Positions 1-64,000 of a DNA stretch of 64,000 nt are shown here, one piece after another. The stretch lies in IMG/VR virus record IMGVR_UViG_3300027858_000004, positions 62,001-126,000 of that record. One strand, written 5' to 3'. The position numbers were made by a program, and so were the translations under genes. The DNA comes from a virus. Every line of letters starts with the position of its first letter. Position 1 is the stretch's first letter. The notes below the pieces were generated by a model. The model saw only the letters and a program-made list of their open reading frames with translations. It searched no databases and had not been told where the DNA came from.

Positions 1-18
1 AATCGGAGGAATTAAACA

Positions 19-546
19 ATGACAAAAGCTATGGAACTAAGTGTTGACTATGATGGATACTATGGTGGAAGTGTTAATGAAATTTTATTATTGCCATTAG
101 ATATTAATGGAGTTCTATTTGAAGAATTAGAAGAAAAGACCTATGACAGAGCAGTTTATTTAGGTGAAATTGAAGGCAAGCACAGTGAAGTTTATGGAGA
201 TTTGACAGTGCGCTTTGTTGATTTGGATACTCTGCCTGTTCGAGAGGTTTCAGAGTTAATTAAAGCATCAGATTTTGGTGAGTTTGAGGGATTCTTTGAA
301 CGGATTGAAGGTGACTTCCAAGATGATGAAGATGAGTACAACATAGAAAAAGTAAAAGAATTGCTTAACTCTTATAATGTAAAACTTGAAAAATACATGA
401 TTAAAACATCATTTGTTAACTATGAGTTCATCGAACAATTGAAAGAGAAGTATGTGCAAAAGTTTAAGAATGTCACTGTTCTGGATGATGATTATGATTT
501 AGTAGTTAAACTACTTAATGAAAACAATATTAAATACTTTGATTGA
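19..546 (+). CDS. hypothetical protein, 175 aa, acidic
   Basis: I do not recognise this protein. It is rich in Asp and Glu, with acidic stretches around residues 100-107 (DDEDEY) and 154-158, has no signal peptide or membrane segment, and looks soluble. The ATG is preceded by a clear GGAGG seven bases upstream, so the gene is complete although it begins close to the window edge. It is followed 13 bases later by an MBL-fold gene, probably in one operon. Confidence 0.75.
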   Translation: MTKAMELSVDYDGYYGGSVNEILLLPLDINGVLFEELEEKTYDRAVYLGEIEGKHSEVYGDLTVRFVDLDTLPVREVSELIKASDFGEFEGFFERIEGDFQDDEDEYNIEKVKELLNSYNVKLEKYMIKTSFVNYEFIEQLKEKYVQKFKNVTVLDDDYDLVVKLLNENNIKYFD

Positions 547-559
547 TGGGGGAAATTAA

Positions 560-1300
560 ATGTTAAAGTTTATAGGTTCTGGAAGTGCATTCAATACAAA
601 ATTAGGTAATAATTCTGCCTATTACAAAGAAGGAAATCAAATGCTACTAATCGACTGTGGCAGCAATATCTTTCATCGAATTAAAGAGGGCAACCTATTA
701 GAAGGGATAGAGAATATTCACATTTTGATTACTCATACACATGCTGACCATGTGGGCTCATTGGCAGACTTAATTCTATACACATATTACTCTCATGGTG
801 AGTTTGCTAAGTCAAAAGTGGTTGTGCACTCGCTTCTGTCCACAGGTGTCAAAGAAGTATTGAGATTAAACGGTGTAGTCGAGAATATTCATTATGAATA
901 TGCAACTTTACGATTTGATACAATCACAACTATTCCGTCATTAAGAGTTACAATAATTAACTGTTACGAGACTTCGCATGTAAATGAATTAAAATCGTTT
1001 GCATTTGATTTAACTATCAAAGGAAAAGGAGTGTATTATTCTGGAGATGCTAATGAAATAAATAAGGAAGTATTAGAAGCAATTAATAACAATTTCTTTG
1101 ATTATGCCTATATTGATACTTGTAAAGCTGATTACGAAGGTAATGTACATCTATCATTAAGAGAGTTATCTGAGCTAATTAAGCCAGAAGCACGTAATCA
1201 AGTGTGGTGTATGCATTTAGATGAAGGGTTTAATAGAAAAGAAGCCGAAGATTTAGGGTTTAACGTTGTCACTAATGTTAAGGGAGATGAACACTATTAA
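560..1300 (+). CDS. MBL-fold metal-dependent hydrolase, RNase Z-like; candidate Apyc1-type anti-Pycsar phosphodiesterase
   Basis: The protein has 246 residues. The sequence shows the metal-binding signature HTHADH at about residues 59-64, a later TSH, an SGDA motif near residue 159, and a late MHLD His near residue 218. These are the ligands of RNase Z-like metallo-beta-lactamase hydrolases binding two metals. Such enzymes cleave phosphodiester bonds. In phages this size and architecture matches the Apyc1 family, which degrades cyclic CMP and cyclic UMP and so blocks Pycsar immunity. The fold and the metal site are seen in the sequence; the anti-Pycsar role is inference. The start is ATG after GGGGG. 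A host-type RNase Z or a generic beta-lactamase-fold enzyme is the alternative. Confidence 0.8.
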   Translation: MLKFIGSGSAFNTKLGNNSAYYKEGNQMLLIDCGSNIFHRIKEGNLLEGIENIHILITHTHADHVGSLADLILYTYYSHGEFAKSKVVVHSLLSTGVKEVLRLNGVVENIHYEYATLRFDTITTIPSLRVTIINCYETSHVNELKSFAFDLTIKGKGVYYSGDANEINKEVLEAINNNFFDYAYIDTCKADYEGNVHLSLRELSELIKPEARNQVWCMHLDEGFNRKEAEDLGFNVVTNVKGDEHY

Positions 1301-1760
1301 ATACAAAGTGTATGACGACAGAGAAGAAGGAACTTTATTTGAAGGAAACGAAGATGAATGCATGTTTTGGATGAATGAGAATTATCCAGAGGATAATGAA
1401 GAATTTGAGCACATATGGATGATAGGTGAAGAAGATAAACCTCTAATCACCACCAAAGGGATTGAGCGATTAGAAGAGTATAAATTCTATGAAATACATG
1501 ACCCATATTTTGCACTAATTAAAGCAAATAATGAAGAGGATGCAGTTAACCAATACATTAAAGTGGTTGCTGGAAACGTAGAAGATACTGTTGAGCTAAT
1601 GGAAGAAATAAAAGAAGTTGATTTAACTGATACACTAATAAAATACGTTCACTCATTCTACCAACCTGCTATAGAAATTTATGAAACAATTGAAGAATAT
1701 CTTGAGTTTTTACTCAAAGAAGAATCAAACGTTCTGTTAGTTGATGGAAGTTTATTATAA
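1266..1760 (+). CDS. hypothetical acidic protein, about 164 aa
   Basis: I do not recognise this protein. It is acidic, rich in Glu, Asp, Tyr and Trp, and without membrane segments. It overlaps the end of the MBL-fold gene. The start is uncertain: TTG at 1266 has an AGGG seven bases upstream, ATG at 1275 has a poor ribosome site, and ATG at 1287 directly abuts AGGGAG with no spacing. Translational coupling to the upstream gene is likely. Confidence 0.65.
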   Translation: MSLMLREMNTIKYKVYDDREEGTLFEGNEDECMFWMNENYPEDNEEFEHIWMIGEEDKPLITTKGIERLEEYKFYEIHDPYFALIKANNEEDAVNQYIKVVAGNVEDTVELMEEIKEVDLTDTLIKYVHSFYQPAIEIYETIEEYLEFLLKEESNVLLVDGSLL

Positions 1761-1858
1761 TGTGGATTATAGAGCTATTGGTATATGGATTTGAAATTAT
1801 TTCATTTCTATTTGAATCAAAGAACGAACGAAATAAGAAGAAAAATAAAAGAAAATAG
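1760..1858 (+). CDS. small membrane-like protein, 32 aa
   Basis: This is a short ORF whose ATG shares one base with the preceding stop codon. It encodes a hydrophobic N-terminal half (WIIELLVYGFEIISFLF) followed by a strongly basic, Lys-rich tail. The layout fits a one-pass membrane peptide with a cytoplasmic positive tail. The overlap and the lack of any other gene in this gap support it, but it is short. Confidence 0.45.
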   Translation: MWIIELLVYGFEIISFLFESKNERNKKKNKRK

Positions 1859-1869
1859 GAGATGAATAA

Positions 1870-2286
1870 ATGTTAGTTTTCACAATTATTATGATAGTTA
1901 TGTATAGCATGTTACTGATTGGAACCACTGCTTTTGGAAGTATTCAAAAAGATGAAGATGAATTGAAAAAGGCTGATGACTCAGAGCAGTTTGCATATGT
2001 AGGAATAGGATGTACTTGGGTTATCCTTGTTTTTAGTTATTTATTGACATATATAATTTACTTATTTAATGCTTTAAATGTAGATTCACTATTAATTCCT
2101 ACTTTTATTATGTTGACTCTATTTATTTTCAACGCTGTAAAAGGAGCTATTAGGTCAGCTCAAAACAAAGCTAATAATATTAAACCGAAAATTAAAGATA
2201 AGGCAACTCCATATTCAATGTCAATGCGTGTTTTAACTTATATTTACTTTATCTACATGTTATTTATCTTGATTGTGGGGTCTTAA
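1870..2286 (+). CDS. membrane protein, 138 aa, three predicted transmembrane segments
   Basis: Hydrophobic segments lie at about residues 1-22, 43-90 (probably two passes) and 118-136, separated by a charged loop (DEDELKKADDSEQ). No family is recognised. The ATG follows AGGAG in the end of the preceding small ORF. Its position in an early operon suggests a host-modifying membrane protein, which is inference only. Confidence 0.7.
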   Translation: MLVFTIIMIVMYSMLLIGTTAFGSIQKDEDELKKADDSEQFAYVGIGCTWVILVFSYLLTYIIYLFNALNVDSLLIPTFIMLTLFIFNAVKGAIRSAQNKANNIKPKIKDKATPYSMSMRVLTYIYFIYMLFILIVGS

Positions 2287-2287
2287 T

Positions 2288-2713
2288 ATGAAGATTACAG
2301 TTGAGTTGGATAGATTCACATTGAATAGAGACATATTGTATAAAGATTTTGAAAAGGCATTAGCAAAAGTTGCCAAAGAGAAAGCTGAAAAGTTGAAACA
2401 GCTACTAGAACTATCTATTGAAATGGGAACATTGATTACTCTTACAGATGAGCAACTGCGAGGATTAGGGAAGACGACAGCAATTATTGAAACAGCAAAC
2501 GAATTGAATGCGGTAGTCGTAGTGACGAGTTCTTCATATCATTCAGCACATGGATGGAAAATAAAAAATTTAGCAGTAATTTCCAACGTTGAAAGTTGCA
2601 GAGGTCTTCGCTTGGGGAGTGATTTCATCGTAGATGAGGGTGTAGATGATGAAATTATTAAAGAGTTAATTAGAAATGGAAACAAATTATTAGGTGGATT
2701 TAAGAGACTATAA
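2288..2713 (+). CDS. minimal P-loop NTPase-like protein, 141 aa
   Basis: A Walker A-like segment GLGKTT lies at about residues 60-65, preceded by Arg. A hydrophobic strand follows (NAVVVVTSS), and a Walker B-like FIVDEG lies near residues 113-118. The N-terminal 55 residues are helical and Lys/Glu-rich. The arrangement resembles the N-terminal core of a terminase- or helicase-like ATPase but stops after the Walker B strand, much shorter than any full ATPase. The ATG at 2288 begins two bases after the previous stop. The motifs are seen; ATP binding is inferred, and hydrolysis may need a partner. Confidence 0.7.
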   Translation: MKITVELDRFTLNRDILYKDFEKALAKVAKEKAEKLKQLLELSIEMGTLITLTDEQLRGLGKTTAIIETANELNAVVVVTSSSYHSAHGWKIKNLAVISNVESCRGLRLGSDFIVDEGVDDEIIKELIRNGNKLLGGFKRL

Positions 2714-2731
2714 AACAAGAGGAGAATGAAA

Positions 2732-2965
2732 ATGAGAGAAGCAATAGAAAAAATAGAATTTCAAATAGAGCTTATTCGCAAGGCAAAAAAACATTTTAAT
2801 ATTCAAGATAGAGAGTATTTAGAGTTTACAACTATTCAACAGAATTATATGCAAGCCATCAAAAGCATAGTTGAATTGAAAGATAGAGAAGAAAGACTGT
2901 GGAAGATAGTAGACCGTAAGCGCTCTCTTGAACCAGTTTCTACAGATAGTGCAGAAGGGTTTTGA
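2732..2965 (+). CDS. hypothetical protein, 77 aa, helical
   Basis: This is a Glu/Lys/Arg-rich protein predicted to be largely alpha-helical, with no family recognised. Two ATG codons are possible; the one at 2732 has ideal spacing from AGAGGAG and is preferred over 2726. Its end overlaps the TTG start of the next gene. Confidence 0.65.
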   Translation: MREAIEKIEFQIELIRKAKKHFNIQDREYLEFTTIQQNYMQAIKSIVELKDREERLWKIVDRKRSLEPVSTDSAEGF

Positions 2966-3186
2966 TTATCATCAATAAGCAGAGATATGATATAGATTAT
3001 TCCAAATTATTATGGCAATCTGATTGGATGTATTCAGAAGTAATCGATGACACCATAAGTGATGAAGAAGACTTTGTGGTTGGATGCTATTCTTCATCAG
3101 AAATCCCTGAGATAAGTATGTATATTGACATGGAGCGCAACAAAGTTTTAGAAGTATGGACTTCCTATGAAGAGGATGAGAATTAA
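2962..3186 (+). CDS. hypothetical protein, 74 aa
   Basis: This is an acidic small protein with a TTG start overlapping the previous stop codon, which implies translational coupling. No domain is recognised. It is followed directly by the DUF1273 gene without a gap. Confidence 0.55.
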   Translation: MIIINKQRYDIDYSKLLWQSDWMYSEVIDDTISDEEDFVVGCYSSSEIPEISMYIDMERNKVLEVWTSYEEDEN

Positions 3187-3690
3187 ATGAACACTGAAAC
3201 ATCTTGCTGTTTTACTGGTCACAGACCTGAAAAGCTACCTAATGGATACAACATGCTTGGAGAAGAAAACTTTAACATGCTCATGAAACTAAAGGAAATA
3301 ATCATAGACCATATTGAGAATAAAAATATAGATACTTTTATAACTGGCATGGCATTAGGAATTGATACTTGGGCAGCATTTATAATATTGAAGTTAAAAC
3401 AAACTTATCCTCATATTAAACTTGTAGCTGCCGTTCCTTGTGCTAACCACAGTATCAAATGGAATCAAGAATCTAGAGACATTCATCAACAGATTCTTGA
3501 TAAGTGTGATACAGTTCACTATGTTTCTGAAGAGCCTTATACACACTGGTGTATGCAAGATAGAAATAAATGGATGGTTGACAACTCTAAATATACCATA
3601 GCAGTTTGGGATGGCACTAAGGGTGGAACAGCGAACTGTGTTAATTATGCTAAGAAGAAAAATAAAGAGATAAGTATTTTACATCCATAG
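3187..3690 (+). CDS. DUF1273 / SLOG-fold (YpsA/YoqJ-like) protein
   Basis: The protein has 167 residues. The N-terminus CCFTGHRPEKL is the family hallmark, followed by GMALGIDTWAA (Gly-rich nucleotide-binding loop) near residues 55-65 and by DGTKGGTANCVNYA near residues 140-153. This is the Rossmann-like SLOG fold seen in B. subtilis YpsA and SPbeta YoqJ. SLOG domains bind nucleotide-derived ligands, and in Thoeris ThsA the SLOG domain senses an NAD-derived signal. The role of the phage copies is not established. It lies between small genes upstream of recJ. Confidence 0.88.
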   Translation: MNTETSCCFTGHRPEKLPNGYNMLGEENFNMLMKLKEIIIDHIENKNIDTFITGMALGIDTWAAFIILKLKQTYPHIKLVAAVPCANHSIKWNQESRDIHQQILDKCDTVHYVSEEPYTHWCMQDRNKWMVDNSKYTIAVWDGTKGGTANCVNYAKKKNKEISILHP

Positions 3691-3702
3691 GAGGATAAGA
3701 GA

Positions 3703-3894
3703 ATGCAAGGTAGACTTTGGGATATGACAGAAAGATTTAATGAAGGGCAAAAAGGTAAGAAAAATGATGGGAAAGTGTTGACAATTAGCAATGTACCTAA
3801 GCACATTGGTAACTTGAGCAATGAAGAATTGGACATTCAGTTCAATGAAATAAAAACAGGAACACGAAAAGATGGAGCTAGTTTTATAGAATAG
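3703..3894 (+). CDS. hypothetical protein, 63 aa
   Basis: This is a soluble, polar small protein of no recognised family. ATG is preceded by AGGAGG (3690-3695) with good spacing. It sits directly before recJ in the same operon. Confidence 0.7.
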   Translation: MQGRLWDMTERFNEGQKGKKNDGKVLTISNVPKHIGNLSNEELDIQFNEIKTGTRKDGASFIE

Positions 3895-3904
3895 GAGTGA
3901 TTCA

Positions 3905-5620
3905 GTGATTTACACATTAAAAGGTGAGAATGATATATTCAATCCTCTAGAGCAAGTATTAAAGAATCGTGAAATTAAAGACATACAAAAATTCCTGAAT
4001 CCTAGTATAAACGATTTAATCCCATATAATGCACTAAGAAACATGGATAAGGCTATTTATTTACTCTTAAGACACATTAGAGACAATAGTGTCATAGGTG
4101 TTCTAGTAGACCCAGATGCCGATGGAATCAGTAGTTCAGCAAGCTTCGTGTCATATATTAAAAAAGCGTTTCCTGAAATTGAATTAATATTCTACATGCA
4201 CTCAGGAAAACAGCATGGTTTAACTACTGAGATAGTAGAGCAGATTCATGAAACTCAACCAGACTTATTAGTTATTCCAGATGCTGGTTCCAACGATTAT
4301 GAGCAACTTGAAGAACTAAATAAATACCTAGACCTTTTAATTCTTGACCACCATGAATCAGAAAAAGAATCGGAACATGCAATTGTAGTTAATAACCAAC
4401 TGTCTCCTGAGTATGAAAATAAGAGTCTATCAGGTGTTGGTATTGTTTATAAGTTTTTAAAAGCATTAGATGACAAACTAGAATTAGACTATGCAGATGA
4501 ATATTTAGATTTGGTTGCGCTAGGAAACGTTGGAGATGTTATGAGACTAGATGTTCCTGAGACTAGATATTTGGTTTATGAAGGTCTTAAAAACATTAAG
4601 AATGAGTTTCTATTAAACCTAATAGCGAAAAATGCTAAGGACGTAAAAGAAATAACACCGAAAGTATTAAGCTTTAAGATTATTCCTCAGATAAATGCGA
4701 TGATTCGTGTGGGAGACGCAGAACAAAAGCTAGATGTATTTAGAGCTATGGTTGGAGAGCAAGAAGAGTTCTTTAATACTCGCACGAAGAAGACTGAAAC
4801 ATTGCCACAGAAAGCAGCTAGACTTTGTACTAATGCCTACGCTAAGCAAAGACGAGTGAGAGACAAGTGGACTGAGATAATCAAACTACAGATTGAAGAA
4901 CAAGAGCTTGATAAGAATGCTTTCATTGTGTTAAACGTTGATAACTTTGATAAAGAGCTTTCAGGATACATTGCTTCCAACCTCACAGGAATTTATAAAA
5001 AACCTGTTTTATTAATGAGTTGGAACGAAGAGTCTAAGTCCTATACTGGAAGCCTACGTGGATATGAAACAGTAATACGTGATTCTAAGTCATTCCTTAA
5101 TTCATTGGAAGCATTTGAATTTGTTAGTGGACATGCTAATGCGGCTGGTTTCTCAATTAAGAAAGATGAACTAGAAAAACTACCTGATTTAATTAATGAA
5201 AAAATGGAATATACGAATGCCGATTCAGAGCCAACAGAAGTTGACTTTGTGCTAACTGAAAAAGGTTTGACTTTAAACCTTATAAACGATATAATTAAAT
5301 ACGAAGGACTTTGGGGATTCGGGGCATCAGAACCATTGTTTGCTGTAAAAGATATAGAGGTAGACGTTTCTAAAATTATTATTAATAAGCTAACTGGTAG
5401 ATTTATGCTAAATGGAATAGAGTTCATTCAGTTCCAATTAAATGATAATCTAGTGGAGTTGGCAGGTCAGAATAAGATTGCAACATGTGATTTTGTTGGG
5501 AAAGTCAATGTGAACAATTGGCTAGGAAAGGTAACATCCCAGTTCATAATAGAAGCTGTTGATATTAAAGAAACGAAAGATAACGACCTTACATTTGATT
5601 TGTTTGACTTGTTTGGATAA
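3905..5620 (+). CDS. recJ: RecJ-like single-strand DNA exonuclease (SPbeta YorK-like)
   Basis: The 571-residue protein carries the DHH-family signature: DPDADGISS near residue 62-70, DAGSND near 122, and LILDHHE near residues 146-152, followed by NN and the GVGIVYKFL segment. The C-terminal DHHA1 part includes SGHANAAGFSI (GGHxxAAG-like) near residues 405-415. RecJ degrades single-stranded DNA 5' to 3' with Mn2+ or Mg2+ and acts in recombination and replication repair. GTG at 3905 is used, preceded by AGGAGTG. The polymerase gene follows, the same order as yorK-yorL in SPbeta. Confidence 0.92.
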   Translation: MIYTLKGENDIFNPLEQVLKNREIKDIQKFLNPSINDLIPYNALRNMDKAIYLLLRHIRDNSVIGVLVDPDADGISSSASFVSYIKKAFPEIELIFYMHSGKQHGLTTEIVEQIHETQPDLLVIPDAGSNDYEQLEELNKYLDLLILDHHESEKESEHAIVVNNQLSPEYENKSLSGVGIVYKFLKALDDKLELDYADEYLDLVALGNVGDVMRLDVPETRYLVYEGLKNIKNEFLLNLIAKNAKDVKEITPKVLSFKIIPQINAMIRVGDAEQKLDVFRAMVGEQEEFFNTRTKKTETLPQKAARLCTNAYAKQRRVRDKWTEIIKLQIEEQELDKNAFIVLNVDNFDKELSGYIASNLTGIYKKPVLLMSWNEESKSYTGSLRGYETVIRDSKSFLNSLEAFEFVSGHANAAGFSIKKDELEKLPDLINEKMEYTNADSEPTEVDFVLTEKGLTLNLINDIIKYEGLWGFGASEPLFAVKDIEVDVSKIIINKLTGRFMLNGIEFIQFQLNDNLVELAGQNKIATCDFVGKVNVNNWLGKVTSQFIIEAVDIKETKDNDLTFDLFDLFG

Positions 5621-5642
5621 AGTTATAAGTTATGTATTGACA
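5621..5642 (+). repeat. SPBRE-like element 1 (promoter type)
   Basis: One copy of the recurring motif near TTATAAACTATTTATTGACA, here AAGTTATGTATTGACA at its end. Its last six bases are the -35 box of the dnaE promoter, so a protein bound here would block RNA polymerase. Confidence 0.7.
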
Positions 5643-5665
5643 AATGTAATATAACGTGATAAGAT
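5637..5665 (+). promoter_or_regulatory. promoter of the DnaE-like polymerase gene
   Basis: TTGACA (5637-5642), a 17-base spacer and TAAGAT (5660-5665) form a sigma-A type promoter. TGA just before the -10 box makes it an extended -10 (TGn). Transcription should start near 5672. Confidence 0.75.
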
Positions 5666-5699
5666 AGTGGTTGTAGAGATAATCTGCAACCACTTTTTC
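5666..5699 (+). terminator. intrinsic terminator overlapping the dnaE promoter
   Basis: Left arm 5666-5677 pairs with 5683-5694 (12 base pairs with one G-U), loop GATAA, followed by TTTTT. The left arm starts before the expected start point of the promoter at 5637-5665. A transcript arriving from recJ would form the full hairpin, while one started at this promoter would lack the outer arm. Confidence 0.75.
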
Positions 5700-5726
5700 T
5701 ATTATAAAATAAAAGGAGGTAATTGT

Positions 5727-8700
5727 TTGTGTAAATCAACAAGACATGAGTTTCACTCTCATTCACCATTCAGTAACATTAGGTTGCTCGATGCCATATC
5801 AACAATAGAAGACCTGATTCAGAAGTCTGCTGATATGGGATTAAAGGGAATTGCAATCACTGACCATGAGACTGTGGCAGCTCACGTTAAAGCAATTCAA
5901 AAAGTAAGAGAGTTGAAAGAGAAAAAGAAGATACCTCAAGATTTCAAATTAACTCTTGGGAATGAAATCTATCTAGTTAACTCAATGGAAGAGGTTCAAG
6001 ATAACTATGAATCAGGAGTTACTAAGTTTCCACACTTTCTGCTGTTAGCTAAAGATATTGAAGCGCATGAGATGTTACGAGGTCTTTCAAGCCAAGCATG
6101 GAGTCAATCTTTCTATACTGGGGCAATGGAGCGTGTACCAACCACTAAAGCACAGTTAGAAGAGGCTATTAGAAGCAATCCTAATAAGTTGGTTGGTAGC
6201 TCAGCGTGTCTAGGTTCAGAATCAAGTATTCACATTCTAAATGGTGACTTCGACAAAGCAAAAGATTTCCTGAAATGGTGTTCTAATCTATTTGGAAAAG
6301 GAAACTTCTTCTTAGAAATGCAACCAGCAATTGGTGGAGAGCAACGTATCGTCAATGAAAAGTTAATTGAGTTTTCTAATGAACTAGGTATTGACTTAAT
6401 AATTACTTCGGATGTTCACTATTTACGACCTGAAGATGCAGACATACACTCTTCATATCTTAACTCAAAAGGTGGGGAACGAGAAGTAGCAGAGTTCTAC
6501 TCAAACACTTACCTTCATACAAACGAGGAAATATATGAAAAACTAAGCTATATAGATGAATCAATTATTACCAAGGCATTAGAAAACACCCTAAAGATTG
6601 GTGAAATGATTGAAGAATACACTATTGAAGCGGATATAGTTATTCCTAAGATTACATTGCCAGAATTCACTTTAAGACATTTATTTAAAAAAGGTTATAA
6701 ACGATATAATTACATTTATGAAATGGCGCATAGTGAAAATGAACAGGATAGATATTTAATCCACTTAATTGAGGAAGGATTTCTAGAATATATTCCATAC
6801 CAATCAGTTAGTCAAGAGTATTTCCATACTATGATGGCTAGGATTAATATTGAGCTGGAACAACTTTGGGAAATATCCAAGGTACTAAATCAAGCTATGT
6901 CAGCTTATTACGTTACAGTTGCTAAGATTGTTGACCTAATGTGGGGAGATGACTGTGGTGAAGATAGTAAAACAGAAGGCTCATTAGTTGGTAGTGGACG
7001 TGGTAGTGCTGTAGCGTTCTTTATTAACTATCTAACTGGTATCACACAAGTTAATCCATTAGTATACGGGATTGAAGTCCCATACTGGAGACATTTAAGT
7101 AAAGATATGCCTAGCATTAGCGCACTAGATGTAGACGTTGATATCAATGGAACCAAGAAACACTATATCTTTGAGCGAATGAAGAGGTTTTTCGGTGAAG
7201 ATAGGTTCCTACAAGTTTGTACATTTGGTACTGAGGGTTCTAAATCAGCCATTCAAACAGCTTGTCGAGGTCTTGGGTATGATACAGACATAGCACAATA
7301 TATTAGTTCTCTTATTCCTTTTGAAAGAGGGGCAAACTGGAGCATTAAAGATTGTCTATATGGTGATGTAGAGGAAGACAGAAAGCCTGTAAGAGAGTTT
7401 ATTAAAGAAATAGAACAATATCCGAAGTTGAAAGAAACTGCTTTGAAAATTGAAGGTCTAGTTAATAAGCGCTCTGTTCATGCTGGTGGAGTTTTAATTA
7501 TGAATGATTCATATGTGAAAACAAATGCCATGATGAAGTCTCCTAAAGGGGTTATGACCACTCAGTTTAATCTTGATGACTCGCAAGCACTAGGAAATAT
7601 TAAATATGATATTTTAACTATCGAAGCGATGGAGAAAATTCAAACAACAATGGATTTATTACTTAAAGAGAAAGAAATGATTTGGCAAGGGACACTGAGA
7701 AAAACATTCAATAAGTACTTGCATCCAGAGATTATTGATAAAGAGAATCCAAAACTATTCGAAATGGCTAGTAGTGGAACAATTCCAGACCTATTCCAGT
7801 TCTCCACAGCAATTGGTCACAGTACGATTAAGAAAGTACAACCAAAAAATCTAATTGAAATGGTCGCTACCAACTCATTAATGAGACTGCAATCAGAAGG
7901 TATGGAACAGCCTATTGACACTTTCATTCGATTTAAGAATGACATTTCACTTTGGTATGATGAAATGCGTAAGTGGGGATTAGATGAAAATGAAGTTAAA
8001 ATAATGGAAGAACATCTCCTTCCATTAAATGGTGTTGCAGATACACAGGAATCAGTAATGCTAATGGCAATGGATAAGAGGGTCGCAAGTTTTAATGTTA
8101 AGGAATCAACAACCCTACGCAAAAGTATTGCCAAAAAGAATAAAGAGATAGCAATTACAGCTAGAGATATTCTAATGGAAAAAGGTTTTGCGCAAGGAAC
8201 TAGCGAGGCACTACTCGATTACGTTTGGTATCAAATAAGTCGAATGTTATCTTATGCTTTCAGCTCTCCACACACATTGGCATATAGTTTAATTGCTATG
8301 GAACAGCTTAATCTCAATATGAATTACAATCCTTTATACTGGAACACTGCTGTCTTAACAGTTAACTCAGGCTCTCAGGAAGTAGAAGAGGGAGAGAAGA
8401 AGAAAACAACCAAGTACGGTAAGACAGCATCAGCAATAGGTAAAATGAAGAGCTTCGGTGTCAATGTTTCTCTACCTTTAATCAACTCAGCAGGATTTGG
8501 ATTTGAAACTGATATTAAAAACAATAGAATCATATTCAGTTTAAAAGGTATCGTTGGAGTTGGTGATGATGCAGTATACGAAATTATCAACAATAGACCA
8601 TACACTTCATTCGATGATTTCTATGATAGACTTTATTTAACTAAAAAGGTTCAAAAGAAACACATTATTAAACTAGTTAAAGCAGGAGCGTTTGACGAGT

Positions 8701-9626
8701 TTGGTGAGCGCATTGAAATAATGAAAAAGCTTGTTTTTAAAGAAGTTGATATGAAAGACAAGCTAACGATGGCAAACCTACCAAGAGCTATAGAAATCGG
8801 TCTCCTAGACGGTGAAAAACTAGAAATCTACAAGCGATTAATAGAGTTCAAGAAATATATTTCTAAATCTGTTGTAAGAACCATTCCCAAGCCAAAAGAC
8901 AAGATTCTTGGACTGGATAATACAGCTCAAGTATTCTTAATGGAGCATTTTACAGATGTTAAGTATGAGTATGAGGACAATATCATGACAATATCTGAAA
9001 AAGAATTCAGCAAATCATATGACATCATCATGGAACCAATTAAAGAGCTGATAAATACAAAGCCGTTCCTGAATGCTTTCAATAAGGCTCAATTTATAGA
9101 ACTTTGGGATGATATGGCTAGTGGAACAGTATCTTCTTGGGAGATGGAATCAGTGTCGTTCTATGATTCTGAACATGAGTTGGAGCACTTAGATAGGGAC
9201 AAATATGGCATTGCCAACTGGAATGAAATAGACCCTATACCTGAGATTGTTGAGACATATGTGTCCAGAGGTAGAGAATATAAAAACAATAGGCTATTCT
9301 CATTAGTGGGAACAGTTTTAGATAAAGATAAGAATAAGCATACTGTCACAATACTAACCCCTGATGGAGTAGTCACATGTAAAATGTATGGTGGGGCATT
9401 TACCCATTATGATAAACAAATATCAGTAGTTGAAGGAGGCAAGAAGAGAGTTGTTGAAAAATCTTGGTTCACACGAGGTAATTTACTGTTTGTCACTGGA
9501 TTTAGAAGGGAAGACCAATTTGTACTAAAGACATATAAGAACTCGCCACATGCACACACAATAAACCTGATTACAGGTATAGAAGGGACAGAAGTGAAAC
9601 TACAGTCGGAACGCACTAAGGGTTAA
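5727..9626 (+). CDS. dnaE: DNA polymerase III alpha subunit, DnaE type (SPbeta YorL-like)
   Basis: The 1299-residue protein begins with a PHP domain (HEFHSHSPFS at about residues 7-16, ITDHE near 45). The C-family polymerase palm follows: GSGRGSAVAFFINYL near residue 430 and the catalytic acidic motif ALDVDVDINGTKKH near residues 470-483. Later come HAGGVLIM (near 594) and a helix-hairpin-helix-like GVGDDAVYEIINNRPYTSF. The OB-fold region (SLVGTVLDKDKNKH) is C-terminal. This is the phage replicative polymerase. The start is TTG at 5727, seven bases after AAGGAGG; no in-frame ATG gives an intact PHP domain. The length matches YorL of SPbeta (about 1300). Confidence 0.93.
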   Translation: MCKSTRHEFHSHSPFSNIRLLDAISTIEDLIQKSADMGLKGIAITDHETVAAHVKAIQKVRELKEKKKIPQDFKLTLGNEIYLVNSMEEVQDNYESGVTKFPHFLLLAKDIEAHEMLRGLSSQAWSQSFYTGAMERVPTTKAQLEEAIRSNPNKLVGSSACLGSESSIHILNGDFDKAKDFLKWCSNLFGKGNFFLEMQPAIGGEQRIVNEKLIEFSNELGIDLIITSDVHYLRPEDADIHSSYLNSKGGEREVAEFYSNTYLHTNEEIYEKLSYIDESIITKALENTLKIGEMIEEYTIEADIVIPKITLPEFTLRHLFKKGYKRYNYIYEMAHSENEQDRYLIHLIEEGFLEYIPYQSVSQEYFHTMMARINIELEQLWEISKVLNQAMSAYYVTVAKIVDLMWGDDCGEDSKTEGSLVGSGRGSAVAFFINYLTGITQVNPLVYGIEVPYWRHLSKDMPSISALDVDVDINGTKKHYIFERMKRFFGEDRFLQVCTFGTEGSKSAIQTACRGLGYDTDIAQYISSLIPFERGANWSIKDCLYGDVEEDRKPVREFIKEIEQYPKLKETALKIEGLVNKRSVHAGGVLIMNDSYVKTNAMMKSPKGVMTTQFNLDDSQALGNIKYDILTIEAMEKIQTTMDLLLKEKEMIWQGTLRKTFNKYLHPEIIDKENPKLFEMASSGTIPDLFQFSTAIGHSTIKKVQPKNLIEMVATNSLMRLQSEGMEQPIDTFIRFKNDISLWYDEMRKWGLDENEVKIMEEHLLPLNGVADTQESVMLMAMDKRVASFNVKESTTLRKSIAKKNKEIAITARDILMEKGFAQGTSEALLDYVWYQISRMLSYAFSSPHTLAYSLIAMEQLNLNMNYNPLYWNTAVLTVNSGSQEVEEGEKKKTTKYGKTASAIGKMKSFGVNVSLPLINSAGFGFETDIKNNRIIFSLKGIVGVGDDAVYEIINNRPYTSFDDFYDRLYLTKKVQKKHIIKLVKAGAFDEFGERIEIMKKLVFKEVDMKDKLTMANLPRAIEIGLLDGEKLEIYKRLIEFKKYISKSVVRTIPKPKDKILGLDNTAQVFLMEHFTDVKYEYEDNIMTISEKEFSKSYDIIMEPIKELINTKPFLNAFNKAQFIELWDDMASGTVSSWEMESVSFYDSEHELEHLDRDKYGIANWNEIDPIPEIVETYVSRGREYKNNRLFSLVGTVLDKDKNKHTVTILTPDGVVTCKMYGGAFTHYDKQISVVEGGKKRVVEKSWFTRGNLLFVTGFRREDQFVLKTYKNSPHAHTINLITGIEGTEVKLQSERTKG

Positions 9627-9667
9627 TTAGTCATTATGAGTAAGAGACTGTAGGATTGAGCGTATAT

Positions 9668-10360
9668 ATGAAAACGAGAAAGAAAGCACCACTTAAGATT
9701 ATTTCAAGATTACTAATGGGAGTAATTATTATAGGAGGATTCATTTTCTCAGTTGATTTATTGAATAAGATGAATGAACCATGTTACGATGGTTGCACAT
9801 CTGATGATAGCAGCGACATCATGGAAAGAGAAATAAATGATTATAAACTAGCTATTTTCAAAACTGAAGTAGAAGAAGCTAAGATTCTAATAGCTGAAGA
9901 AAAAGAAAGAAAGCGATTAGCCGATATTGAAGCCAAGAAAGTTGCAGAGCTTGAAGCCAAAAGAGTAGCCAAACAAAAGGCTAAAGAAGAAGCAAAGAAA
10001 GCAGAGAAAGAAAAGTATGTTGCAGTGAGTAGAGGAAGTAAAACACAAGGAAACTGGATTGTCTTTGAGGCAACACACTATTCAGCTTTTTGCAATACAG
10101 GATGCACTGGAGTTACAGCTTTGGGGTGGAATGTGAAAAACACTATCTATCATAGTGGACTTCGAGTAATTGCAGTAGACCCTTCCACTATTCCTTTGGG
10201 TTCAATGGTGGAAGTTAAAACCTCATATGGTTCATTTAAAGCATTAGCTGGCGATACTGGAGGGGACATTAATAACTATAGAATAGATATACTAGTTGAG
10301 AACGACACTGTAGCCAACCGACTTGGAAGAGAAAAAGTACAAGTAAGATTAATTAAATAA
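9668..10360 (+). CDS. 3D (Asp-Asp-Asp) domain cell-envelope protein (SPbeta YorM-like)
   Basis: An N-terminal membrane anchor (LLMGVIIIGGFIFSV) is followed by a Lys/Glu/Ala-rich helical linker (residues 55-115) and a C-terminal 3D domain with VDPSTIPLGS, AGDTGGDI and YRIDILV, whose three Asp residues define the family. 3D domains have a double-psi beta-barrel related to lytic transglycosylases and act on or near peptidoglycan. ATG at 9668 is chosen over TTG at 9656. The position after dnaE matches SPbeta yorM; its function during infection is unknown. Confidence 0.85.
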   Translation: MKTRKKAPLKIISRLLMGVIIIGGFIFSVDLLNKMNEPCYDGCTSDDSSDIMEREINDYKLAIFKTEVEEAKILIAEEKERKRLADIEAKKVAELEAKRVAKQKAKEEAKKAEKEKYVAVSRGSKTQGNWIVFEATHYSAFCNTGCTGVTALGWNVKNTIYHSGLRVIAVDPSTIPLGSMVEVKTSYGSFKALAGDTGGDINNYRIDILVENDTVANRLGREKVQVRLIK

Positions 10361-10382
10361 AGTTTTAAATTAGTTATTGACA
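10361..10382 (+). repeat. SPBRE-like element 2 (promoter type)
   Basis: AGTTTTAAATTAGTTATTGACA: the 3' end is the -35 box of the next promoter. Confidence 0.65.
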
Positions 10383-10405
10383 TTAATATTAAAATGTGAT
10401 ATAGT
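10377..10405 (+). promoter_or_regulatory. extended -10 promoter upstream of the 10482 gene
   Basis: TTGACA (10377-10382), a 17-base spacer and TATAGT (10400-10405), with TGA directly before the -10 box. The start point is expected near 10412. Confidence 0.75.
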
Positions 10406-10413
10406 TATATTTG

Positions 10414-10447
10414 TAGAGAAGAGGGTAAGAAAAATATTCCTTCTCTA
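10414..10447 (+). promoter_or_regulatory. hairpin at the 5' end of the leader transcript
   Basis: TAGAGAAG (10414-10421) pairs with CTTCTCTA (10440-10447), a perfect 8-bp stem with an 18-base loop, lying at about +2 of the preceding promoter. No T run follows, so it is not a terminator; a 5' mRNA-stabilising hairpin is plausible. Confidence 0.5.
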
Positions 10448-10481
10448 TAAAAACTACTTAATTAAAACGGAGGAATACACT

Positions 10482-10982
10482 ATGATAAAATGGTTAAAAG
10501 AAAAAATCTTCAACAGTGAGAAAAAGACAGGTGAATTAGATTTACTTGAAAATAGAAAAGAATATTTGGCTAGTATGAATGAAGGAACAACAAAAGAGTT
10601 TTACGACCAAGTTTCCGAAGAAAATTTAAACAATCACTTTATGAACGTAGTGGAATTACAATATCTAAAAGAAGAACGAGAAAATTCTCCCCAACCATTA
10701 AAAATGACAGATGCTGCATTCAACTATTATAAAAACAGTGTAAAAGGTAATAAGCATATCTCTTATGAACAGGCTTGCTTAAAGATGACGAGAAACATGA
10801 TGCTTGCTCTACCAGTGAATAAGAAAAATGGAAGAATAATCTACATGTATGGAACACTCCACTTCTCAATAAAGAATGGCAGAGTGAGTTGGATTATGAA
10901 TAACCGACCAATTCCTGCTGTATGGTACAAAGATAGAGTTCGCTATGATGAAATAACTAAAATGCTAGGAATTATTGATTAA
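10482..10982 (+). CDS. hypothetical protein, 166 aa
   Basis: No family is recognised. The protein is soluble and basic, with a charged N-terminal half and a C-terminal part (YMYGTLHFSIKNGRVSWIM) likely to form beta strands. ATG at 10482 follows GGAGG with eight bases. An upstream in-frame start would run back through the promoter and leader hairpin and is rejected. It has its own promoter and lies between the 3D protein and DNA ligase. Confidence 0.75.
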   Translation: MIKWLKEKIFNSEKKTGELDLLENRKEYLASMNEGTTKEFYDQVSEENLNNHFMNVVELQYLKEERENSPQPLKMTDAAFNYYKNSVKGNKHISYEQACLKMTRNMMLALPVNKKNGRIIYMYGTLHFSIKNGRVSWIMNNRPIPAVWYKDRVRYDEITKMLGIID

Positions 10983-10986
10983 TTAA

Positions 10987-11006
10987 CTATAAATTACTTA
11001 ATGACA
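10987..11006 (+). repeat. SPBRE-like element 3 (leader type)
   Basis: CTATAAATTACTTAATGACA, ending four bases before the Shine-Dalgarno sequence of the ligase gene. No -10 box follows. Confidence 0.6.
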
Positions 11007-11019
11007 AAGGAGAGTATAA

Positions 11020-12300
11020 ATGACAAATATTGTGTCGATATATGCTATAGCTCAGAAAATAAAAAATACACCAGGTAAAAAAGCTAAAGAGGCATTACTT
11101 CAAAAGCAAGTAGATAATGATGACTTTAAGAAGTTTCTAAAATTTGTTTATGACCCTTCATTAGTATATGGATTACAAGAAAAGAAGATAAAGAAATTCT
11201 TAGGACAATCAGAAAGTAAAGAGTTAGGATTTAATAATATATTCCTTTTATTTGAATATTTAATAGAAAATAATTCAGGAACAGATAAGAATGCTATGAA
11301 AGTTGCCCATTTTATCGACAAGCAAGAAGAAGAGCACAAGCAATTTGTACTTGAGGCTATTACTAAAACGCTAAAACTGGGTGTTGAGAAGACTATTTCC
11401 AAAGTGTTCCCAGATATTATTGAGCAGTTTGAAGTCATGCGAGGAAAGTCATACTCAGATTACAAGAATAAAATTAAAGGTAGGCTGTTCGTTCTAGCAG
11501 AAAAGAAGAACGGAATACGTTGCATCACTGAAAAGAAAGGTGATTCAGTGCTATTCAAGACTCGTCAAAACAAGATTATCAGTGGCTTAAATGGCATTCA
11601 TGCCGAAATGTTAGCGCTAGACGATGGAATATACGATGGTGAGTTAGTTATCAAAGAATCATGGAAGTATAAACTTCGTGATGTATTACAGCAAACAATG
11701 AAAATTGTGAACTCCGATGATGAAGATAAGATTGTTGACTATTGGATTTTTGATTTACTAACTCCTGATGAGTTCCATGTAACTGTTGCAAGCAGAAACT
11801 ACTTTGAGCGTAGAGATAGTGCAGTGTTGTCATTGAATAAGCATGAGCTTAATCATGTTAAGATGATTCCTGAGCTATATCGTGGAAAAGACTTAGATGT
11901 AGTGGACAAGCTTCTAGACGAGGTTGTTGAAGAAGGTAAAGAAGGACTAATGATGAACTTTGACTTACCATTTAAAACAGGAAAGACAAATAACATTCTT
12001 AAAATTAAGAAAAAGTACTCTTCTGATTTAAAAGTTATCGGATTTGAAGAAGGCAAAGGTAAAAACAAAGGCAAGCTAGGAGCATTAATCTTAGACTATA
12101 AGGGATTCCCACTAGGCTGTTCTGGTATGACTGATGAAGAGCGAGTTGAGATTTGGAATAATCAGGCTAAGTACTTGGGAGTAGTTGTTGAAATCACTCA
12201 TGAGCAAGAGTCAACCAACGATAAGGGTGGAGTATCCCTAGAATATCCAAGTTTTGAAATGTGGAGATTTGATAAGGACGAAGTAAGTTACGCTCATTAA
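11020..12300 (+). CDS. ligB: ATP-dependent DNA ligase (SPbeta LigB/YoqV-like)
   Basis: The 426-residue protein contains the covalent nucleotidyltransferase motifs in order: motif I AEKKNGIR near residues 164-171, motif III YDGEL near 206, motif IIIa DYWIFDLL near 240, motif IV EGKEGLMM near 310, and motif V LKIKKKYS near 328. An OB-fold follows (GKLGALILDYKG). It seals nicks in phage DNA. Motif I reads K-K-N-G where the usual ATP ligase sequence is K-x-D-G, an Asp to Asn change next to the catalytic Lys. All other motifs look intact, so activity is expected but not assured. ATG follows AAAGGAG. Confidence 0.9.
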   Translation: MTNIVSIYAIAQKIKNTPGKKAKEALLQKQVDNDDFKKFLKFVYDPSLVYGLQEKKIKKFLGQSESKELGFNNIFLLFEYLIENNSGTDKNAMKVAHFIDKQEEEHKQFVLEAITKTLKLGVEKTISKVFPDIIEQFEVMRGKSYSDYKNKIKGRLFVLAEKKNGIRCITEKKGDSVLFKTRQNKIISGLNGIHAEMLALDDGIYDGELVIKESWKYKLRDVLQQTMKIVNSDDEDKIVDYWIFDLLTPDEFHVTVASRNYFERRDSAVLSLNKHELNHVKMIPELYRGKDLDVVDKLLDEVVEEGKEGLMMNFDLPFKTGKTNNILKIKKKYSSDLKVIGFEEGKGKNKGKLGALILDYKGFPLGCSGMTDEERVEIWNNQAKYLGVVVEITHEQESTNDKGGVSLEYPSFEMWRFDKDEVSYAH

Positions 12301-12321
12301 TTTATAAACTATTTATTGACA
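12301..12321 (+). repeat. SPBRE-like element 4 (leader type)
   Basis: TTATAAACTATTTATTGACA, taken here as the reference copy. GGAGGAG and the start codon of the next gene follow within 17 bases, so there is no room for a -10 box. Confidence 0.7.
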
Positions 12322-12337
12322 ACGGAGGAGAATGTAT

Positions 12338-12997
12338 ATGAATAAATTTAAAATTGGTGACAAAGTTGTACCTATTGATAAAACTCGTGGAAATGGACTG
12401 CGCTCTTCAGCGCATTGGGCAATGGCTAGAGACATGAATCAGCCGTTTCTTTATGTGAATAGTTGTGGGAGTGAACATGTTTATGCATGTGGATACAGCA
12501 AGTCGACTGTGAGTGGAGATTTTTTCAATGAGGTTGATTTAATACTATACGAGGAAAATACTATTGACCCTAATCTGCCTAATATCACAGAAGGACAAGC
12601 AAAGATTATTGAGCATCTTAAGGAATCTTGGGGAGAGCTAACAATGATTGAGCTTCATCTTTCTGGAGACCACTGGACTAGTGAGAGAAATATTTTAAAT
12701 ACAATTGACCCACTAGAATTCATTAAAGCTGTTACATCAGGATACAACATAGTTAAAACTGGTCTTGAGTGGATTGCAACCCCTGATGAATTAGAACTTA
12801 ATGGAATAATAATTAGAAGTAATTGGGATGACTGGAATAAGGCAAAAATAGAGTATAGAGCACAGCCCTCGGACTCAGAGCATAACAGACCCTTCTATAT
12901 TAATATAAAAAATGATTATACGGGCTTCACAATTGACGATGCGAAAGAACTAAAGGATTACTTAATACAAAAAATAGAATACTTAGAAAGCGAATAA
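12338..12997 (+). CDS. hypothetical protein, 219 aa
   Basis: The N-terminal part (MNKFKIGDKVVPIDKTRGNG) resembles a small SH3-like barrel as found in short phage proteins, with VYACGYSKSTVSGDFFNEVDL completing it. The C-terminal 100 residues are unrecognised. ATG at 12338 has the best spacing to GGAGGAG. Confidence 0.7.
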   Translation: MNKFKIGDKVVPIDKTRGNGLRSSAHWAMARDMNQPFLYVNSCGSEHVYACGYSKSTVSGDFFNEVDLILYEENTIDPNLPNITEGQAKIIEHLKESWGELTMIELHLSGDHWTSERNILNTIDPLEFIKAVTSGYNIVKTGLEWIATPDELELNGIIIRSNWDDWNKAKIEYRAQPSDSEHNRPFYINIKNDYTGFTIDDAKELKDYLIQKIEYLESE

Positions 12998-13035
12998 TAC
13001 TCGACTTTTATTAAGAGAAGAAAAGGGGATTAAAA

Positions 13036-13395
13036 ATGAAGAGAATAGAAAAAGAAAGCATGGGATTCGCTGATGGCATGTTATATGGAATGGGATTCCC
13101 AAATACAGGCTTTAAACAGGTCGATTGGATAAGAGCAAAAGAGATAATAGAAGTTCATAAGAAGGATATCGTTTCAGTGAGTGCAGGATTAGCAGAAGAT
13201 TGGGACTATACATCTGGCGAAGTATGGAATAGTGTAGAGGGCTATATTAAACAAGAAGACACATATGTTTATGCCTGTAGTAAATGGGCAACACCTGCAT
13301 TAGAAATTGAATATAAAGATGGCACTGAAAAAACAATTGAATGCTGGATAGATGGAGATGACTCTAGCAGCTATTTTGACCTGTCGGATATATAA
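13036..13395 (+). CDS. hypothetical protein, 119 aa
   Basis: This is an acidic, soluble protein rich in Trp and Tyr, with no recognised family. The start follows AAGGGG. The sequence EYKDGTEKTIECWIDGDDSSS near the C-terminus suggests a beta-sheet with an acidic loop. Confidence 0.65.
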   Translation: MKRIEKESMGFADGMLYGMGFPNTGFKQVDWIRAKEIIEVHKKDIVSVSAGLAEDWDYTSGEVWNSVEGYIKQEDTYVYACSKWATPALEIEYKDGTEKTIECWIDGDDSSSYFDLSDI

Positions 13396-13406
13396 GGAGA
13401 GATAAC

Positions 13407-13745
13407 TTGGAAATACTATCTACAACAACACACATGGGAGAATATATTTTCTATATTCTCTTTGCTTCTCTGATGTCATTAGTGCTTTTAATAGCGACCG
13501 TTGCTGGTTTTGTTGAGATATTCCATTATAAGAACCGAGATAAAGAAACTATTCTCGTAACGTTGGGAATATTAATATTTACACTATTAATTATGACAAA
13601 TGGCGCATTCATTATTAAAGATGGAGCAATAGTAACGCATGAAGCAAAGGTTACTGATTGGAACGAAGTTTACGAACAAGACTATAAAGTAGTTAAACAA
13701 AAAGGCGAATTAATAACAATACAATCAAACAAATGGGGGAAATAA
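13407..13745 (+). CDS. membrane protein, 112 aa, two transmembrane segments
   Basis: Hydrophobic stretches lie at about residues 12-38 and 48-70, followed by a soluble C-terminal tail of about 40 residues. TTG start after AAGGAGA. No family is recognised. Confidence 0.65.
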   Translation: MEILSTTTHMGEYIFYILFASLMSLVLLIATVAGFVEIFHYKNRDKETILVTLGILIFTLLIMTNGAFIIKDGAIVTHEAKVTDWNEVYEQDYKVVKQKGELITIQSNKWGK

Positions 13746-13746
13746 C

Positions 13747-14103
13747 ATGAATCAAATATCAAATGAAGCATTAGAATTTTTAGAATATGCAAAAAAGGAA
13801 TTCACAGACAATCCAAAGTGGTCAACAACCAGAGATGGTCAGTTTATTGGACTTCGAGGCGGCTTCAGAGAAGATTGCATTACGGTTTATGAGCTGGGAA
13901 ATGAGGTAGGACAATTCACTGAGGTTCTACCAAGACAACACCTAACTTTTGTTGAGTATGATGAGTTAGTTAAATATAAAGACCTTGTTGATAGAATTAA
14001 GCGTACCCTTGAAGTTAGAAGCATATTTGAAGTGAGTGCTTATGACGAAGCACTAAATGTCATTTTAGAAGAGCTAAATAAAATTAACTTGGAAACAAAA
14101 TAA
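13747..14103 (+). CDS. hypothetical protein, 118 aa
   Basis: This is a mixed alpha/beta soluble protein of no recognised family. ATG follows GGGGGAAATAAC with one base between genes. It is probably cotranscribed with the macro-domain gene downstream. Confidence 0.65.
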   Translation: MNQISNEALEFLEYAKKEFTDNPKWSTTRDGQFIGLRGGFREDCITVYELGNEVGQFTEVLPRQHLTFVEYDELVKYKDLVDRIKRTLEVRSIFEVSAYDEALNVILEELNKINLETK

Positions 14104-14123
14104 TATTATTGGAGGACACCCCA

Positions 14124-14579
14124 TTGATTAGAATTCTTAGTGGAGACCTATTAGAAGCAGAAGAGGATGTTATTGTACATCAAGTTAATTGTCAATCTAG
14201 ATTTGGCTCAGGCATTGCCTTACAGGTTAGAAATAGATATCCTTCTGCATATAAAGATTATATGGACTTCTCATCAGGTAAAAGACCAATTGATTTACTG
14301 GGGAAAGTAGTGTTGTCTCCGATGCCCAATCACAGATTTATTGCACATCTGTTTGGTCAGTTGAATTATGGATATGAGAAGAGAAAATACACTAGTTATG
14401 ATGCCCTTTTTGATGGATTAACCTATATTAAAAACTCAGCTAAAAAGGCAGGAAAGTCTATAGCCATCCCATATAGATTAGGTTCCGATAGAGGTGGAGC
14501 CAATTGGGAAATAGTATATAAAATTATTGGAGATGTGTTTTTCGATTACGATGTAACCATCTATAGGTTGGAGGCGTAA
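14124..14579 (+). CDS. macro-domain protein (ADP-ribose binding or hydrolysing)
   Basis: The 151-residue protein starts with GDLLEAEEDVIVHQVNCQ, the typical first strand and Asn-containing loop of macro domains. GSGIALQVRNRYP follows (ADP-ribose pocket), and YRLGSDRGGANWEIV forms the glycine-rich second loop. Macro domains bind ADP-ribose and some remove it from proteins or nucleic acids. The start is TTG at 14124, eight bases after GGAGG. Possible roles are NAD-derivative scavenging or reversal of ADP-ribosylation by host defences, which is inference. Confidence 0.88.
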   Translation: MIRILSGDLLEAEEDVIVHQVNCQSRFGSGIALQVRNRYPSAYKDYMDFSSGKRPIDLLGKVVLSPMPNHRFIAHLFGQLNYGYEKRKYTSYDALFDGLTYIKNSAKKAGKSIAIPYRLGSDRGGANWEIVYKIIGDVFFDYDVTIYRLEA

Positions 14580-14580
14580 G

Positions 14581-14946
14581 ATGAATAAATTAGAATCCCT
14601 AGAAAAACTTTTGGAAACAATAGAAACAAAGGACAAGCTTGTCACTGGAAACTACTGTAGAGGTGAGAACAATTGCGTCATTGGACATCTCCTTAAGATT
14701 GGGAATGTCTCACAAGAGCAGCTAATCAAAATTGACAAGGGTGTTTACGGACATAGTTATGCAATTGGCACTATCTTGAGAGACGGCAAGCTAGATTTCG
14801 TTAATGATAGTTTGGTATCATTAGGTTTTGCTATTGAGTCGGATATAGATATTTTAGAAGGTTTACAGTTAGTTAATGATTATCAGGGTACTAAAGAGGT
14901 AAAAAAACATCTTAAAGTAATAATTCAAAGACTAAAAGAAGAATAA
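14581..14946 (+). CDS. hypothetical protein, 121 aa
   Basis: No family is recognised. The segment YCRGENNCVIGHLLKIGN resembles the N-terminus of several uncharacterised phage proteins. Soluble. The ATG begins one base after the macro-domain stop, so the two genes are likely coupled. Confidence 0.7.
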   Translation: MNKLESLEKLLETIETKDKLVTGNYCRGENNCVIGHLLKIGNVSQEQLIKIDKGVYGHSYAIGTILRDGKLDFVNDSLVSLGFAIESDIDILEGLQLVNDYQGTKEVKKHLKVIIQRLKEE

Positions 14947-14970
14947 ACGCAAGAATATCAGGTTTTAACT

Positions 14971-15044
14971 AAAGTTTGTGAAATTCAATTGACGCAATTC
15001 CCTATACAATGGGCATTTCAATTTTGGATTTCACAAACTTTTTT
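14971..15044 (+). terminator. long-stem intrinsic terminator
   Basis: AAAGTTTGTGAAAT (14971-14984) pairs perfectly with ATTTCACAAACTTT (15028-15041) across a 43-base loop, then a T run to 15044. It ends the operon that finishes at 14946. The loop has its own short inverted repeats. Confidence 0.75.
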
Positions 15045-15077
15045 CATTAAAATTGGGATTTTATTAATTTATAAATA

Positions 15078-15097
15078 TCATAAACTATGTATTGACA
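15078..15097 (+). repeat. SPBRE-like element 5 (promoter type)
   Basis: TCATAAACTATGTATTGACA; its last six bases are the -35 box of the next promoter. Confidence 0.7.
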
Positions 15098-15120
15098 AAT
15101 GATGTGAAGTAGTGTAATAT
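15092..15120 (+). promoter_or_regulatory. promoter after the 15 kb terminator
   Basis: TTGACA (15092-15097), 17-base spacer, TAATAT (15115-15120), with TG at the extended position. It restarts transcription for the following run of small genes. Confidence 0.7.
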
Positions 15121-15152
15121 AATAATTAGATAAGACGAAGGGAGATGTGGAG

Positions 15153-15320
15153 ATGATTCCTAAAGTAGAAAGAATATATCGGACTAACAATAGTCCAAAG
15201 CATACACAGCAGGAGCTTAAAAACTTAGAGAGAAATATTAAACCCAGAGAAGTGCAAGAATCAAAATTTATAATCATGGAGAGCTATCTAGACAGTTTGA
15301 TTTCAGAAGGAATATGCTAA
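15153..15320 (+). CDS. hypothetical protein, 55 aa
   Basis: This is a short polar protein starting with ATG after GTGGAG. It is the first gene after the promoter at 15092. No family is recognised; the C-terminal half is likely helical (KFIIMESYLDSLISEG). Confidence 0.6.
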   Translation: MIPKVERIYRTNNSPKHTQQELKNLERNIKPREVQESKFIIMESYLDSLISEGIC

Positions 15321-15359
15321 ATTAAAAACTATTTAATTTAAATTAATGAGGTGGAAAAA

Positions 15360-15605
15360 GTGATTCCAAATGAACCAATTACACTTGAAAAGTTAAAAAA
15401 GCTAATTGAGGATATGGCTCCCTATGGAAATAATTACACCAAAGTGAAAATGAATGAAAGATATTTTAATCACTTGATATTAACTGGGGTTGCTACTGGT
15501 ATCAGAGATAAAAGAACACGACCTATTTTCATAGGAGTGCCGATTGAATTTGATAATAGTATAGAAACATTTAAGTTTATAAAAGAAGGGGAGAATGAAG
15601 AGTGA
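15360..15605 (+). CDS. hypothetical protein, 81 aa
   Basis: Soluble protein of no recognised family. GTG at 15360 is preferred, as GTG at 15351 lies inside the ribosome site GAGGTGG. The stop overlaps the start of the next gene (GTGA). Confidence 0.6.
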   Translation: MIPNEPITLEKLKKLIEDMAPYGNNYTKVKMNERYFNHLILTGVATGIRDKRTRPIFIGVPIEFDNSIETFKFIKEGENEE

Positions 15606-16006
15606 GCGAAAAACTATCAGAAAAGATATGGGAACAGTCATCTGAATGGATTGACCAAATTGGAGTAGTAATTGGAGGCTTAGCAAAGCAGCTTGGTGTG
15701 GCAACAGAGCATGTCTACACTGTTTACACTAAGCAAGTATTTTTTGAGGGAGTTATATATGCATCTGCAACAGCATTTTTCCTATTAGTTTTGATATTAG
15801 GCAATATTATTACATGGTTTGTAACTAGAAATTCTTATGGAGAAGAAAAATGGGTAGCAAGAATAATAGCAGCAGTTGTTTTGCTGTTCGTTGGTAGTCT
15901 TATTACGTTTGAAGTCTTAGTTCCAAATCTATTAAAAGCTTTCAATCCAGAATATTACACAATTAAAACGATAGTAGACCAAATAGGAAGTATGTTGAAC
16001 AAATAA
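15602..16006 (+). CDS. membrane protein, 134 aa, two transmembrane segments
   Basis: An amphipathic N-terminal half is followed by hydrophobic segments near residues 56-75 (ATAFFLLVLILGNIITWFV) and 88-110. GTG start overlapping the previous stop by four bases, so translation is coupled. A function in the host membrane is likely but unknown. Confidence 0.7.
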   Translation: MSEKLSEKIWEQSSEWIDQIGVVIGGLAKQLGVATEHVYTVYTKQVFFEGVIYASATAFFLLVLILGNIITWFVTRNSYGEEKWVARIIAAVVLLFVGSLITFEVLVPNLLKAFNPEYYTIKTIVDQIGSMLNK

Positions 16007-16037
16007 TAAAATGAATTTAAAAAGGAGATAACTTACA

Positions 16038-16202
16038 ATGACGGGTATTTATATTTTAGTAGTGATAATTCTCAATGTCGTAGAAAAAGTTCCACAAGCG
16101 GTAGAAGGAGTTAATACAGTTATAAACGCAAATTTAAGCGGGGAAAAAATGTTTTGGATTGGCTTTTTGATTGCAGTTGTTCTAGATATGATTTTTGACT
16201 AA
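16038..16202 (+). CDS. small membrane protein, 54 aa
   Basis: Two short hydrophobic segments (IYILVVIILNVV and FWIGFLIAVVLDMIF) flank a hydrophilic hairpin. ATG lies eight bases after AAAGGAGAT. Too short for a domain call. Confidence 0.6.
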   Translation: MTGIYILVVIILNVVEKVPQAVEGVNTVINANLSGEKMFWIGFLIAVVLDMIFD

Positions 16203-16230
16203 GAAAAATAGATTGAGAGGTAACATAAAT

Positions 16231-16431
16231 ATGAAGCGTTCACTAGTTATTTTGCACAATGATGATACGGAGCCAATTGAATTGGAACTAAAAAAAGCAA
16301 CACAAGTTAAATCAGAGAGTGAATTTATTTATTTCGAAAAGATAAATGATGAGTGGAGACTAACATTTAGTACCTCTGCTATAGAAGATTTTTCCAAAGT
16401 CGATTGCTTACAGATTTTAAGAAATGATTAA
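16231..16431 (+). CDS. hypothetical protein, 66 aa
   Basis: A small soluble protein with alternating beta-prone stretches. ATG at 16231 is chosen; an upstream in-frame start at 16195 overlaps the previous gene and has no ribosome site. No family is recognised. Confidence 0.6.
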   Translation: MKRSLVILHNDDTEPIELELKKATQVKSESEFIYFEKINDEWRLTFSTSAIEDFSKVDCLQILRND

Positions 16432-16445
16432 AGAGGGAGAAAAAC

Positions 16446-17090
16446 ATGGCTGAAATTAATTTAATTGATGAAAAAACTGATTTATCACAGCTTAAAAAAC
16501 CTTATGGATGGGATTTAGAAGTAAAAGGTGTGCCATATGATATTTATCGTATAGAAGGATATAACCATACCATCGGTGGGAAATGGGGAGAAAACTGCTT
16601 TTGGGCTTGCCCATCAGGTGAAAAGCCTTCATTTGAAAATCTCATAGAGTTCAATGGAGATGCACCTACTTGGGGGATATCCTTTGAGCGAGTTAATTAT
16701 ATAAAGAGCAAATGGAATGAAACCTCTGTGGAAACTAGTGGAGATTGCTGGATAACACGTAATGGGAAGAAGTTTTATCACATTTCTGGTAGAAGTATGG
16801 ATTATGCATTGGCTAAAGCGCAGCATTTATTGGTTCAACTTTTAGAAGAATGTCCACTTTATCTATCTGATAGAAATTGGAAAGAACAGGCTATTGGACG
16901 TAAGATTTGGTATGAAAATCAGCCCGCTATTATAACTAGTATTACTAGTGGAAACGAATTGTGGATAGAACCTGATGGCATTCCTTGCTTTAAAGCGCCC
17001 CCTCACTGGGACGACATGGACTATGATGATTATGCAGATGGGCTACGAGTAGGGTTATTATCGCCTGATATTTATTGGTATAGAAATTAG
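16446..17090 (+). CDS. hypothetical protein, 214 aa
   Basis: Trp-, Tyr- and acidic-rich soluble protein of no recognised family. The C-terminal part (GRKIWYENQPAIITSITSGNELWIEP) looks like a small SH3-like barrel. ATG after AGAGGGAG. Confidence 0.65.
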   Translation: MAEINLIDEKTDLSQLKKPYGWDLEVKGVPYDIYRIEGYNHTIGGKWGENCFWACPSGEKPSFENLIEFNGDAPTWGISFERVNYIKSKWNETSVETSGDCWITRNGKKFYHISGRSMDYALAKAQHLLVQLLEECPLYLSDRNWKEQAIGRKIWYENQPAIITSITSGNELWIEPDGIPCFKAPPHWDDMDYDDYADGLRVGLLSPDIYWYRN

Positions 17091-17128
17091 TAATATCAGG
17101 ATATTATTAAAAAGGGGAGAACAGATTA

Positions 17129-17647
17129 ATGAATATAATATACTTAATATTAGCAGTTATATTAGTGGTAACTTTAGTAATTTTTATATCTTCAAGTCTT
17201 TATTGGAAGATGATAGATTTAGAAGATTTGGCATCATCATTCGGAATTGGGATTATTGTAGGGGCTATAGCTGCTTTACTTATACTAATTTATGGATTTA
17301 CTGCTGATGGAAAATTATATAAAAGTGAAACGTATGAAATTTCAGCTATTAAAGACAATTCAAATGTATCAGGAAATAGTTTCATAGGAACAGGCTACGT
17401 TAATGAAAGCCAATATTATTTCTATATTCTAGAAACTAAAAAAGGCAAGAAAATGCACAAAGTCCATATTGGTGATGCCTATTTAAATGAAGGTGATTAC
17501 ACTCCTTATGTAGATGTGTACGATTATAAGTATAATAGTAAATTCGCTCAATGGTTATATGGTAAAAACAAATACGATGATTATGAATTTGTATTCTTCA
17601 TACCTGAAGATACTGTCACAACCGAATTTAATGTAGATATGGAGTAA
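17129..17647 (+). CDS. membrane-anchored protein, 172 aa
   Basis: Two N-terminal transmembrane segments (residues 3-25 and 38-60) carry a C-terminal soluble domain of about 110 residues with many Tyr and charged residues. ATG after GGGGAGA. No family is recognised. Confidence 0.65.
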   Translation: MNIIYLILAVILVVTLVIFISSSLYWKMIDLEDLASSFGIGIIVGAIAALLILIYGFTADGKLYKSETYEISAIKDNSNVSGNSFIGTGYVNESQYYFYILETKKGKKMHKVHIGDAYLNEGDYTPYVDVYDYKYNSKFAQWLYGKNKYDDYEFVFFIPEDTVTTEFNVDME

Positions 17648-17667
17648 TAAATAGGAGGAAACATTCA

Positions 17668-17865
17668 ATGGAAACAGTAACGCTATGGGATAAATTAAAA
17701 CTACAAATTGATAACTTAGAATTAATGCATGAGCAACATAAAGCAGGACAAGATGTTAGCACTTCAGTATATTGGCAAGTTGAATACATTCATGAGATTT
17801 TAAGTAGTTTAGAGGATAAATTAGGGGCAAGTAAAATACGTGGCGAATATATTGATTTAGATTAA
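17668..17865 (+). CDS. hypothetical protein, 65 aa, helical
   Basis: A short, mostly helical soluble protein. ATG is preceded by AGGAGG. No family is recognised. Confidence 0.65.
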   Translation: METVTLWDKLKLQIDNLELMHEQHKAGQDVSTSVYWQVEYIHEILSSLEDKLGASKIRGEYIDLD

Positions 17866-17899
17866 TATTCGGTAATAGCTATGAAAGGGGGACTAGCAA

Positions 17900-18331
17900 A
17901 TGAGCAACACGATGAGTCTAAAAGGTGGATTAAATATGTATGCAGGATTTGGTGAAAGATACGAATCAGATATACCACCTGAAGGAAGAAAAGTATTTTA
18001 TATGCAAAAGAATGGATTTGACCATCATCAGGAACATGCTAATAAATACTTTAAGAAGAACGATGTGCTTACTATTAAAGAAATATATGTAGGAAGAAGC
18101 AGCTCTGAAGTGGAGTTCGTTGAACATCCTAATCAGAAATTTAATACTGTTATGTTTGCAGATTTTGAGATAGGTGGTTATGTAGATAGCAGTGACGGTA
18201 TCCTTGCGATGCTTCACCTTCACCATGATTTTGTTTTACCGAAGAATGATGCTAGAAGAATTTCAAATGCTCATATAAATCGAATAGCTGAAACTCTTAA
18301 AAACTTAGATACACAGGAAAAGATAGATTAA
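17900..18331 (+). CDS. hypothetical protein, 143 aa (or 131 aa)
   Basis: Soluble protein of no recognised family. Two starts are credible: ATG 17900 after AGGGGG, and ATG 17936, which has its own AAGGTGG upstream. The conserved-looking part begins at the second (MYAGFGERYESD). Dual initiation is possible. Confidence 0.65.
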   Translation: MSNTMSLKGGLNMYAGFGERYESDIPPEGRKVFYMQKNGFDHHQEHANKYFKKNDVLTIKEIYVGRSSSEVEFVEHPNQKFNTVMFADFEIGGYVDSSDGILAMLHLHHDFVLPKNDARRISNAHINRIAETLKNLDTQEKID

Positions 18332-18379
18332 TAAAAGCAACCTATTATTAAAAATAAATATATAAATGGAGGAGACAGA

Positions 18380-18556
18380 ATGAATACCACACGACATATA
18401 GAATCGATAAATGGTCAGCCGCATGTAAAAAGAATATCAATAGAATTAAGACCAGATGAGGTTAAAGAACTAATAGACGCATTAAAAAATACGCATAATA
18501 GCATTCTAATTAAAAATATAGTTTTTGATTTGACAGGTCAATTATCATATTGTTAA
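18380..18556 (+). CDS. hypothetical protein, 58 aa
   Basis: A short basic protein with an ATG seven bases after GGAGGAG. The layout strand-helix-strand (VKRISIELRPDEVKELIDAL) suggests a small folded domain. No family is recognised. Confidence 0.6.
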   Translation: MNTTRHIESINGQPHVKRISIELRPDEVKELIDALKNTHNSILIKNIVFDLTGQLSYC

Positions 18557-18614
18557 TAGTTAATAAAATTAGGTTATTATTAAAAACTATTTAAACTAAA
18601 ATGGAGGAATTAGA

Positions 18615-18902
18615 ATGGGTAAATTAATATTAGGGATTATCGGTGTCATTGCAGGTATAGCTTTAGGATTGTACGTTGGAGTGTATCTGCTTTTAATAGG
18701 TGGAATTATGGGACTCGTTGAAGTAGTAAATGTTATGACCGATGGTGGAGCAGCAGATGGTGGACTAATTGCTTGGAGCGTTGTGAAGATGTTGTTCTCA
18801 GGTGTTGCTGGGAGTATTTCAGCTTATGTATTAGTTCTACCTTCATTAGCTTTAATGAGCGTGAACCTTGGTCACACATCAAAACGCAAGAAGCGTATAT
18901 AA
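18615..18902 (+). CDS. membrane protein, 95 aa, Gly-rich, two or three transmembrane segments
   Basis: Hydrophobic, glycine-rich segments cover residues 3-37 and 55-84, ending with a basic tail KRKKR. ATG follows GGAGG. A partial SPBRE-like motif (18579-18594) lies just upstream. Confidence 0.65.
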   Translation: MGKLILGIIGVIAGIALGLYVGVYLLLIGGIMGLVEVVNVMTDGGAADGGLIAWSVVKMLFSGVAGSISAYVLVLPSLALMSVNLGHTSKRKKRI

Positions 18903-18917
18903 GAGGGAGAGATAAAT

Positions 18918-19124
18918 ATGAAAACAATTGAAGAAGCGATTCTAGAATTAAGAGGGTGTGGGGCTGCCATCCAAATTACTATTGATTGGGATAAGAGTCC
19001 AACTGTTCATGTATTTGATAGAAATGGAAAACTACATCAAACTAGTGGAATGGATGTTCTAACAGCGTTGCAATCTATGACACTGAAATTAATCCAACAG
19101 AACAATGAGGGGGAAAACAATTGA
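18918..19124 (+). CDS. hypothetical protein, 68 aa
   Basis: Small soluble protein with ATG after GAGGGAGAG. The stop overlaps the TTG of the next gene. No family is recognised. Confidence 0.6.
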   Translation: MKTIEEAILELRGCGAAIQITIDWDKSPTVHVFDRNGKLHQTSGMDVLTALQSMTLKLIQQNNEGENN

Positions 19125-19306
19125 TATCTGTTGGTACTGAAATATCTGAAACAGAAAAGTGTGGAAGTTGTCGCTCTAAAGATAGGGTTGTTAGAGTTGA
19201 AATTGGCAATGGGAATTATATATCCTTCTTCCACTTGTGCAGTCAATGCTCTAAAGAATTGCATACAAAATTGGAAGAGTCGAAGTCTACTATTGAAGGA
19301 GAGTAA
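19121..19306 (+). CDS. small zinc-ribbon-like protein, 61 aa
   Basis: Two Cys pairs, CGSC near residue 14 and CSQC near residue 37, spaced as in a zinc ribbon, with beta-strand sequence between. TTG start after GAGGGGG. Zinc binding is inferred from the Cys pairs; the target is unknown. Confidence 0.6.
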   Translation: MISVGTEISETEKCGSCRSKDRVVRVEIGNGNYISFFHLCSQCSKELHTKLEESKSTIEGE

Positions 19307-19313
19307 TAATAAT

Positions 19314-19505
19314 ATGAAAAACATATGGACGGCTACAGCACCACTTAGACGAAGTGATTTAGAATATTATGGTTTCACATTTTCTGCAAAAGAATTGAAA
19401 ACACCCACACTAGAACATTATTTCAAAAGTGTTCATATAAATCTATTTGCACATGGAACGTTAATGAGGGCAAGACATAGGCTGGGACTACCTATATACA
19501 ACTAA
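19314..19505 (+). CDS. hypothetical protein, 63 aa
   Basis: Small basic protein. ATG at 19314 follows GAAGGAGAG; an earlier in-frame start would run through the zinc-ribbon gene and is rejected. No family is recognised. Confidence 0.55.
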   Translation: MKNIWTATAPLRRSDLEYYGFTFSAKELKTPTLEHYFKSVHINLFAHGTLMRARHRLGLPIYN

Positions 19506-19521
19506 AGGGAGGAAATAGAAT

Positions 19522-19644
19522 ATGAAAGTTAAAAAGACACTTCATGAGGTCTATAGTGAGATAGTTAGATTAAGGGAGCAAAGAGACATGATGGGACAGG
19601 TCGCTACAGAAAGACCAGTATCATGCAAATATCATCACCTTTAA
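19522..19644 (+). CDS. small basic protein, 40 aa
   Basis: Short ORF with ATG well spaced from GGGAGG. It has helical, charged character (LHEVYSEIVRLREQRDMMG). No family is recognised. Confidence 0.5.
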   Translation: MKVKKTLHEVYSEIVRLREQRDMMGQVATERPVSCKYHHL

Positions 19645-19655
19645 TAATAGGGGGG

Positions 19656-19760
19656 ATGATAATTAATAATCCTCTATCTTATTTCTTTGTAAGATTATAT
19701 GTAAGAAAACACATTAAAAACAATGTAAAGATAAAACGTGTAGAAAATAAGTGGAGATAA
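19656..19760 (+). CDS. possible small basic protein, 34 aa
   Basis: A short ORF with a basic C-terminus. The ribosome site GGGGGG directly abuts the ATG, which is poor spacing, so this is a weak call. It fills an otherwise empty gap of 130 bases. Confidence 0.3.
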   Translation: MIINNPLSYFFVRLYVRKHIKNNVKIKRVENKWR

Positions 19761-19775
19761 GAAGGGGGAATTACA

Positions 19776-20051
19776 ATGAGTAAAACAAAGGTATTATTAG
19801 CATATGGTGACGGTGACTACGGTGCAATGGACTTTGAGGAAAAGTTTAAAGTAAAAGATGTCTACGCAGAAATGTTAGAAAATAATGTAACTGAAATAGA
19901 CCTTATTCACGATTGTGGATATGGGGATGAAGAGATACATGTGACTCTCCATGAGTTTGCAGAGGTAGACCCAGAGTTTGTAGGATTTATATTTGAAGAG
20001 TTTATGGAATACGATAATTCAAAAGCTAAATGCTTTTATATTGTAGATTAG
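19776..20051 (+). CDS. hypothetical acidic protein, 91 aa
   Basis: Strongly acidic soluble protein; small acidic phage proteins often act as inhibitors or DNA mimics, but nothing specific is recognised. ATG after AAGGGGG. Confidence 0.65.
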   Translation: MSKTKVLLAYGDGDYGAMDFEEKFKVKDVYAEMLENNVTEIDLIHDCGYGDEEIHVTLHEFAEVDPEFVGFIFEEFMEYDNSKAKCFYIVD

Positions 20052-20061
20052 GAGTGAGAAC

Positions 20062-20304
20062 ATGAAAAAATTAACATTACAATTGGAAAATATCGAAGGT
20101 GTAATAGAGCAAGAGAGTCAAATCAGTATGGGTGACAATGACATTTTAGTTATGCAGTATCCAGAAAGAATGACTCTAGCAGAGGCTTATGAGTCTTTTG
20201 AAATTTTAGAGAATTCATTTATAAACAATGTGAGTGTAATAGCAATGCCTTCTGACTTAACATTTAAGGTAATTAAAAACAAAAGGAGTGAAAAAGATGA
20301 TTAA
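20062..20304 (+). CDS. hypothetical protein, 80 aa
   Basis: Small soluble protein of no recognised family. ATG after AGGAGTGAG. Overlaps the start region of the next gene. Confidence 0.6.
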   Translation: MKKLTLQLENIEGVIEQESQISMGDNDILVMQYPERMTLAEAYESFEILENSFINNVSVIAMPSDLTFKVIKNKRSEKDD

Positions 20305-20482
20305 TGCACTACTATACGTTAACTATGTAAGACATGTTAGTATTTTTCTAAAGTCTTCACCAAGCGTAGGAGAACATATTTCTATTGAAGACAAAGCATA
20401 CAAAATAGAAAAAATAGTACACCATGAGTTGGATGCCAGTAAATTTGATTTAGAGCTTTATGTGGTAAGCGAAGATTATTAA
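20297..20482 (+). CDS. hypothetical protein, 61 aa
   Basis: ATG at 20297 lies eight bases after AAGGAG. Beta-rich character with the segment PSVGEHISIEDKAYKIEKIVH. Eight bases overlap the previous gene. No family is recognised. Confidence 0.6.
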   Translation: MINALLYVNYVRHVSIFLKSSPSVGEHISIEDKAYKIEKIVHHELDASKFDLELYVVSEDY

Positions 20483-20513
20483 TAATATTTCCATTTTATA
20501 CAGGAGGTAAGTA

Positions 20514-20672
20514 ATGAATAAAGAATTAGATAAGGCTTTTGAAAGCTTACAAGATAATATGGTTAAGCAAGCTTTGATATATAAAGATACAAAGTTAGAC
20601 CCATTCTATCGTTTTGTAATAGGTAAAATGGATTTTAAAGAATGTGTAGATAAGGTTGCGAAAAACATTTGA
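20514..20672 (+). CDS. hypothetical protein, 52 aa
   Basis: Short helical protein with ATG after AGGAGG. No family is recognised. Confidence 0.55.
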   Translation: MNKELDKAFESLQDNMVKQALIYKDTKLDPFYRFVIGKMDFKECVDKVAKNI

Positions 20673-20706
20673 TAAAATGCGAGATTTATAAAGGAGGAAT
20701 ATATAA

Positions 20707-21147
20707 GTGCAAGTTTATACAGATGAATTTATTGAAGCAATGGAGAAAATTGAAAATAACGTAGAGAAAGCAATATCAGATTGGATTAATAAAATAAATT
20801 TAGATTCCATGATAGAGTCTAGAAATATTTTAATTGGAGATAGCAATGAGTTTTTAAATGGATTTTTTGTCAACGCTAAAACACATAAAATAGATATTTC
20901 AAATGAAATTAATCTAGGAAGAAGAAATTCAATCGATGACATTAGCAAAGCGGTATGTAAAAAAGCTTTAAATGACTTACAAGAATTGATTGAAAAAAAG
21001 ATTGAAGAGTCTACCATTCCTGTCAATAGAGCTAGAGATGTAAGAAAGATTATAAAAGTTGCATACGAAGGGGCTCTAATTGAGTTAAACAGTCTAACTC
21101 TATGCTTAAAAATTGGCATCGAAGAATATAAGAAAACAAAAGATTGA
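20707..21147 (+). CDS. hypothetical protein, 146 aa, helical
   Basis: GTG start after AAGGAGG. The sequence is almost entirely charged and helix-forming, without membrane segments. No family is recognised. Confidence 0.65.
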   Translation: MQVYTDEFIEAMEKIENNVEKAISDWINKINLDSMIESRNILIGDSNEFLNGFFVNAKTHKIDISNEINLGRRNSIDDISKAVCKKALNDLQELIEKKIEESTIPVNRARDVRKIIKVAYEGALIELNSLTLCLKIGIEEYKKTKD

Positions 21148-21177
21148 CTAATGCGAATTTGATAAAGGAGGATTAAC

Positions 21178-21381
21178 ATGGAAGAGTCAAAATGGGCGAT
21201 TGTTGACAAGAAAACAGGCAAGTTCTTAGTAAGTAAGCTTTATACTCATAGAGGTACTGCACTGAATATCCTTAATAAAGGGCATTTCTATATCCCTGAT
21301 TTACATGAGCCTGTTGTAGTTGGCTTAAATCAGGCTTTAGGGTTAGCGTTAGCAAAAGCACAAACAGAAGTGAGAGATTAA
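21178..21381 (+). CDS. hypothetical protein, 67 aa (paralogue A)
   Basis: The sequence KWAIVDKKTGKFLVSKLYTH is closely similar in pattern to the next gene (IIINKITGELLTLKIYKHEG), including the shared G-TA-(5)-G-(3)-IP-(3)-EPVV core. The two are tandem paralogues. Beta-rich small domain; function unknown. ATG after AAAGGAGG. Confidence 0.65.
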   Translation: MEESKWAIVDKKTGKFLVSKLYTHRGTALNILNKGHFYIPDLHEPVVVGLNQALGLALAKAQTEVRD

Positions 21382-21412
21382 TAAAACTTCTATTTTATAA
21401 GGGGATATGACT

Positions 21413-21685
21413 ATGGGATTTATAATAATAAATAAAATTACAGGAGAGCTATTAACTCTGAAAATATATAAACACGAAGGTACAGCAAAACATCAGATAA
21501 ATAGAGGAATATATCATATTCCAAATAAGCAGGAACCAGTTGTAATTCCAATGCCAAGTACACATACAATGAAGGAAGTTGCGAATGGTGCATCATATAG
21601 CACAATTAAGTATGCTGGAAAGCTTCCATTGAGACCGCTTGAGTTTGATGAATGTCTTTGCACAGAGGAGGAAAACAATGAATAA
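21413..21685 (+). CDS. hypothetical protein, 90 aa (paralogue B)
   Basis: Its N-terminal 45 residues match the preceding gene's domain and it adds a C-terminal extension of about 40 residues. ATG at 21413 has proper spacing from AAGGGG; ATG 21407 is too close. Its stop lies within the start region of the next gene. Confidence 0.65.
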   Translation: MGFIIINKITGELLTLKIYKHEGTAKHQINRGIYHIPNKQEPVVIPMPSTHTMKEVANGASYSTIKYAGKLPLRPLEFDECLCTEEENNE

Positions 21686-22034
21686 ACAAGAAATTTATGA
21701 TTCAATTGTTAATTGGCAAATGGAAGCTGGAGAAGATTTCTTAGATTACTTTGACTCAGACTTAAAGGCTGGGAGCTATATGATATGGTGCTTAGGTAGG
21801 GGTCACATTACAGTTGAACAATTTAATCTGTGGGAAGAAGATAGCAGCTATTATTCAGATTGGGCTTCACACTATGTTCATAACTGTCATGGAGAAGATA
21901 TTCCTTATTCAGTTGTTAGTGAAGAAGACTGGACAGAAGAGGGTCAAGAAAAGGCTTATATGATTCTTGCAGAGTTTATTTCTGAAAGTGTTACCTATCA
22001 AAAGAGACTAAAAGAATTTTTAGAGGAAAACTAA
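21678..22034 (+). CDS. hypothetical protein, 118 aa
   Basis: Acidic, Trp- and Tyr-rich soluble protein; no family recognised. ATG at 21678 after GGAGG, overlapping the previous gene by eight bases. Confidence 0.65.
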   Translation: MNKQEIYDSIVNWQMEAGEDFLDYFDSDLKAGSYMIWCLGRGHITVEQFNLWEEDSSYYSDWASHYVHNCHGEDIPYSVVSEEDWTEEGQEKAYMILAEFISESVTYQKRLKEFLEEN

Positions 22035-22037
22035 GCT

Positions 22038-22223
22038 ATGAAATTTTTAGAATATTTTAGAGTAAATAGCACACCCATTGCAATAACACTGGCAATCTTA
22101 ATGCTATTAAACTTTTATTCCACAAATGAGAATGGGATTATAGTTAATGTGTTAGTAAATGGAGTAACATGGATAGTTATCTACACATTGTTAAAGCAAT
22201 TTATCTTTTTTAAAAAATCATAA
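22038..22223 (+). CDS. small membrane protein, 61 aa
   Basis: Two hydrophobic segments (residues 12-29 and 36-55) and a basic C-terminus. Starts three bases after the previous gene. No family is recognised. Confidence 0.55.
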   Translation: MKFLEYFRVNSTPIAITLAILMLLNFYSTNENGIIVNVLVNGVTWIVIYTLLKQFIFFKKS

Positions 22224-22237
22224 ATTACTTATTGACA
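22218..22237 (+). repeat. SPBRE-like element 6 (promoter type)
   Basis: TCATAAATTACTTATTGACA, overlapping the stop of the preceding gene; its end is a -35 box. Confidence 0.65.
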
Positions 22238-22260
22238 ACATATTAAACCTGTGATAAGCT
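22232..22260 (+). promoter_or_regulatory. extended -10 promoter at 22.2 kb
   Basis: TTGACA (22232-22237), 17-base spacer, TAAGCT (22255-22260), with TGA before the -10 box as in the dnaE promoter. Confidence 0.7.
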
Positions 22261-22266
22261 TGTTTA

Positions 22267-22479
22267 GTGGAGGTGAGAAGGATACTTAAAGAGCATAAGG
22301 TCATAGTAATATTAGATGAGCCTAAAAGGGTTGCTTTAAAGCTAGACCACTTAGATATAGAATATTGGAGTGTAACAGTAATCATGAAAGGCTCAAAGAA
22401 AGAGTATGAGTCATCGGTAACTTTTGAAACGTTTGATAAAGCTATTGCATTAAAAGAGGGGGATACTTTTCTCCGATGA
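22267..22479 (+). CDS. hypothetical protein, up to 70 aa, start uncertain
   Basis: Small beta-rich protein. The start is unclear because the GGAGG at 22269-22273 overlaps both candidate GTG codons (22267, 22273). First gene after the promoter at 22232. No family is recognised. Confidence 0.5.
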   Translation: MEVRRILKEHKVIVILDEPKRVALKLDHLDIEYWSVTVIMKGSKKEYESSVTFETFDKAIALKEGDTFLR

Positions 22480-22493
22480 GAGCAGGTAATTAA

Positions 22494-22742
22494 TTGAACA
22501 TTGAAGATATTGAATTAGAAAACGTTGAAAGAATTGAAAGACAATTAATAGAAAAGTATGGAGCATTAGGTGCATCTCTAACTAATAGTATTAAAACTAT
22601 TAAAACCAATTTAAAATTATACTCTATTGATGAAGAACTTTTAAACAGAGTTAATGAAGAGATGTATGAGGCTGGGCAACAAGAAGATATCAAAGATGTG
22701 GAAACAAAAATAAAGCACCTGTCCAGTACGTTTTGGGACTAA
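22494..22742 (+). CDS. hypothetical protein, 82 aa, helical
   Basis: TTG start, acidic helical protein, no family recognised. Confidence 0.5.
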   Translation: MNIEDIELENVERIERQLIEKYGALGASLTNSIKTIKTNLKLYSIDEELLNRVNEEMYEAGQQEDIKDVETKIKHLSSTFWD

Positions 22743-22752
22743 GAGCTTTATA

Positions 22753-22772
22753 CTAAAAACTATATATTGACA
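22753..22772 (+). repeat. SPBRE-like element 7 (leader type)
   Basis: CTAAAAACTATATATTGACA, 18 bases before the start codon of the next gene; no -10 box follows. Confidence 0.65.
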
Positions 22773-22790
22773 TGAAAAGGGGTTTGGAAA

Positions 22791-23147
22791 ATGAAGAATG
22801 AAACAATTCGACAAAACACTAAGAAAGAACAAATTATCAATATCTTGAGAGAGCATCCAAATGGTATCACAAACGTGGAGCTTTCTAAAGTGGCACTTCG
22901 CTATGGAGGATATCTTGGCTTACTTTATAGAGATGGATACAAAATTACTAAAGCTCATTTGGGTGATGGTGTATATCTATACACTCTAACAGAAGAGCCA
23001 AAAGAAAAGCGTCAGCACAGTACAGCAATTGAAACGTTTGCATGTGCATTACAACTAAATGGAATGGATGATGTTGCTTCATCCCTTGTGGAACTATTGG
23101 AGGAAGCAGGAGTAGCATTAAGATTCAAAGGTGGAACTTATCAATAA
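22791..23147 (+). CDS. winged-helix-like DNA-binding protein, 118 aa
   Basis: The N-terminal half (KEQIINILREHPNGITNVELSKVALRYGG) has the helix-turn-helix pattern of a winged helix, with a wing-like VYLYTLTEEP. The C-terminal half is helical. Regulatory function is inferred from this pattern only. Confidence 0.55.
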   Translation: MKNETIRQNTKKEQIINILREHPNGITNVELSKVALRYGGYLGLLYRDGYKITKAHLGDGVYLYTLTEEPKEKRQHSTAIETFACALQLNGMDDVASSLVELLEEAGVALRFKGGTYQ

Positions 23148-23224
23148 ATAGTTATAAAGACTCCTTTCTATTAGTTAGTTATTAACATATAATATGAAAG
23201 CTCAAGAAGGGAGGGAGTTTTAGA

Positions 23225-23407
23225 ATGGGTTCATTAAAATACAGTATTACTTTTGTTGAAAAAAATGCTGGATACGAGAGCTTGACAGAAGAAGAATTAA
23301 CGGAAACTGCTGAAGCCTTAAAGGAATATATCAAAGATATTCTGGCTGTTAGATTTAATACGGAGAGAGAAACAATTCAAATAAGCTTTGAAGCAGTTCA
23401 AGAATAG
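23225..23407 (+). CDS. hypothetical protein, 60 aa
   Basis: Small acidic protein with strand-helix-strand character. ATG after GGGAGGGAG. No family is recognised. Confidence 0.6.
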   Translation: MGSLKYSITFVEKNAGYESLTEEELTETAEALKEYIKDILAVRFNTERETIQISFEAVQE

Positions 23408-23417
23408 GAGGATTTAA

Positions 23418-24011
23418 ATGGAGTTCAAAACAGAAATTAAAGCATCTAAATTTAAAAAAGACAACATCGTGGGACTAATCAATAGCCCTGACCAAAGCTC
23501 ATACATTATTTTAGCTAAGTATCTAGTAAATAATAAATATAGCTATGAGTGCACTCTACTGGATGATTTTCTAAGTGGGAAAAAGTTTGGTATGTATACA
23601 TTTAGTGAATCACAACTAGGGTTAATAGAGGATATAAAGCAAGGAGAATTCTCTATGGACATGACAAATGTGATATTAGATTTAACACCTGCAACCCTGT
23701 TCCCATCAGATGGTGCAAAAGTAGACCCTAATCATAAGTTGCACATGGACTTAATTCTTCAAATGCATGAGACTTATCTTGTAAAAAATAAAGACTACGG
23801 TAATTCATTCTCTGAGCAATACGATGAGTATGGTGTATTGTCGGCTATTATCCGCTTTGATGATAAGATACGTAGAATTAAACAGCTTATGCGCAATGGC
23901 AAAGCAGAAGTAAACGATGAGAGCTTAAAAGACAGTGTAAAAGACTTAGCAAATTATGCAGTAATGCTTTGGATGGAATTAGAAAAAGATGAAAGAAATA
24001 ATATAAAATAA
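23418..24011 (+). CDS. DUF1599-type (nucleotide-modification-associated) protein
   Basis: The C-terminal two thirds contain KNKDYGNSFSEQYDEYG, RFDDKIRRIKQLM and DESLKDSVKDLANYAVML, the signature of the DUF1599 / Nmad1 family, an all-alpha MazG-like fold seen in phages next to nucleotide metabolism genes. The N-terminal 70 residues are extra. It lies shortly upstream of the nrd genes, so a role in the nucleotide pool is likely. ATG after AGGAGG. Confidence 0.75.
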   Translation: MEFKTEIKASKFKKDNIVGLINSPDQSSYIILAKYLVNNKYSYECTLLDDFLSGKKFGMYTFSESQLGLIEDIKQGEFSMDMTNVILDLTPATLFPSDGAKVDPNHKLHMDLILQMHETYLVKNKDYGNSFSEQYDEYGVLSAIIRFDDKIRRIKQLMRNGKAEVNDESLKDSVKDLANYAVMLWMELEKDERNNIK

Positions 24012-24032
24012 TTTATAAACTACTTAATGACA
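24012..24032 (+). repeat. SPBRE-like element 8 (leader type)
   Basis: TTATAAACTACTTAATGACA, located 27 bases before the next start codon. Confidence 0.65.
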
Positions 24033-24058
24033 AGTAGATAAAAGGAAGAGGAAGAAAA

Positions 24059-24250
24059 ATGGAAATGAGAATGGAAAAATTGGTTCGTGGAGACAAGGTA
24101 TTATTTAATCCAGCGTTTGAGGAGCAAGCATGGATTGACTATGCAGGATTGGAAGCAGAAGTGTTGTCTGTTTTCAACGATGAAGTAGAGATTTTATTTG
24201 AAGATGGAACGGAACTTGGAGTTATTGATTTCGAATTAATTAAAAAATAA
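24059..24250 (+). CDS. hypothetical SH3-like protein, 63 aa
   Basis: Repeated beta-strand pattern (LVRGDKVLFNP, EVLSVFNDEVEILFEDGTE) suggests a small SH3/KOW-like barrel. Several ATG codons at the start (24059, 24065, 24071) are all possible after GGAAGAGG. Confidence 0.55.
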   Translation: MEMRMEKLVRGDKVLFNPAFEEQAWIDYAGLEAEVLSVFNDEVEILFEDGTELGVIDFELIKK

Positions 24251-24305
24251 GAAAAGCGTAGAAACCTACTGCTTTCAAATATGAAAAAAAGAGAGGAAAT
24301 GAAAC

Positions 24306-25703
24306 ATGACAATTATCACAAAAGACAGAAACTCACATGTTCAAAAGTCGGAGTTTATGTTGGAAAGATTTGAGCGTTTCTTTAATGAAATTATAGAGGA
24401 CTCAGAAAAACAATATGACCAAGACATTCTTAATACAATCAAAGAAAACGTATTGGACTACGTTGAATCAAAAGAAGAGGTTGAAGCAGATAAGCTTTTT
24501 GATTTAATTATCAGAGCATCTAATGACCAAATCTCCGAGAAGAATCCTGATTTCACTTATTTAAGTGCATCAGCATTGCGCAGAAAGATTTATAAACAAG
24601 CATCTAAAAATCGTGGTTTTGATTATAAAAACGGATATGGAGATTACTATTCATTCGTTATCCAGATGGTTGAGCAAGGAATTTATGATGAAGACATTTT
24701 AACTTCCTATACCGAAGCAGAAATTAGAAGAGTAGGTAAATTAATCAACATTGGCAAAGATAAGAAGTTCAGTTATGCAGGATTATTTATGCTTAACAAC
24801 ACTTACTTGAAAAAGGGATACAGAGGAGAAGTATTGGAGCTACCACAAGAGCGCTTCTTAACATCTGCTTTATACTTCATGAAAGACGAGAAGAAAACTA
24901 AGCGTTTTGAGTTTGTTCGTGAAGCTTATTGGGCATTGTCTAATCACTTCATTGGTTTGGCAACCCCTTCATTGTTAAATGCTGGCGCAACTAATGGAAC
25001 ACTCTCATCTTGCCATATTATTACCCCTAATGATGATTTAATGAGCATTATGGAAAGTTTGAAACAGACAGCCAAGTTCTCACAAAATGGAGCTGGAATT
25101 GGAATTTATATGGGATTCTTACGTGCAAGTGGTTCGTGGATTCGTGGATACAAAGGTCGTGCAACTGGGGTTCTACATCCTTCACGCTTAACTAGTACAT
25201 TAGCTGAGTATGTAAATCAACTTGGCGCTAGACCTGCTGGAATAGCTTTGTATTTACCTGTGTGGCATTTAGATGTATTTGACTTCTTAGATTTACGATT
25301 GAAAACTGGGTCACAAGAGAAACGTGCTCACACTATTAAAACTGCTGTAACTGTACCAGATGAGTTTATGCGCAGATTGAAAGCTAAGCAAAACTTCACT
25401 CTCTTTGACCCATATGAATTTAAGAAGAAAATGGGAGTGGACTTGAACCGCTTGTTCGATAAAAAGAAATTGATGGATGGAGAAGAACCCAATAAAGTTG
25501 ACCATGCTTTCACTTACTGGTATCGCAAAGCAGAAGAAGACAAAACATTTGAGCTTAGTCGTGTTGTAAGCACAACTGAGATTTACAAATCAATCTTTGC
25601 ATCACGTAAAACTGGTGGAACACCTTACATGTACTACTCTGACATCTCAGCACGAATGAATCCTAATGAGCACATGGGAATGCCTTTTGGTTCTAATCTG
25701 TGT
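24306..25703 (+). CDS. nrdA: ribonucleoside-diphosphate reductase large subunit, exon 1
   Basis: Residues 1-466 of a 774-residue spliced protein. The N-terminal about 95 residues look like an ATP-cone domain (ending NPDFTYLSASALRRKIY). The catalytic barrel follows with GLATPSLLNAGATNGTLSSCHI (first redox Cys), QNGAGIGIY and GSNLC (active-site Cys) at the very end, where the group I intron interrupts. It makes dNDPs from NDPs together with NrdB. The ATG follows GAGAGG. The ATP-cone makes it more like class Ia NrdA than class Ib NrdE. Confidence 0.92.
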
Positions 25704-26604
25704 TAATTATTAGCACCTTTGAGAAGTGATTCTCATAGCAAACCCATCTAAACAGGGGAACTCTCATGGCATTGAGACAATCCTGTGCTAAATACTCGAT
25801 ATTGACAAATAAATGATATGGATGTGAAAAACAATGATTTATGATGTATATTCAATTACATGCTTAGCAAATGGCAGGGTGTATTTTGGTCGCTCTCAGG
25901 AGATAGGAAAAAGATGGAGAGCACATGTGAACATGCTTAGAAAGTCGGTTCATAACAACTTACTTCTTCAATCTGACTGGAATGAATATGGTGAGCCAAA
26001 CTTTACATTCAAGATAATCCATTCAACAGAATCTCTAGAAGAGTCTGTAGATATTGAGCAATCATACATTGATTCCAGCGCCTATGAAAAATATAACATT
26101 TCTGATGCAAAAGACGGTGGAAATACATTTACAAATAACCCCAGAAGCGAAGTTACTAGAAAGTTAAAAAGCTATAACACCACTGGGGAGAGAAATCCAA
26201 TGTATGGAAAACCGAAATCAGAAAAAATGATAAGTAGAGTTAAAGAGGCAAATTCCAAGCCTGTGGTGGTTGAAGGTGTTCTTTATCCAAGCTCAGTAGA
26301 AGTTAGCAAGGCAACTGGGATAAAAACTACAACAATAAACTACAGATTGCAATCCAAATCTCCAAGATTTAAAGATTGGAATTATGCATAAAAAGCAATA
26401 TCGAGTTAAATGCCAAACGACTATCGAAAGGGTAGCTTACATCGAGAGGATATAAGTGAGAACCGAGTAGAGTACACTCAAGCGAGTGGAAAAGATGGGA
26501 ATCTGTAGTAACGATACAGATTATGATATAGTCTAGCCTCTATAGTGATGTAGAGCAGTCTAGAGACGGTTGTGACATTAGCGATGTTACAGCGAATATA
26601 AGCG
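25704..26604 (+). mobile_element. group I intron in nrdA
   Basis: 901 bases between GSNLC and SEIIQNMDYD. The 5' exon ends in T and the intron ends in G, as group I splicing needs, and joining 25703 to 26605 restores the reading frame exactly. Conserved core sequences are visible: a GACAATCCTGTGCTAAAT segment (Q/P-type), CAAACGACTATCG (R-type) and GATATAGTCTA (S-type). The loop carries a GIY-YIG endonuclease gene. Confidence 0.88.
25834..26391 (+). CDS. GIY-YIG homing endonuclease in the nrdA intron
   Basis: 185 residues. An N-terminal GIY-YIG domain (VYSITCLANGRVYFGRS, catalytic Arg in GKRWRAH, Glu in DIEQSYI) is followed by a NUMOD3-type motif (GERNPMYGKPKSEKM) and a C-terminal NUMOD1-like helix-turn-helix (SSVEVSKATGIKTTTINYRL). 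Such enzymes cut intronless alleles and drive intron spread. ATG after GGATGTG, entirely inside the intron. Confidence 0.88.
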   Translation: MIYDVYSITCLANGRVYFGRSQEIGKRWRAHVNMLRKSVHNNLLLQSDWNEYGEPNFTFKIIHSTESLEESVDIEQSYIDSSAYEKYNISDAKDGGNTFTNNPRSEVTRKLKSYNTTGERNPMYGKPKSEKMISRVKEANSKPVVVEGVLYPSSVEVSKATGIKTTTINYRLQSKSPRFKDWNYA

Positions 26605-27531
26605 AGTGAGATTATTCAAAATATGGATTATGACCGAGTTGAGTCAGAAGAGTTGGATAAAGAAGGCTTCTTAGTTACTAAGACAAAGGGTGAAGGATTA
26701 GTTACATGTAACTTATCGTCATTGGTATTAAACAACATATTTGGAAAAGGCAATGAACATGTTGACTTGCAAAAGGTTGTTGATATCCAGTTTAGAATGT
26801 TGGATAACGTTATCACACTAAATCGCACAGTTGTTCCACAAGCCACACACACTAATAGACTTTATCGTGCTGTTGGGGCAGGAGCTATGGGGCTAGTTAC
26901 TCTAATGACATCTGAGGGTATTCGCTGGGAGTCTAATGAAGCATCTGAATTCACAGAGAATATTTTTAAGCAATATTTAATGGCTTCAATTAAAGCATCG
27001 TCAAAACTGGCAGAAGAGAAAGGTTCTTATCCTTATTACGAAGGCTCAGATTGGAACACAGGAGCATTCTTTGATAAGCGTGGATTCGTTTCTGATGAGT
27101 GGAATGAGGTTCGTGATTTAGCTTCTAAGGGCATGAGAAATGCTTACTTGATGGCTATTGCTCCGACATCTTCAAACTCAATCATGATGAATAGTAGTCC
27201 AAGTATTGACCCTCCGTATGCTGTTATCTACAGAGAAGAGAAGTCTGGACTTAATGTTATCATTGTTCCTTCTAACTACAATAATCAAACAAAATGGTTT
27301 TATAAGTCTGGTTTTGAAATGGATGAAATGTGGGCAATTAAAGTTGTTGCGGCAGCTCAAAAATACATTGACCAAGCTATCAGCCACAACATGCATGTTT
27401 CCAAGTCTATTAAAGGTTCTGAGCTATTGAGACTGGATATGGGTGTTTGGGAAAACGGCATAAAAACTACTTATTACACATACACAGAAGACTACGTGTT
27501 GGATGATACTTGTGTAATGTGCAGTTCATAA
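26605..27531 (+). CDS. nrdA: ribonucleoside-diphosphate reductase large subunit, exon 2
   Basis: The last 308 residues of the spliced NrdA. It begins SEIIQNMDYDRVESEE, continues with NLSSLVL, the conserved MAIAPTSSNSIMMNSSPSIDP loop and the Tyr-rich end, and finishes with CVMCSS, the C-terminal Cys pair that is re-reduced by thioredoxin. An ATG at 26623 could start a free ORF, but the upstream exon codons remain in frame to 26605, so it is not a separate gene. Confidence 0.9.
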   Translation, partial: SEIIQNMDYDRVESEELDKEGFLVTKTKGEGLVTCNLSSLVLNNIFGKGNEHVDLQKVVDIQFRMLDNVITLNRTVVPQATHTNRLYRAVGAGAMGLVTLMTSEGIRWESNEASEFTENIFKQYLMASIKASSKLAEEKGSYPYYEGSDWNTGAFFDKRGFVSDEWNEVRDLASKGMRNAYLMAIAPTSSNSIMMNSSPSIDPPYAVIYREEKSGLNVIIVPSNYNNQTKWFYKSGFEMDEMWAIKVVAAAQKYIDQAISHNMHVSKSIKGSELLRLDMGVWENGIKTTYYTYTEDYVLDDTCVMCSS

Positions 27532-27546
27532 AGGAGAACAGTTAAA

Positions 27547-28638
27547 ATGAAGAATTTTAGAGTTTATGATGGAGAAGCAAGCAATTCAGCTACAAAAGTA
27601 TTCGGAGGGAAGTCAAGTGGGATACGTGATTGGGACAAAATCAAGTATCCTCAGATGCTTGACCTAAACAAATCATTATTCGCAGAGTACTGGAATGAAG
27701 ATGAAATAAAATTATCAAAAGACATTGAAGAGTATCGTGAAAAACTAAATGACACAGAAAGACGAGTGTTCAATATTATCTCTGGAAAGTTAAACTGGCT
27801 AGATTCAATAGCAACTGATTTTAACTTTGTACTTGGATACTTATGCACTGACTCATCTGTGCGCTCTGTTATTGCCATGATTGATTCGTTTGAGCAATTG
27901 CACAATAGAAGTTATCAATATTTAACTTCTTCTATGTTAAATCAACAAGAGAAGGAACAGGCTTTTGAAGAAACAAAAAGAATTCCTGAATTAGTTCACA
28001 GAAATGAACTGGTCATTACACCCATTCAAGATATGGTCGATAAAGCAAAACAATATCTATTCTTAGAAGAGGGTGAGGAACCATCCGATGAGCTATTAGA
28101 ATCTATCGCTTTTGGGGTTTTATCTAATATGATTCTTGAAGGTCTTTATTTCTCAGGTGGATTCACTTATTTCCATTCTTTAGCTCGTGACCAAAAAATG
28201 ATTGGCTCAAACAATATGATTCAACTTATTCGAGATGATGAGAATCAACATTCTACGTTCTATGGCATGTTGTTCCAAATTGTTATGGGTGAGAATCCAC
28301 AATTGGCAACTCCAGAGAACTATAAAAAAGCTTTGGACTACGTTGTTGAGGCAGTGAATCGTGAGAAGGTTTGGGCTACCTATATATTCCAAGGTATTGA
28401 TACTTTATCTATTAAAGAGTATCACAACTATGTTGAGTATTTGGCTAATCTAATTTGTCGTAACGCTGGTATCGAAGAACCTTATCCAGAAAATGAACAG
28501 CTAAAATCTCAATGGATTAACACCTATGGGAAGAAGAAGCGTTCAGGAGAAGCAAATGAAATCGTAACTAGAACAGATTTCCTTCAAGGTAATGCAATCA
28601 ACTATGCTCACGAAGGTGGGGAGGACTTTGACCTCTAA
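27547..28638 (+). CDS. nrdB: ribonucleoside-diphosphate reductase small subunit
   Basis: 363 residues with the class I ferritin-like metal site: Asp in LSKDIEEY, SFEQLHNRSYQY (Glu, His and the radical Tyr three residues after Arg-Ser pattern), SNMILEG (Glu) and RDDENQHS (Glu, His). It stores the tyrosyl radical or metal cofactor used by NrdA. ATG follows AAGGAG, 16 bases after nrdA. No intron or intein is visible. Class Ia versus Ib cannot be settled from the small subunit alone. Confidence 0.93.
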   Translation: MKNFRVYDGEASNSATKVFGGKSSGIRDWDKIKYPQMLDLNKSLFAEYWNEDEIKLSKDIEEYREKLNDTERRVFNIISGKLNWLDSIATDFNFVLGYLCTDSSVRSVIAMIDSFEQLHNRSYQYLTSSMLNQQEKEQAFEETKRIPELVHRNELVITPIQDMVDKAKQYLFLEEGEEPSDELLESIAFGVLSNMILEGLYFSGGFTYFHSLARDQKMIGSNNMIQLIRDDENQHSTFYGMLFQIVMGENPQLATPENYKKALDYVVEAVNREKVWATYIFQGIDTLSIKEYHNYVEYLANLICRNAGIEEPYPENEQLKSQWINTYGKKKRSGEANEIVTRTDFLQGNAINYAHEGGEDFDL

Positions 28639-29044
28639 GAAACTACTTGTCTACTATTCAATGACTGGAAATACTAAAGCTATGATTCCATTCTTTGAAG
28701 CCCTAAATTTTGATTTGATTGATATTAGAAAGGTTGACTCCATAGATTTTGAACCTTATGAGTTCATAGCTTTTGGTACGTCTACTTGGGGGAGAGGTCT
28801 TCCTCCAAAACCCTTCTTTAAACTTAGGGATGATATTGTAAAAATAAAAGGCAAGTCTATTGGATTGTTTGGAAGTGGAAGAAGTGAGTATGAGTTCTTT
28901 TGTGGAGCTTTAGACCTTTTAGAAGAGCTACTTCAAAGTGGTAATAATAAAATAGTATTTAAGTATAAATACGAAGGTTATCCAAGGGAAATTGACTTTG
29001 GAAACATGAAGAAAAACATTAAAAATTTGGAGGAACTATTATGA
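28628..29044 (+). CDS. flavodoxin / NrdI-like protein
   Basis: 138 residues. LLVYYSMTGNTKAM is the FMN phosphate-binding loop, FGTSTWGRGLPPKPFF and SGRSEYEFFCGALDLLEELL are typical flavodoxin loops. It likely supplies electrons or helps assemble the NrdB cofactor, as NrdI does. TTG at 28628 is chosen, five bases after GGGGAGG; it overlaps the nrdB end. Confidence 0.85.
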   Translation: MTSKKLLVYYSMTGNTKAMIPFFEALNFDLIDIRKVDSIDFEPYEFIAFGTSTWGRGLPPKPFFKLRDDIVKIKGKSIGLFGSGRSEYEFFCGALDLLEELLQSGNNKIVFKYKYEGYPREIDFGNMKKNIKNLEELL

Positions 29045-29304
29045 CAAAAAGACTATTAAAATTTGAAGGCGCTTCTTGTGGAGCATGTAAATCAGCACAG
29101 AGTTTATTAGATAGCATTGATGCACCTATAGAAAAAATTGACGTGGGCGAAAGTCCACATTTGGCAGCACAGTATGACATTGGTGGAATTCCAACATTTA
29201 TTTTACTTGATGGAGATGACACTGAGTTAGATAGAATGATTGGATATAATCCCAATCGTTCATCTGAGCTATTAAATCTAGTAAACAAATTAAAAACTAT
29301 ATAA
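29041..29304 (+). CDS. thioredoxin-like protein (SPbeta YosR-like)
   Basis: 87 residues with an active-site CGAC near residue 13 and the cis-Pro GGIPTF loop near residue 50. It probably reduces the C-terminal Cys pair of NrdA. Overlaps the flavodoxin stop by four bases, so the nrd genes form one operon. Confidence 0.9.
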   Translation: MTKRLLKFEGASCGACKSAQSLLDSIDAPIEKIDVGESPHLAAQYDIGGIPTFILLDGDDTELDRMIGYNPNRSSELLNLVNKLKTI

Positions 29305-29349
29305 TTTAAAACAAAATAAGACAAAACTAAAACAAGAGGAGAAATAATA

Positions 29350-30090
29350 ATGCAAACAATGCAATTCGTTAAAATTAATTTACAGGATATCGTATTCGAT
29401 AAAGGGTCTAAGCAACATGGTAAAGTTAAATATATTGATAATCCAACTCGCACAGCTAAAATTGAGGTCATCATTAGTAAAGATGAGAAAGCAGGGGAAC
29501 GCACAACACGTTTAATTGAAGCTAGACTTTCTAATTTAGTTGTGGTTGAAGAAGCTAAAAAAAAGCCTAGCCATGACCCTAATAAATGGTGGTCATTAGT
29601 TAAGATGTTCCATAAAGCTTTTAATCACCCTGTAGAAGAAAAACCAACTCAAATGGGATTAGAAAGAGCTACGGATAGAGCTGTTTGGACTGGGGAAGAA
29701 GCGTTAGTTGAATTCATTCATGCTTCATCCAATAATAAAGAAGAGTTTGATGAGGCATATAAAATGTTGATTGCTGGATTAGATAAGGCTAAAATAAAAT
29801 CAGATGCAATGGAATTCTATGAAGAGGGAGTACCACGTATCGTAGCTCAGTCAGATGCTTTAATTGATGCTCTATATTTCATCATGGGTTCACTTGTGGA
29901 AATGGGAGTTAAGCCAGATAAGCTAATGGATGCTGTTCAAGATGCTAACATGAGTAAATTGTTTACTGATGAAAATGGTAAGAAGTATGCTAAATATCGT
30001 GAGGAAGATGGAAAAATCCTTAAGTCTCCAGACTTCTTCCAACCAGAGCCAGAGTTGTTAAGAGAAATCTTGCGCCAAATGAATAAATAA
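29350..30090 (+). CDS. MazG-like / phosphoribosyl-ATP pyrophosphohydrolase-like protein
   Basis: 246 residues. The N-terminal 75 residues form an RNA-binding-like or KOW-like domain of unclear function. The rest (VKMFHKAFNHPVEEKPT, GEEALVEFIHA, RIVAQSDALIDALYFIMGSLVEMGV) shows the helical EExxE / ExxD pattern of MazG-fold NTP pyrophosphohydrolases. It may adjust nucleotide pools or remove alarmones. ATG after AAGAGGAG. The fold is inferred from pattern only. Confidence 0.7.
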   Translation: MQTMQFVKINLQDIVFDKGSKQHGKVKYIDNPTRTAKIEVIISKDEKAGERTTRLIEARLSNLVVVEEAKKKPSHDPNKWWSLVKMFHKAFNHPVEEKPTQMGLERATDRAVWTGEEALVEFIHASSNNKEEFDEAYKMLIAGLDKAKIKSDAMEFYEEGVPRIVAQSDALIDALYFIMGSLVEMGVKPDKLMDAVQDANMSKLFTDENGKKYAKYREEDGKILKSPDFFQPEPELLREILRQMNK

Positions 30091-30096
30091 GATACA

Positions 30097-30128
30097 ATAG
30101 AAGAGGAGTAATTCCTCTTCTATTTTTT
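30097..30128. terminator. intrinsic terminator after the nrd operon
   Basis: ATAGAAGAGGA (30097-30107) pairs perfectly with 30113-30123, loop GTAAT, followed by TTTTTT. It closes the operon ending at 30090. Confidence 0.9.
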
Positions 30129-30172
30129 ATATATAATAATAAAAACTATTTAATGAAATATAAATAAACAGG

Positions 30173-30201
30173 TTGACAACTGGTTTTTATTATGTTATGC
30201 T
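30173..30201 (+). promoter_or_regulatory. promoter of the sigma factor gene
   Basis: TTGACA (30173-30178), 17-base spacer, TATGCT (30196-30201), with TGT before the -10 box (extended). A partial SPBRE-like copy (30138-30155) lies before it and a full copy after it. Confidence 0.7.
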
Positions 30202-30233
30202 ATTAATAGATTAAAAGAAGTTGTTTAATCTGA

Positions 30234-30254
30234 TTTATAAACTAGATAATGACA
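30234..30254 (+). repeat. SPBRE-like element 9 (leader type)
   Basis: TTATAAACTAGATAATGACA in the leader of the sigma factor gene, downstream of its promoter. Confidence 0.65.
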
Positions 30255-30281
30255 TAAAACATAAGAAAAGAGGACGTATAA

Positions 30282-30917
30282 ATGGTAACAGCAATGGCAG
30301 AGGAACTCCCACCAGAAGAAGGTATGGATTTTTCAAACTTAACAAGTGAAAACGTAGCACAACTAATTGAAAAGTATAAGTATTTGGTTCCAATAACAAT
30401 TAGTAAAAGATTTAACGCAGAAGGGCTTTTAAGATATCATGGTCTAGGTAAAGATGATTTGGTGCAGTTTGGAACGATTGGATTGGTTGACGCTATAAAT
30501 AGCTATGACCCAAACAGAGGGGCAAAACTAAAGTCTCATATTATTTCATATATTTATCGCTATATAATACACTACTCACAAAAAGATTCTTTATATAATA
30601 AAAACAACTATAGCTTTGATTTGCTTAGAACTGTTAGCTTAGATGTTGATAATGATGATGAAGAGGACGTATTCTCAAGAGACGCAATAGAATCTGAATA
30701 TCTAAAGGATGATGGCTTCATCAGAAAATCAGAGATAAATATAATGTTCGAGCGACTGGAAGGTATTATACCAGAAAAAGCTATTAGGATTATTGGATTG
30801 CGCTTACAGGGATATACTAATCTTGAGGTATCAGAGATGGAAGGAATTACTCGACAAGCAGTTCAAAGAATGCTGAAAAGAAACAAGATGTATATTTTAA
30901 ATGCTATAAATGAATAA
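30282..30917 (+). CDS. RNA polymerase sigma-70 family factor
   Basis: 211 residues. Region 2 is clear (LGKDDLVQFGTIGLVDAINSYDPNRG... then IISYIYRYI), and region 4 forms the C-terminal helix-turn-helix (LRLQGYTNLEVSEMEGITRQ). Region 3 seems reduced. It resembles sigma factors of the FliA/SigH type used by phages to switch promoters. It has its own promoter and terminator upstream, so it may direct late transcription of the minus-strand genes. ATG after AAGAGG. Confidence 0.85.
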   Translation: MVTAMAEELPPEEGMDFSNLTSENVAQLIEKYKYLVPITISKRFNAEGLLRYHGLGKDDLVQFGTIGLVDAINSYDPNRGAKLKSHIISYIYRYIIHYSQKDSLYNKNNYSFDLLRTVSLDVDNDDEEDVFSRDAIESEYLKDDGFIRKSEINIMFERLEGIIPEKAIRIIGLRLQGYTNLEVSEMEGITRQAVQRMLKRNKMYILNAINE

Positions 30918-30926
30918 TAAAATTTC

Positions 30927-30947
30927 TTTAAAAGTTAGTTAATGACA
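30927..30947 (+). repeat. SPBRE-like element 10 (leader type)
   Basis: TTAAAAGTTAGTTAATGACA just before the Shine-Dalgarno sequence of thyA. Confidence 0.6.
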
Positions 30948-30965
30948 ACAAATAGGAGGATTTAG

Positions 30966-31487
30966 ATGAATAAGGTAGATGAAATGTTTATTGAGGATTT
31001 AGAAGAAATTCTTAAGCAAGATTGGGAAGTAGACAATAGGGCTAAGTGGCTTGATGGTACACAGACAAAGACAAAACGTATTATTCAATCAGTAAATAGA
31101 TATGACTTGTCAGAAGGGTTTCCAATCTTTAATCTTCGTGAAATTAATTGGAAACTTCCTATCGATGAAATTATTTGGATAATGATTAAACAGTCTAATA
31201 ACATTAAAGATTTGAATAGTAAGATATGGAACTCTTGGGCAAATGAAAATGGCGATATTGAAAAAGCATATGGCTATCAAATTGCAAAGCCTACTATGGG
31301 GCATCCATCTCAGATGCACTATGTAATAAATGAGATTAAAACAAATCCAACAAGCAGACGTATTATGATAAATATGTTCTCAGCAGAAGAGCAATTAACT
31401 AAAGCTACTGAATCATTGGTTGAGTGTGCATATGCAATCCACTTAAGCGTAAAGAATGGAAAGCTTGATATGACTCTGATTCAGCGT
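30966..31487 (+). CDS. thyA: thymidylate synthase, exon 1
   Basis: Residues 1-174 of a 280-residue spliced enzyme. GFPIFNLREINWKLPIDEIIW is the folate side of the active site, NSWANENGDIEKAYGYQ and NPTSRRIMINMF bind dUMP, and the catalytic Cys lies in LVECAYAIHLSV; the usual Pro before this Cys is Glu here. The exon ends inside the dUMP phosphate-binding motif QR/S. It makes dTMP from dUMP with methylene-tetrahydrofolate and works with the DHFR encoded at 38.3 kb. Confidence 0.88.
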
Positions 31488-32748
31488 TAACTTTGAGCGC
31501 CTATAAGAAGTAATTCTTATAGCAAACCTGCCTAAACGGGGAAACTCTCAACTTGAGACAATCCCGTACTAAATCTGTGAGAGGATTTACAAAGGAGCAT
31601 TGTTAATTTGTACTATTTATACACAATCACAAATAAAAAAACGAACAAGAAATATCTTGGTATGACCTCGAATCCACACCAGCGAGAAAGCAGACATTTT
31701 AGCGATTTAAGAGGAAATAGGCATCATTGTGCATATTTGCAAAGGTCGTTCAATAAACATGGTGAAGAAAACTTTGTGTTTGAAATAATTTTCGAGAATA
31801 TGACGGAAGAAAAAGCATCTAGAATAGAAGAAATGTATCTAGTCAATCACTATGACAATTTATACAATACCTCTAAAAAATCAGGAGGTGGAGATTTAAT
31901 AAGCTACCATCCAGAGATAGATAGAATCAAAGAGCAACATAGCATTGCTGGTTTAATTTGGTGGAAAACCAAAAGCGAAGAAGAGAAGAAGGAATTTGGC
32001 GATAAATTTAGAGGTGAAAAGAATGCGATGTATGGAAGAACACACGCTCCAGAAGCACGAGAAAAAATATCAAGTGCACATAAAGGAAGAAAAATATCAG
32101 AAGAGCGAAAGAAGACTATTTCAGAAGCCCAAAGAGAAAGATTTTCTGTTTTAGGGGAGCGAGAAAAAGTTTCGGAAAGAAACAGGAAAAGGTATGAAGA
32201 CCCTGAAGAAAGAAATAAAACATCTTTAGCTAATAAGAAAAGATTTGAGAACCCAGAAGAAAGAGAAACCATTCGGAAAGCTTCTCGCAAGAGAAATCAA
32301 AAAGACTATAAAGTTTTCTTTCCCGATGGAGATACAATGGAATTTACAAACTTAATCGATATCATTGAATACTTTATGGAAAATCATTCGATAGGTAGGT
32401 GGACAATAAATAGTTTGCTTAAAACAGGTCAGACATGGAATCCTTTTTATGAGAAACATAAATATTTAACTGGGTTAAAGATAACCGTAAATGAAAATAA
32501 GAGTAAAAATTAATAAATCCTCTCACAGTAAATGTCGAACGACTATCCCATCGGTGGTGAAATTCCACATTAGGAGTAGGGCACAAGTTAACGGTGTGGG
32601 CGAAAACCCCTTAAATCGAAACGGTAGGTATCCTCTATAAGAGAATAGAAGGATAGTGATATAGTCTAATCTCATAGGCGACTATGAGCGGTTTATTCAA
32701 GCAGAGAATAAACGGTATAAGTGTTACGAGCTTATATGAATATAAATG
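31488..32748 (+). mobile_element. group I intron in thyA
   Basis: 1261 bases, inserted between the Arg and Ser codons of the QRS motif. The 5' exon ends in T and the intron ends in G; joining 31487 to 32749 restores the frame. Its first 100 bases are clearly related to the nrdA intron (AGCAAACC, CTAAACGGGGAAACTCTCA, GACAATCCCGTACTAAAT), and the 3' core has GATATAGTCTA. It carries a GIY-YIG gene. Confidence 0.88.
31608..32513 (+). CDS. GIY-YIG homing endonuclease, I-BmoI-like, in the thyA intron
   Basis: 301 residues. The N-terminus YYLYTITNKKTNKKYLGMTS is GIY-YIG, the catalytic Arg is in HQRESRH and the Glu in RIEEMYLVNHY. GGGDLISYHPEIDRI matches the pattern of I-BmoI (from the Bacillus mojavensis thyA intron). 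Several NUMOD3-type stretches (GEKNAMYGRTHAPEAREKIS) precede a long charged region and a C-terminal domain. TTG start after AAGGAG. Confidence 0.88.
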   Translation: MYYLYTITNKKTNKKYLGMTSNPHQRESRHFSDLRGNRHHCAYLQRSFNKHGEENFVFEIIFENMTEEKASRIEEMYLVNHYDNLYNTSKKSGGGDLISYHPEIDRIKEQHSIAGLIWWKTKSEEEKKEFGDKFRGEKNAMYGRTHAPEAREKISSAHKGRKISEERKKTISEAQRERFSVLGEREKVSERNRKRYEDPEERNKTSLANKKRFENPEERETIRKASRKRNQKDYKVFFPDGDTMEFTNLIDIIEYFMENHSIGRWTINSLLKTGQTWNPFYEKHKYLTGLKITVNENKSKN

Positions 32749-33069
32749 TCAGGAGATTTCTTAACTGCTGCTGGAGCTGGTGGATGGAATGTGGTTCAGT
32801 ATGCATTCTTACAACATGCAATTGCTAAAGAGTGTGGATTGGAGGCTGGTATTTTACTTCATGTGGTACAAGACTTACATCTATACAATAAACACACAGA
32901 GCAAGCAGCAGAATTAATTAAAAGATATGCCGAAGATACAGGTGAGCTGAATACAAAAGTACAGATTAAAATTTCAGATAAACCATTCTTTGAGCTAACG
33001 GCTGATGATGTTGAGTTAATTGGGTACGAGCCAAAAGGTAAGATTGATAAACTGGATGTTGCTATATAG
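32749..33069 (+). CDS. thyA: thymidylate synthase, exon 2
   Basis: The last 106 residues of spliced ThyA: SGDFLTAAGAGGWNVVQYAF completes the QRSxD motif and the dUMP-binding Asn (WNVVQYA), DLHLYNKH supplies His and Tyr, and the end ELIGYEPKGKIDKLDVAI is typical. The loop GAGGW differs from the usual Gly-x-Pro-Phe-Asn (Trp-Asn here). An ATG at 32746 is an intron remnant and not a true start. Confidence 0.88.
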   Translation, partial: SGDFLTAAGAGGWNVVQYAFLQHAIAKECGLEAGILLHVVQDLHLYNKHTEQAAELIKRYAEDTGELNTKVQIKISDKPFFELTADDVELIGYEPKGKIDKLDVAI

Positions 33070-33084
33070 AAAGGGGATAAATAA

Positions 33085-33891
33085 ATGACACAAATAATGG
33101 AAGCTTTAGAAACACAGAAGAAAAGATTGGAAGCACATGGCTATACGGTGGCTTATATTTGTCTCTATGGCTCACAAAACTATGAGCTAGATATTAACAA
33201 CATAGATTATCAGTCGGACATAGATATGAAAGCTATAGTCGTTCCTACTTTAGATGATTTGGTAAGAAATAGCAAACCAATGTCTACAGTAGTTGAAACA
33301 GAATGGGGTCAATGTGATATCAAAGATATCAGACCATATTTCCAGACTCTGCTAAAGGCAAATCCATCTTACATCGAAACACTATTTTCAAAGTATTATA
33401 TTGTTGATGAAGCATTTGAGAATGAATTTATCACCATCTTTAACAAGAGAGAGATACTGGTTGATGCTTTAAAAGCCCAATCTATTCGTGCAATATATGG
33501 GATGATGTGTGAGAAAGAAAAAGCACTATGTCATCCATATCCATCGATTGCACATAAGATTGAAAAGTATGGATTTGATGGCAAACAACTATCCCATGCA
33601 CATAGACTTTGGTTGATGATGAACTACTATTATATTGAAAATAAGCCATTAGCTGATTGTTTTACCCATAATAAAATAAACAGTGAGAAGCTTATCGATA
33701 TGAAGTTGAACAGACACTCATTAGAATATGCGAAGTCAAGCATGGAAGAGATTATGGTAAAAGCAAAAACTTTGAGGGATGAAGTTTTATTGAAAATTGA
33801 TGAAAAGACCACCGACTACTCAATTAAAGATGAGTTTTTAGCATTGTCACAAGACATTATTAAAGCAAAAATAATGGACGAGTGCGCATGA
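33085..33891 (+). CDS. RlaP-type (RNA-ligase-associated Pol beta) nucleotidyltransferase
   Basis: 268 residues. YICLYGSQNYELDIN and YQSDIDMKAIV hold the Gly-Ser and the two metal-binding Asp residues of the Pol-beta nucleotidyltransferase core; the rest is helical, with a His/Trp-rich middle. The family name reflects its linkage to RNA ligases, and an Rnl2-type ligase is encoded at 36.6 kb. The substrate is not established. ATG after AAAGGGG. Confidence 0.85.
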   Translation: MTQIMEALETQKKRLEAHGYTVAYICLYGSQNYELDINNIDYQSDIDMKAIVVPTLDDLVRNSKPMSTVVETEWGQCDIKDIRPYFQTLLKANPSYIETLFSKYYIVDEAFENEFITIFNKREILVDALKAQSIRAIYGMMCEKEKALCHPYPSIAHKIEKYGFDGKQLSHAHRLWLMMNYYYIENKPLADCFTHNKINSEKLIDMKLNRHSLEYAKSSMEEIMVKAKTLRDEVLLKIDEKTTDYSIKDEFLALSQDIIKAKIMDECA

Positions 33892-34019
33892 GTGTAATAG
33901 GAAAGAAAACTAAAAGCAGAGGATTGTGGTTGATGAATCCTACTACAAAAGTTAGAGATAGTAAGAAGAAATATGACAGAAAAGAAAGCAAAAAAGAAAT
34001 AAAGAAATATGAAAAATAA
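33888..34019 (+). CDS. small basic protein, 43 aa
   Basis: Very Lys-rich, with NPTTKVRDSKKKYDRKESKK. ATG overlaps the preceding stop (ATGA), indicating coupling. Such short basic peptides are common in phages; function unknown. Confidence 0.6.
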   Translation: MSVIGKKTKSRGLWLMNPTTKVRDSKKKYDRKESKKEIKKYEK

Positions 34020-34035
34020 GAGTGGAGGATAACTT

Positions 34036-34506
34036 ATGGCTATTGAATTAGAAAAGGTGAGTCCTCCAAAAACTTATGGAGAGCTATTTAATAGTATAGG
34101 CAATGTGGATGATTTGTTTGGTGAAGATATCTATGCTCAAACGGAACTTAGAGGTGGTATTGGAAATAAGGTTTTACTTATGTGGAACAATCGTTCCGTA
34201 GAAGTGGAAGATTCAACTCTTGCTAATATTCAAGATAGTTTTGAGGAGAGATTTGTAAATAAGAGACCTCCCATTAATATTGAAAGAGGCGATTTACTTT
34301 ATAACTCTTATATAGAAAGTCACTTAGAGGATTTAAAAGAAGACGTAGAATGCCATGAGATTTGCATGTGGACTAGCTTTAAAACTTTCATAAGAAATAA
34401 TATCATTTTACTAATTATGAATCACATTAACAATGAAACACTATATGAAAAGTTAGTAAACTCAATATTTGACAGTTTAATACTAGAAAATGGGAATTTG
34501 GACTAA
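34036..34506 (+). CDS. hypothetical protein, 156 aa
   Basis: Acidic, soluble protein without recognised domain. ATG after GTGGAGG. Confidence 0.65.
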   Translation: MAIELEKVSPPKTYGELFNSIGNVDDLFGEDIYAQTELRGGIGNKVLLMWNNRSVEVEDSTLANIQDSFEERFVNKRPPINIERGDLLYNSYIESHLEDLKEDVECHEICMWTSFKTFIRNNIILLIMNHINNETLYEKLVNSIFDSLILENGNLD

Positions 34507-34520
34507 TTCAATTTTTATTA

Positions 34521-34578
34521 GACGACAAATAATCCTATTAAATGGGCAATACTGTCGTCCCTTTTAATTACAAAAGGG
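34521..34578. terminator. two adjacent hairpins, possible terminator
   Basis: GACGACA (34521-34527) pairs with TGTCGTC (34553-34559); then CCCTTTT (34559-34565) pairs with AAAAGGG (34572-34578). The T run is short, so termination is likely but not certain. The 174-base gap to 34682 otherwise holds only the repeats listed next. Confidence 0.5.
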
Positions 34579-34602
34579 AATAAAATGGAGATTTTACTGA
34601 TA

Positions 34603-34649
34603 TGTATACAAAACTGTATACTTGTAAACTTGTGTACAAAATTGTATAC
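34603..34649. promoter_or_regulatory. tandem operator-like repeats
   Basis: TGTATACAAAACTGTATAC (34603-34621) and TGTGTACAAAATTGTATAC (34631-34649) differ at two positions and lie 28 bases apart. Each consists of two GTATAC half sites. The region just precedes a small membrane-protein gene. It looks like a protein-binding site cluster; part of it recurs at 42871. Confidence 0.5.
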
Positions 34650-34681
34650 ATTAATCAGAAAATACAAGGGGAGAGATTAAT

Positions 34682-34816
34682 ATGAGAATAGCTATCGCTT
34701 TTTTACTGGCAGTGCCAATTTATAATATGGTTGAGTTTGGGTGGGGTTGGCTTTTAATAATTACATTGCAAATATTAGCAGGGTTGGACTTAGAGCTTTG
34801 GAACAGAAGCCGATGA
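34682..34816 (+). CDS. small membrane protein, 44 aa
   Basis: Two hydrophobic segments (residues 3-15 and 21-36) and a basic end. ATG after GGGGAGA. Its stop overlaps the next start (ATGA). Confidence 0.55.
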   Translation: MRIAIAFLLAVPIYNMVEFGWGWLLIITLQILAGLDLELWNRSR

Positions 34817-34968
34817 AGAAAATATTTAGAATCTCTGAAACAGAACATGCTATTCGCACTTGGAAAGTGGAAGCCGACAGTGAAGATGAGGCTCTATCAA
34901 TATTTGAAACAAAAGGTACTGTAATTGATGAGAAGCTTCTTGATTATGATTTGGAAATAATAGATTAA
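34813..34968 (+). CDS. hypothetical protein, 51 aa
   Basis: Start at the overlapping ATGA of the previous gene, so translation is coupled; a longer reading frame from upstream overlaps the membrane-protein gene and is rejected. The sequence TWKVEADSEDEALSIFETKG resembles short phage domains with an alpha/beta ferredoxin-like pattern. Confidence 0.6.
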   Translation: MKKIFRISETEHAIRTWKVEADSEDEALSIFETKGTVIDEKLLDYDLEIID

Positions 34969-35055
34969 GAGTTTTTTACCGATAAGGTTACACAGGTAGA
35001 ATTCTACAGAGCTTAGAATGTCAATGTCAGCATCATAAAAAAGGGGAAGAGTAAT

Positions 35056-35496
35056 ATGAAACTAGAAAAACTAAGATTAAAACATATTGCAATAGATAAA
35101 GAGCTTAGAAAAGTAGACGATGAAATTTCAGTATTATTAGATGGAACATTTAAATATAACGGTGTATTGTGCTTTGTAGATGATTATAGCACAGATGAAG
35201 ATTTTATTCTACTGGGTTCGACAAATGGAAGTACAATATCTGGATTCAACAATCAAGTGTCACTAACATTTAGAGAATTTGAGGAAACTTTTAAAAGCCA
35301 CAAATATAAAATACATTTCTACAATGGTAAGGAATCGTTCGGAGAAGTTTTGTCGCTTTATAAGACTGTAGAAGTTGAATTTGATATTGAGCCTGACTCT
35401 GATGACACAATAATTCGTAAAGGTCTATTAGAATTGGGTACTTATCCAAGGTCTTACACCGCAAAAGTATATAAAATTGAAAAGGGAGATAAGTAG
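35056..35496 (+). CDS. hypothetical protein, 146 aa
   Basis: Soluble alpha/beta protein, acidic, no family recognised. ATG after AAGGGGAAGAG. The 87 bases upstream hold no clear site. Confidence 0.65.
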   Translation: MKLEKLRLKHIAIDKELRKVDDEISVLLDGTFKYNGVLCFVDDYSTDEDFILLGSTNGSTISGFNNQVSLTFREFEETFKSHKYKIHFYNGKESFGEVLSLYKTVEVEFDIEPDSDDTIIRKGLLELGTYPRSYTAKVYKIEKGDK

Positions 35497-35739
35497 ATGA
35501 AATATGTACGTTATTACTTTACTTTTAAAAATGGATTAAAAGAGGACTATCTTATAGAAATTGAGCCTCACAAGATTGAAGAATATAAGAATGGATTAAA
35601 AGAGGTCAATTCCGTAATTTACAATTCAATGATGACTGGGAAGAGCGGTGTAATTAAACTAAAAACCGAATATGGATTGGCTCATATAAGAACAGACGAT
35701 ATTGTAAGTTCACTTGTCACAGGATTTTTAGAGCTATAA
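35497..35739 (+). CDS. hypothetical protein, 80 aa
   Basis: Starts directly after the previous stop codon. Beta-rich, with an internal near-repeat of YKNGLKE. No family is recognised. Confidence 0.6.
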   Translation: MKYVRYYFTFKNGLKEDYLIEIEPHKIEEYKNGLKEVNSVIYNSMMTGKSGVIKLKTEYGLAHIRTDDIVSSLVTGFLEL

Positions 35740-35752
35740 AGGAGGATATTAA

Positions 35753-35866
35753 ATGAAAGATGAAACTAAGAACTTAATAATAGCCTATGTAATGCTAACT
35801 ACAGCATTTTCAGCTCTTTGCTTTTTGATTGGATGGATTGGCTATGAAATAGGGATTAACAAATAA
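35753..35866 (+). CDS. small membrane protein, 37 aa
   Basis: One hydrophobic segment from residue 8 to about 33. ATG eight bases after AAGGAGG, strong ribosome site. Confidence 0.6.
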   Translation: MKDETKNLIIAYVMLTTAFSALCFLIGWIGYEIGINK

Positions 35867-35897
35867 AATTCTCGTATTATTAAAGGAGGTGTGGTAA

Positions 35898-36161
35898 TTG
35901 AGCAGTGATTTCCTCATAGATGAGAGCTTTACTATTGTTATTCCAGTAAGTGAAAAGCCACTAAAGATAATTCATGAAGCCTATAAAATTGAACCTACTG
36001 ATAATCCAATGGAATTTACATTATCAAAGAAAACTACAGTAGATGAAATGGCTACTAATATGAATATGAGTGTTGAAGAGCTTATGGATTTTTTAGAACA
36101 TGGTGAAAATTATTTAAAGGAGAATGACATTGAACAAGGAACAAACTCAACAAATAGTTAA
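35898..36161 (+). CDS. hypothetical protein, 87 aa
   Basis: TTG start after AAGGAGGTG. The C-terminal part (TTVDEMATNMNMSVEELMDFLEHGE) is helix-turn-helix-like. Overlaps the next gene. Confidence 0.55.
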   Translation: MSSDFLIDESFTIVIPVSEKPLKIIHEAYKIEPTDNPMEFTLSKKTTVDEMATNMNMSVEELMDFLEHGENYLKENDIEQGTNSTNS

Positions 36162-36558
36162 TTTACTCCACGAGGACTATCGAGATTGCAAAGTACAAAT
36201 AATCAAAAGTAAGAGTCAATTTATTAAATGGAAGATAGTGGAGCTAGTCAAGTTAAAATCTTTCGCCTTTATCCATCGAAAATATATTTGGAGCCACAGT
36301 AAAGAGGTTTTATCCAATGAGGTTGCTGGAAGCTATAACTCTAAATTAAAAAATATTCAAGTATATCAGTTTAGTATGCTTGAAGACTGCAAGGATTTGT
36401 ATACTTCTCTAGTATTGTTCCATGAGCTAAGACATCACTATCAAGATAAATATGGAAGATTAGACAGACATGACATTGAAGACGATTGCAACAGGTTTGC
36501 ATGGAAGATGTACGATAGGTACTATGCAGAGATAAAAAATATTCTTGAAATCAATTAA
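36130..36558 (+). CDS. zinc metallopeptidase-like protein with HExxH motif
   Basis: 142 residues. FHELRHHYQDKYG gives the zincin HExxH (HELRH) near residue 98, followed by a downstream EDDCNRFAWKMY acidic helix that could supply the third ligand, as in ImmA/IrrE-type peptidases. ImmA-like proteins cleave phage repressors, so a regulatory or defensive role is possible. TTG at 36130 is better spaced to AAGGAG than ATG at 36124. Confidence 0.65.
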   Translation: MNKEQTQQIVNLLHEDYRDCKVQIIKSKSQFIKWKIVELVKLKSFAFIHRKYIWSHSKEVLSNEVAGSYNSKLKNIQVYQFSMLEDCKDLYTSLVLFHELRHHYQDKYGRLDRHDIEDDCNRFAWKMYDRYYAEIKNILEIN

Positions 36559-36589
36559 AAACTATATAAACTAAAAGGGGATTAATTAA

Positions 36590-37468
36590 ATGGAAACTAC
36601 ACAAAAGAAGTATCAATCAATTGAGCGTCATGGTAAATCAGGAACACATCTTACTATTGAAGGAAATCCACTTATTGTTATTCAGGAGAAGATTGATGGA
36701 GCAAATGCTTCTTTCCAAAGAGTGGGAGATGAAATCTTAGCATTCTCTCGCAACAATCAACTAGGACGAGATAATAAGAACCTACGAGGTTTTTATGAGT
36801 GGACTCAAACGCTAAATGTTAACGAGATGTCAGAAGGATTTGTACACTTTGGAGAATGGACAGCTAGACATAAAATTGATTACGGTGAGAATGCTAATAA
36901 GTTCTACCTGTTCGATGTTTACGAAATTAATAATAATAAATACCATGATTTTGATGTTGTCGAAGATGTGGCAGTGCTTCTTGCTATTAATCTAGTTCCA
37001 GTATTCTATAAAGGTGAATTCCAATCACTAGAACATATTCAATCATTCGTTGGTAAGTCTGTACTAGGTGATATCGGAGAAGGTGTTGTGGTTAAGAATT
37101 ACAAATACACAACTAAATTTGGTGAGCAAGTATTCACTAAATTTGTATCTGACCATTTTGCTGAAATCATGAAGATTAAAAAGCACAATGCAAGTAAGAA
37201 TTCAGACCCACTACAACAGTTCATTAATTCAACTTTAACTGAAGCACGAGTATCTAAGCTTATTCATAAGCTAGTTGACGAAGGTGTGTTGCAAGAAGAT
37301 TATGCTATTGAAGATATGGGAGCAATTCTAAAAGGATTGGGTTCTAGCGTATTCGATGACATAATTAAAGAAGAGTTAGATGAGCTTCTAAAGCTTGTTA
37401 AGGGTAAGGTTGGACGAGCTGTACCAAACATCGTTAAATCCATTCTAGCTGAAGAGGGAAGAGCCTAA
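36590..37468 (+). CDS. RNA ligase, Rnl2 type
   Basis: 292 residues with all nucleotidyltransferase motifs: I EKIDGAN near residue 32-38, III HFGEW near 86, IIIa FYLFDVY near 103, IV GEGVVVKNY near 164, V FTKFVSDHF near 181. The C-terminal domain is helical. It joins RNA ends with ATP and may repair RNA cut by host ribonucleases. ATG after AAAGGGGAT. The linkage to an RlaP protein at 33.1 kb supports an RNA repair function. Confidence 0.9.
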   Translation: METTQKKYQSIERHGKSGTHLTIEGNPLIVIQEKIDGANASFQRVGDEILAFSRNNQLGRDNKNLRGFYEWTQTLNVNEMSEGFVHFGEWTARHKIDYGENANKFYLFDVYEINNNKYHDFDVVEDVAVLLAINLVPVFYKGEFQSLEHIQSFVGKSVLGDIGEGVVVKNYKYTTKFGEQVFTKFVSDHFAEIMKIKKHNASKNSDPLQQFINSTLTEARVSKLIHKLVDEGVLQEDYAIEDMGAILKGLGSSVFDDIIKEELDELLKLVKGKVGRAVPNIVKSILAEEGRA

Positions 37469-37508
37469 AAACTAGTTAAATTAAAATTAATAAAAATCAT
37501 ATTTTATC

Positions 37509-37537
37509 TTGTTTTTAAAAACTAGATATGTTACAAT
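37509..37537 (+). promoter_or_regulatory. possible promoter overlapping a partial SPBRE copy
   Basis: TTGTTT (37509-37514), 17 bases, TACAAT (37532-37537), with TGT before the -10 box. The spacer contains TTAAAAACTAGATATG, a partial repeat copy. Confidence 0.5.
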
Positions 37538-37551
37538 AAGGGAGTAAATAA

Positions 37552-37719
37552 ATGAAACTTCAAGCGTTATATAAAAACATGTGGTTCCCAATTGTTCAGA
37601 GAAGACAGAGAGAAGAGGAGGTTGAGCTTCTTTTATATTCTCGTAACCAGTATAAGGTTGATATTTGGGTTTCCACAAACGAAATAGAAGAAGTAAGAGA
37701 GATAGGAGATAATATTTAA
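37552..37719 (+). CDS. hypothetical protein, 55 aa
   Basis: Short, mixed-charge protein. ATG after AAGGGAG. First gene after the promoter at 37509. No family is recognised. Confidence 0.55.
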   Translation: MKLQALYKNMWFPIVQRRQREEEVELLLYSRNQYKVDIWVSTNEIEEVREIGDNI

Positions 37720-37720
37720 T

Positions 37721-38296
37721 ATGACAATATATTTTACATCAGACTCACACTTTCGACATAAGAAAATAGTTGAATTTGAACAGCGTCCATTTGAATCCAC
37801 TGAAGAAATGAACGAGGGATTAATTAAGGCTTGGAACAATACAGTTAAGAGTGGTGACTTAGTATACCACTTGGGAGACTTTTGCTTTGGCTCGTACAAT
37901 GAGTGGATTAATATTATTGAGCGTTTAAATGGAGAAATAGTCTTAATCAAAGGCAATCATGATAGTTCAGACATAATTAAAAAAGCTCATAAAAATGGAT
38001 ATTTAAATGAAGTCCACATGATAGGTTATTATATGAAATCCAATGGCTATATTCTTAATTTAACTCACTATCCTATGGAAATAGGGAATCGTCCTAGAAA
38101 CTTCAATATATCAGGTCATATTCACGCTCAACCAAGTCGTATGCTCAATCAGGTAAACGTAGGTGTGGACAGTCCACTAAACTTTAATCGCCCATTTGGT
38201 CAACCTATATCACAAGATGAGCTTATAGCTCATTTAGATTACATTAATCCTAAAGTAGAAGAGCAATTTCACATAGAAAGAGGTATTACAATTTGA
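37721..38296 (+). CDS. calcineurin-like metallophosphoesterase
   Basis: 191 residues with the metal-binding motifs TSDSHFRH (residues 5-12), HLGDFCFG (near 47), KGNHDS (near 76), LTHYPME (near 107) and SGHIHAQP (near 127). It hydrolyses phosphomono- or diesters; phage versions near RNA ligases may process RNA ends or cyclic nucleotides, which is inference. It overlaps the DHFR start by four bases. Confidence 0.9.
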   Translation: MTIYFTSDSHFRHKKIVEFEQRPFESTEEMNEGLIKAWNNTVKSGDLVYHLGDFCFGSYNEWINIIERLNGEIVLIKGNHDSSDIIKKAHKNGYLNEVHMIGYYMKSNGYILNLTHYPMEIGNRPRNFNISGHIHAQPSRMLNQVNVGVDSPLNFNRPFGQPISQDELIAHLDYINPKVEEQFHIERGITI

Positions 38297-38793
38297 TAAA
38301 ACTAATATGCGCAGTTGATGTAAACTACGGAATTGGATTTAATAATGACCTACTATTTAAAGTATTAGAAGATATGAAACGTTTCCAAGAGCTAACTACT
38401 GGTCATATCGTAGTGATGGGGAGAAAGACTCTAGAGTCTCTTCCTAAGCCATTAAAGAATAGAACCAATGTGGTATTAACAAGAAACGAAAATTACGAGG
38501 CTCCAGTGGGAGTATTTAAAATGGATTCTGTTGATAAGATTTTAAGCCACTATCTAACAACTGGAGAGCAAGACAAGGATTTATTTATTATTGGTGGGCA
38601 AGAAATATATAGAGAATTTCTTCCACATGCAGATACAGTTGAACTAACTGTAATAAACAAAGAGGCAAAAGAAGTGGATGCATTTTTCCCATATGAGCTT
38701 CTAAAACAATACTTTAAAATATCTAAAGCAGAAACACATTATAGCGAAACAGAAGAGTGTGTTTACTCTTTTGTAACTTACATTAAAAACTAG
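38293..38793 (+). CDS. dfrA: dihydrofolate reductase
   Basis: 166 residues. ICAVDVNYGIGFNNDLLF, MGRKTLESLP, VVLTRN and FIIGGQEIYREFLP are the classic DHFR segments for NADPH and folate. It recycles dihydrofolate produced by ThyA, so the phage carries the whole dTMP cycle. TTG start; overlaps the phosphoesterase stop. Confidence 0.93.
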   Translation: MIKLICAVDVNYGIGFNNDLLFKVLEDMKRFQELTTGHIVVMGRKTLESLPKPLKNRTNVVLTRNENYEAPVGVFKMDSVDKILSHYLTTGEQDKDLFIIGGQEIYREFLPHADTVELTVINKEAKEVDAFFPYELLKQYFKISKAETHYSETEECVYSFVTYIKN

Positions 38794-38802
38794 TTAGTGA
38801 CA
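38782..38802 (+). repeat. SPBRE-like element 11 (leader type)
   Basis: TTAAAAACTAGTTAGTGACA, overlapping the DHFR stop and ending 17 bases before the next start codon. Confidence 0.6.
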
Positions 38803-38818
38803 TATAAGGAGAAATAAT

Positions 38819-38953
38819 ATGATTATTAAAACTTCGAAAGAAGTACATGAAAGATTTAGAAAAGAACTCATTGAAAATGTGCCAAATGAGCTCATCTCTA
38901 ATCTAATGAAAACAATAGATAATTTCAATATAAAAATAGCAAGAAAAGGCTGA
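38819..38953 (+). CDS. hypothetical protein, 44 aa
   Basis: Small, mostly helical, mildly basic protein (VHERFRKELIENVPNELIS). ATG after AAGGAG. It lies next to the integrase module and a terminator; a recombination directionality factor would be such a small protein, but nothing in the sequence proves that. Confidence 0.55.
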   Translation: MIIKTSKEVHERFRKELIENVPNELISNLMKTIDNFNIKIARKG

Positions 38954-38978
38954 GAGTGATTTACTTTCTGCCTTTTTT
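38944..38978 (+). terminator. intrinsic terminator before the integration module
   Basis: AAAAGGC (38944-38950) pairs with GCCTTTT (38970-38976) and the inner GAGAGT pairs with ACTTTC, followed by a T run. It overlaps the end of the 44-residue ORF. Confidence 0.8.
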
Positions 38979-39028
38979 CTGTATAATAGACCATATAATA
39001 TATTTATTATTTAAAAGGAGGACATTTA

Positions 39029-39457
39029 ATGAGAGCCAATTGGTCGATAGAGGAAGCAGAAACCCTTAAAAAGCTATATTCTATTAGGACTGCTAATGAG
39101 CTGGCTGAGATTTTCCCGAACTATAGTAACACTCAAATACTGAGAAAAGCAAAACAACTTAAGCTAAAAAAGAAAAAAGAAGTTACTTATAAATCAAGAT
39201 TAGAAAACTCTATTATTCAAAGAAATGACCTGTGGACAGATAAAGAAAAGAGCATTGTAATTGAGAACTATTCTATCTTGGGAGCAAAAGGTGTAATGGA
39301 GCTAATGGGAGAGAATCGCTCTGAGGAGCAAATAAAAAAAATGGCATATAGAATGAATCTACAGCGAGAAGATAAATCAATGATGTGGGAACAAACAGAT
39401 ATAAAACTGGTCAATAATAATATTTTTTCAGTTGAAGCAACTTACAAAGGACGGTGA
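39029..39457 (+). CDS. DNA-binding protein with two Myb/SANT-like repeats
   Basis: 142 residues. Two repeats begin with Trp: WSIEEAETLKKLYSI (residues 4-18) and WTDKEKSIVIENYSI (near 69-83), each followed by a helix pair (NTQILRKAKQLKL, SEEQIKKMAYRMNL), the layout of tandem Myb/SANT or GcrA-like helix-turn-helices. It overlaps the integrase start by four bases and likely works with it, as accessory factor or regulator. ATG after AGGAGG. Confidence 0.7.
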   Translation: MRANWSIEEAETLKKLYSIRTANELAEIFPNYSNTQILRKAKQLKLKKKKEVTYKSRLENSIIQRNDLWTDKEKSIVIENYSILGAKGVMELMGENRSEEQIKKMAYRMNLQREDKSMMWEQTDIKLVNNNIFSVEATYKGR

Positions 39458-40971
39458 CTCTGGTGAATGAATTTCAAACATATAAAACAACTAGGAATAT
39501 TTTAGAATCGATTAAAAATGTAGGGATGTACATCCGTAAATCGAGAGGGGATGCACAGGAAGATTTACAAAAGCATAGAATGATTATGGAAGAAATATGT
39601 AAACAAAACAACTGGAACTTTGTTGAATACTCTGAGATAGGCACTGGAGATTCAATAGAAGATAGGGTGGAGATAAAGGAGCTACTAAAAGATGTAGCGG
39701 AAGGTCTTTTCGATGCAGTAATAGTATTTGACTATGATAGATTGGGTCGTGGTAATGGAACAGACCAAGATACCATTAAAAACACCTTCAGAAATAGTGA
39801 TACTTTAATTATTGTTTCAAATCCATTTCAAATCTTTGATACAAATGATGAGCGTGACGAAGAGGCAATGGACTTCAAAGGATTTATGGCTAGAAGAGAA
39901 TATAAAATGATTACTAAGCGTATGGTTACAGGTAAGAAAATTGGTCTGAAGATGGGAAGATGGTCTAACGGTGTTGCACCATTCGGTTATGAATATAGTA
40001 AAGAGCTTAAAAGTTTAACTGTACATCCACTGGAATCAGAAATATATAAAAAACTAATTGTAAGCGAATATATAAATGGAAAGTCTATTACTGATATAGC
40101 ATGGGACTTAAATAAGAAAAATATAGCATCTCCGAGAAATGGTAAGTGGACTCCAAACACAATTAGCAACATGTTAAAAAGCGAAGTTTATCTAGGACAT
40201 ATTGTCTATAATAAGTCCGAAGGTAGTAGAAAGTCCAATTCTCAAACTAAAAAACCTTTTAAACAAAAACCTAAAGAAGAGTGGATAACAATAAAAAATT
40301 GTCACACATCTCTAAAAACACAAACTGAACACCTTAAAATAATATCTCTATTGAAATCAAAAACCAGACACAATAACCATTCTATAAATGCTCTAACTGG
40401 TTTAGTAAAATGCTATGAATGTGGTGGAACATTAAAAACACAGAAAGTAAACAATAAAGTTGTATTAAGAAACTGCACTGCTTGTAAGGACTCTCATGGG
40501 GGAGATACCTCATTAATTGAGAAAACTATATTTGATACCATTAGTCACTTAAGGGATATTCTAATTAATACAAAAAATTCAAATGCAAATGAAACAGAAA
40601 AAGAGTATATTCTTAATCAGGTGAAATCACTTGAAAGAGAGCTGGATGTAAATGAGGCAGCAATAGAAAAAATTGAAAATGCTTATGAAGAAGGAGAATA
40701 TGATATAAATAAATTCAGAAAAAAGGTAAAAGCAAGACAAGAAAACATACTTGAATTAGAAGAAAATTTGAAAGTTAAGAAGTTAGAATTAAGCTCATTT
40801 TCAAATGTTGATAATGAGGAAAGAATACAAAGAATTGATGTTTTTTTTGAGCAGATAAAAAAATGTAAAAACAACAAAGAGATGAATGAATCTTACAAAA
40901 GTATTATTAGCTCAATAGTATGGAAGAGGACAATATGGGATGAAGTGAGGGTGACTGTAAATTTTCTTTAA
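39454..40971 (+). CDS. int: large serine integrase
   Basis: 505 residues. The N-terminal resolvase domain has the catalytic Ser in MYIRKSRGDA (near residue 29) and FDYDRLGRG near residue 92. The recombinase domain includes GVAPFGYEY and NGKWTPNTISNMLKSEVYLG. The zinc ribbon is GLVKCYECGGTL plus CTACKD. A coiled coil (residues 395-455) follows. Such enzymes cut and rejoin attP and attB with a two-base overlap and integrate the phage in one direction; excision needs a directionality factor. GTG at 39454 or 39463. SPbeta SprA is the same class. Confidence 0.93.
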   Translation: MTLVNEFQTYKTTRNILESIKNVGMYIRKSRGDAQEDLQKHRMIMEEICKQNNWNFVEYSEIGTGDSIEDRVEIKELLKDVAEGLFDAVIVFDYDRLGRGNGTDQDTIKNTFRNSDTLIIVSNPFQIFDTNDERDEEAMDFKGFMARREYKMITKRMVTGKKIGLKMGRWSNGVAPFGYEYSKELKSLTVHPLESEIYKKLIVSEYINGKSITDIAWDLNKKNIASPRNGKWTPNTISNMLKSEVYLGHIVYNKSEGSRKSNSQTKKPFKQKPKEEWITIKNCHTSLKTQTEHLKIISLLKSKTRHNNHSINALTGLVKCYECGGTLKTQKVNNKVVLRNCTACKDSHGGDTSLIEKTIFDTISHLRDILINTKNSNANETEKEYILNQVKSLERELDVNEAAIEKIENAYEEGEYDINKFRKKVKARQENILELEENLKVKKLELSSFSNVDNEERIQRIDVFFEQIKKCKNNKEMNESYKSIISSIVWKRTIWDEVRVTVNFL

Positions 40972-41080
40972 GGGGATAGACCAATAACGACCATATGTGG
41001 AATTATATACGTACTGTTGAATAGTGTGATGCATCACACTTTATTTAGTACATTATTAAAAACACATTGGGTCTATCCCC
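40972..41080. other. palindromic region downstream of integrase, candidate attP or bidirectional terminator
   Basis: GGGGATAGACC (40972-40982) is repeated inverted at 41070-41080. Inside, AGTGTGATGCATCACACT (41023-41040) is a perfect palindrome, and GTACT (41011-41015) mirrors AGTAC (41047-41051) around the same centre. The position directly after int is usual for attP. The symmetric central dinucleotide GC argues against a directional crossover there. No gene fits in the 213 bases up to 41185. Confidence 0.45.
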
Positions 41081-41089
41081 TCATAAACA

Positions 41090-41118
41090 TTGATATATAA
41101 AGGTTTTAAAGCTATAAT
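41090..41118 (+). promoter_or_regulatory. sigma-A promoter of the asparaginase gene
   Basis: TTGATA (41090-41095), 17 bases, perfect TATAAT (41113-41118). It lacks the SPBRE-like repeat seen in early phage promoters, so it should be active in the lysogen. Confidence 0.8.
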
Positions 41119-41184
41119 AGCATTATCAAAAGTTATCCACAATGTCCAATTTAACATGAATTTAACTGAAAGATGGTGTCAATA

Positions 41185-42153
41185 ATGAGAAAGAAAGTGG
41201 TAATAATTACGACAGGTGGAACCATAGCATCCACAAAAGATGAGAATGGAATGTTGATTTCAGGTCAACTAAATGGAAATGAGTTAGCCGAGATTTGTCA
41301 GCTACCAAGTAATATTGAAATAATAATTTTGGATGTGTTTCAACTTCCGAGTATGCATATTAACATTTCTAGAATGCAAGAAATTAAGAATGTAATTATG
41401 CATACTCTTAATGACAAATCTGTAGACGGTATAGTAGTGACTCATGGAACAGATAGCTTAGAGGAAACTGCATATTTTTTAGATTTAACTATTAATGATT
41501 CAAGACCAATTGTAGTAACTGGTTCTCAGAAGTCTCCGCAAGAGGTTGGAACGGATGTGTTTTCCAATTTAAAGAATTCGATTAGTGTTGCCTTAAATGA
41601 ATCGTTAATAGGTGTAGGTGCTGTTGTAGTGTTCAATGAGAGGATTTATAGTGCGAAATATATTAAGAAGGTTCACGCATCTAATTTACAAGGATTTGAT
41701 TCACTTGGTCATGGGTATCTTGGGATAATTGATAATGATGTGGTTAGTCTATATCAAAAGCCAATCACAAGAGAATCATATAGTTTAATTAATCCGCTAG
41801 AAAAAGTAGACATAGTTAAGTGTTATGCTGGCGCAGATGGATATTTAATTGATGCATTATGCTTAGGTGGGGTTAAAGGTGTGGTCTTGGAGGGGGCTGG
41901 AAGAGGACAAGTATCTCCTGAGATGGTTGCTTCAATAGAAAAAGCTATTGATAACTACTCAATGACAATAGTATTAACGACTAGTACTGAAGAAGGTCAG
42001 GTTCACCCGTCTTACAATTATAAAGGGAGTGCTTATAATTTAGTGAATCTTGGAGTTATACTGGGTGGAGATTATGACAGTAAAAAGGCAAGAATTAAAT
42101 TAGCAGTTTTACTATCGTCTAATACAGATGTTAAGAAGGGATTTGAAAAATAA
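41185..42153 (+). CDS. L-asparaginase, cytoplasmic type
   Basis: About 322 residues (326 if the ATG at 41173 is used). IITTGGTIAST has the nucleophilic Thr, VVTHGTDSLEET the second Thr-Asp pair, and IYSAKYIKK a later Lys; the C-terminal VVLEGAGRGQVSP loop is also typical. It hydrolyses asparagine to aspartate and ammonia. No signal peptide is present. It has its own host-type promoter and sits after the integrase, the pattern of a cargo (moron) gene expressed in the prophage. Some members prefer other amides. Confidence 0.93.
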   Translation: MRKKVVIITTGGTIASTKDENGMLISGQLNGNELAEICQLPSNIEIIILDVFQLPSMHINISRMQEIKNVIMHTLNDKSVDGIVVTHGTDSLEETAYFLDLTINDSRPIVVTGSQKSPQEVGTDVFSNLKNSISVALNESLIGVGAVVVFNERIYSAKYIKKVHASNLQGFDSLGHGYLGIIDNDVVSLYQKPITRESYSLINPLEKVDIVKCYAGADGYLIDALCLGGVKGVVLEGAGRGQVSPEMVASIEKAIDNYSMTIVLTTSTEEGQVHPSYNYKGSAYNLVNLGVILGGDYDSKKARIKLAVLLSSNTDVKKGFEK

Positions 42154-42154
42154 T

Positions 42155-42316
42155 ATGTCGAACATAAAACAAGTATCAGCATTAGCATTTACGCTATTGG
42201 TTAAATCACAGGTATTGACTGAAGAGGAAATTAATGTGGCAAAAGAACAAGGGTACGAGGGATTGTGTGAATTGCTATCTGAAAAAATATTAATCGTCAC
42301 AGGAACTTTAAAATAG
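42155..42316 (+). CDS. small protein, 53 aa (paralogue 1)
   Basis: Helical, SALAFTLLVKSQVLTEEEINVAKEQG resembles the next ORF in spacing and sequence (FTLLKLEGIISEEEYAEAMK). ATG at 42155 begins two bases after the asparaginase stop; an ATG at 42128 lies within the asparaginase gene and is less likely. Confidence 0.6.
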   Translation: MSNIKQVSALAFTLLVKSQVLTEEEINVAKEQGYEGLCELLSEKILIVTGTLK

Positions 42317-42328
42317 GAGGCTATAATA

Positions 42329-42505
42329 TTGGAAGATTTAATTAGACTAACATCAAGGTGCTTTACATTACTTAAGCTTGAAGGAATAATCTCTGAAGAA
42401 GAATATGCAGAAGCTATGAAGGATGAAGACAAGGTATTAGGATTTACAGATTTGGTTAGTAGCAAAATAACGGAGAAGAGAACTATCAATGACAACAACA
42501 ACTAA
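42329..42505 (+). CDS. small protein, 58 aa (paralogue 2)
   Basis: TTG start eight bases after AGGAGG. Acidic and helical, matching the previous ORF across about 40 residues (SEEEYAEAMKDEDKVLGFTD). Overlaps the next gene by 17 bases. The pair may bind each other or DNA; unknown. Confidence 0.65.
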   Translation: MEDLIRLTSRCFTLLKLEGIISEEEYAEAMKDEDKVLGFTDLVSSKITEKRTINDNNN

Positions 42506-42812
42506 AACACTATTCAGTCGAAAGATAAAATGTCAAAACTGCGGCTCTTCCTATTATAAAAAAGTGGAGCGTGGAGTGGTTAAATATGTGTGCAGTTTAT
42601 ACAATAAAACTGGTGAGTGTAAAAGAAATATAGTTTCAGAAGATTTTTTAGTAGACTTATTAGAAAAGAGACTGAATAGAAAGATAACTCGTGAAGTTAT
42701 AGAGAAAAACGTTCAGATGGTTATGATTGAAAATGTTGACCCATATCTATTAGAAATTCATTTTTACAATCAAAAGTCCATAACTTTTTCTAAAGATTCC
42801 ATCATATATTAA
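42489..42812 (+). CDS. orphan recombinase zinc-ribbon protein, 107 aa
   Basis: CQNCGSSYYKK and YVCSLYNKTGEC form the zinc beta-ribbon of large serine recombinases, followed by the family's VSEDFLVDLLEKRL helix and a C-terminal strand-rich tail. No catalytic domain is present. It may be a remnant of a recombinase or a modulator that binds integrase or att DNA. It ends the plus-strand module. Confidence 0.75.
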   Translation: MTTTTKTLFSRKIKCQNCGSSYYKKVERGVVKYVCSLYNKTGECKRNIVSEDFLVDLLEKRLNRKITREVIEKNVQMVMIENVDPYLLEIHFYNQKSITFSKDSIIY

Positions 42813-42870
42813 AGGGGCGACAGGTCATTTTTAGAAAAACTAACAGGAGGGAGGATAAACGCTTGATATA

Positions 42871-42890
42871 ACTGTATACTATGTAAACTT
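42871..42890. repeat. second copy of an operator-like motif
   Basis: ACTGTATACTATGTAAACTT matches 34613-34631 (ACTGTATACTTGTAAACTT) except one inserted base, and both copies lie next to a CGTCCCTTTTAA-like sequence. Confidence 0.5.
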
Positions 42891-42919
42891 AAAGGGGCGA
42901 CAAATATCGTCCCTTTAAG
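42888..42919. terminator. bidirectional hairpin between converging gene sets
   Basis: CTTAAAGGG (42888-42896) pairs with CCCTTTAAG (42911-42919) and CGA with TCG inside (13 pairs with one G-U). It sits between the end of the plus-strand genes and the end of the minus-strand endolysin gene. The T run is weak. Confidence 0.55.
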
Positions 42920-42953
42920 TGTGTTTAAGATGCTAAAAGACATTGAAAGTGTA

Positions 42954-43850
42954 TTAGTTTTTAGTCTCATTTATAACGTAAACAACCCAACCAAATTTAT
43001 CTTTCAACTGTTTTCCAACAGCTTCAGCATCTTCTTTTGCTGTAAATGTTCCAGTATAAATACGATACTCTGGGTTAAATCCAAGTGACTCTGGCTTCTC
43101 ATAAACAACACCAGTAAACTCAGTTTTCATTTTAGCTACTCCATCTGCCAATGCTTTTGCATCGGGGAATGTTCCAGTTTTGAGTCTGTACGTTCCTTTA
43201 GCTTTAGCAGGAGCTGGAACAGGCTTTGGAGTTGTTGTAACTTCTGCGGTAGGCTTCTTCAAAATTTCTAAGGTTTTGGCTCCAGCAATCCCATCAACAG
43301 TTAATCCATTTTTCTTCTGGAAGTCTTTTACTGCATCTAACGTAGCGTTGCCTGAAATACCATCCACAACTAACTTATATCCAAATTTATTTAACAATGT
43401 TTGCAATTCAAGTGTCACTGAATCTACTACGTATTTCAATGGGTCTTTTGCATATGTGTAACTGCTATTTCTCTTTCCACCTACATGAACCTCAAAATGT
43501 AAATGAATCCCAGTAGAGTTTCCAGTAGTACCTTTAACTCCAATTTTCTGACCTTGCTTAACCTTATCTCCAACTTTTACCGACATAGATGTCAAATGTG
43601 CATAAAGTGTTTGATACGTAATGCCATTAATTAGATGTGTAATGATAATTGTGTTGCCATAGCCATCAAATACACTCGAACGCTCTACCGTACCATCGGC
43701 AGAAGCTATTATAGTATTGTCAGAAGGGGTGTTCCCATAATCTACTCCCCAGTGCATCTTTTTGGTTTTAGAAATGGGATGAATACGATATCCAAAAGGG
43801 CTAGTAATGCGTCCGTTACAAGGAACTATAAAATTACTCATGTGTTTCAC
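42954..43850 (-). CDS. endolysin: M23 peptidase, PG-binding and SPOR domains
   Basis: 298 residues. The M23 domain (SPFGYRIHPISK, HWGVDYGNT, LHFEVHVGG) occupies residues 10-140 with the zinc ligands His, Asp and His. A peptidoglycan-binding helical domain (LLNKFGYKLVVDGISG, residues 150-195) follows, then a C-terminal SPOR domain (GTYRLKTGTF and YRIYTGTF, residues 218-298). It cleaves peptide bridges in the host wall for lysis. ATG, overlapping the end of the upstream holin-like gene. Confidence 0.9.
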   Translation of the reverse strand: MKHMSNFIVPCNGRITSPFGYRIHPISKTKKMHWGVDYGNTPSDNTIIASADGTVERSSVFDGYGNTIIITHLINGITYQTLYAHLTSMSVKVGDKVKQGQKIGVKGTTGNSTGIHLHFEVHVGGKRNSSYTYAKDPLKYVVDSVTLELQTLLNKFGYKLVVDGISGNATLDAVKDFQKKNGLTVDGIAGAKTLEILKKPTAEVTTTPKPVPAPAKAKGTYRLKTGTFPDAKALADGVAKMKTEFTGVVYEKPESLGFNPEYRIYTGTFTAKEDAEAVGKQLKDKFGWVVYVINETKN

Positions 43851-44205
43851 CTACCAATTGTTCACCGTTTACCAGTTCTTTTGCAGCTTTATTGCTGTTA
43901 AGCATATCTCTCATTTCAATGAGTGCTTGGTCTACTAATAGACTAAACATATTAAACGTAACTAATTTAGAGATAACTGGGAATCTTGTGATAAACATAT
44001 CATATACCATATGAAGCTTTATCTTTCCTACGGAGCTACCTAGCTCTTTCTCAGCGAACGTTACACCATATAGCAACCAAGATTTAACTTGTTCTATTTG
44101 TTTCTTACTAGGTTGAGTGAAAAATTTGTATGCACCGATACCTAAAGCAATAACCAAGATAACCACTACTACAATAGTTGTCCAATTTTCAATTATGAAA
44201 TTCAT
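43834..44205 (-). CDS. holin-like membrane protein (LLH type)
   Basis: 123 residues. One N-terminal transmembrane segment (TTIVVVVILVIALGIGAYKFF) followed by a soluble helical domain (AEKELGSSVGKIKLHMVYDMF). The layout fits phage holin LLH-family proteins. Starts four bases within the previous gene. It probably forms or regulates the membrane lesion that lets the endolysin act. Confidence 0.75.
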   Translation of the reverse strand: MNFIIENWTTIVVVVILVIALGIGAYKFFTQPSKKQIEQVKSWLLYGVTFAEKELGSSVGKIKLHMVYDMFITRFPVISKLVTFNMFSLLVDQALIEMRDMLNSNKAAKELVNGEQLVGETHE

Positions 44206-44552
44206 AATATTTCTTCCTCCTCGATAATAATTTCTTCCGCAATAGTTTCAGCCGTTCCATTTTTAGCATCTCTACGCTCTTTCATTTCATTTGTAACTTT
44301 CTCTACACCTTCTATAGTGAATACAGAGGCAACGATGGTCATAATTACAGGAGTAACTATGTCCACCAGCCTAAGATACATTTCATCCAAAGGTCTTCCT
44401 ATTAACAATATTGTTAGACCCACTGCTATAAATAAGAAGAACACTGAGGTTGAGATTAACAGCAAATAATCACGCTGAGTAATTCCATCGCTGTCATTTA
44501 AGAAAGTTTGATATTCAATAATCTTTCTTGTTTTCTTAGGTTTTTTAGCCAT
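44202..44552 (-). CDS. holin-like protein, two transmembrane segments
   Basis: 116 residues with hydrophobic segments at about 30-50 and 64-82 and a charged, Glu-rich C-terminus (ETIAEEIIIEEEEIL). Located between a coiled-coil protein and another holin-like gene. ATG after AGGAGG. A role in lysis is inferred from position and topology. Confidence 0.65.
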   Translation of the reverse strand: MAKKPKKTRKIIEYQTFLNDSDGITQRDYLLLISTSVFFLFIAVGLTILLIGRPLDEMYLRLVDIVTPVIMTIVASVFTIEGVEKVTNEMKERRDAKNGTAETIAEEIIIEEEEIL

Positions 44553-44564
44553 GTGTGATACCTC

Positions 44565-45077
44565 CTATTTACTCCATCCAAGTTTAAACGCTAGGAAACC
44601 AGCTAGAGCACCTATTAGCCCTAGAATAAAAGTTGCACCACCTTTTTTCACAACAGCCCACAAATCCACTTTATTTCCATCTTCCAATGCCTCGACTTTA
44701 GAATCCACAATACTAATTTTGGCATCGTATTTAGCATCGAATTTACCAACGTCTGTTTTAATTTGGTGGATATCATCTTTCATATCTTTAACTTCATAGC
44801 GAAGGCTTTTATATGATTCTTCAACATCTCCCAACACAGTAGATAATCTTCCCATTTGGTCGTGCATCATTTGGTCTTGTTTCTCTTGTCTTAGTTGACG
44901 CTCTTTACTCATTTCTACCTGATTTTCAAGGATGCTTGTTAGCCTAGCAAAAGTGGGAGCTATATCTTGCTCCTCCGTAATTTGCATACGTCTTTCTAGG
45001 TTTTTTACCCACTCTTCGGTCTTGGCTTGTCTAACATACATTGCTGTATTTTCTTGTAATTCGTATCCTTCAATCAT
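44565..45077 (-). CDS. coiled-coil membrane protein, XhlA/BhlA-like
   Basis: 170 residues. A long charged coiled-coil (residues 30-140, with VKDMKDDIHQIKTDVGKFDAK) is followed by a C-terminal hydrophobic anchor (ATFILGLIGALAGFLAFKLG). XhlA-type proteins with this shape work with holins in Bacillus prophages. Order (coiled coil, holins, endolysin) fits a lysis cassette. Confidence 0.7.
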   Translation of the reverse strand: MIEGYELQENTAMYVRQAKTEEWVKNLERRMQITEEQDIAPTFARLTSILENQVEMSKERQLRQEKQDQMMHDQMGRLSTVLGDVEESYKSLRYEVKDMKDDIHQIKTDVGKFDAKYDAKISIVDSKVEALEDGNKVDLWAVVKKGGATFILGLIGALAGFLAFKLGWSK

Positions 45078-45092
45078 TCTCTTTTAGCTCCT

Positions 45093-45512
45093 TTAGTTAA
45101 TTTCTTCTACGATTTCGCACCATCTGTCGTACTGAGTAGCTTCATCTCCAGAGAACTCTAAGTCACAATCCAAAACAATATTTTTCACTTCGATTAACAT
45201 ATCTAAAACTTCTTGAGTTTCTTCAATAATAAAATCTTCTTCTAAGATGCAAATAACTTCTTTATTGAATTCCTCCACATCTCCGATTACGATTCCTTCT
45301 TGACCAGCTTCATTTTCCTGATAAACGATTTCACCTTTTTCATCTCTTTTGGCAAACTCATTTACTAGTTGTTCTCTTTCTGCTATTTGCAACTCCAGTC
45401 TTCCTTGCAAAACTTTGACAAATCGTGTTCTCATTCGTGATTGTTTACCTCTTAGTGTTAAGTCAAATAAAAATCTTCCGAACTGTTCAACCTCATAGTT
45501 TTTAATAATCAT
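45093..45512 (-). CDS. hypothetical protein, 139 aa
   Basis: Acidic soluble protein, first of the lysis cluster. No family recognised. ATG after AGGAGA. It follows two terminators, so the cluster may start from a promoter in this area that I could not define. Confidence 0.6.
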   Translation of the reverse strand: MIIKNYEVEQFGRFLFDLTLRGKQSRMRTRFVKVLQGRLELQIAEREQLVNEFAKRDEKGEIVYQENEAGQEGIVIGDVEEFNKEVICILEEDFIIEETQEVLDMLIEVKNIVLDCDLEFSGDEATQYDRWCEIVEEIN

Positions 45513-45550
45513 TTAATAATATTCTCCTTTTATTCTATTTTTTGTAAATT

Positions 45551-45570
45551 AAAAACCCCATAAGTTGGGG
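45551..45570 (-). terminator. intrinsic terminator (minus strand), second
   Basis: CCCCA (45556-45560) pairs with TGGGG (45566-45570) and the T run follows on the minus strand (AAAAA on plus at 45551-45555). Confidence 0.75.
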
Positions 45571-45602
45571 CTCTCTGTTAATGCATATTAAATAATCTAT
45601 AT

Positions 45603-45630
45603 AAAAAGAGAGTTACCGAAGTAACTCTCT
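45603..45630 (-). terminator. intrinsic terminator (minus strand), first after the tail genes
   Basis: AGAGAGTTAC (45607-45616) pairs perfectly with GTAACTCTCT (45621-45630), loop CGAA on plus (TTCG on minus), then TTTTT on the minus strand. It closes the tail-gene transcript. Confidence 0.9.
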
Positions 45631-45635
45631 ACAAT

Positions 45636-47774
45636 TTATATAATGAAAGCGTAACTTCCACCTTTACCACGTACTTGTATTACCGTATCAACATCTGAGG
45701 CTCTTAGTATTCTAGGGAGAATCTCAACCATCACATCACTGTCTCCGAAGTATGGAATGTGAATCTCAGTTAAAATATTAGGTCTAGATATTGAAATTTC
45801 AACTTCCACATTAGAATTAGGTATTGCTTCAATTTCAACCAAAATACTATTGTGTATCATTATAGTTATTTCAGTTTCCACATCATCACGATATTTTACT
45901 TCGACAGCAGCTTCTATATCACGATACTCAGTTACTGTGATTTCAGTTAATGTATCAGGTCTAGATATTGAAATTGTAGTATCAACACTATCATCGCCTA
46001 ATGCACGAATAAGTATTTCAGTTTCAATTTCATCTTCACCAATTCCACGTATTTCTATTTCAGTGAGCACTATCTCTCTCGTTACTGAAACTTGAACAAC
46101 AATGTCGTCATCATCAGGAACTCGAACTGATATTTCAGTATCCACAGTGTCTTGGTCAATCGCTCTAATTTCTAATTCAGTAAGTAATGATTCTCTGGTT
46201 ACAGAAATTTGTACTGGAACGGTGTCATCAGCTAATGCTCTAACTTCCAACTCAGTATCGATAGTATCTTCTGTGATTGCTCTGATTTCAATTTCAGTTG
46301 GGACTTTTTCACGACTAGCGCTTACTTCTACTAATTTATCGTTTTCTAATCCACGCTCAACTTCAAGTTCAACATAAACATCATTCCAAGGTCTAACGTA
46401 GATTTCTGCATATACCATCTCTCTTGATATGCTTATTTCTGCTAATTTATCGTTTTCAATTCCCCGTTCAACTTCAATCACAGTAGGGATATCGTTTCTG
46501 TATCGAACGTATATTTCTGTATTAAGATGCTCTCTAGTTACACTTATTTCAGCTAATTTCACATCATCATCATAGCGTTGTATTTCAATCACAGTTTCAA
46601 CGTTGTTTTTATATTTAACTTCAATCTCAACAAACTGGTACGGCTTAGATACTGTAATTTCAGCAAGTTGGATACTTTCAAGAGGTAGTCTAGGTGTAAT
46701 TTCAACTAAGATACTATCATCGTCAATTACAGATATCGTAATTTCAGACCAGATATTAGGCTTAGTTACTGTAATTTCAGTTTCTAATTCTTCGATTACT
46801 GGTGATTCATATCGATGCACTTCTAATTCAACTAAAATATCATCACTCTTATTTGAATAAGCAACTTCAATTTGAGTTAATACGTCTTTATTTCCAGTTT
46901 GCCAAACAAATATTTCTGTAGGAACTTGACTTCTACCACCACTATAAATACGACCATCATAGTATGTTATTAATAATTCAGGTGGTCTAGATGATTCTCT
47001 AGATTTAAAGTTAATATAACCAAATGAGCTATCTGATTCATTTGCATATCTCAATACTAATCCTTCATTAGAAATTACATTTCTAATCCAGTCCTCAGTT
47101 AATTTAGTAACTTCGAATTCAATATACTTCTCTACAGAATTATTTATAAATTTGGTAGTAGCCAATGAAATTGGATTTGGTCTATTTACGTGGGTAACAC
47201 CATATTCTTGCCATAGTTGATTAAGTGTTAGTAATTCAATATTAACTCCATTAGGTACTGTTCCTGAGTAATGTAATCTTATTTTAGACTCAATGATTAC
47301 AAAGAAAGGATTCCAATTGGAAAAATCAAATTGCAAGTAAGAACGGAATCTGTCGTCCGATGTAGAACCCACGTTTAATGATGCTGTATCGCCATAGTTA
47401 AGTGTTTGGTAAACACTCTTTTCACGAGTAAATGCATCCTTAACAGGGTGAAGAATATCCGTAATTTTAGGTGGTTCTTGTATTTCATATAAAGCTTTCA
47501 TTCTACTATGTGGTCTTACTTCGATTTCCACTGGAACAGCTTTCCATCCATAAGGCTGAATCTCAGTAAGCACATCTGAAATATTACCATATGCAACATC
47601 TATTTCTGCATTGAGAATATTTTCTTCTTCAACTCGAATAGCAATTTCAGTCAATACATCGTCATTGTTTCCTTGACGTATTAATATTTCAGATAAGACT
47701 TCACTGTAGCCTGAGCCAATTACAGTGAACTTACCACTCATTTTGTTTGATGATACTATCTGACTAGCATCCAT
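45636..47774 (-). CDS. tail-fibre-like protein with beta-repeat array and DNRLRE-like domain
   Basis: About 712 residues. Beta-strand repeats of about 20-25 residues (with TEIEIRAI, AEISVTRE, VEIEVRY style strands and Asp-rich turns) cover residues 10-95 and about 285-710. They flank a DNRLRE-like domain (ASLNVGSTSDDRFRSYLQFD, LRYANESDSSFGYINFKS). Such arrays usually form elongated surface or fibre structures. ATG at 47774 has the better spacing from AGGATG; GTG at 47783 is the alternative. It is the last gene of the tail operon. Confidence 0.75.
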   Translation of the reverse strand: MDASQIVSSNKMSGKFTVIGSGYSEVLSEILIRQGNNDDVLTEIAIRVEEENILNAEIDVAYGNISDVLTEIQPYGWKAVPVEIEVRPHSRMKALYEIQEPPKITDILHPVKDAFTREKSVYQTLNYGDTASLNVGSTSDDRFRSYLQFDFSNWNPFFVIIESKIRLHYSGTVPNGVNIELLTLNQLWQEYGVTHVNRPNPISLATTKFINNSVEKYIEFEVTKLTEDWIRNVISNEGLVLRYANESDSSFGYINFKSRESSRPPELLITYYDGRIYSGGRSQVPTEIFVWQTGNKDVLTQIEVAYSNKSDDILVELEVHRYESPVIEELETEITVTKPNIWSEITISVIDDDSILVEITPRLPLESIQLAEITVSKPYQFVEIEVKYKNNVETVIEIQRYDDDVKLAEISVTREHLNTEIYVRYRNDIPTVIEVERGIENDKLAEISISREMVYAEIYVRPWNDVYVELEVERGLENDKLVEVSASREKVPTEIEIRAITEDTIDTELEVRALADDTVPVQISVTRESLLTELEIRAIDQDTVDTEISVRVPDDDDIVVQVSVTREIVLTEIEIRGIGEDEIETEILIRALGDDSVDTTISISRPDTLTEITVTEYRDIEAAVEVKYRDDVETEITIMIHNSILVEIEAIPNSNVEVEISISRPNILTEIHIPYFGDSDVMVEILPRILRASDVDTVIQVRGKGGSYAFII

Positions 47775-47788
47775 AATTCTCACATCCT

Positions 47789-47806
47789 ATCACATTGTAT
47801 TGTGAT
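47789..47806 (-). promoter_or_regulatory. AUACAA-loop hairpin before the 45636-47774 gene
   Basis: ATCACA (47789-47794), spacer TTGTAT, TGTGAT (47801-47806). On the minus strand this is a 6-bp hairpin with loop ATACAA directly upstream of the AGGATG ribosome site. See the two other copies at 49575 and 57393. Confidence 0.5.
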
Positions 47807-49560
47807 TAGATTACTTTATCAGCAGTAACTATAATATCAAATTCTCCTGAAGTCGGAGGAGTTACCCCTAATTGAGTTGCTAATCTTATATAAAAAGTTA
47901 ATTCTTCGCCATCCTCTAGTGTCTGTGCATATAGCAGCTCATCCAATGACTCAAACGATATTTCATTTGTACCAAATCTTGCAGACATACCAACGGGGAA
48001 ATTAGCTTGGTTTGCACGAATAAGAATATTATTTACAGGATAACCATATGTGTTACGCAATATGATTGCTTGTTCAACAGTAGTCTGTCCTGCAATAATA
48101 ATACCGAAATCAAGATTTTGTAGAATCTCACCAACATCAGTAGAGTAATATTTACCAGTTGAATCCAAGAACATTAATCCATTATAAGTACCAACAAAAT
48201 TAGTTTGCCAATAGTCTGTTGCACCCCAATAATCTTGAAATTCAATTCGCAACACATTGTTTTCATCAATTTTTATCTCATCATTGGATAGTGTTAATGC
48301 TACATCTAATGGTGCAGCTTGCAATGGTGTAAAATCACCTGATTGTGGGAAATATGGATTACCGTTTAACAATACTCTATATTGAACTTTACCTGAGTCG
48401 GCATCATCCACTGAGCCTGTAATTGTCTTTCCAGCAAATGTTACGTTGATTGTCGAAGTAGTATTAAGAATATATAACTTAGCATCAGAAACCTTAGTGC
48501 TATACTTAGGTGCTAAATCTGCATAAGAAATCTTATCAACAATTGAAGTTGATTTTCCTCGAATGTCATCGTCCAAATAAACACCCACATATAGATTATC
48601 ATGTGACCAAGAAGTCCATTGAGGCTCTTGCATGTTAAGAATCGTTTTATATGTCATACCTTTTGTTAATATGTTGCTATTAACTGAAGCATCAACGGAA
48701 ACGAAACTCGTACCATCCCACGTATACCATGCGGTTTTATTAGGGGAGATAAGATATCTAGTGTTATTTTTAACATCGTTATTAATACCTTCTGAAACCA
48801 TCAGGTCACTCAAGTTACCATAAATTCCTGCTGGATTTTTAAGGTGTACGAATTGAGGAACTGGTATGGCAGATAAACCTAATCCTTTACCTTGTACTGT
48901 CACATCAATCCCATTAGCTACATTTCCTGTAGGTACGTAAGTTAGCAATTTAACATCAGGATTTATTAATAGCAATTCAGACCACGCTTCAGACTTAATT
49001 AACGATAAATCATCATGCCCATATGTTTCGAAGTCTGATTTGGAAGGGGGAGAAGCTATAGTTTTCCATCCAGCGTTGTAATATCTAGTTGTTCCATTTA
49101 ATGAAATCAGAGTTTTATTTACTGGCAAGCCAAATACCCCATTGAAGTCAATATCAACAGCATCAAAAAGGTATATTTTATCTACTGTTTGAGGATAGAT
49201 TTTCACTTCATGGTATTCATCTGCTAAGTTTATTTTTTCGAATAGAAGAGCTTGATGTGTAGCTGTACTATATATTTGAGTAAAATTACTTTTAATTCCA
49301 TCAATCTCTATAGCTACAGAATTATCGAAAGCTGTATTACTTGTACTTGAACCTATTATTCTAATTTTTGTTCCTTTAAAGTAAAACTTCATGAAATTTA
49401 AGTTTCCTACAACACCCTTACCTCTCATAGCTCTACTGCCAAAGTAACCGATGTAACTGTTTTCCTCCCATAAACCAGAGTAAGAGAAATTAACATTGGT
49501 ATCATCGTATCTTTTCCACCCTACTTCTGGGGTAATTAAAGCTTGATTTAAAGTTGCCAT
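47806..49560 (-). CDS. tail fibre / receptor-binding-like protein, 584 aa
   Basis: Likely a beta-rich structural protein. The N-terminal part (residues 1-130) looks like a carbohydrate-binding module (FKGTKIRIIGSSTSNTAFDNSV). It contains the module NKTLISLNGTTRYYNAGWKTI, also seen in the next fibre genes, and a later domain with tail-like beta strands (residues 370-584). ATG after AAGGAGATG. Confidence 0.65.
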   Translation of the reverse strand: MATLNQALITPEVGWKRYDDTNVNFSYSGLWEENSYIGYFGSRAMRGKGVVGNLNFMKFYFKGTKIRIIGSSTSNTAFDNSVAIEIDGIKSNFTQIYSTATHQALLFEKINLADEYHEVKIYPQTVDKIYLFDAVDIDFNGVFGLPVNKTLISLNGTTRYYNAGWKTIASPPSKSDFETYGHDDLSLIKSEAWSELLLINPDVKLLTYVPTGNVANGIDVTVQGKGLGLSAIPVPQFVHLKNPAGIYGNLSDLMVSEGINNDVKNNTRYLISPNKTAWYTWDGTSFVSVDASVNSNILTKGMTYKTILNMQEPQWTSWSHDNLYVGVYLDDDIRGKSTSIVDKISYADLAPKYSTKVSDAKLYILNTTSTINVTFAGKTITGSVDDADSGKVQYRVLLNGNPYFPQSGDFTPLQAAPLDVALTLSNDEIKIDENNVLRIEFQDYWGATDYWQTNFVGTYNGLMFLDSTGKYYSTDVGEILQNLDFGIIIAGQTTVEQAIILRNTYGYPVNNILIRANQANFPVGMSARFGTNEISFESLDELLYAQTLEDGEELTFYIRLATQLGVTPPTSGEFDIIVTADKVI

Positions 49561-49574
49561 AAATCTTCATCTCC

Positions 49575-49592
49575 TTTGCATTGTATTGCAAA
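49575..49592 (-). promoter_or_regulatory. AUACAA-loop hairpin before the 47806-49560 gene
   Basis: TTTGCA (49575-49580), TTGTAT, TGCAAA (49587-49592): 6-bp stem with an ATACAA loop on the minus strand, touching the AGGAG ribosome site. Confidence 0.5.
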
Positions 49593-49606
49593 TTTCTATT
49601 TTCAAT

Positions 49607-49656
49607 AAAAAAGAGATGTCCTAAAACTCCCATTTTACAGGGATTCTAGACATCTC
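49607..49656 (-). terminator. intrinsic terminator (minus strand)
   Basis: GAGATGTC (49613-49620) pairs with GACATCTC (49649-49656); the minus strand then has a T run (49607-49612). It lies after the LamG-like fibre gene. Confidence 0.8.
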
Positions 49657-49691
49657 AAATATCAGTAAAATAACTATTTTATCTTGTTACT

Positions 49692-50921
49692 TTATTTAAC
49701 TTTTACTACATTTTCTAAATTCAATGGAGTAGCGTAAACTGTTCCATCTTGAACAACATCTGTAGATAATTGAGGTGTACTCTTCTGTACCACTTCGTCA
49801 ATAGCATTACTCCAAGTCACAACTTCAAAGTCTTCATCTAATTCATCCAATGGAGAATAGTTTGCAGTAATCTCTAAATCAGCTTTAGTCTTAGCTGTAT
49901 CATCTGTGTAGTATAAGACTTCCATAGTATCACCAAATTCATCATAGATAGAATAAGGTTCAACTTCTGTTTCTACTTTAGATTCAACTTGTGAAGGATT
50001 ATCAGTGTACTCTAATACTTTAACCTCTTTGCCTTTAAATTCATCTGCTAGAGTAAATGGAGTAGTTTCTATGTTGAATTGTGCTTCTGATTTAGGTTGA
50101 AAGTCAGACCATAGCGTTAATTCAACACTTCCTGTTAATCCACTCCAAGCTGATTCTGGAATAGACGAAATATCTTCCATACCTTTTGTTTTGTAATCCA
50201 ATTCAGTTACAGTAGCTCCAATAGTTTGCCATGATGTTGTGTAGTATTTATATACACCACCATGAAGAATCAATGCTTTGTCTGAAATAACTGATATTAC
50301 ATTATTGTATATTTCCAATTCATCTATTTGAAAATTAAAATAAGAATCATTGTGAACTACTCTTCTGCCAATCTCAAAATTATCAGATGCAATTCCCTCT
50401 GGTCTTAGTAGAGTGGACTCAGTAATTTGATTTCTTAAATCATCAATATACAGTTTAACTATATTTGAAGAATCGAAGGTTATTAATATATCATGCCATT
50501 GATTATCGCAAACATTAACTGTTCCAAAATTAATATCTAATATAGCCCCACTGGTGTCTGTTAAGTATAAAAATGGAATTCCACTAGTGTGACGAACCCC
50601 TAGTCTTATTCCATTAAATCCAACCCCTCTTGTATTACCGAAAATCATTCTGTGAGTGTTTAATGGTGGGGTTGGCGATTTTACTCTTAATCTTATGCTT
50701 TTATTACCTATTGGTATAGCGATAGAACTATTGAAGGTTACAAAGTCGTCTACTCCATCAAAACTCAAAGCACTACCCTTACCATCCCATCCTATTACTC
50801 TAGTTGCTCCTGTAATAGTACCAACAGCAGTTCCTTTGGAATCTGTTGCATTACCACTAGTTTCGTTAAACTTAAACCACCCAGTACCATAACTATTCAT
50901 ATTATCTATCATATTAGCCAT
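49692..50921 (-). CDS. LamG/concanavalin-like fibre protein, 409 aa
   Basis: The N-terminal 215 residues show a LamG-type jelly roll (GKGSALSFDGVDDFVTFNSS, NQWHDILITFDSSNIVKLYI, FQIDELEIYNN). The module KALILHGGVYKYYTTSWQTI and the AWSGL motif follow, then repeats with TLADEFKGKEVKVLEYTDN style (three copies). LamG folds bind sugars or proteins, so it probably binds the host surface. Confidence 0.75.
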   Translation of the reverse strand: MANMIDNMNSYGTGWFKFNETSGNATDSKGTAVGTITGATRVIGWDGKGSALSFDGVDDFVTFNSSIAIPIGNKSIRLRVKSPTPPLNTHRMIFGNTRGVGFNGIRLGVRHTSGIPFLYLTDTSGAILDINFGTVNVCDNQWHDILITFDSSNIVKLYIDDLRNQITESTLLRPEGIASDNFEIGRRVVHNDSYFNFQIDELEIYNNVISVISDKALILHGGVYKYYTTSWQTIGATVTELDYKTKGMEDISSIPESAWSGLTGSVELTLWSDFQPKSEAQFNIETTPFTLADEFKGKEVKVLEYTDNPSQVESKVETEVEPYSIYDEFGDTMEVLYYTDDTAKTKADLEITANYSPLDELDEDFEVVTWSNAIDEVVQKSTPQLSTDVVQDGTVYATPLNLENVVKVK

Positions 50922-50953
50922 AAATCCATCTCCTTTCTTTCAAAATAAAGTTC

Positions 50954-52189
50954 CTATTTTATCGCAACCTTTTTAATTGGCACTTGCGAAATATCAATTG
51001 ATTTCTTGAATACTTTACCACTACCTAATGTAGTTGGTGATTGTTCGATAAATGCTATAGTTCCAATTTCAGATGTAACATCTAATTCAAGTGGTTTATC
51101 CATGCCATGATTGATAAAGCTTTGTTCTGATTGGGATGATATTGTAGTTAATTTTGAAGATATACTTTCATACATTTCTATTTCTGCAATTCTTAAATAA
51201 GTTCCACCTTTTACATCAGACACATCTAATTTGTAGCTTGTAAAAGAATTATTGTATTTATAATCAACAATAAATTCATTGGGACTACCATACACCCATC
51301 CAGTAGTTACATTACTTCTAACATCTAGGTCAGTCCAATTTATACCATCGTTTGAACCACGCAAAATCCAATCTGTTGGAGACCAAGTAGCAGGGTTTTG
51401 AACTGGGAATATTGAATACTTTTTAATTTTCTTCCCTACTGGAAAAGTATAAGAAATGAATCCTGTTTTTAAATATTTACCTTCTATCCATACATCAGTT
51501 TTATTTCCATTAAAAGCTTTCCATGCTTCATTTCCACTCAACTCATTACTGGCACTAGCTATACCAGAAGGTGAATTATTGCTTGTCATAACAGGTATTA
51601 AATTATCTGTATACCCACCTTTTTTAATACTTAACGCTTCTCCATTTGAAGATGAAATCAAGATTTTATTGAATCCTTCATATAATCTAAACCCTTGAGG
51701 AATATTATATTTAAATGGGGTTGCACCAAAATTAGCGGTTGCTTTACCAATAGCACCTCCACTAGTTATTGAAGGAAAAACTTTACCCATAGTTTTAATA
51801 TCAGAAAAGGCAATACCTTGACTAATCCCATTTTTATAGAATTCTAATTTGCCATTATCTAAATCTAAAGCTACACCAATAACATCTCCAACTGTATATG
51901 TAGCACCATATGTTGAAGTAGGATAATATCTGTTGCCATTTTGAGAATAATAATATCTTGAATTTAAGGTATCAAAAGTTCTCGAATCAAGTCCTGCATC
52001 TTTATTTATTATTCCTATTAAAAAATACCCACCAGAGACAATATTTATCTCCCAATACCATTTACCACTTTCTCTGCCAATTGTAGTCCTTGCTGTAGTT
52101 GTATTTGATGATATTTCGGTTGTCAGATTCCCATTTGACAACACTACGTTTACCCCTTTATTGATAGCATCCCATGTAACCAATGTCAT
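50954..52189 (-). CDS. SPRY plus F5/8-type C (discoidin) fibre protein, 411 aa
   Basis: Residues 20-160 form a SPRY/B30.2 domain (SGKWYWEINIVSGGYFLIGI, LDLDNGKLEFYKNGI). The middle has the recurring module NKILISSSNGEALSIKKG, then a discoidin domain (residues 190-350: ASASNELSGNEAWKAFNG, WILRGSNDGINWTDLD, YLRIAEIEMYE). The C-terminal SEQSFINHGMDKPL follows. Likely host-binding. Confidence 0.8.
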   Translation of the reverse strand: MTLVTWDAINKGVNVVLSNGNLTTEISSNTTTARTTIGRESGKWYWEINIVSGGYFLIGIINKDAGLDSRTFDTLNSRYYYSQNGNRYYPTSTYGATYTVGDVIGVALDLDNGKLEFYKNGISQGIAFSDIKTMGKVFPSITSGGAIGKATANFGATPFKYNIPQGFRLYEGFNKILISSSNGEALSIKKGGYTDNLIPVMTSNNSPSGIASASNELSGNEAWKAFNGNKTDVWIEGKYLKTGFISYTFPVGKKIKKYSIFPVQNPATWSPTDWILRGSNDGINWTDLDVRSNVTTGWVYGSPNEFIVDYKYNNSFTSYKLDVSDVKGGTYLRIAEIEMYESISSKLTTISSQSEQSFINHGMDKPLELDVTSEIGTIAFIEQSPTTLGSGKVFKKSIDISQVPIKKVAIK

Positions 52190-52228
52190 TCTCTCACTCT
52201 CCTATCTTTATAAAACTAAATAAAATAC

Positions 52229-53503
52229 TCACTTTAATGAGATTTTCTTTAATACTTTATTAACATCTAATGTATGTTCAAATACTTTTCCAGTTCCTAA
52301 TATAGTAGATGTATCTTGAATGTAATGTTTTTCTGTGAAGTCCACATACATATCTACAGATGCTAAGTCTGATTGAGACATTCCATGATTGAGAAATGCT
52401 TGTTCTGATTGAGATGGGATTTTGATGATTGTATTAATATTTTCGTACATCTCTAATTCCTGTATTGCTAAATAACTTGCGTCCCCACTATTTACTGTCA
52501 CATTAATTCTGTATTTTAAATAGTTTTTATTATTTCTAAATACGAAAGTTTTCTTTACATTATCAGACCACCCTGTAATTCCTACCTGTGTGTCTAATAT
52601 TTCCCATAAAGATGTAGTACTATTCCATCCCTCGAATGTCCAGTTTTTAGGACTTCTCAATAGGTATCCCACTTGTGGATAAATGGAATAAGAAAGTATG
52701 GATTTAGGTGATGGAAAATCATATTGTAACCATCCACTAGTAACTCCATTAGTAGACCATGCATTTACCGAAACTGCTATATTTCCATCAAAAGCCTTAA
52801 AAACTGGTGTCGTAGAATAAAAACTACTTGCACTAGCTGTCCCATTGGGTAAAATGTTAGATGTCATAATAGGAATTAAATTGTTTGAGTATCTAATGGG
52901 TATCTTTCTAAATTCATTATTTCCAGACGAAAGTAGGATTTTATTTACAATGCCATCATCATTATATGAAAGATAACCACTTGGAATTGGATATGCAAAA
53001 GGTGTCGCTCCAAAATTAAATGTTAAAGTTAGTGTATTTATGTTGCCACTTTTAAAAAAAGGAAACACTTCACCTAAAACACTTAAATCAGTATGTGAAA
53101 CACCCATGCTAATACCGTTTTTGTAAAACTCTAATTTTCCATTGTCTAAATCTACACCTACACCAATAATATTACCAACAACTACAGATGTTCCATATGT
53201 TGTGTTTTCTGGAAATTTATTACCACTATTACCTTGATATAACCTTAGATTTTGTGAATCGCCACTTACTCCACTAAAACCTGTAGCTGTAATTGGGTAT
53301 AGTTTATTTGCAATACCAATAAAGAACGTGGTTGCTCCACTATCAAATTTTACCTCCCAATACCATTTACCCTTCGTTTTACCATGTGTTGCACGAATAT
53401 TACCACTAGTACTTACTGTAGAAGTTAATGTTAAATTTCCATTGGTTAGTGCTATTGCTCCATTCATATCACTTGAATTGAGGGTTACAAGTTGTTTACC
53501 CAT
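52229..53503 (-). CDS. SPRY plus F5/8-type C (discoidin) fibre protein, 424 aa
   Basis: Domain order matches the neighbouring 50954-52189 gene: SPRY (KWYWEVKFDSGATTFFIGI, LDNGKLEFYKNGISMG), module NKILLSSGNNEFRKIPI, discoidin (ASASSFYSTTPVFKAFDG, NWTFEGWNSTTSLWEILD, YLAIQELEMYE), then SEQAFLNHGMSQSD. ATG at 53503 after AAGGAGATGG is preferred to an upstream start. Confidence 0.8.
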   Translation of the reverse strand: MGKQLVTLNSSDMNGAIALTNGNLTLTSTVSTSGNIRATHGKTKGKWYWEVKFDSGATTFFIGIANKLYPITATGFSGVSGDSQNLRLYQGNSGNKFPENTTYGTSVVVGNIIGVGVDLDNGKLEFYKNGISMGVSHTDLSVLGEVFPFFKSGNINTLTLTFNFGATPFAYPIPSGYLSYNDDGIVNKILLSSGNNEFRKIPIRYSNNLIPIMTSNILPNGTASASSFYSTTPVFKAFDGNIAVSVNAWSTNGVTSGWLQYDFPSPKSILSYSIYPQVGYLLRSPKNWTFEGWNSTTSLWEILDTQVGITGWSDNVKKTFVFRNNKNYLKYRINVTVNSGDASYLAIQELEMYENINTIIKIPSQSEQAFLNHGMSQSDLASVDMYVDFTEKHYIQDTSTILGTGKVFEHTLDVNKVLKKISLK

Positions 53504-53563
53504 AAATCCATCTCCTTCCTTTATGAAACTAAATAAAGTTCCCATTTTATTTCCATTAAAAAA

Positions 53564-53586
53564 GAAGTAGCCATATAGACTACTTC
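53564..53586 (-). terminator. intrinsic terminator (minus strand)
   Basis: GAAGTAG (53564-53570) pairs with CTACTTC (53580-53586); T run on the minus strand at 53557-53563. It overlaps the stop codon of the preceding fibre gene. Confidence 0.75.
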
Positions 53587-54944
53587 ACTTCTAGTTTTCT
53601 TAAATCAAATATCTTCTTCAAATCTACTGATGATTTGTATACTTTACCTGCACCTAATACTTCACTAGTCATACCTTTTGGACTTTCTAATACCTTTTGA
53701 ACTTTACGGTCAAAGATAGATAAGTCATCCATACCTTCTGTTTGGAATTGAGGTAAAGTTGGAAGAGTAGGTGATACTGTTTTGAATGATGGAGGTATTG
53801 CAGGAGTTGGAGTTTCGAACATTGATAGTTCTCCTATCGCTAAATATGAACCACCGTTATGCAATGACACGTTTATTCTATAGTATAAATATGTTTTTAC
53901 ATTATTAATATCAAATGTCTTAGTTTGAGAAAGTATCCATCCTGTAATATTCGATTGTGTATCTAAAACATCAAATAAAATTCCGTCATTTGAACCTTCG
54001 AATGTCCAAGACTTAGGATACATGGTTTCTGTTCCTGCTATTGTAGAGCTAGAAACTGAATATTTTACAATCTTTTTAGGTAATGTAAATTGATACATTA
54101 GCCAACCAACAATACCTACTGGTTGCCAAATCGTATCATAACTACCATCAAACGCTTTATACATGCCATATAGCTCACTACGCTCCGTTGAAGCTGTTAC
54201 AGTTCCACTAGGGGTAGTTTTACTTGTCATCACTGGTATTGCACTATTGGTGATTGCAGGACTTCCTTGACTCAACTTCTTATACCCATCACTCAATAAA
54301 ATGAACGATTTATTTAGTAGTGTGAATAGAGATTCTATTTCTAAAACTGGTCTGAAAGCTCTAGTTGCGTCTGACGTTACCACATTACTAGACGAGGTGC
54401 TTGTTGAACCTCTAATAATTCGTTTTGTAGAATCTGTTGAAAGTGTCGTACTTGTCCATGAATATATTCCAAAGTTCCATACATTATTATCTCCTGCTGT
54501 AATCGTTCCACCAAGAGTAGAGCCAACAATATATTTATCCCATTCATTATCTTTGTCTGTTGAAACTGTTCCACCTGTTAATAGGCGAGTAGCAAATGTA
54601 TGTTTCAATCCTGTACCATCACTAATTTCGGGTAACATATTTGGTAGTCCACTACCACTTGCGATTCCACGACTATTCAGAACATCCAAACTTAAACTGT
54701 GTTGGATATTTCTGTCAGCTAAAAGTATCTTCTTACCATTCCAATCTTCAACCATAATGAATCTGAAATATCCATTAGGAGTGGCACTTGATGCTACTGG
54801 AATCACAGGAATTGCTTCTGCATCAGTCTTAGTTGCTATATCTGAAAATACACCAACTGTGTTAGCTGTTGCAACTGTATATTTACACCAAAAGTAATCT
54901 CCAACTTTTAGTTTAGATAGATTATTATTTAAAGTTAAAGCCAT
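53580..54944 (-). CDS. discoidin-containing fibre protein with N-terminal phage domain, 454 aa
   Basis: Residues 1-205 (LKVGDYFWCKYTVATA to RAFRPVLEIESLF) resemble the whole of the next protein (55013-55648). Then the module NKSFILLSDGYKKLSQG and an F5/8-type C domain (residues 230-380: TASTERSELYGMYKAFDG, SWTFEGSNDGILFDVLD, YLAIGELSMFE) follow, ending with MDDLSIFDRKVQKVLES. Confidence 0.75.
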   Translation of the reverse strand: MALTLNNNLSKLKVGDYFWCKYTVATANTVGVFSDIATKTDAEAIPVIPVASSATPNGYFRFIMVEDWNGKKILLADRNIQHSLSLDVLNSRGIASGSGLPNMLPEISDGTGLKHTFATRLLTGGTVSTDKDNEWDKYIVGSTLGGTITAGDNNVWNFGIYSWTSTTLSTDSTKRIIRGSTSTSSSNVVTSDATRAFRPVLEIESLFTLLNKSFILLSDGYKKLSQGSPAITNSAIPVMTSKTTPSGTVTASTERSELYGMYKAFDGSYDTIWQPVGIVGWLMYQFTLPKKIVKYSVSSSTIAGTETMYPKSWTFEGSNDGILFDVLDTQSNITGWILSQTKTFDINNVKTYLYYRINVSLHNGGSYLAIGELSMFETPTPAIPPSFKTVSPTLPTLPQFQTEGMDDLSIFDRKVQKVLESPKGMTSEVLGAGKVYKSSVDLKKIFDLRKLEVK

Positions 54945-55012
54945 TAAAACATCTCCTTTCTTTTGAATCTATAGTCAATAAATTTGACATTTTATCTTTA
55001 TTTAATTATTAT

Positions 55013-55648
55013 TTATGCTTCTTGATATTCGAAGACTGGACGAAATCCATAAGCTCCACTAGTAGTACTTGATAATGCAAAAGCTATTTTACCAGTAGTA
55101 CTAGTTCTTACCCTTTGCGTACTTGGTGCTAAAGCTAAATTAGGGGTATCTTGTGTCCAAGTGCCACTGTTAGTATAATGAAACACATCGTCTACTGTCT
55201 TCCCACTCTGAATCTTATCAGCAGGGAATTTAACAATATATTTATCCCATTCATTATTAGTAGGAAATGCACCAAATCCTAAATCTGTAGTTGAACTATT
55301 TCCATTAGCATCTACATAGGCTACTCCACCTGTAAGGGAACGTAAGCTTCCAACAATACTATCTATTGTTTTTGGTGTTCCTTGAATTAATTTATTGGTA
55401 TTCAAGGTGTCCCAAGTTACTGTATGAACCGCTACCCTGTCAGACATCAACAATCCTTTATCTACTTTGATAAAATAGAAATAATTGTTAGCTGAACCAT
55501 TTGCAACTCCTGTCAATGGAAATTCAGTAAGACCATTAACTCCTATAACAAACGTCAATCCTGCTTGATATGAACAAGCTATATAATCTCCAATTTGCAT
55601 ATCTGCAATCTTCGTTCTTAAAACTCCTGTTGTTGCAGGAACTCCCAT
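55013..55648 (-). CDS. structural protein, stand-alone copy of the fibre N-terminal domain, 211 aa
   Basis: MQIGDYIACSYQAG, NNEWDKYIV and YGFRPVFEYQEA match the N-terminal domain of the next-downstream gene. The stand-alone form suggests domain shuffling. ATG after AAGGAGG. The roughly 100 bases upstream contain only AT-rich sequence with a 10-bp inverted repeat (TGATAAATAT style). Confidence 0.65.
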   Translation of the reverse strand: MGVPATTGVLRTKIADMQIGDYIACSYQAGLTFVIGVNGLTEFPLTGVANGSANNYFYFIKVDKGLLMSDRVAVHTVTWDTLNTNKLIQGTPKTIDSIVGSLRSLTGGVAYVDANGNSSTTDLGFGAFPTNNEWDKYIVKFPADKIQSGKTVDDVFHYTNSGTWTQDTPNLALAPSTQRVRTSTTGKIAFALSSTTSGAYGFRPVFEYQEA

Positions 55649-55752
55649 ATTTATTCCTCCTTATGATAAATATTTGATGATTAACAACCAAATTAACTTA
55701 TATTTATCAAATTATTATCATTAAAACCAAATAAAATCTATATATTATTGGT

Positions 55753-55902
55753 TTATTTAACTTCGTATTTTGCTTTCATCACATTTGTTTTGGTATTTGA
55801 TTCTTCATCGTTATTGCGCTTATTAAATAAGTGTTTCACATATCCAGAGATAGCACGAAACCTAAATAAGCTTCCACCATTCCTACTTTTGAATAAGCTC
55901 AT
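55753..55902 (-). CDS. small basic protein, 49 aa
   Basis: Begins MSLFKSRNGGSLFRFRAIS, rich in Arg and Lys. ATG after AGGAGA. It is too short for a domain. It lies directly after the gene at 55904-56173, with one base between. Confidence 0.6.
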   Translation of the reverse strand: MSLFKSRNGGSLFRFRAISGYVKHLFNKRNNDEESNTKTNVMKAKYEVK

Positions 55903-55903
55903 A

Positions 55904-56173
55904 TTAATATTCTCCTAAGTACGTATACTGAACATTAGGTGTTACAATAATAAAACTTTTTATTCCACCTTTGTTATAGTCAAATCCTTGTTCTGTATCT
56001 AAAAAGATTGCATCACTGCCATTGATTTTAACGATACAAGGCATCTTATTAATGAAACTAAATTGTTTAAAAGTGTATCTCTCATCAGTCCAAATAGAAG
56101 GGGTTAATGGGATAACCTCATGGTTAGCCTTTGATGTCTCTATTGTTTCCGAGCCTTTAAATCTACCTGACAT
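55904..56173 (-). CDS. hypothetical structural protein, 89 aa
   Basis: Beta-rich small protein, no family. It is spaced tightly with its neighbours inside the tail operon. Confidence 0.6.
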   Translation of the reverse strand: MSGRFKGSETIETSKANHEVIPLTPSIWTDERYTFKQFSFINKMPCIVKINGSDAIFLDTEQGFDYNKGGIKSFIIVTPNVQYTYLGEY

Positions 56174-56184
56174 TCTATCGTCTC

Positions 56185-56772
56185 CTAATTAATATTTATT
56201 TTGTCTAGTCTTAGCCATTCGGCTCTTGTAATAGGCTTTCTGAATAAGTATCCTTCACTAGTCCAAGCCATGTCTCTATTCATCATCATTTTATAATCAC
56301 GCTTTAGCTTTAAAGTTCCACCTGAAGTTTCAATGTTATATGAATTGTTAAATAACGCTGAATCGGAAGGATTATTGAAATCTGAAAGTGTGAAATTGGT
56401 TAATTCATATCCTGCATAGAATATAATTTTAATTTGGATGTATCTTTTTGTTTCTGATTGGATATTTCCTGTTTCTGTAGTAGAAATATATTCGTCAAAT
56501 CTAATCCCATCATCAGATGTTCGAGTAAAAACTCCTATTGTATCTGATTTAGTTTGAACCTTGGATAAAACAACTCTGTCAAAGTCTTGGAACTTATCAA
56601 CCAAGTCAATCACTTTCGATTCCCAATATCCTTCATCTGCGTAGATAGACTCTCCTAAATCTGTGATTGCTGTTTTAGTCAGTTTAATAGCACCATCAAC
56701 ATACTCGGAGTTAGAATATGTTCCTAACCCAATTCCCAGTGCAATACCTATTTCTTTTGTTTCTGTAGCCAT
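56185..56772 (-). CDS. hypothetical structural protein, 195 aa
   Basis: Begins MATETKEIGIALGIGLG; beta-rich with a long middle strand set (YWESKVIDLVDKFQDFDRVV). It resembles small baseplate-associated proteins, but no family is certain. Confidence 0.6.
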   Translation of the reverse strand: MATETKEIGIALGIGLGTYSNSEYVDGAIKLTKTAITDLGESIYADEGYWESKVIDLVDKFQDFDRVVLSKVQTKSDTIGVFTRTSDDGIRFDEYISTTETGNIQSETKRYIQIKIIFYAGYELTNFTLSDFNNPSDSALFNNSYNIETSGGTLKLKRDYKMMMNRDMAWTSEGYLFRKPITRAEWLRLDKININ

Positions 56773-56783
56773 TTAGTCACCAC

Positions 56784-57383
56784 CTAATATTTAATTGTCC
56801 AATTGATTTGTCCTGATAAGCTTTGTACCAAAGGAGTTTGGAAACGTTCGACTTCTTTGCCTTTACAATAGAATACTAGTTCACCATCTATTGATTTGTT
56901 AGATGTTAATTTAATTTCAATAAAAGCAGAGTCAGTAAATGGCAACGACACCACTGGTTGAAAATTTAGTATTAAATCATCTTTAATATAGACTGTTTTA
57001 TATCCAAAGTTTATAGAAGTTGTATTTGTACGTTGCAACCCTTGTTTGTTACTAAAGTCTGTGTGAGCTTCTTTATATGTGATAATATCTTTTTGATTTG
57101 GATTATTAGTTAAATTATGAATTTGACCATCTTTTTCGTGGAACATGATTTCTAATCTTTTTCCATTTAAGAAGAAGGAACCATCAATTGCCTCATAAAA
57201 AAATTTCATGTTCTGACCGAATAGTCCAAATCTGATAGTGTTTGCTTGATTAATTGAATAAAATTTATTTTCCTTGTGTGTTTGTAAATCATATTCACTT
57301 AAAAAATTCCCATCAAAATAATCAGCTACCCAATTAAACGGTAACTTTATAGATTTTGGTAATATTAATTGATTAAAAAACAT
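56784..57383 (-). CDS. hypothetical structural protein, 199 aa
   Basis: Beta-rich, no recognised family. ATG at 57383 lies six bases after GAGGTG; the upstream GTG is inside that ribosome site. This site is partly inside the AUACAA-loop hairpin described at 57393. Confidence 0.6.
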   Translation of the reverse strand: MFFNQLILPKSIKLPFNWVADYFDGNFLSEYDLQTHKENKFYSINQANTIRFGLFGQNMKFFYEAIDGSFFLNGKRLEIMFHEKDGQIHNLTNNPNQKDIITYKEAHTDFSNKQGLQRTNTTSINFGYKTVYIKDDLILNFQPVVSLPFTDSAFIEIKLTSNKSIDGELVFYCKGKEVERFQTPLVQSLSGQINWTIKY

Positions 57384-57392
57384 AGTGTACAC

Positions 57393-57406
57393 CTCATTGT
57401 ATTGAG
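57393..57406 (-). promoter_or_regulatory. AUACAA-loop hairpin overlapping the ribosome site of the 56784-57383 gene
   Basis: CTCA (57393-57396), TTGTAT, TGAG (57403-57406). On the minus strand the right arm TGAG overlaps the GAGG ribosome site. Stem is only four pairs, the weakest of the three copies. Confidence 0.4.
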
Positions 57407-57423
57407 TATTTTAATATAAAAAA

Positions 57424-57447
57424 GAGCAGTCAAAATAATGACTACTC
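57424..57447 (-). terminator. intrinsic terminator (minus strand)
   Basis: GAGCAGTCA (57424-57432) pairs with TGACTACTC (57439-57447) (one C-A mismatch), with a T run on the minus strand. It follows the gene at 57470-58189. Confidence 0.75.
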
Positions 57448-57469
57448 CTAATTGTTGTTTATCTAGTTA

Positions 57470-58189
57470 TTAAACGTAGCGGAAAGAAACACGTTGTAGC
57501 AATAGGTTTTTACCTGAACTAGCATCAATTGGAACATCTGCAAATACTGTTAGTTTTACAAAGTTTCCACCTGAGTTAGCTGCATTTGCGCCAGTGTCTA
57601 ATACGCTGTTTGCTACACCAAGAATTTCTTGTGCAGCAGGTTTTTTATTAATTGTGATTGCAGTGTATTGCACTGTACCATCTGTTACAACGTTTCCTTC
57701 AGTTGTTGAAGACGGGGCTGTTGCACCAGTAGTTCCTGCAAATGTAACCTTATAAATCATACCGTTGTCTACTACAGGTTTTACATAGTCTCCAACCACA
57801 TAGGGTACACCAGAAGCCCAAGTAGAGGCTGTTGCTGCTTTCGGATTAATTGTTGTTCCATTTGTTCCTACAGGTTTTACAGCGACTTTACCTACAGGAG
57901 TGAAAGCTGATTCATTTAATGAGTCCACACGAACTTGGAACCAGTTGTTTTTTACTGCCTCAACAATGTTTGGTTGTGTATCTCCTGTACCGCCAGCTCT
58001 ATCACGAGTCGTGAATGTTACTTCTTCCATTTTAGAAACATCTTCTAAACTATTGCGGTTGTTCCAAATGTAGAATGTCTTTTGAGGAGATTCTGTATCG
58101 GCATCTACACGACCATAGTCCACCGTACCTTTTACTTCACTTGCTTTTGCGTTATTACCTTCATACCAACTTACCAATGGTTCTGCCAT
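57470..58189 (-). CDS. structural protein, 239 aa, with carbohydrate-binding-like module
   Basis: The middle holds WASGVPYVVGDYVKPVVDNG and MIYKVTFAGTTGATAPSST, a short module like that of chitin-binding or tail proteins, also present in the gene at the window end (63623). Ends YRFSV-like basic residues. ATG after GGAGG. It could be a tail-fibre support or a small tail tube-associated protein. Confidence 0.6.
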   Translation of the reverse strand: MAEPLVSWYEGNNAKASEVKGTVDYGRVDADTESPQKTFYIWNNRNSLEDVSKMEEVTFTTRDRAGGTGDTQPNIVEAVKNNWFQVRVDSLNESAFTPVGKVAVKPVGTNGTTINPKAATASTWASGVPYVVGDYVKPVVDNGMIYKVTFAGTTGATAPSSTTEGNVVTDGTVQYTAITINKKPAAQEILGVANSVLDTGANAANSGGNFVKLTVFADVPIDASSGKNLLLQRVSFRYV

Positions 58190-58205
58190 TATTAAATTCC
58201 TCCAA

Positions 58206-59348
58206 TTATATTAATTTAATTTTGATGCTTAATGTCAGATTGGAAACATCTCCTGAGAAGGGGACGTACAATCTAAAAATGTCACCTGCTAAAACCGACT
58301 TATCGGAAATAACATGTGACATATTATCGAAATATTCATTTGTATTTATTTGAACTGGAACTGAAGTAATAGCCCTCCAGTCAACCATATTGTTACTTTT
58401 TTCAACTCTTATGCTAGTGGGGGATGAACCTCCAATAGAGACAAAAGCTTTTATATCTTCTATTTCACCATCAAATGGAAATGCAACGTGTGGATTTTGA
58501 ATACCAGAAAGAACTTCTTCTGGAATTACAAATACAATTGCACGAGTGTCCACGTTATTAGTTATGGCATCCAACTTAGTGAATAATTCTTTAGATAGTA
58601 GACCATCAATTACTTTACTTGCTAGTGGAATATTACCACCAAAAGCATCAATTGGAATCCAATCTTGACCATTGAATCTATATCTAACTCCTGTATCAAA
58701 CACTTGAACAGTCCATCCGACTAGCGGATACGGATAAGTAGTTCTCACATCTTCTTCAGTCATTACAAAAGGTTGATAGGTTAAGACTGTAGTTTTATAA
58801 GCATCTTGCACTAACTCTGTAGCTGTATTTGCTTTTTGAGCTGCTATGACCGCTCTATCAGATGCTTCGTTTGTAATGTTTGTCGCAATAACCATTCTTG
58901 CCATTACTTCTTCAAAATCTTCAGTTTCATCTATTAAATGAATAATTTGTATTTTTGTTTTTTCAATTAAATCGTGAAGCGTTTCTGCTGGGTTAGTGCC
59001 ATCAGAATGCACTATGCGAGACGTAGGGTATAATATTAAGCCCCTACCTTTATATACTATTGAAATAGTTAGAGCCTCTTTAGATATATTAAAATAAACA
59101 AATCCATTCGAGTAATCTACATAGTATTCATCTGTAGCTAGGTTGCTTTTAATAAATTTTTCATAGTTTATTTCTTGCATGTTAGCAATTCTAACTCTGT
59201 ATAATTCGTCTGGTATTTCTAATAGGGCAATTCTTTGATTAACTACTTTTGTAATATCCAACCTATCTACAAAAGGGTCATCAGCAGTACCTTTCCTCCA
59301 GATAATTTGGATGGGATTGTTAAATTCCAAATACGTGTTTTGTGACAT
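58206..59348 (-). CDS. baseplate/fibre-like protein, 380 aa
   Basis: The first 115 residues (YLEFNNPIQIIWRKG) are beta-rich; residues 120-190 form a helical region (ETLHDLIEKTKIQIIHLIDE); the C-terminal part carries a beta-sandwich (RYRFNGQDWIPIDAFGGN). The layout resembles upper baseplate or fibre-linking proteins of Gram-positive siphophages. Inference only. Confidence 0.55.
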   Translation of the reverse strand: MSQNTYLEFNNPIQIIWRKGTADDPFVDRLDITKVVNQRIALLEIPDELYRVRIANMQEINYEKFIKSNLATDEYYVDYSNGFVYFNISKEALTISIVYKGRGLILYPTSRIVHSDGTNPAETLHDLIEKTKIQIIHLIDETEDFEEVMARMVIATNITNEASDRAVIAAQKANTATELVQDAYKTTVLTYQPFVMTEEDVRTTYPYPLVGWTVQVFDTGVRYRFNGQDWIPIDAFGGNIPLASKVIDGLLSKELFTKLDAITNNVDTRAIVFVIPEEVLSGIQNPHVAFPFDGEIEDIKAFVSIGGSSPTSIRVEKSNNMVDWRAITSVPVQINTNEYFDNMSHVISDKSVLAGDIFRLYVPFSGDVSNLTLSIKIKLI

Positions 59349-59365
59349 CTTTTCACCTCGATTCT

Positions 59366-59845
59366 TTAACTAATGTTAACTGTAGTGCTCAATCCACCAC
59401 TTACGGTGGAAGATGTTCCTGCATGTGTTGTAACACTACCACCAGAAAGAACAGCTAGTTTACCATTCACAAATACATTTTTTGTATTTCCAACTATTAC
59501 ACTTCCACTTGCGCTACTGTGAGCGCCACTAACATATTTACCACCGCTAGGAAGAGAATAGGTGTCAGTTTCAGTTGTTTTATCACCAACAACGATGGGT
59601 GATTTTCCTTGAATCTTTACATTGGTGACAGTTGCTGCTATTGTTCCGTTGATGGTGGCGCTAGTTGTGTAGGGTACGTCCTGTCTAATAGGATTTCCAC
59701 CTCCCCAACTATTGCAATATCCATCATCATCCCACCCATTGCAATATTCTGGAGTGTATCCAACTATCTCATTTACTGTGTAATTAATGTGATTGGACGC
59801 AGAAGTTTGTGAAATTGTTGCCCCTGATAATGCTATTTTTGCCAT
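59366..59845 (-). CDS. PAAR-like baseplate spike tip protein, 159 aa
   Basis: Beta-solenoid-like sequence: KIQGKSPIVVGDKTTETDTY, a glycine/serine-rich middle with HSSASGSVIVGNTKNVFVNG, and KLAVLSGGSVTTHAGTS. The alternating strands and the GSP/GNT + VFVNGK pattern fit PAAR-type spike tips. Cys and His residues near CNGWDDDGYCNSWGGG could bind metal. It lies directly after the Tal-like gene. Confidence 0.7.
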   Translation of the reverse strand: MAKIALSGATISQTSASNHINYTVNEIVGYTPEYCNGWDDDGYCNSWGGGNPIRQDVPYTTSATINGTIAATVTNVKIQGKSPIVVGDKTTETDTYSLPSGGKYVSGAHSSASGSVIVGNTKNVFVNGKLAVLSGGSVTTHAGTSSTVSGGLSTTVNIS

Positions 59846-59855
59846 TTTCTCACCT

Positions 59856-62800
59856 CTAATTTAAGTTGATTGCAGTACCCTTAATTGTTACTCCTGATGA
59901 GCTTAGTTCAATGTAGTTGTTGGCATCAACTTCTATTCTAACTACTTTACCCTTAGTGCGAATATCATGTGGTGTTTCTAGTAAAATTGAATCTTTAATA
60001 GAATCGTTCATGGCAATTTTTCTAGTGTTACCATCAATTCCTTTATACTCAAAAGAAAAAGTATCTCCTGTTTTATATAAGAATCCTTTATCATTTCCAT
60101 TTGCATCTCCAGCGCCCCATGTTGAATGAGGGTAAGAAGATTCTCCTGTTCCTTTTAAAGTTAATTCAAACTTGGTTCTTGCTGTATTGTCTGCGAATCC
60201 AGTATTTAACTGAATAAAATTATCTTTAATGAAAACATGGTCTTGGGGAACATTTGAGTTTAGGGTTCTTAATTTATTTACGGTTAAGTCAGAGATATAG
60301 CTACCAGTAACTTCATCAAGTATTGCTTCATCAAAGTCTTCATTTAGAACTATTAGTCTTCTAGCATAAAGCATTCCATCTGTTCCTAGCCACATTCTGT
60401 TTTCACCATTCACATCGATTGCAATACCTTCATTAGCGTTCAATCTAATCTGTTCGCCTTTATTACCGTTAATTGTAATACCTGTATTTTGGTCGAGTAT
60501 TATTTTTTCTCCTAATTCTCCATTTACAATTTTCAAGTTGTGTGTGACTAAATCTTGCGCATATAAGCTGCCATCTGTGTCTACTTTAAATTTATTAACA
60601 CAATCCACATCTATTGCAAAACCTCTATTTTTTGTCATGTAAATTAAAGAGTTATTAGTTCCTTTTAATATTGTTCCAAAATCAGTAGAAGGGGAGCACA
60701 TTGGGACTGAACCATATGGAATGTAACCTAACCACATTACAGGATTTGCACCATCAGATACAGTTCCCTTATTTCCTTCAAATTTGAAATATCCATCATC
60801 GTCAATTGCAGTTAAGTTCTTGGCTGTGAAATCTTCTACCCAGAATTCTCCATCTAAATTGGCATACATTTTCTTAACCCATTCAGAGCCAACTTTTTTC
60901 TCAATCATAAATCCATCGCAAGAAGTTGCGTGTACTCTATGTCTCCCATTATCAAGAAGCATTCCAAAGCATTCGCCTTTAGGGTCATCTGTAACTAGCC
61001 CCAATCTCATTTGCTCTTTTCCAGCTCTATCATAGATAGTTGTGCGAGAGCCACGAGTAATCCAAACTCCACTTGCATCCTCAATAGCAAGATTAACTCC
61101 AGAAATTATTTTTCCGTAAATTCTTTCCCCAACTATTCCTTCAGAAGTGATTGCATGTTTCCAAGAATTTCCTGAATCATTAGTTATTGCTAACATACCA
61201 TTTTGAATTACTAACCAAGTGTTCGGGTCTTCTAATGAACGCACAATAATTCCACGCTCGCTCATTTCAATTTGTTGCTCATAACCAGCAATCACTGAGT
61301 TTTTAATGGCATCCCACTTATTGTTGATTATATCGTTTATCATGCCATTGTTCTCTTCAGCTAAGTTCCATTTGTATTTATCCATATTAACAACTGTGGA
61401 TGTGTTCCCAGCATTATATAATAAATCCATCAGTTTTTTAGCATTATCTTTAATTTCTTTTTCATTGGCAATAGTTAAAGATATCTCTTTTGACTCAAAG
61501 CTGTAATTGATTTCAATTATCTTTGCCTGTATGTCAATATCCATTCTATTGTGTTTACCAACTACTGTGTCTCCTAGTACCAATTTACCCCAATCATTTT
61601 GTGCTTCAACAATTGATAAAAAATTAATAATATTCAACGTCATAGAAATTTTAGGCTCTCTAAATTCTTTGAATACTTCGTATCCTTCGTCCAATAAGTC
61701 CTGCTCATCTACAATTGCATCATTAGTGTATTCTTTCTCTATGATGAAATCATTTAATTCTAACAGTTGACTAGGCGATAGATTGTTTTCTGTTGCTACT
61801 AAGCTGTTTAGGATTGAAATTTGATTAATGATATTTCTTTCTTGAGCATCCAAACTAGAAATGAATATCATTTTAGCGTCTATTTCTTTATTTTTTTCAT
61901 TCATTCTTAATATGACTGCTTGATGTGCAGGAGTTCCATCTAGGAACTGAGAGTTTAAGATATCTCTCTCATCAAGAATTTTTACTAGCTCTGTTTGCAA
62001 GACACTCAACTTTTGCTCTTCCTGTTGAATTTCATCTTGTTTTAGGGTTAGATTTTTAGTTAGGGTGTCAAACTCACCTTGTTTAGAACTTAGAAGAGCT
62101 TTATAATTTTCTAAGGCAATACACAATTCATTGCTCATATAATCAGACTCGCTGGTTACTGTTCCATTTTTATCACGCTTAAAAGGGAACATATAATACG
62201 AAAAATCCTCAATATAATTAGAGCCAGTTGCAGAAAGATTCCTAATTGTCAATCCATCTTTACCATAAAGCTTTAAGCGTGTAATGGTTTCATTGGAATC
62301 CGAGCTAACAGTCATGCTATCAAGATATTTTCCTTTTTTAAATCTTAAGCCTTTGTTTGTTCCAACATTTTCTGGGCGATAGAAGTTAATTTTTAAATTG
62401 ACCGTATCCCATTTAATAACAGCATTGAACTTTTCAGCTAATTCATAGGTTGCTTGCAATGCAGTCTGCGAAGCTATTTCATGACTTCGATATTTTAAAT
62501 CGAAAGCAGAGTCAACATATCCAACTTTCCACTTTGAAAATTTCAAAATATCATTCATCATATATGAAAGATTCTTACTTTCTACAGACCATGCTCGAAT
62601 ATTTTTATCTGCAAGCTGTGTTCCTAATGAGAGGGCTTTATACTCAACATATTCATCATTTGAAACACCCTTACTTCTCTCATTAAACTGAAAATACTCA
62701 ATAGTACTTCCATATATTAATTTAAACAAATATCTATGTTTAATGTCCTTGATATTGGGATTGGTAATTGGAACCCTATCTTTTTCTATCATTGTTGGAA

Positions 62801-62963
62801 TCTTGAAGCTTATTTCATTTAGTGAACCCAACTTAGTAGAATAGTTTACTTCATGTGCTTCTGTGAGCTTAGCAATTGTTTTCTTATCTGGCTTGCATAA
62901 GAACAAACTGGCTTCAATTGGTTTTAGGTTTGGATTTATTTCTCCTAATTTCAATATTTTCAT
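59856..62963 (-). CDS. tail-associated (Tal-like) protein, 1035 aa
   Basis: The first about 420 residues match the pattern of siphophage tail-associated proteins (KLGSLNEISFKIPTMIEKDR, YKALSLGTQLADKN, ETITRLKLYGKDGLTI). A coiled coil spans residues 290-395 (TLKQDEIQQEEQKLSVLQTE). The C-terminal half is beta-rich, with repeats like LYAQDLVTHNLKIVNGE and LYARRLIVLNEDFDE. It forms the tail tip hub and contacts the host. No peptidase motif is apparent. Confidence 0.8.
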   Translation of the reverse strand: MKILKLGEINPNLKPIEASLFLCKPDKKTIAKLTEAHEVNYSTKLGSLNEISFKIPTMIEKDRVPITNPNIKDIKHRYLFKLIYGSTIEYFQFNERSKGVSNDEYVEYKALSLGTQLADKNIRAWSVESKNLSYMMNDILKFSKWKVGYVDSAFDLKYRSHEIASQTALQATYELAEKFNAVIKWDTVNLKINFYRPENVGTNKGLRFKKGKYLDSMTVSSDSNETITRLKLYGKDGLTIRNLSATGSNYIEDFSYYMFPFKRDKNGTVTSESDYMSNELCIALENYKALLSSKQGEFDTLTKNLTLKQDEIQQEEQKLSVLQTELVKILDERDILNSQFLDGTPAHQAVILRMNEKNKEIDAKMIFISSLDAQERNIINQISILNSLVATENNLSPSQLLELNDFIIEKEYTNDAIVDEQDLLDEGYEVFKEFREPKISMTLNIINFLSIVEAQNDWGKLVLGDTVVGKHNRMDIDIQAKIIEINYSFESKEISLTIANEKEIKDNAKKLMDLLYNAGNTSTVVNMDKYKWNLAEENNGMINDIINNKWDAIKNSVIAGYEQQIEMSERGIIVRSLEDPNTWLVIQNGMLAITNDSGNSWKHAITSEGIVGERIYGKIISGVNLAIEDASGVWITRGSRTTIYDRAGKEQMRLGLVTDDPKGECFGMLLDNGRHRVHATSCDGFMIEKKVGSEWVKKMYANLDGEFWVEDFTAKNLTAIDDDGYFKFEGNKGTVSDGANPVMWLGYIPYGSVPMCSPSTDFGTILKGTNNSLIYMTKNRGFAIDVDCVNKFKVDTDGSLYAQDLVTHNLKIVNGELGEKIILDQNTGITINGNKGEQIRLNANEGIAIDVNGENRMWLGTDGMLYARRLIVLNEDFDEAILDEVTGSYISDLTVNKLRTLNSNVPQDHVFIKDNFIQLNTGFADNTARTKFELTLKGTGESSYPHSTWGAGDANGNDKGFLYKTGDTFSFEYKGIDGNTRKIAMNDSIKDSILLETPHDIRTKGKVVRIEVDANNYIELSSSGVTIKGTAINLN

Positions 62964-62968
62964 CCTTT

Positions 62969-63610
62969 CTATTCTTGTAGTAGCTTACCTTGATAGCGGA
63001 TATCCATATCAAAATCTCCAGTTGTTTTTATATATGTTTCTCCAACATCTAGTTCCAACCATTCATTATTGTGATTGTCATATCTATAGACTCCTAAACT
63101 CTGCAAAGAAGAAACTATGTCCTCGCTCTCACAATCGATAAACACTTCCTCCTTATTTTGCAATGCAGTTAAAGACATTTTTTGTCCTGTCATGTAATTA
63201 GTTATAGAAATATCCCCATCACCATCTACTTTCCTAATCCACAACTTGGGTTTTAAAGGAAGGTCAGCGATATTTTCAAAAAACACATATGGAGCAAAAG
63301 ATATTTTAATTAATTGTAAGAATGGCTTATTAGTGGGGGAGATGGATGCAAAAATTACTTTGTATCTAAAGTAAAGCTGAGTTAGATTGTGTGAGCTTAA
63401 AAAATCTGTAGATTGCTTAAAGAATGGAGACCATTCAGTCCAATTGATATTATCATTGGACACTGAGTAGTAGAAATCCATTCGTTGATTATTAATATTA
63501 ATATCAGTTATATTTATAGAAACTATATATCTATCAAGATTATTTGAAATGTTGAATACTTGAGAAATATAGGTTCCATATGGCTTTGTGACTTCTGACC
63601 AAATTGGCAT
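62969..63610 (-). CDS. distal-tail-like or tail structural protein, 213 aa
   Basis: Beta-rich, begins MPIWSEVTKPYGTYISQVFN. Located directly before the Tal-like gene, where phages often carry a tail component. ATG after AGGATGTG. No family is certain. Confidence 0.6.
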   Translation of the reverse strand: MPIWSEVTKPYGTYISQVFNISNNLDRYIVSINITDININNQRMDFYYSVSNDNINWTEWSPFFKQSTDFLSSHNLTQLYFRYKVIFASISPTNKPFLQLIKISFAPYVFFENIADLPLKPKLWIRKVDGDGDISITNYMTGQKMSLTALQNKEEVFIDCESEDIVSSLQSLGVYRYDNHNNEWLELDVGETYIKTTGDFDMDIRYQGKLLQE

Positions 63611-63622
63611 TTACATCACATC

Positions 63623-64000
63623 CTATTCAATTTTCCCAAAAGGTCTAAAGTTACTAGCTGATGCAACTTGCTTCCATTTGATTGCTTTTTCTTTTCTCCA
63701 CACAACAGAGCCGTCAATATGTGTAATACCTTCGTTAACAGTATCCCATTTTGGTTCAACGATATCTGATAGACCTGAAGTTTCACAAATGTAATAGTAA
63801 ACTTTTGTTCCATCTGTAGAGAAAACAACATCATCAACTTCATAGTTGTAATTAGCCATCCATTGATTTCCTATTGCATCATAAAACTCTATATTCTTAT
63901 TTGTGAGAAAAGTTGGTGTTTTATTCATGGAGCGTCCACCAACTACACATTGGTAAGCATTTCCATTATCTGTGGTTGGTCGAACATAATCTCCAACCGT
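63623..64000 (-). CDS. partial structural protein with GDYVRP-type modules (runs past the window)
   Basis: The reading frame is open to the window edge on the minus strand, so the N-terminus lies outside; an internal ATG at 63928 is not needed as a start. It holds VGDYVRPTTDNGNAYQCVV near the edge and YEVDDVVFSTDGTKVYYYIC later, two copies of the short carbohydrate-binding-like module found in the gene at 57470. It ends IKWKQVASASNFRPFGKIE. Confidence 0.7.
   Translation of the reverse strand, partial: TVGDYVRPTTDNGNAYQCVVGGRSMNKTPTFLTNKNIEFYDAIGNQWMANYNYEVDDVVFSTDGTKVYYYICETSGLSDIVEPKWDTVNEGITHIDGSVVWRKEKAIKWKQVASASNFRPFGKIE

Follow-up and report, generated by a model that had tools for sequence, protein, structure and literature searches.

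Apyc1 is a phage enzyme that destroys bacterial alarm signals. Besides its metal ligands, this metallo-β-lactamase (MBL)-fold protein also needs E74 and Y112 from the opposing protomer, an extra loop enters its pocket, and its hydrolysis of cCMP required E74 (Hobbs et al., PMC9117128). YhfI, an MBL class II phosphodiesterase, prefers cAMP and cGMP (PMC9117128). For a third protein, MBLBt2 (7FCT), we found only a structure; our search of the literature yielded neither a paper nor a function for it, nor an assay of any member of its subfamily.

Here we describe an MBL-fold hydrolase encoded in a window of 64,000 nucleotides, corresponding to bases 62001-126000 of a virus record of 166,074 bases. 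A preliminary description made from the sequence had noted the size and motif layout of an Apyc1-type anti-Pycsar nuclease and had inferred the role from them. We find that the protein is a member of a phage and Firmicutes subfamily, MBLBt2/phrog_392, which stands apart from Apyc1 proper.

Results

The gene and its metal site

The open reading frame (Table 1) is a genuine gene, with a good ribosome binding site, a complete set of MBL ligands and homologues matching down to E = 6e-90. A promoter scan gave a signal no better than shuffled sequences. The phage setting given in the preliminary description is correct, and a plasmid origin was considered and rejected.

Table 1. Coordinates of the MBL gene, its active-site codons and neighbouring genes in the window
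Feature	Position	Strand	Remarks
175-aa gene, ending 13 bases before the MBL gene	19..546	+	66% identical homologue at most 1 kb from the Perkons MBL gene
Ribosome binding site GGGGGAA	548..554	+	Read from sequence
MBL-fold hydrolase gene P0001, MBLBt2/phrog_392 subfamily	560..1300	+	246 aa, ATG start
HxHxDH codons, residues H59-H64, metal ligands (HTHADH, residues 59-64)	734..751	+	
Ala69 codon, position of the Apyc1 catalytic Glu74	764..766	+	Alignment; PMC9117128
H140, motif III metal ligand	977..979	+	Alignment
D163, motif IV bridging metal ligand	1046..1048	+	Alignment
H197, conserved active-site His of the VHLS motif; aligns with the RNase Z HxT His	1148..1150	+	Alignment
H219, final metal ligand	1214..1216	+	Alignment
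phrog_3930 gene, likely ATG at 1287, overlapping the MBL gene end	1287..1760	+	
YpsA-type SLOG protein, downstream, same strand	3187..3690	+	Pfam

In our alignment all seven metal ligands are kept (H59, H61, D63, H64, H140, D163 and H219) and, together with H197, they are conserved in essentially all members of the subfamily. The size, the HTHADH signature and the later ligands noticed beforehand are therefore all present in the protein, and the MBL fold is borne out by Pfam, PHROG, AlphaFold2 and Foldseek alike, well past what chance would give.

Family assignment

Two Pfam families matched the protein, PF12706 (1.3e-13) and PF23023, Anti-Pycsar_Apyc1 (1.6e-13). The second match is marginal, since its 51.1 bits pass the curated cut-off of 50 by 1.1 bits; for comparison, the same model scores 254 bits on a Paenibacillus Apyc1 locus. 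The assignment to PHROG was to phrog_392, metal-dependent hydrolase (6.8e-44). Among solved structures, phmmer placed 7fct ('metallo-beta-lactamase MBLBt2') at the top (2.7e-65; 47% identity, equal length and motifs), followed by three Apyc1 structures (6e-21 to 2e-11). With the structural match to 7fct given below, these results assign the protein to the MBLBt2/phrog_392 subfamily.

Among enzymes of characterised function, the closest to this protein are the anti-Pycsar nucleases of the Apyc1 type and not RNase Z. Profile-profile comparison, which had been suggested as a check, matched Apyc1 with an E of 9.4e-34 over 217 columns, against 5e-12 for RNase Z over the first 146 columns only. The NCBIfam RNase Z model TIGR02651 matched the N-terminal part (E 1.6e-11) at 43.8 bits, far under its curated cut-off of 292.95. 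Moreover, the exosite arm of RNase Z is missing: motifs III and IV are separated by 23 residues in the query and by 68-71 in RNase Z. We therefore rejected membership in RNase Z on the missed cut-off and the absent arm; what the two have in common is the N-terminal half bearing HxHxDH.

Features of Apyc1 that the subfamily lacks

Residue counting in the Apyc1 of phage SBSphiJ (gp147) identified E74 as the first E of GGLEEV and placed Y112 within GGLRY. The E74 position holds glutamate in 13 of 13 rows of the Apyc1 clade. By contrast, none of the 67 subfamily members, a group from which the BSP38 Apyc1 was excluded, has glutamate there (G in 57, A in 5, S in 3, T in 1 and P in 1), the query having Ala69. 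The pocket loop is absent as well, the Tyr112 column of the alignment being empty in 67/67 members. Because Tyr112 also varies among the Paenibacillus Apyc1 proteins, we regard only E74 and the loop as diagnostic. The query also lacks the C-terminal tail motif of Apyc1. Activity on cCMP and cUMP is thus not predicted by the diagnostic residues.

Structural comparison

An AlphaFold2 model, a single-chain prediction built from 48 sequences, reached a pLDDT of 95.6. Foldseek superposed it on 7fct with a TM of 0.93 (rmsd 1.3 Å) and on the Apyc1 structures (7T28, 7U2R, 7U2S) with a TM of 0.75-0.79 (3.0-3.6 Å; 23-26% structural identity). The values were 0.73 for YhfI (0.72-0.73 over 6KNS and 1ZKP) and 0.73 for RNase Z (1Y44). 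As a control, the modelled BSP38 Apyc1 matched the Paenibacillus Apyc1 structures with a TM of 0.85-0.90 (2.2-2.4 Å), a within-family range that the query does not reach, and matched 7fct with only 0.72-0.77, a level like that for YhfI. Judging from the model, the query would be about equally distant from Apyc1 and from YhfI or RNase Z. Based on these values, the control included, we regard the window subfamily and Apyc1 as separate groups of MBL proteins, similar in size. YhfI shares the fold, the metal site and the lack of an exosite arm with the query, but has 16-18% identity to it and distinct motifs around the last ligands.

Phylogeny

Trees were inferred under LG+C20 with PMSF; they supersede a quick tree with distant MBLs that had long-branch trouble. 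YhfI is absent from them and was compared by structure only. Apyc1 from SBSphiJ, BSP38 and Paenibacillus, together with two deep bacterial relatives, formed one long-stemmed clade (100/99; 100/100 in the second tree), and in both careful trees the query fell outside this verified Apyc1 clade (100/99; 100/100). It grouped with the Perkons protein and a Lysinibacillus protein (100/100 in one tree, 95/74 in the other), and the host RNase Z proteins were distant from it in both. Holding the query with RNase Z cost 17.8 log-likelihood units (AU p 0.057), and forcing it together with Apyc1 in a sister position was not rejected (AU p 0.27). Hence the subfamily may be the sister group of Apyc1, a position that the trees do not reject while leaving the branching order of Apyc1 and the query-type lineages unsettled.

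Therefore, the Apyc1-type identity proposed earlier holds in part. On the coarse check proposed beforehand, the protein comes out nearer to Apyc1 than to a housekeeping RNase Z, from which it separates in trees, but it lies outside the Apyc1 clade, lacks E74 and the loop, only just passes PF23023 and has a structure almost as far from Apyc1 as from YhfI.

Relatives in phages and bacteria

Homologues were found by tblastn in 94 phage records, the best being Psychrobacillus phage Perkons (61%, 6e-90), with further matches at 43-48% in AR9, PBS1, BM15, CM1, Bobb, Troll and SBSphiC. The subfamily is spread over dozens of large Bacillus phages, and more distant relatives occur in Staphylococcus and Listeria phages. 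The 7fct sequence as printed is itself 98% identical to proteins of Caeruleovirus-type Bacillus phages (CM1 and contig L031). When viral contigs were queried with the single protein no relatives were retrieved, but an alignment query did retrieve them. GenBank labels on the homologues include ribonuclease Z/BN.

In these searches each phage record carries one homologue, of the query type or of the Apyc1 type, and none carries two (94 places across 94 records; 92/92, uncorrected for phage kinship), as if the two were interchangeable. SBSphiC carries the window subfamily, and its record gives the host strain that is also named for SBSphiJ. If SBSphiC was among the 57 phages screened for cyclic nucleotide degradation, the fact that it is missing from the cCMP degraders would speak against activity on cCMP. 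Since a BLAST search started from SBSphiJ Apyc1 retrieves this subfamily, the 107 phage 'Apyc1-related' proteins collected by BLASTp in PMC9117128 probably include it.

Many homologues lie in chromosomal-looking neighbourhoods with no obvious phage genes, which indicates that the enzyme is more than a weapon of phages. Two bacterial copies (L074, L078) have chemotaxis genes on one side and a spo0A-like gene on the other, and a Lysinibacillus copy (L070) is near GNAT, kinase and gerAC genes. Three others (L081, L083 and L086) are the last genes of ABC-transporter operons, one of them with a GDPD gene nearby. Apart from assignments made by Pfam, these neighbours were named by inspection of their sequences. 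Separately, a protein from an Oscillospiraceae rumen MAG (L090:5001-6737) has an Apyc1-like MBL domain fused to GAF and GGDEF domains, a hint of nucleotide signalling.

Genomic neighbourhood

The MBL gene sits in a run of small unknown genes that share its strand. Its adjacency to such genes, read earlier as fitting a counter-defence role, is correct for the nearest ones, but the wider setting is a DNA replication module, with Sak4, DnaB helicase and primase upstream and, downstream, the YpsA/SLOG protein (part of the run that holds the MBL gene), RecJ, DNA polymerase III alpha and ligase. In some defence systems the ligands bound by SLOG domains derive from nucleotides. Contig L060 also has a SLOG homologue close to its MBL gene, and in AR9 the SLOG gene g004 (pfam06908) is about 14 kb from the MBL homologue.

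The AR9 homologue (g022) adjoins gyrB, is near recD and lies between annotated early promoters, downstream of one; the main text of the paper on AR9 expression makes no mention of g022. The Perkons gene adjoins DNA ligase. In BM15, CM1 and six contigs, all Caeruleovirus-type, the MBL gene follows, at a distance of 12 bp, a homologue of Tad4, a type I Thoeris inhibitor (for BM15, Pfam E 9.9e-43). This adjacency is confined to one lineage: Bobb has its Tad4 homologue about 22 kb from the MBL gene, and in other relatives the neighbours are mostly unknown. In Bacillus phage BM15 and its relatives the Tad4 homologue (L009:2641-2988), with the MBL gene right behind it, marks a candidate anti-defence island.

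Elsewhere in the window, the large subunit of ribonucleotide reductase is divided between two ORFs (24306-25706 and 26623-27531), and an ORF for a homing endonuclease separates them (25834-26391); Rfam at the gathering threshold detected no intron in the region 24306-27531. The Sak4-like recombination gene is closely preceded by a homing-type endonuclease of phrog_4645, which lies ahead of the window (L002:4013-4858; genome 54012-54857). An integrase (39454-40971; phrog_95, E 1.8e-74) points to a temperate phage, and tail genes occupy the minus strand towards the window end. The window contains no tRNA genes.

Discussion

As the most economical reading, we propose that this protein, which belongs to the subfamily of phages and Firmicutes that has MBLBt2 as its type, is an active MBL-fold phosphodiesterase with two zinc ions. 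A zinc-bound hydroxide would attack and open the phosphodiester of a small, probably cyclic, nucleotide. In phages, and here we are more cautious, this might remove a host alarm nucleotide and so protect the infection, as Apyc1 does. With a base pocket built differently from that of Apyc1, the substrate range would probably differ too. Taken as a whole, this account is tentative, and we would give it slightly less than an even chance. Its parts differ in strength. An active phosphodiesterase is very likely, and a small nucleotide is the rather probable substrate. A role in counter-defence is plausible, though we hold it with some reserve; it is supported by carriage in phages, one copy per phage, the early position in AR9 and the one Tad4 neighbour. 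Efficient hydrolysis of cCMP and cUMP seems unlikely, and as to anti-Pycsar activity itself we can only hypothesize.

A metabolic role is also open, given that bacterial copies have chromosomal-looking surroundings and that the window gene is set among replication genes. The protein could be an enzyme of nucleotide or phosphodiester metabolism, exchanged with hosts and serving phage DNA replication or nucleotide salvage. Its position, with DnaB helicase/primase on one side and RecJ/DNA polymerase III alpha on the other, the gyrB, recD and ligase neighbours in AR9 and Perkons, and the bacterial ABC-transporter operons would fit such a role. However, the placement relative to replication genes varies among phages and most immediate neighbours are small unknowns, and we consider this reading somewhat unlikely.

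We judge it unlikely that the subfamily has the true Apyc1 function, namely broad cNMP hydrolysis including cCMP and cUMP and inhibition of Pycsar, with no need of Glu74 or the loop. Apyc1 is the nearest characterised family, PF23023 scores just above its cut-off, the 107-protein set probably includes the subfamily, and Tyr112 is unconserved in Paenibacillus Apyc1 as well. Yet the residue required for cCMP hydrolysis (PMC9117128) is replaced in 67/67 members, the loop is gone, and the query lies outside the Apyc1 clade at a structural distance close to that from YhfI.

A second phage family of signal-degrading MBL enzymes, acting on an alarm nucleotide other than cyclic pyrimidines, is an idea to which we attach a low probability; examples would be a Thoeris ADP-ribose signal, suggested by the Tad4 homologue that adjoins the gene in one lineage, or a cyclic nucleotide not yet described. 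Finally, a housekeeping-type RNase Z acting in tRNA 3' processing is highly improbable, for despite the GenBank names and the N-terminal TIGR02651 match, the score and the missing arm speak against it, as do the remoteness of host RNase Z in the trees and the lack of tRNA genes in the window.

Because the tested features diagnostic of Apyc1 are absent, the protein should be named an 'Apyc1-related MBL hydrolase' and not Apyc1. By default, members of this subfamily are annotated as RNase Z/BN, as beta-lactamase or, via Pfam, as Apyc1. The residue and loop differences described here provide a simple rule that separates them from verified Apyc1.
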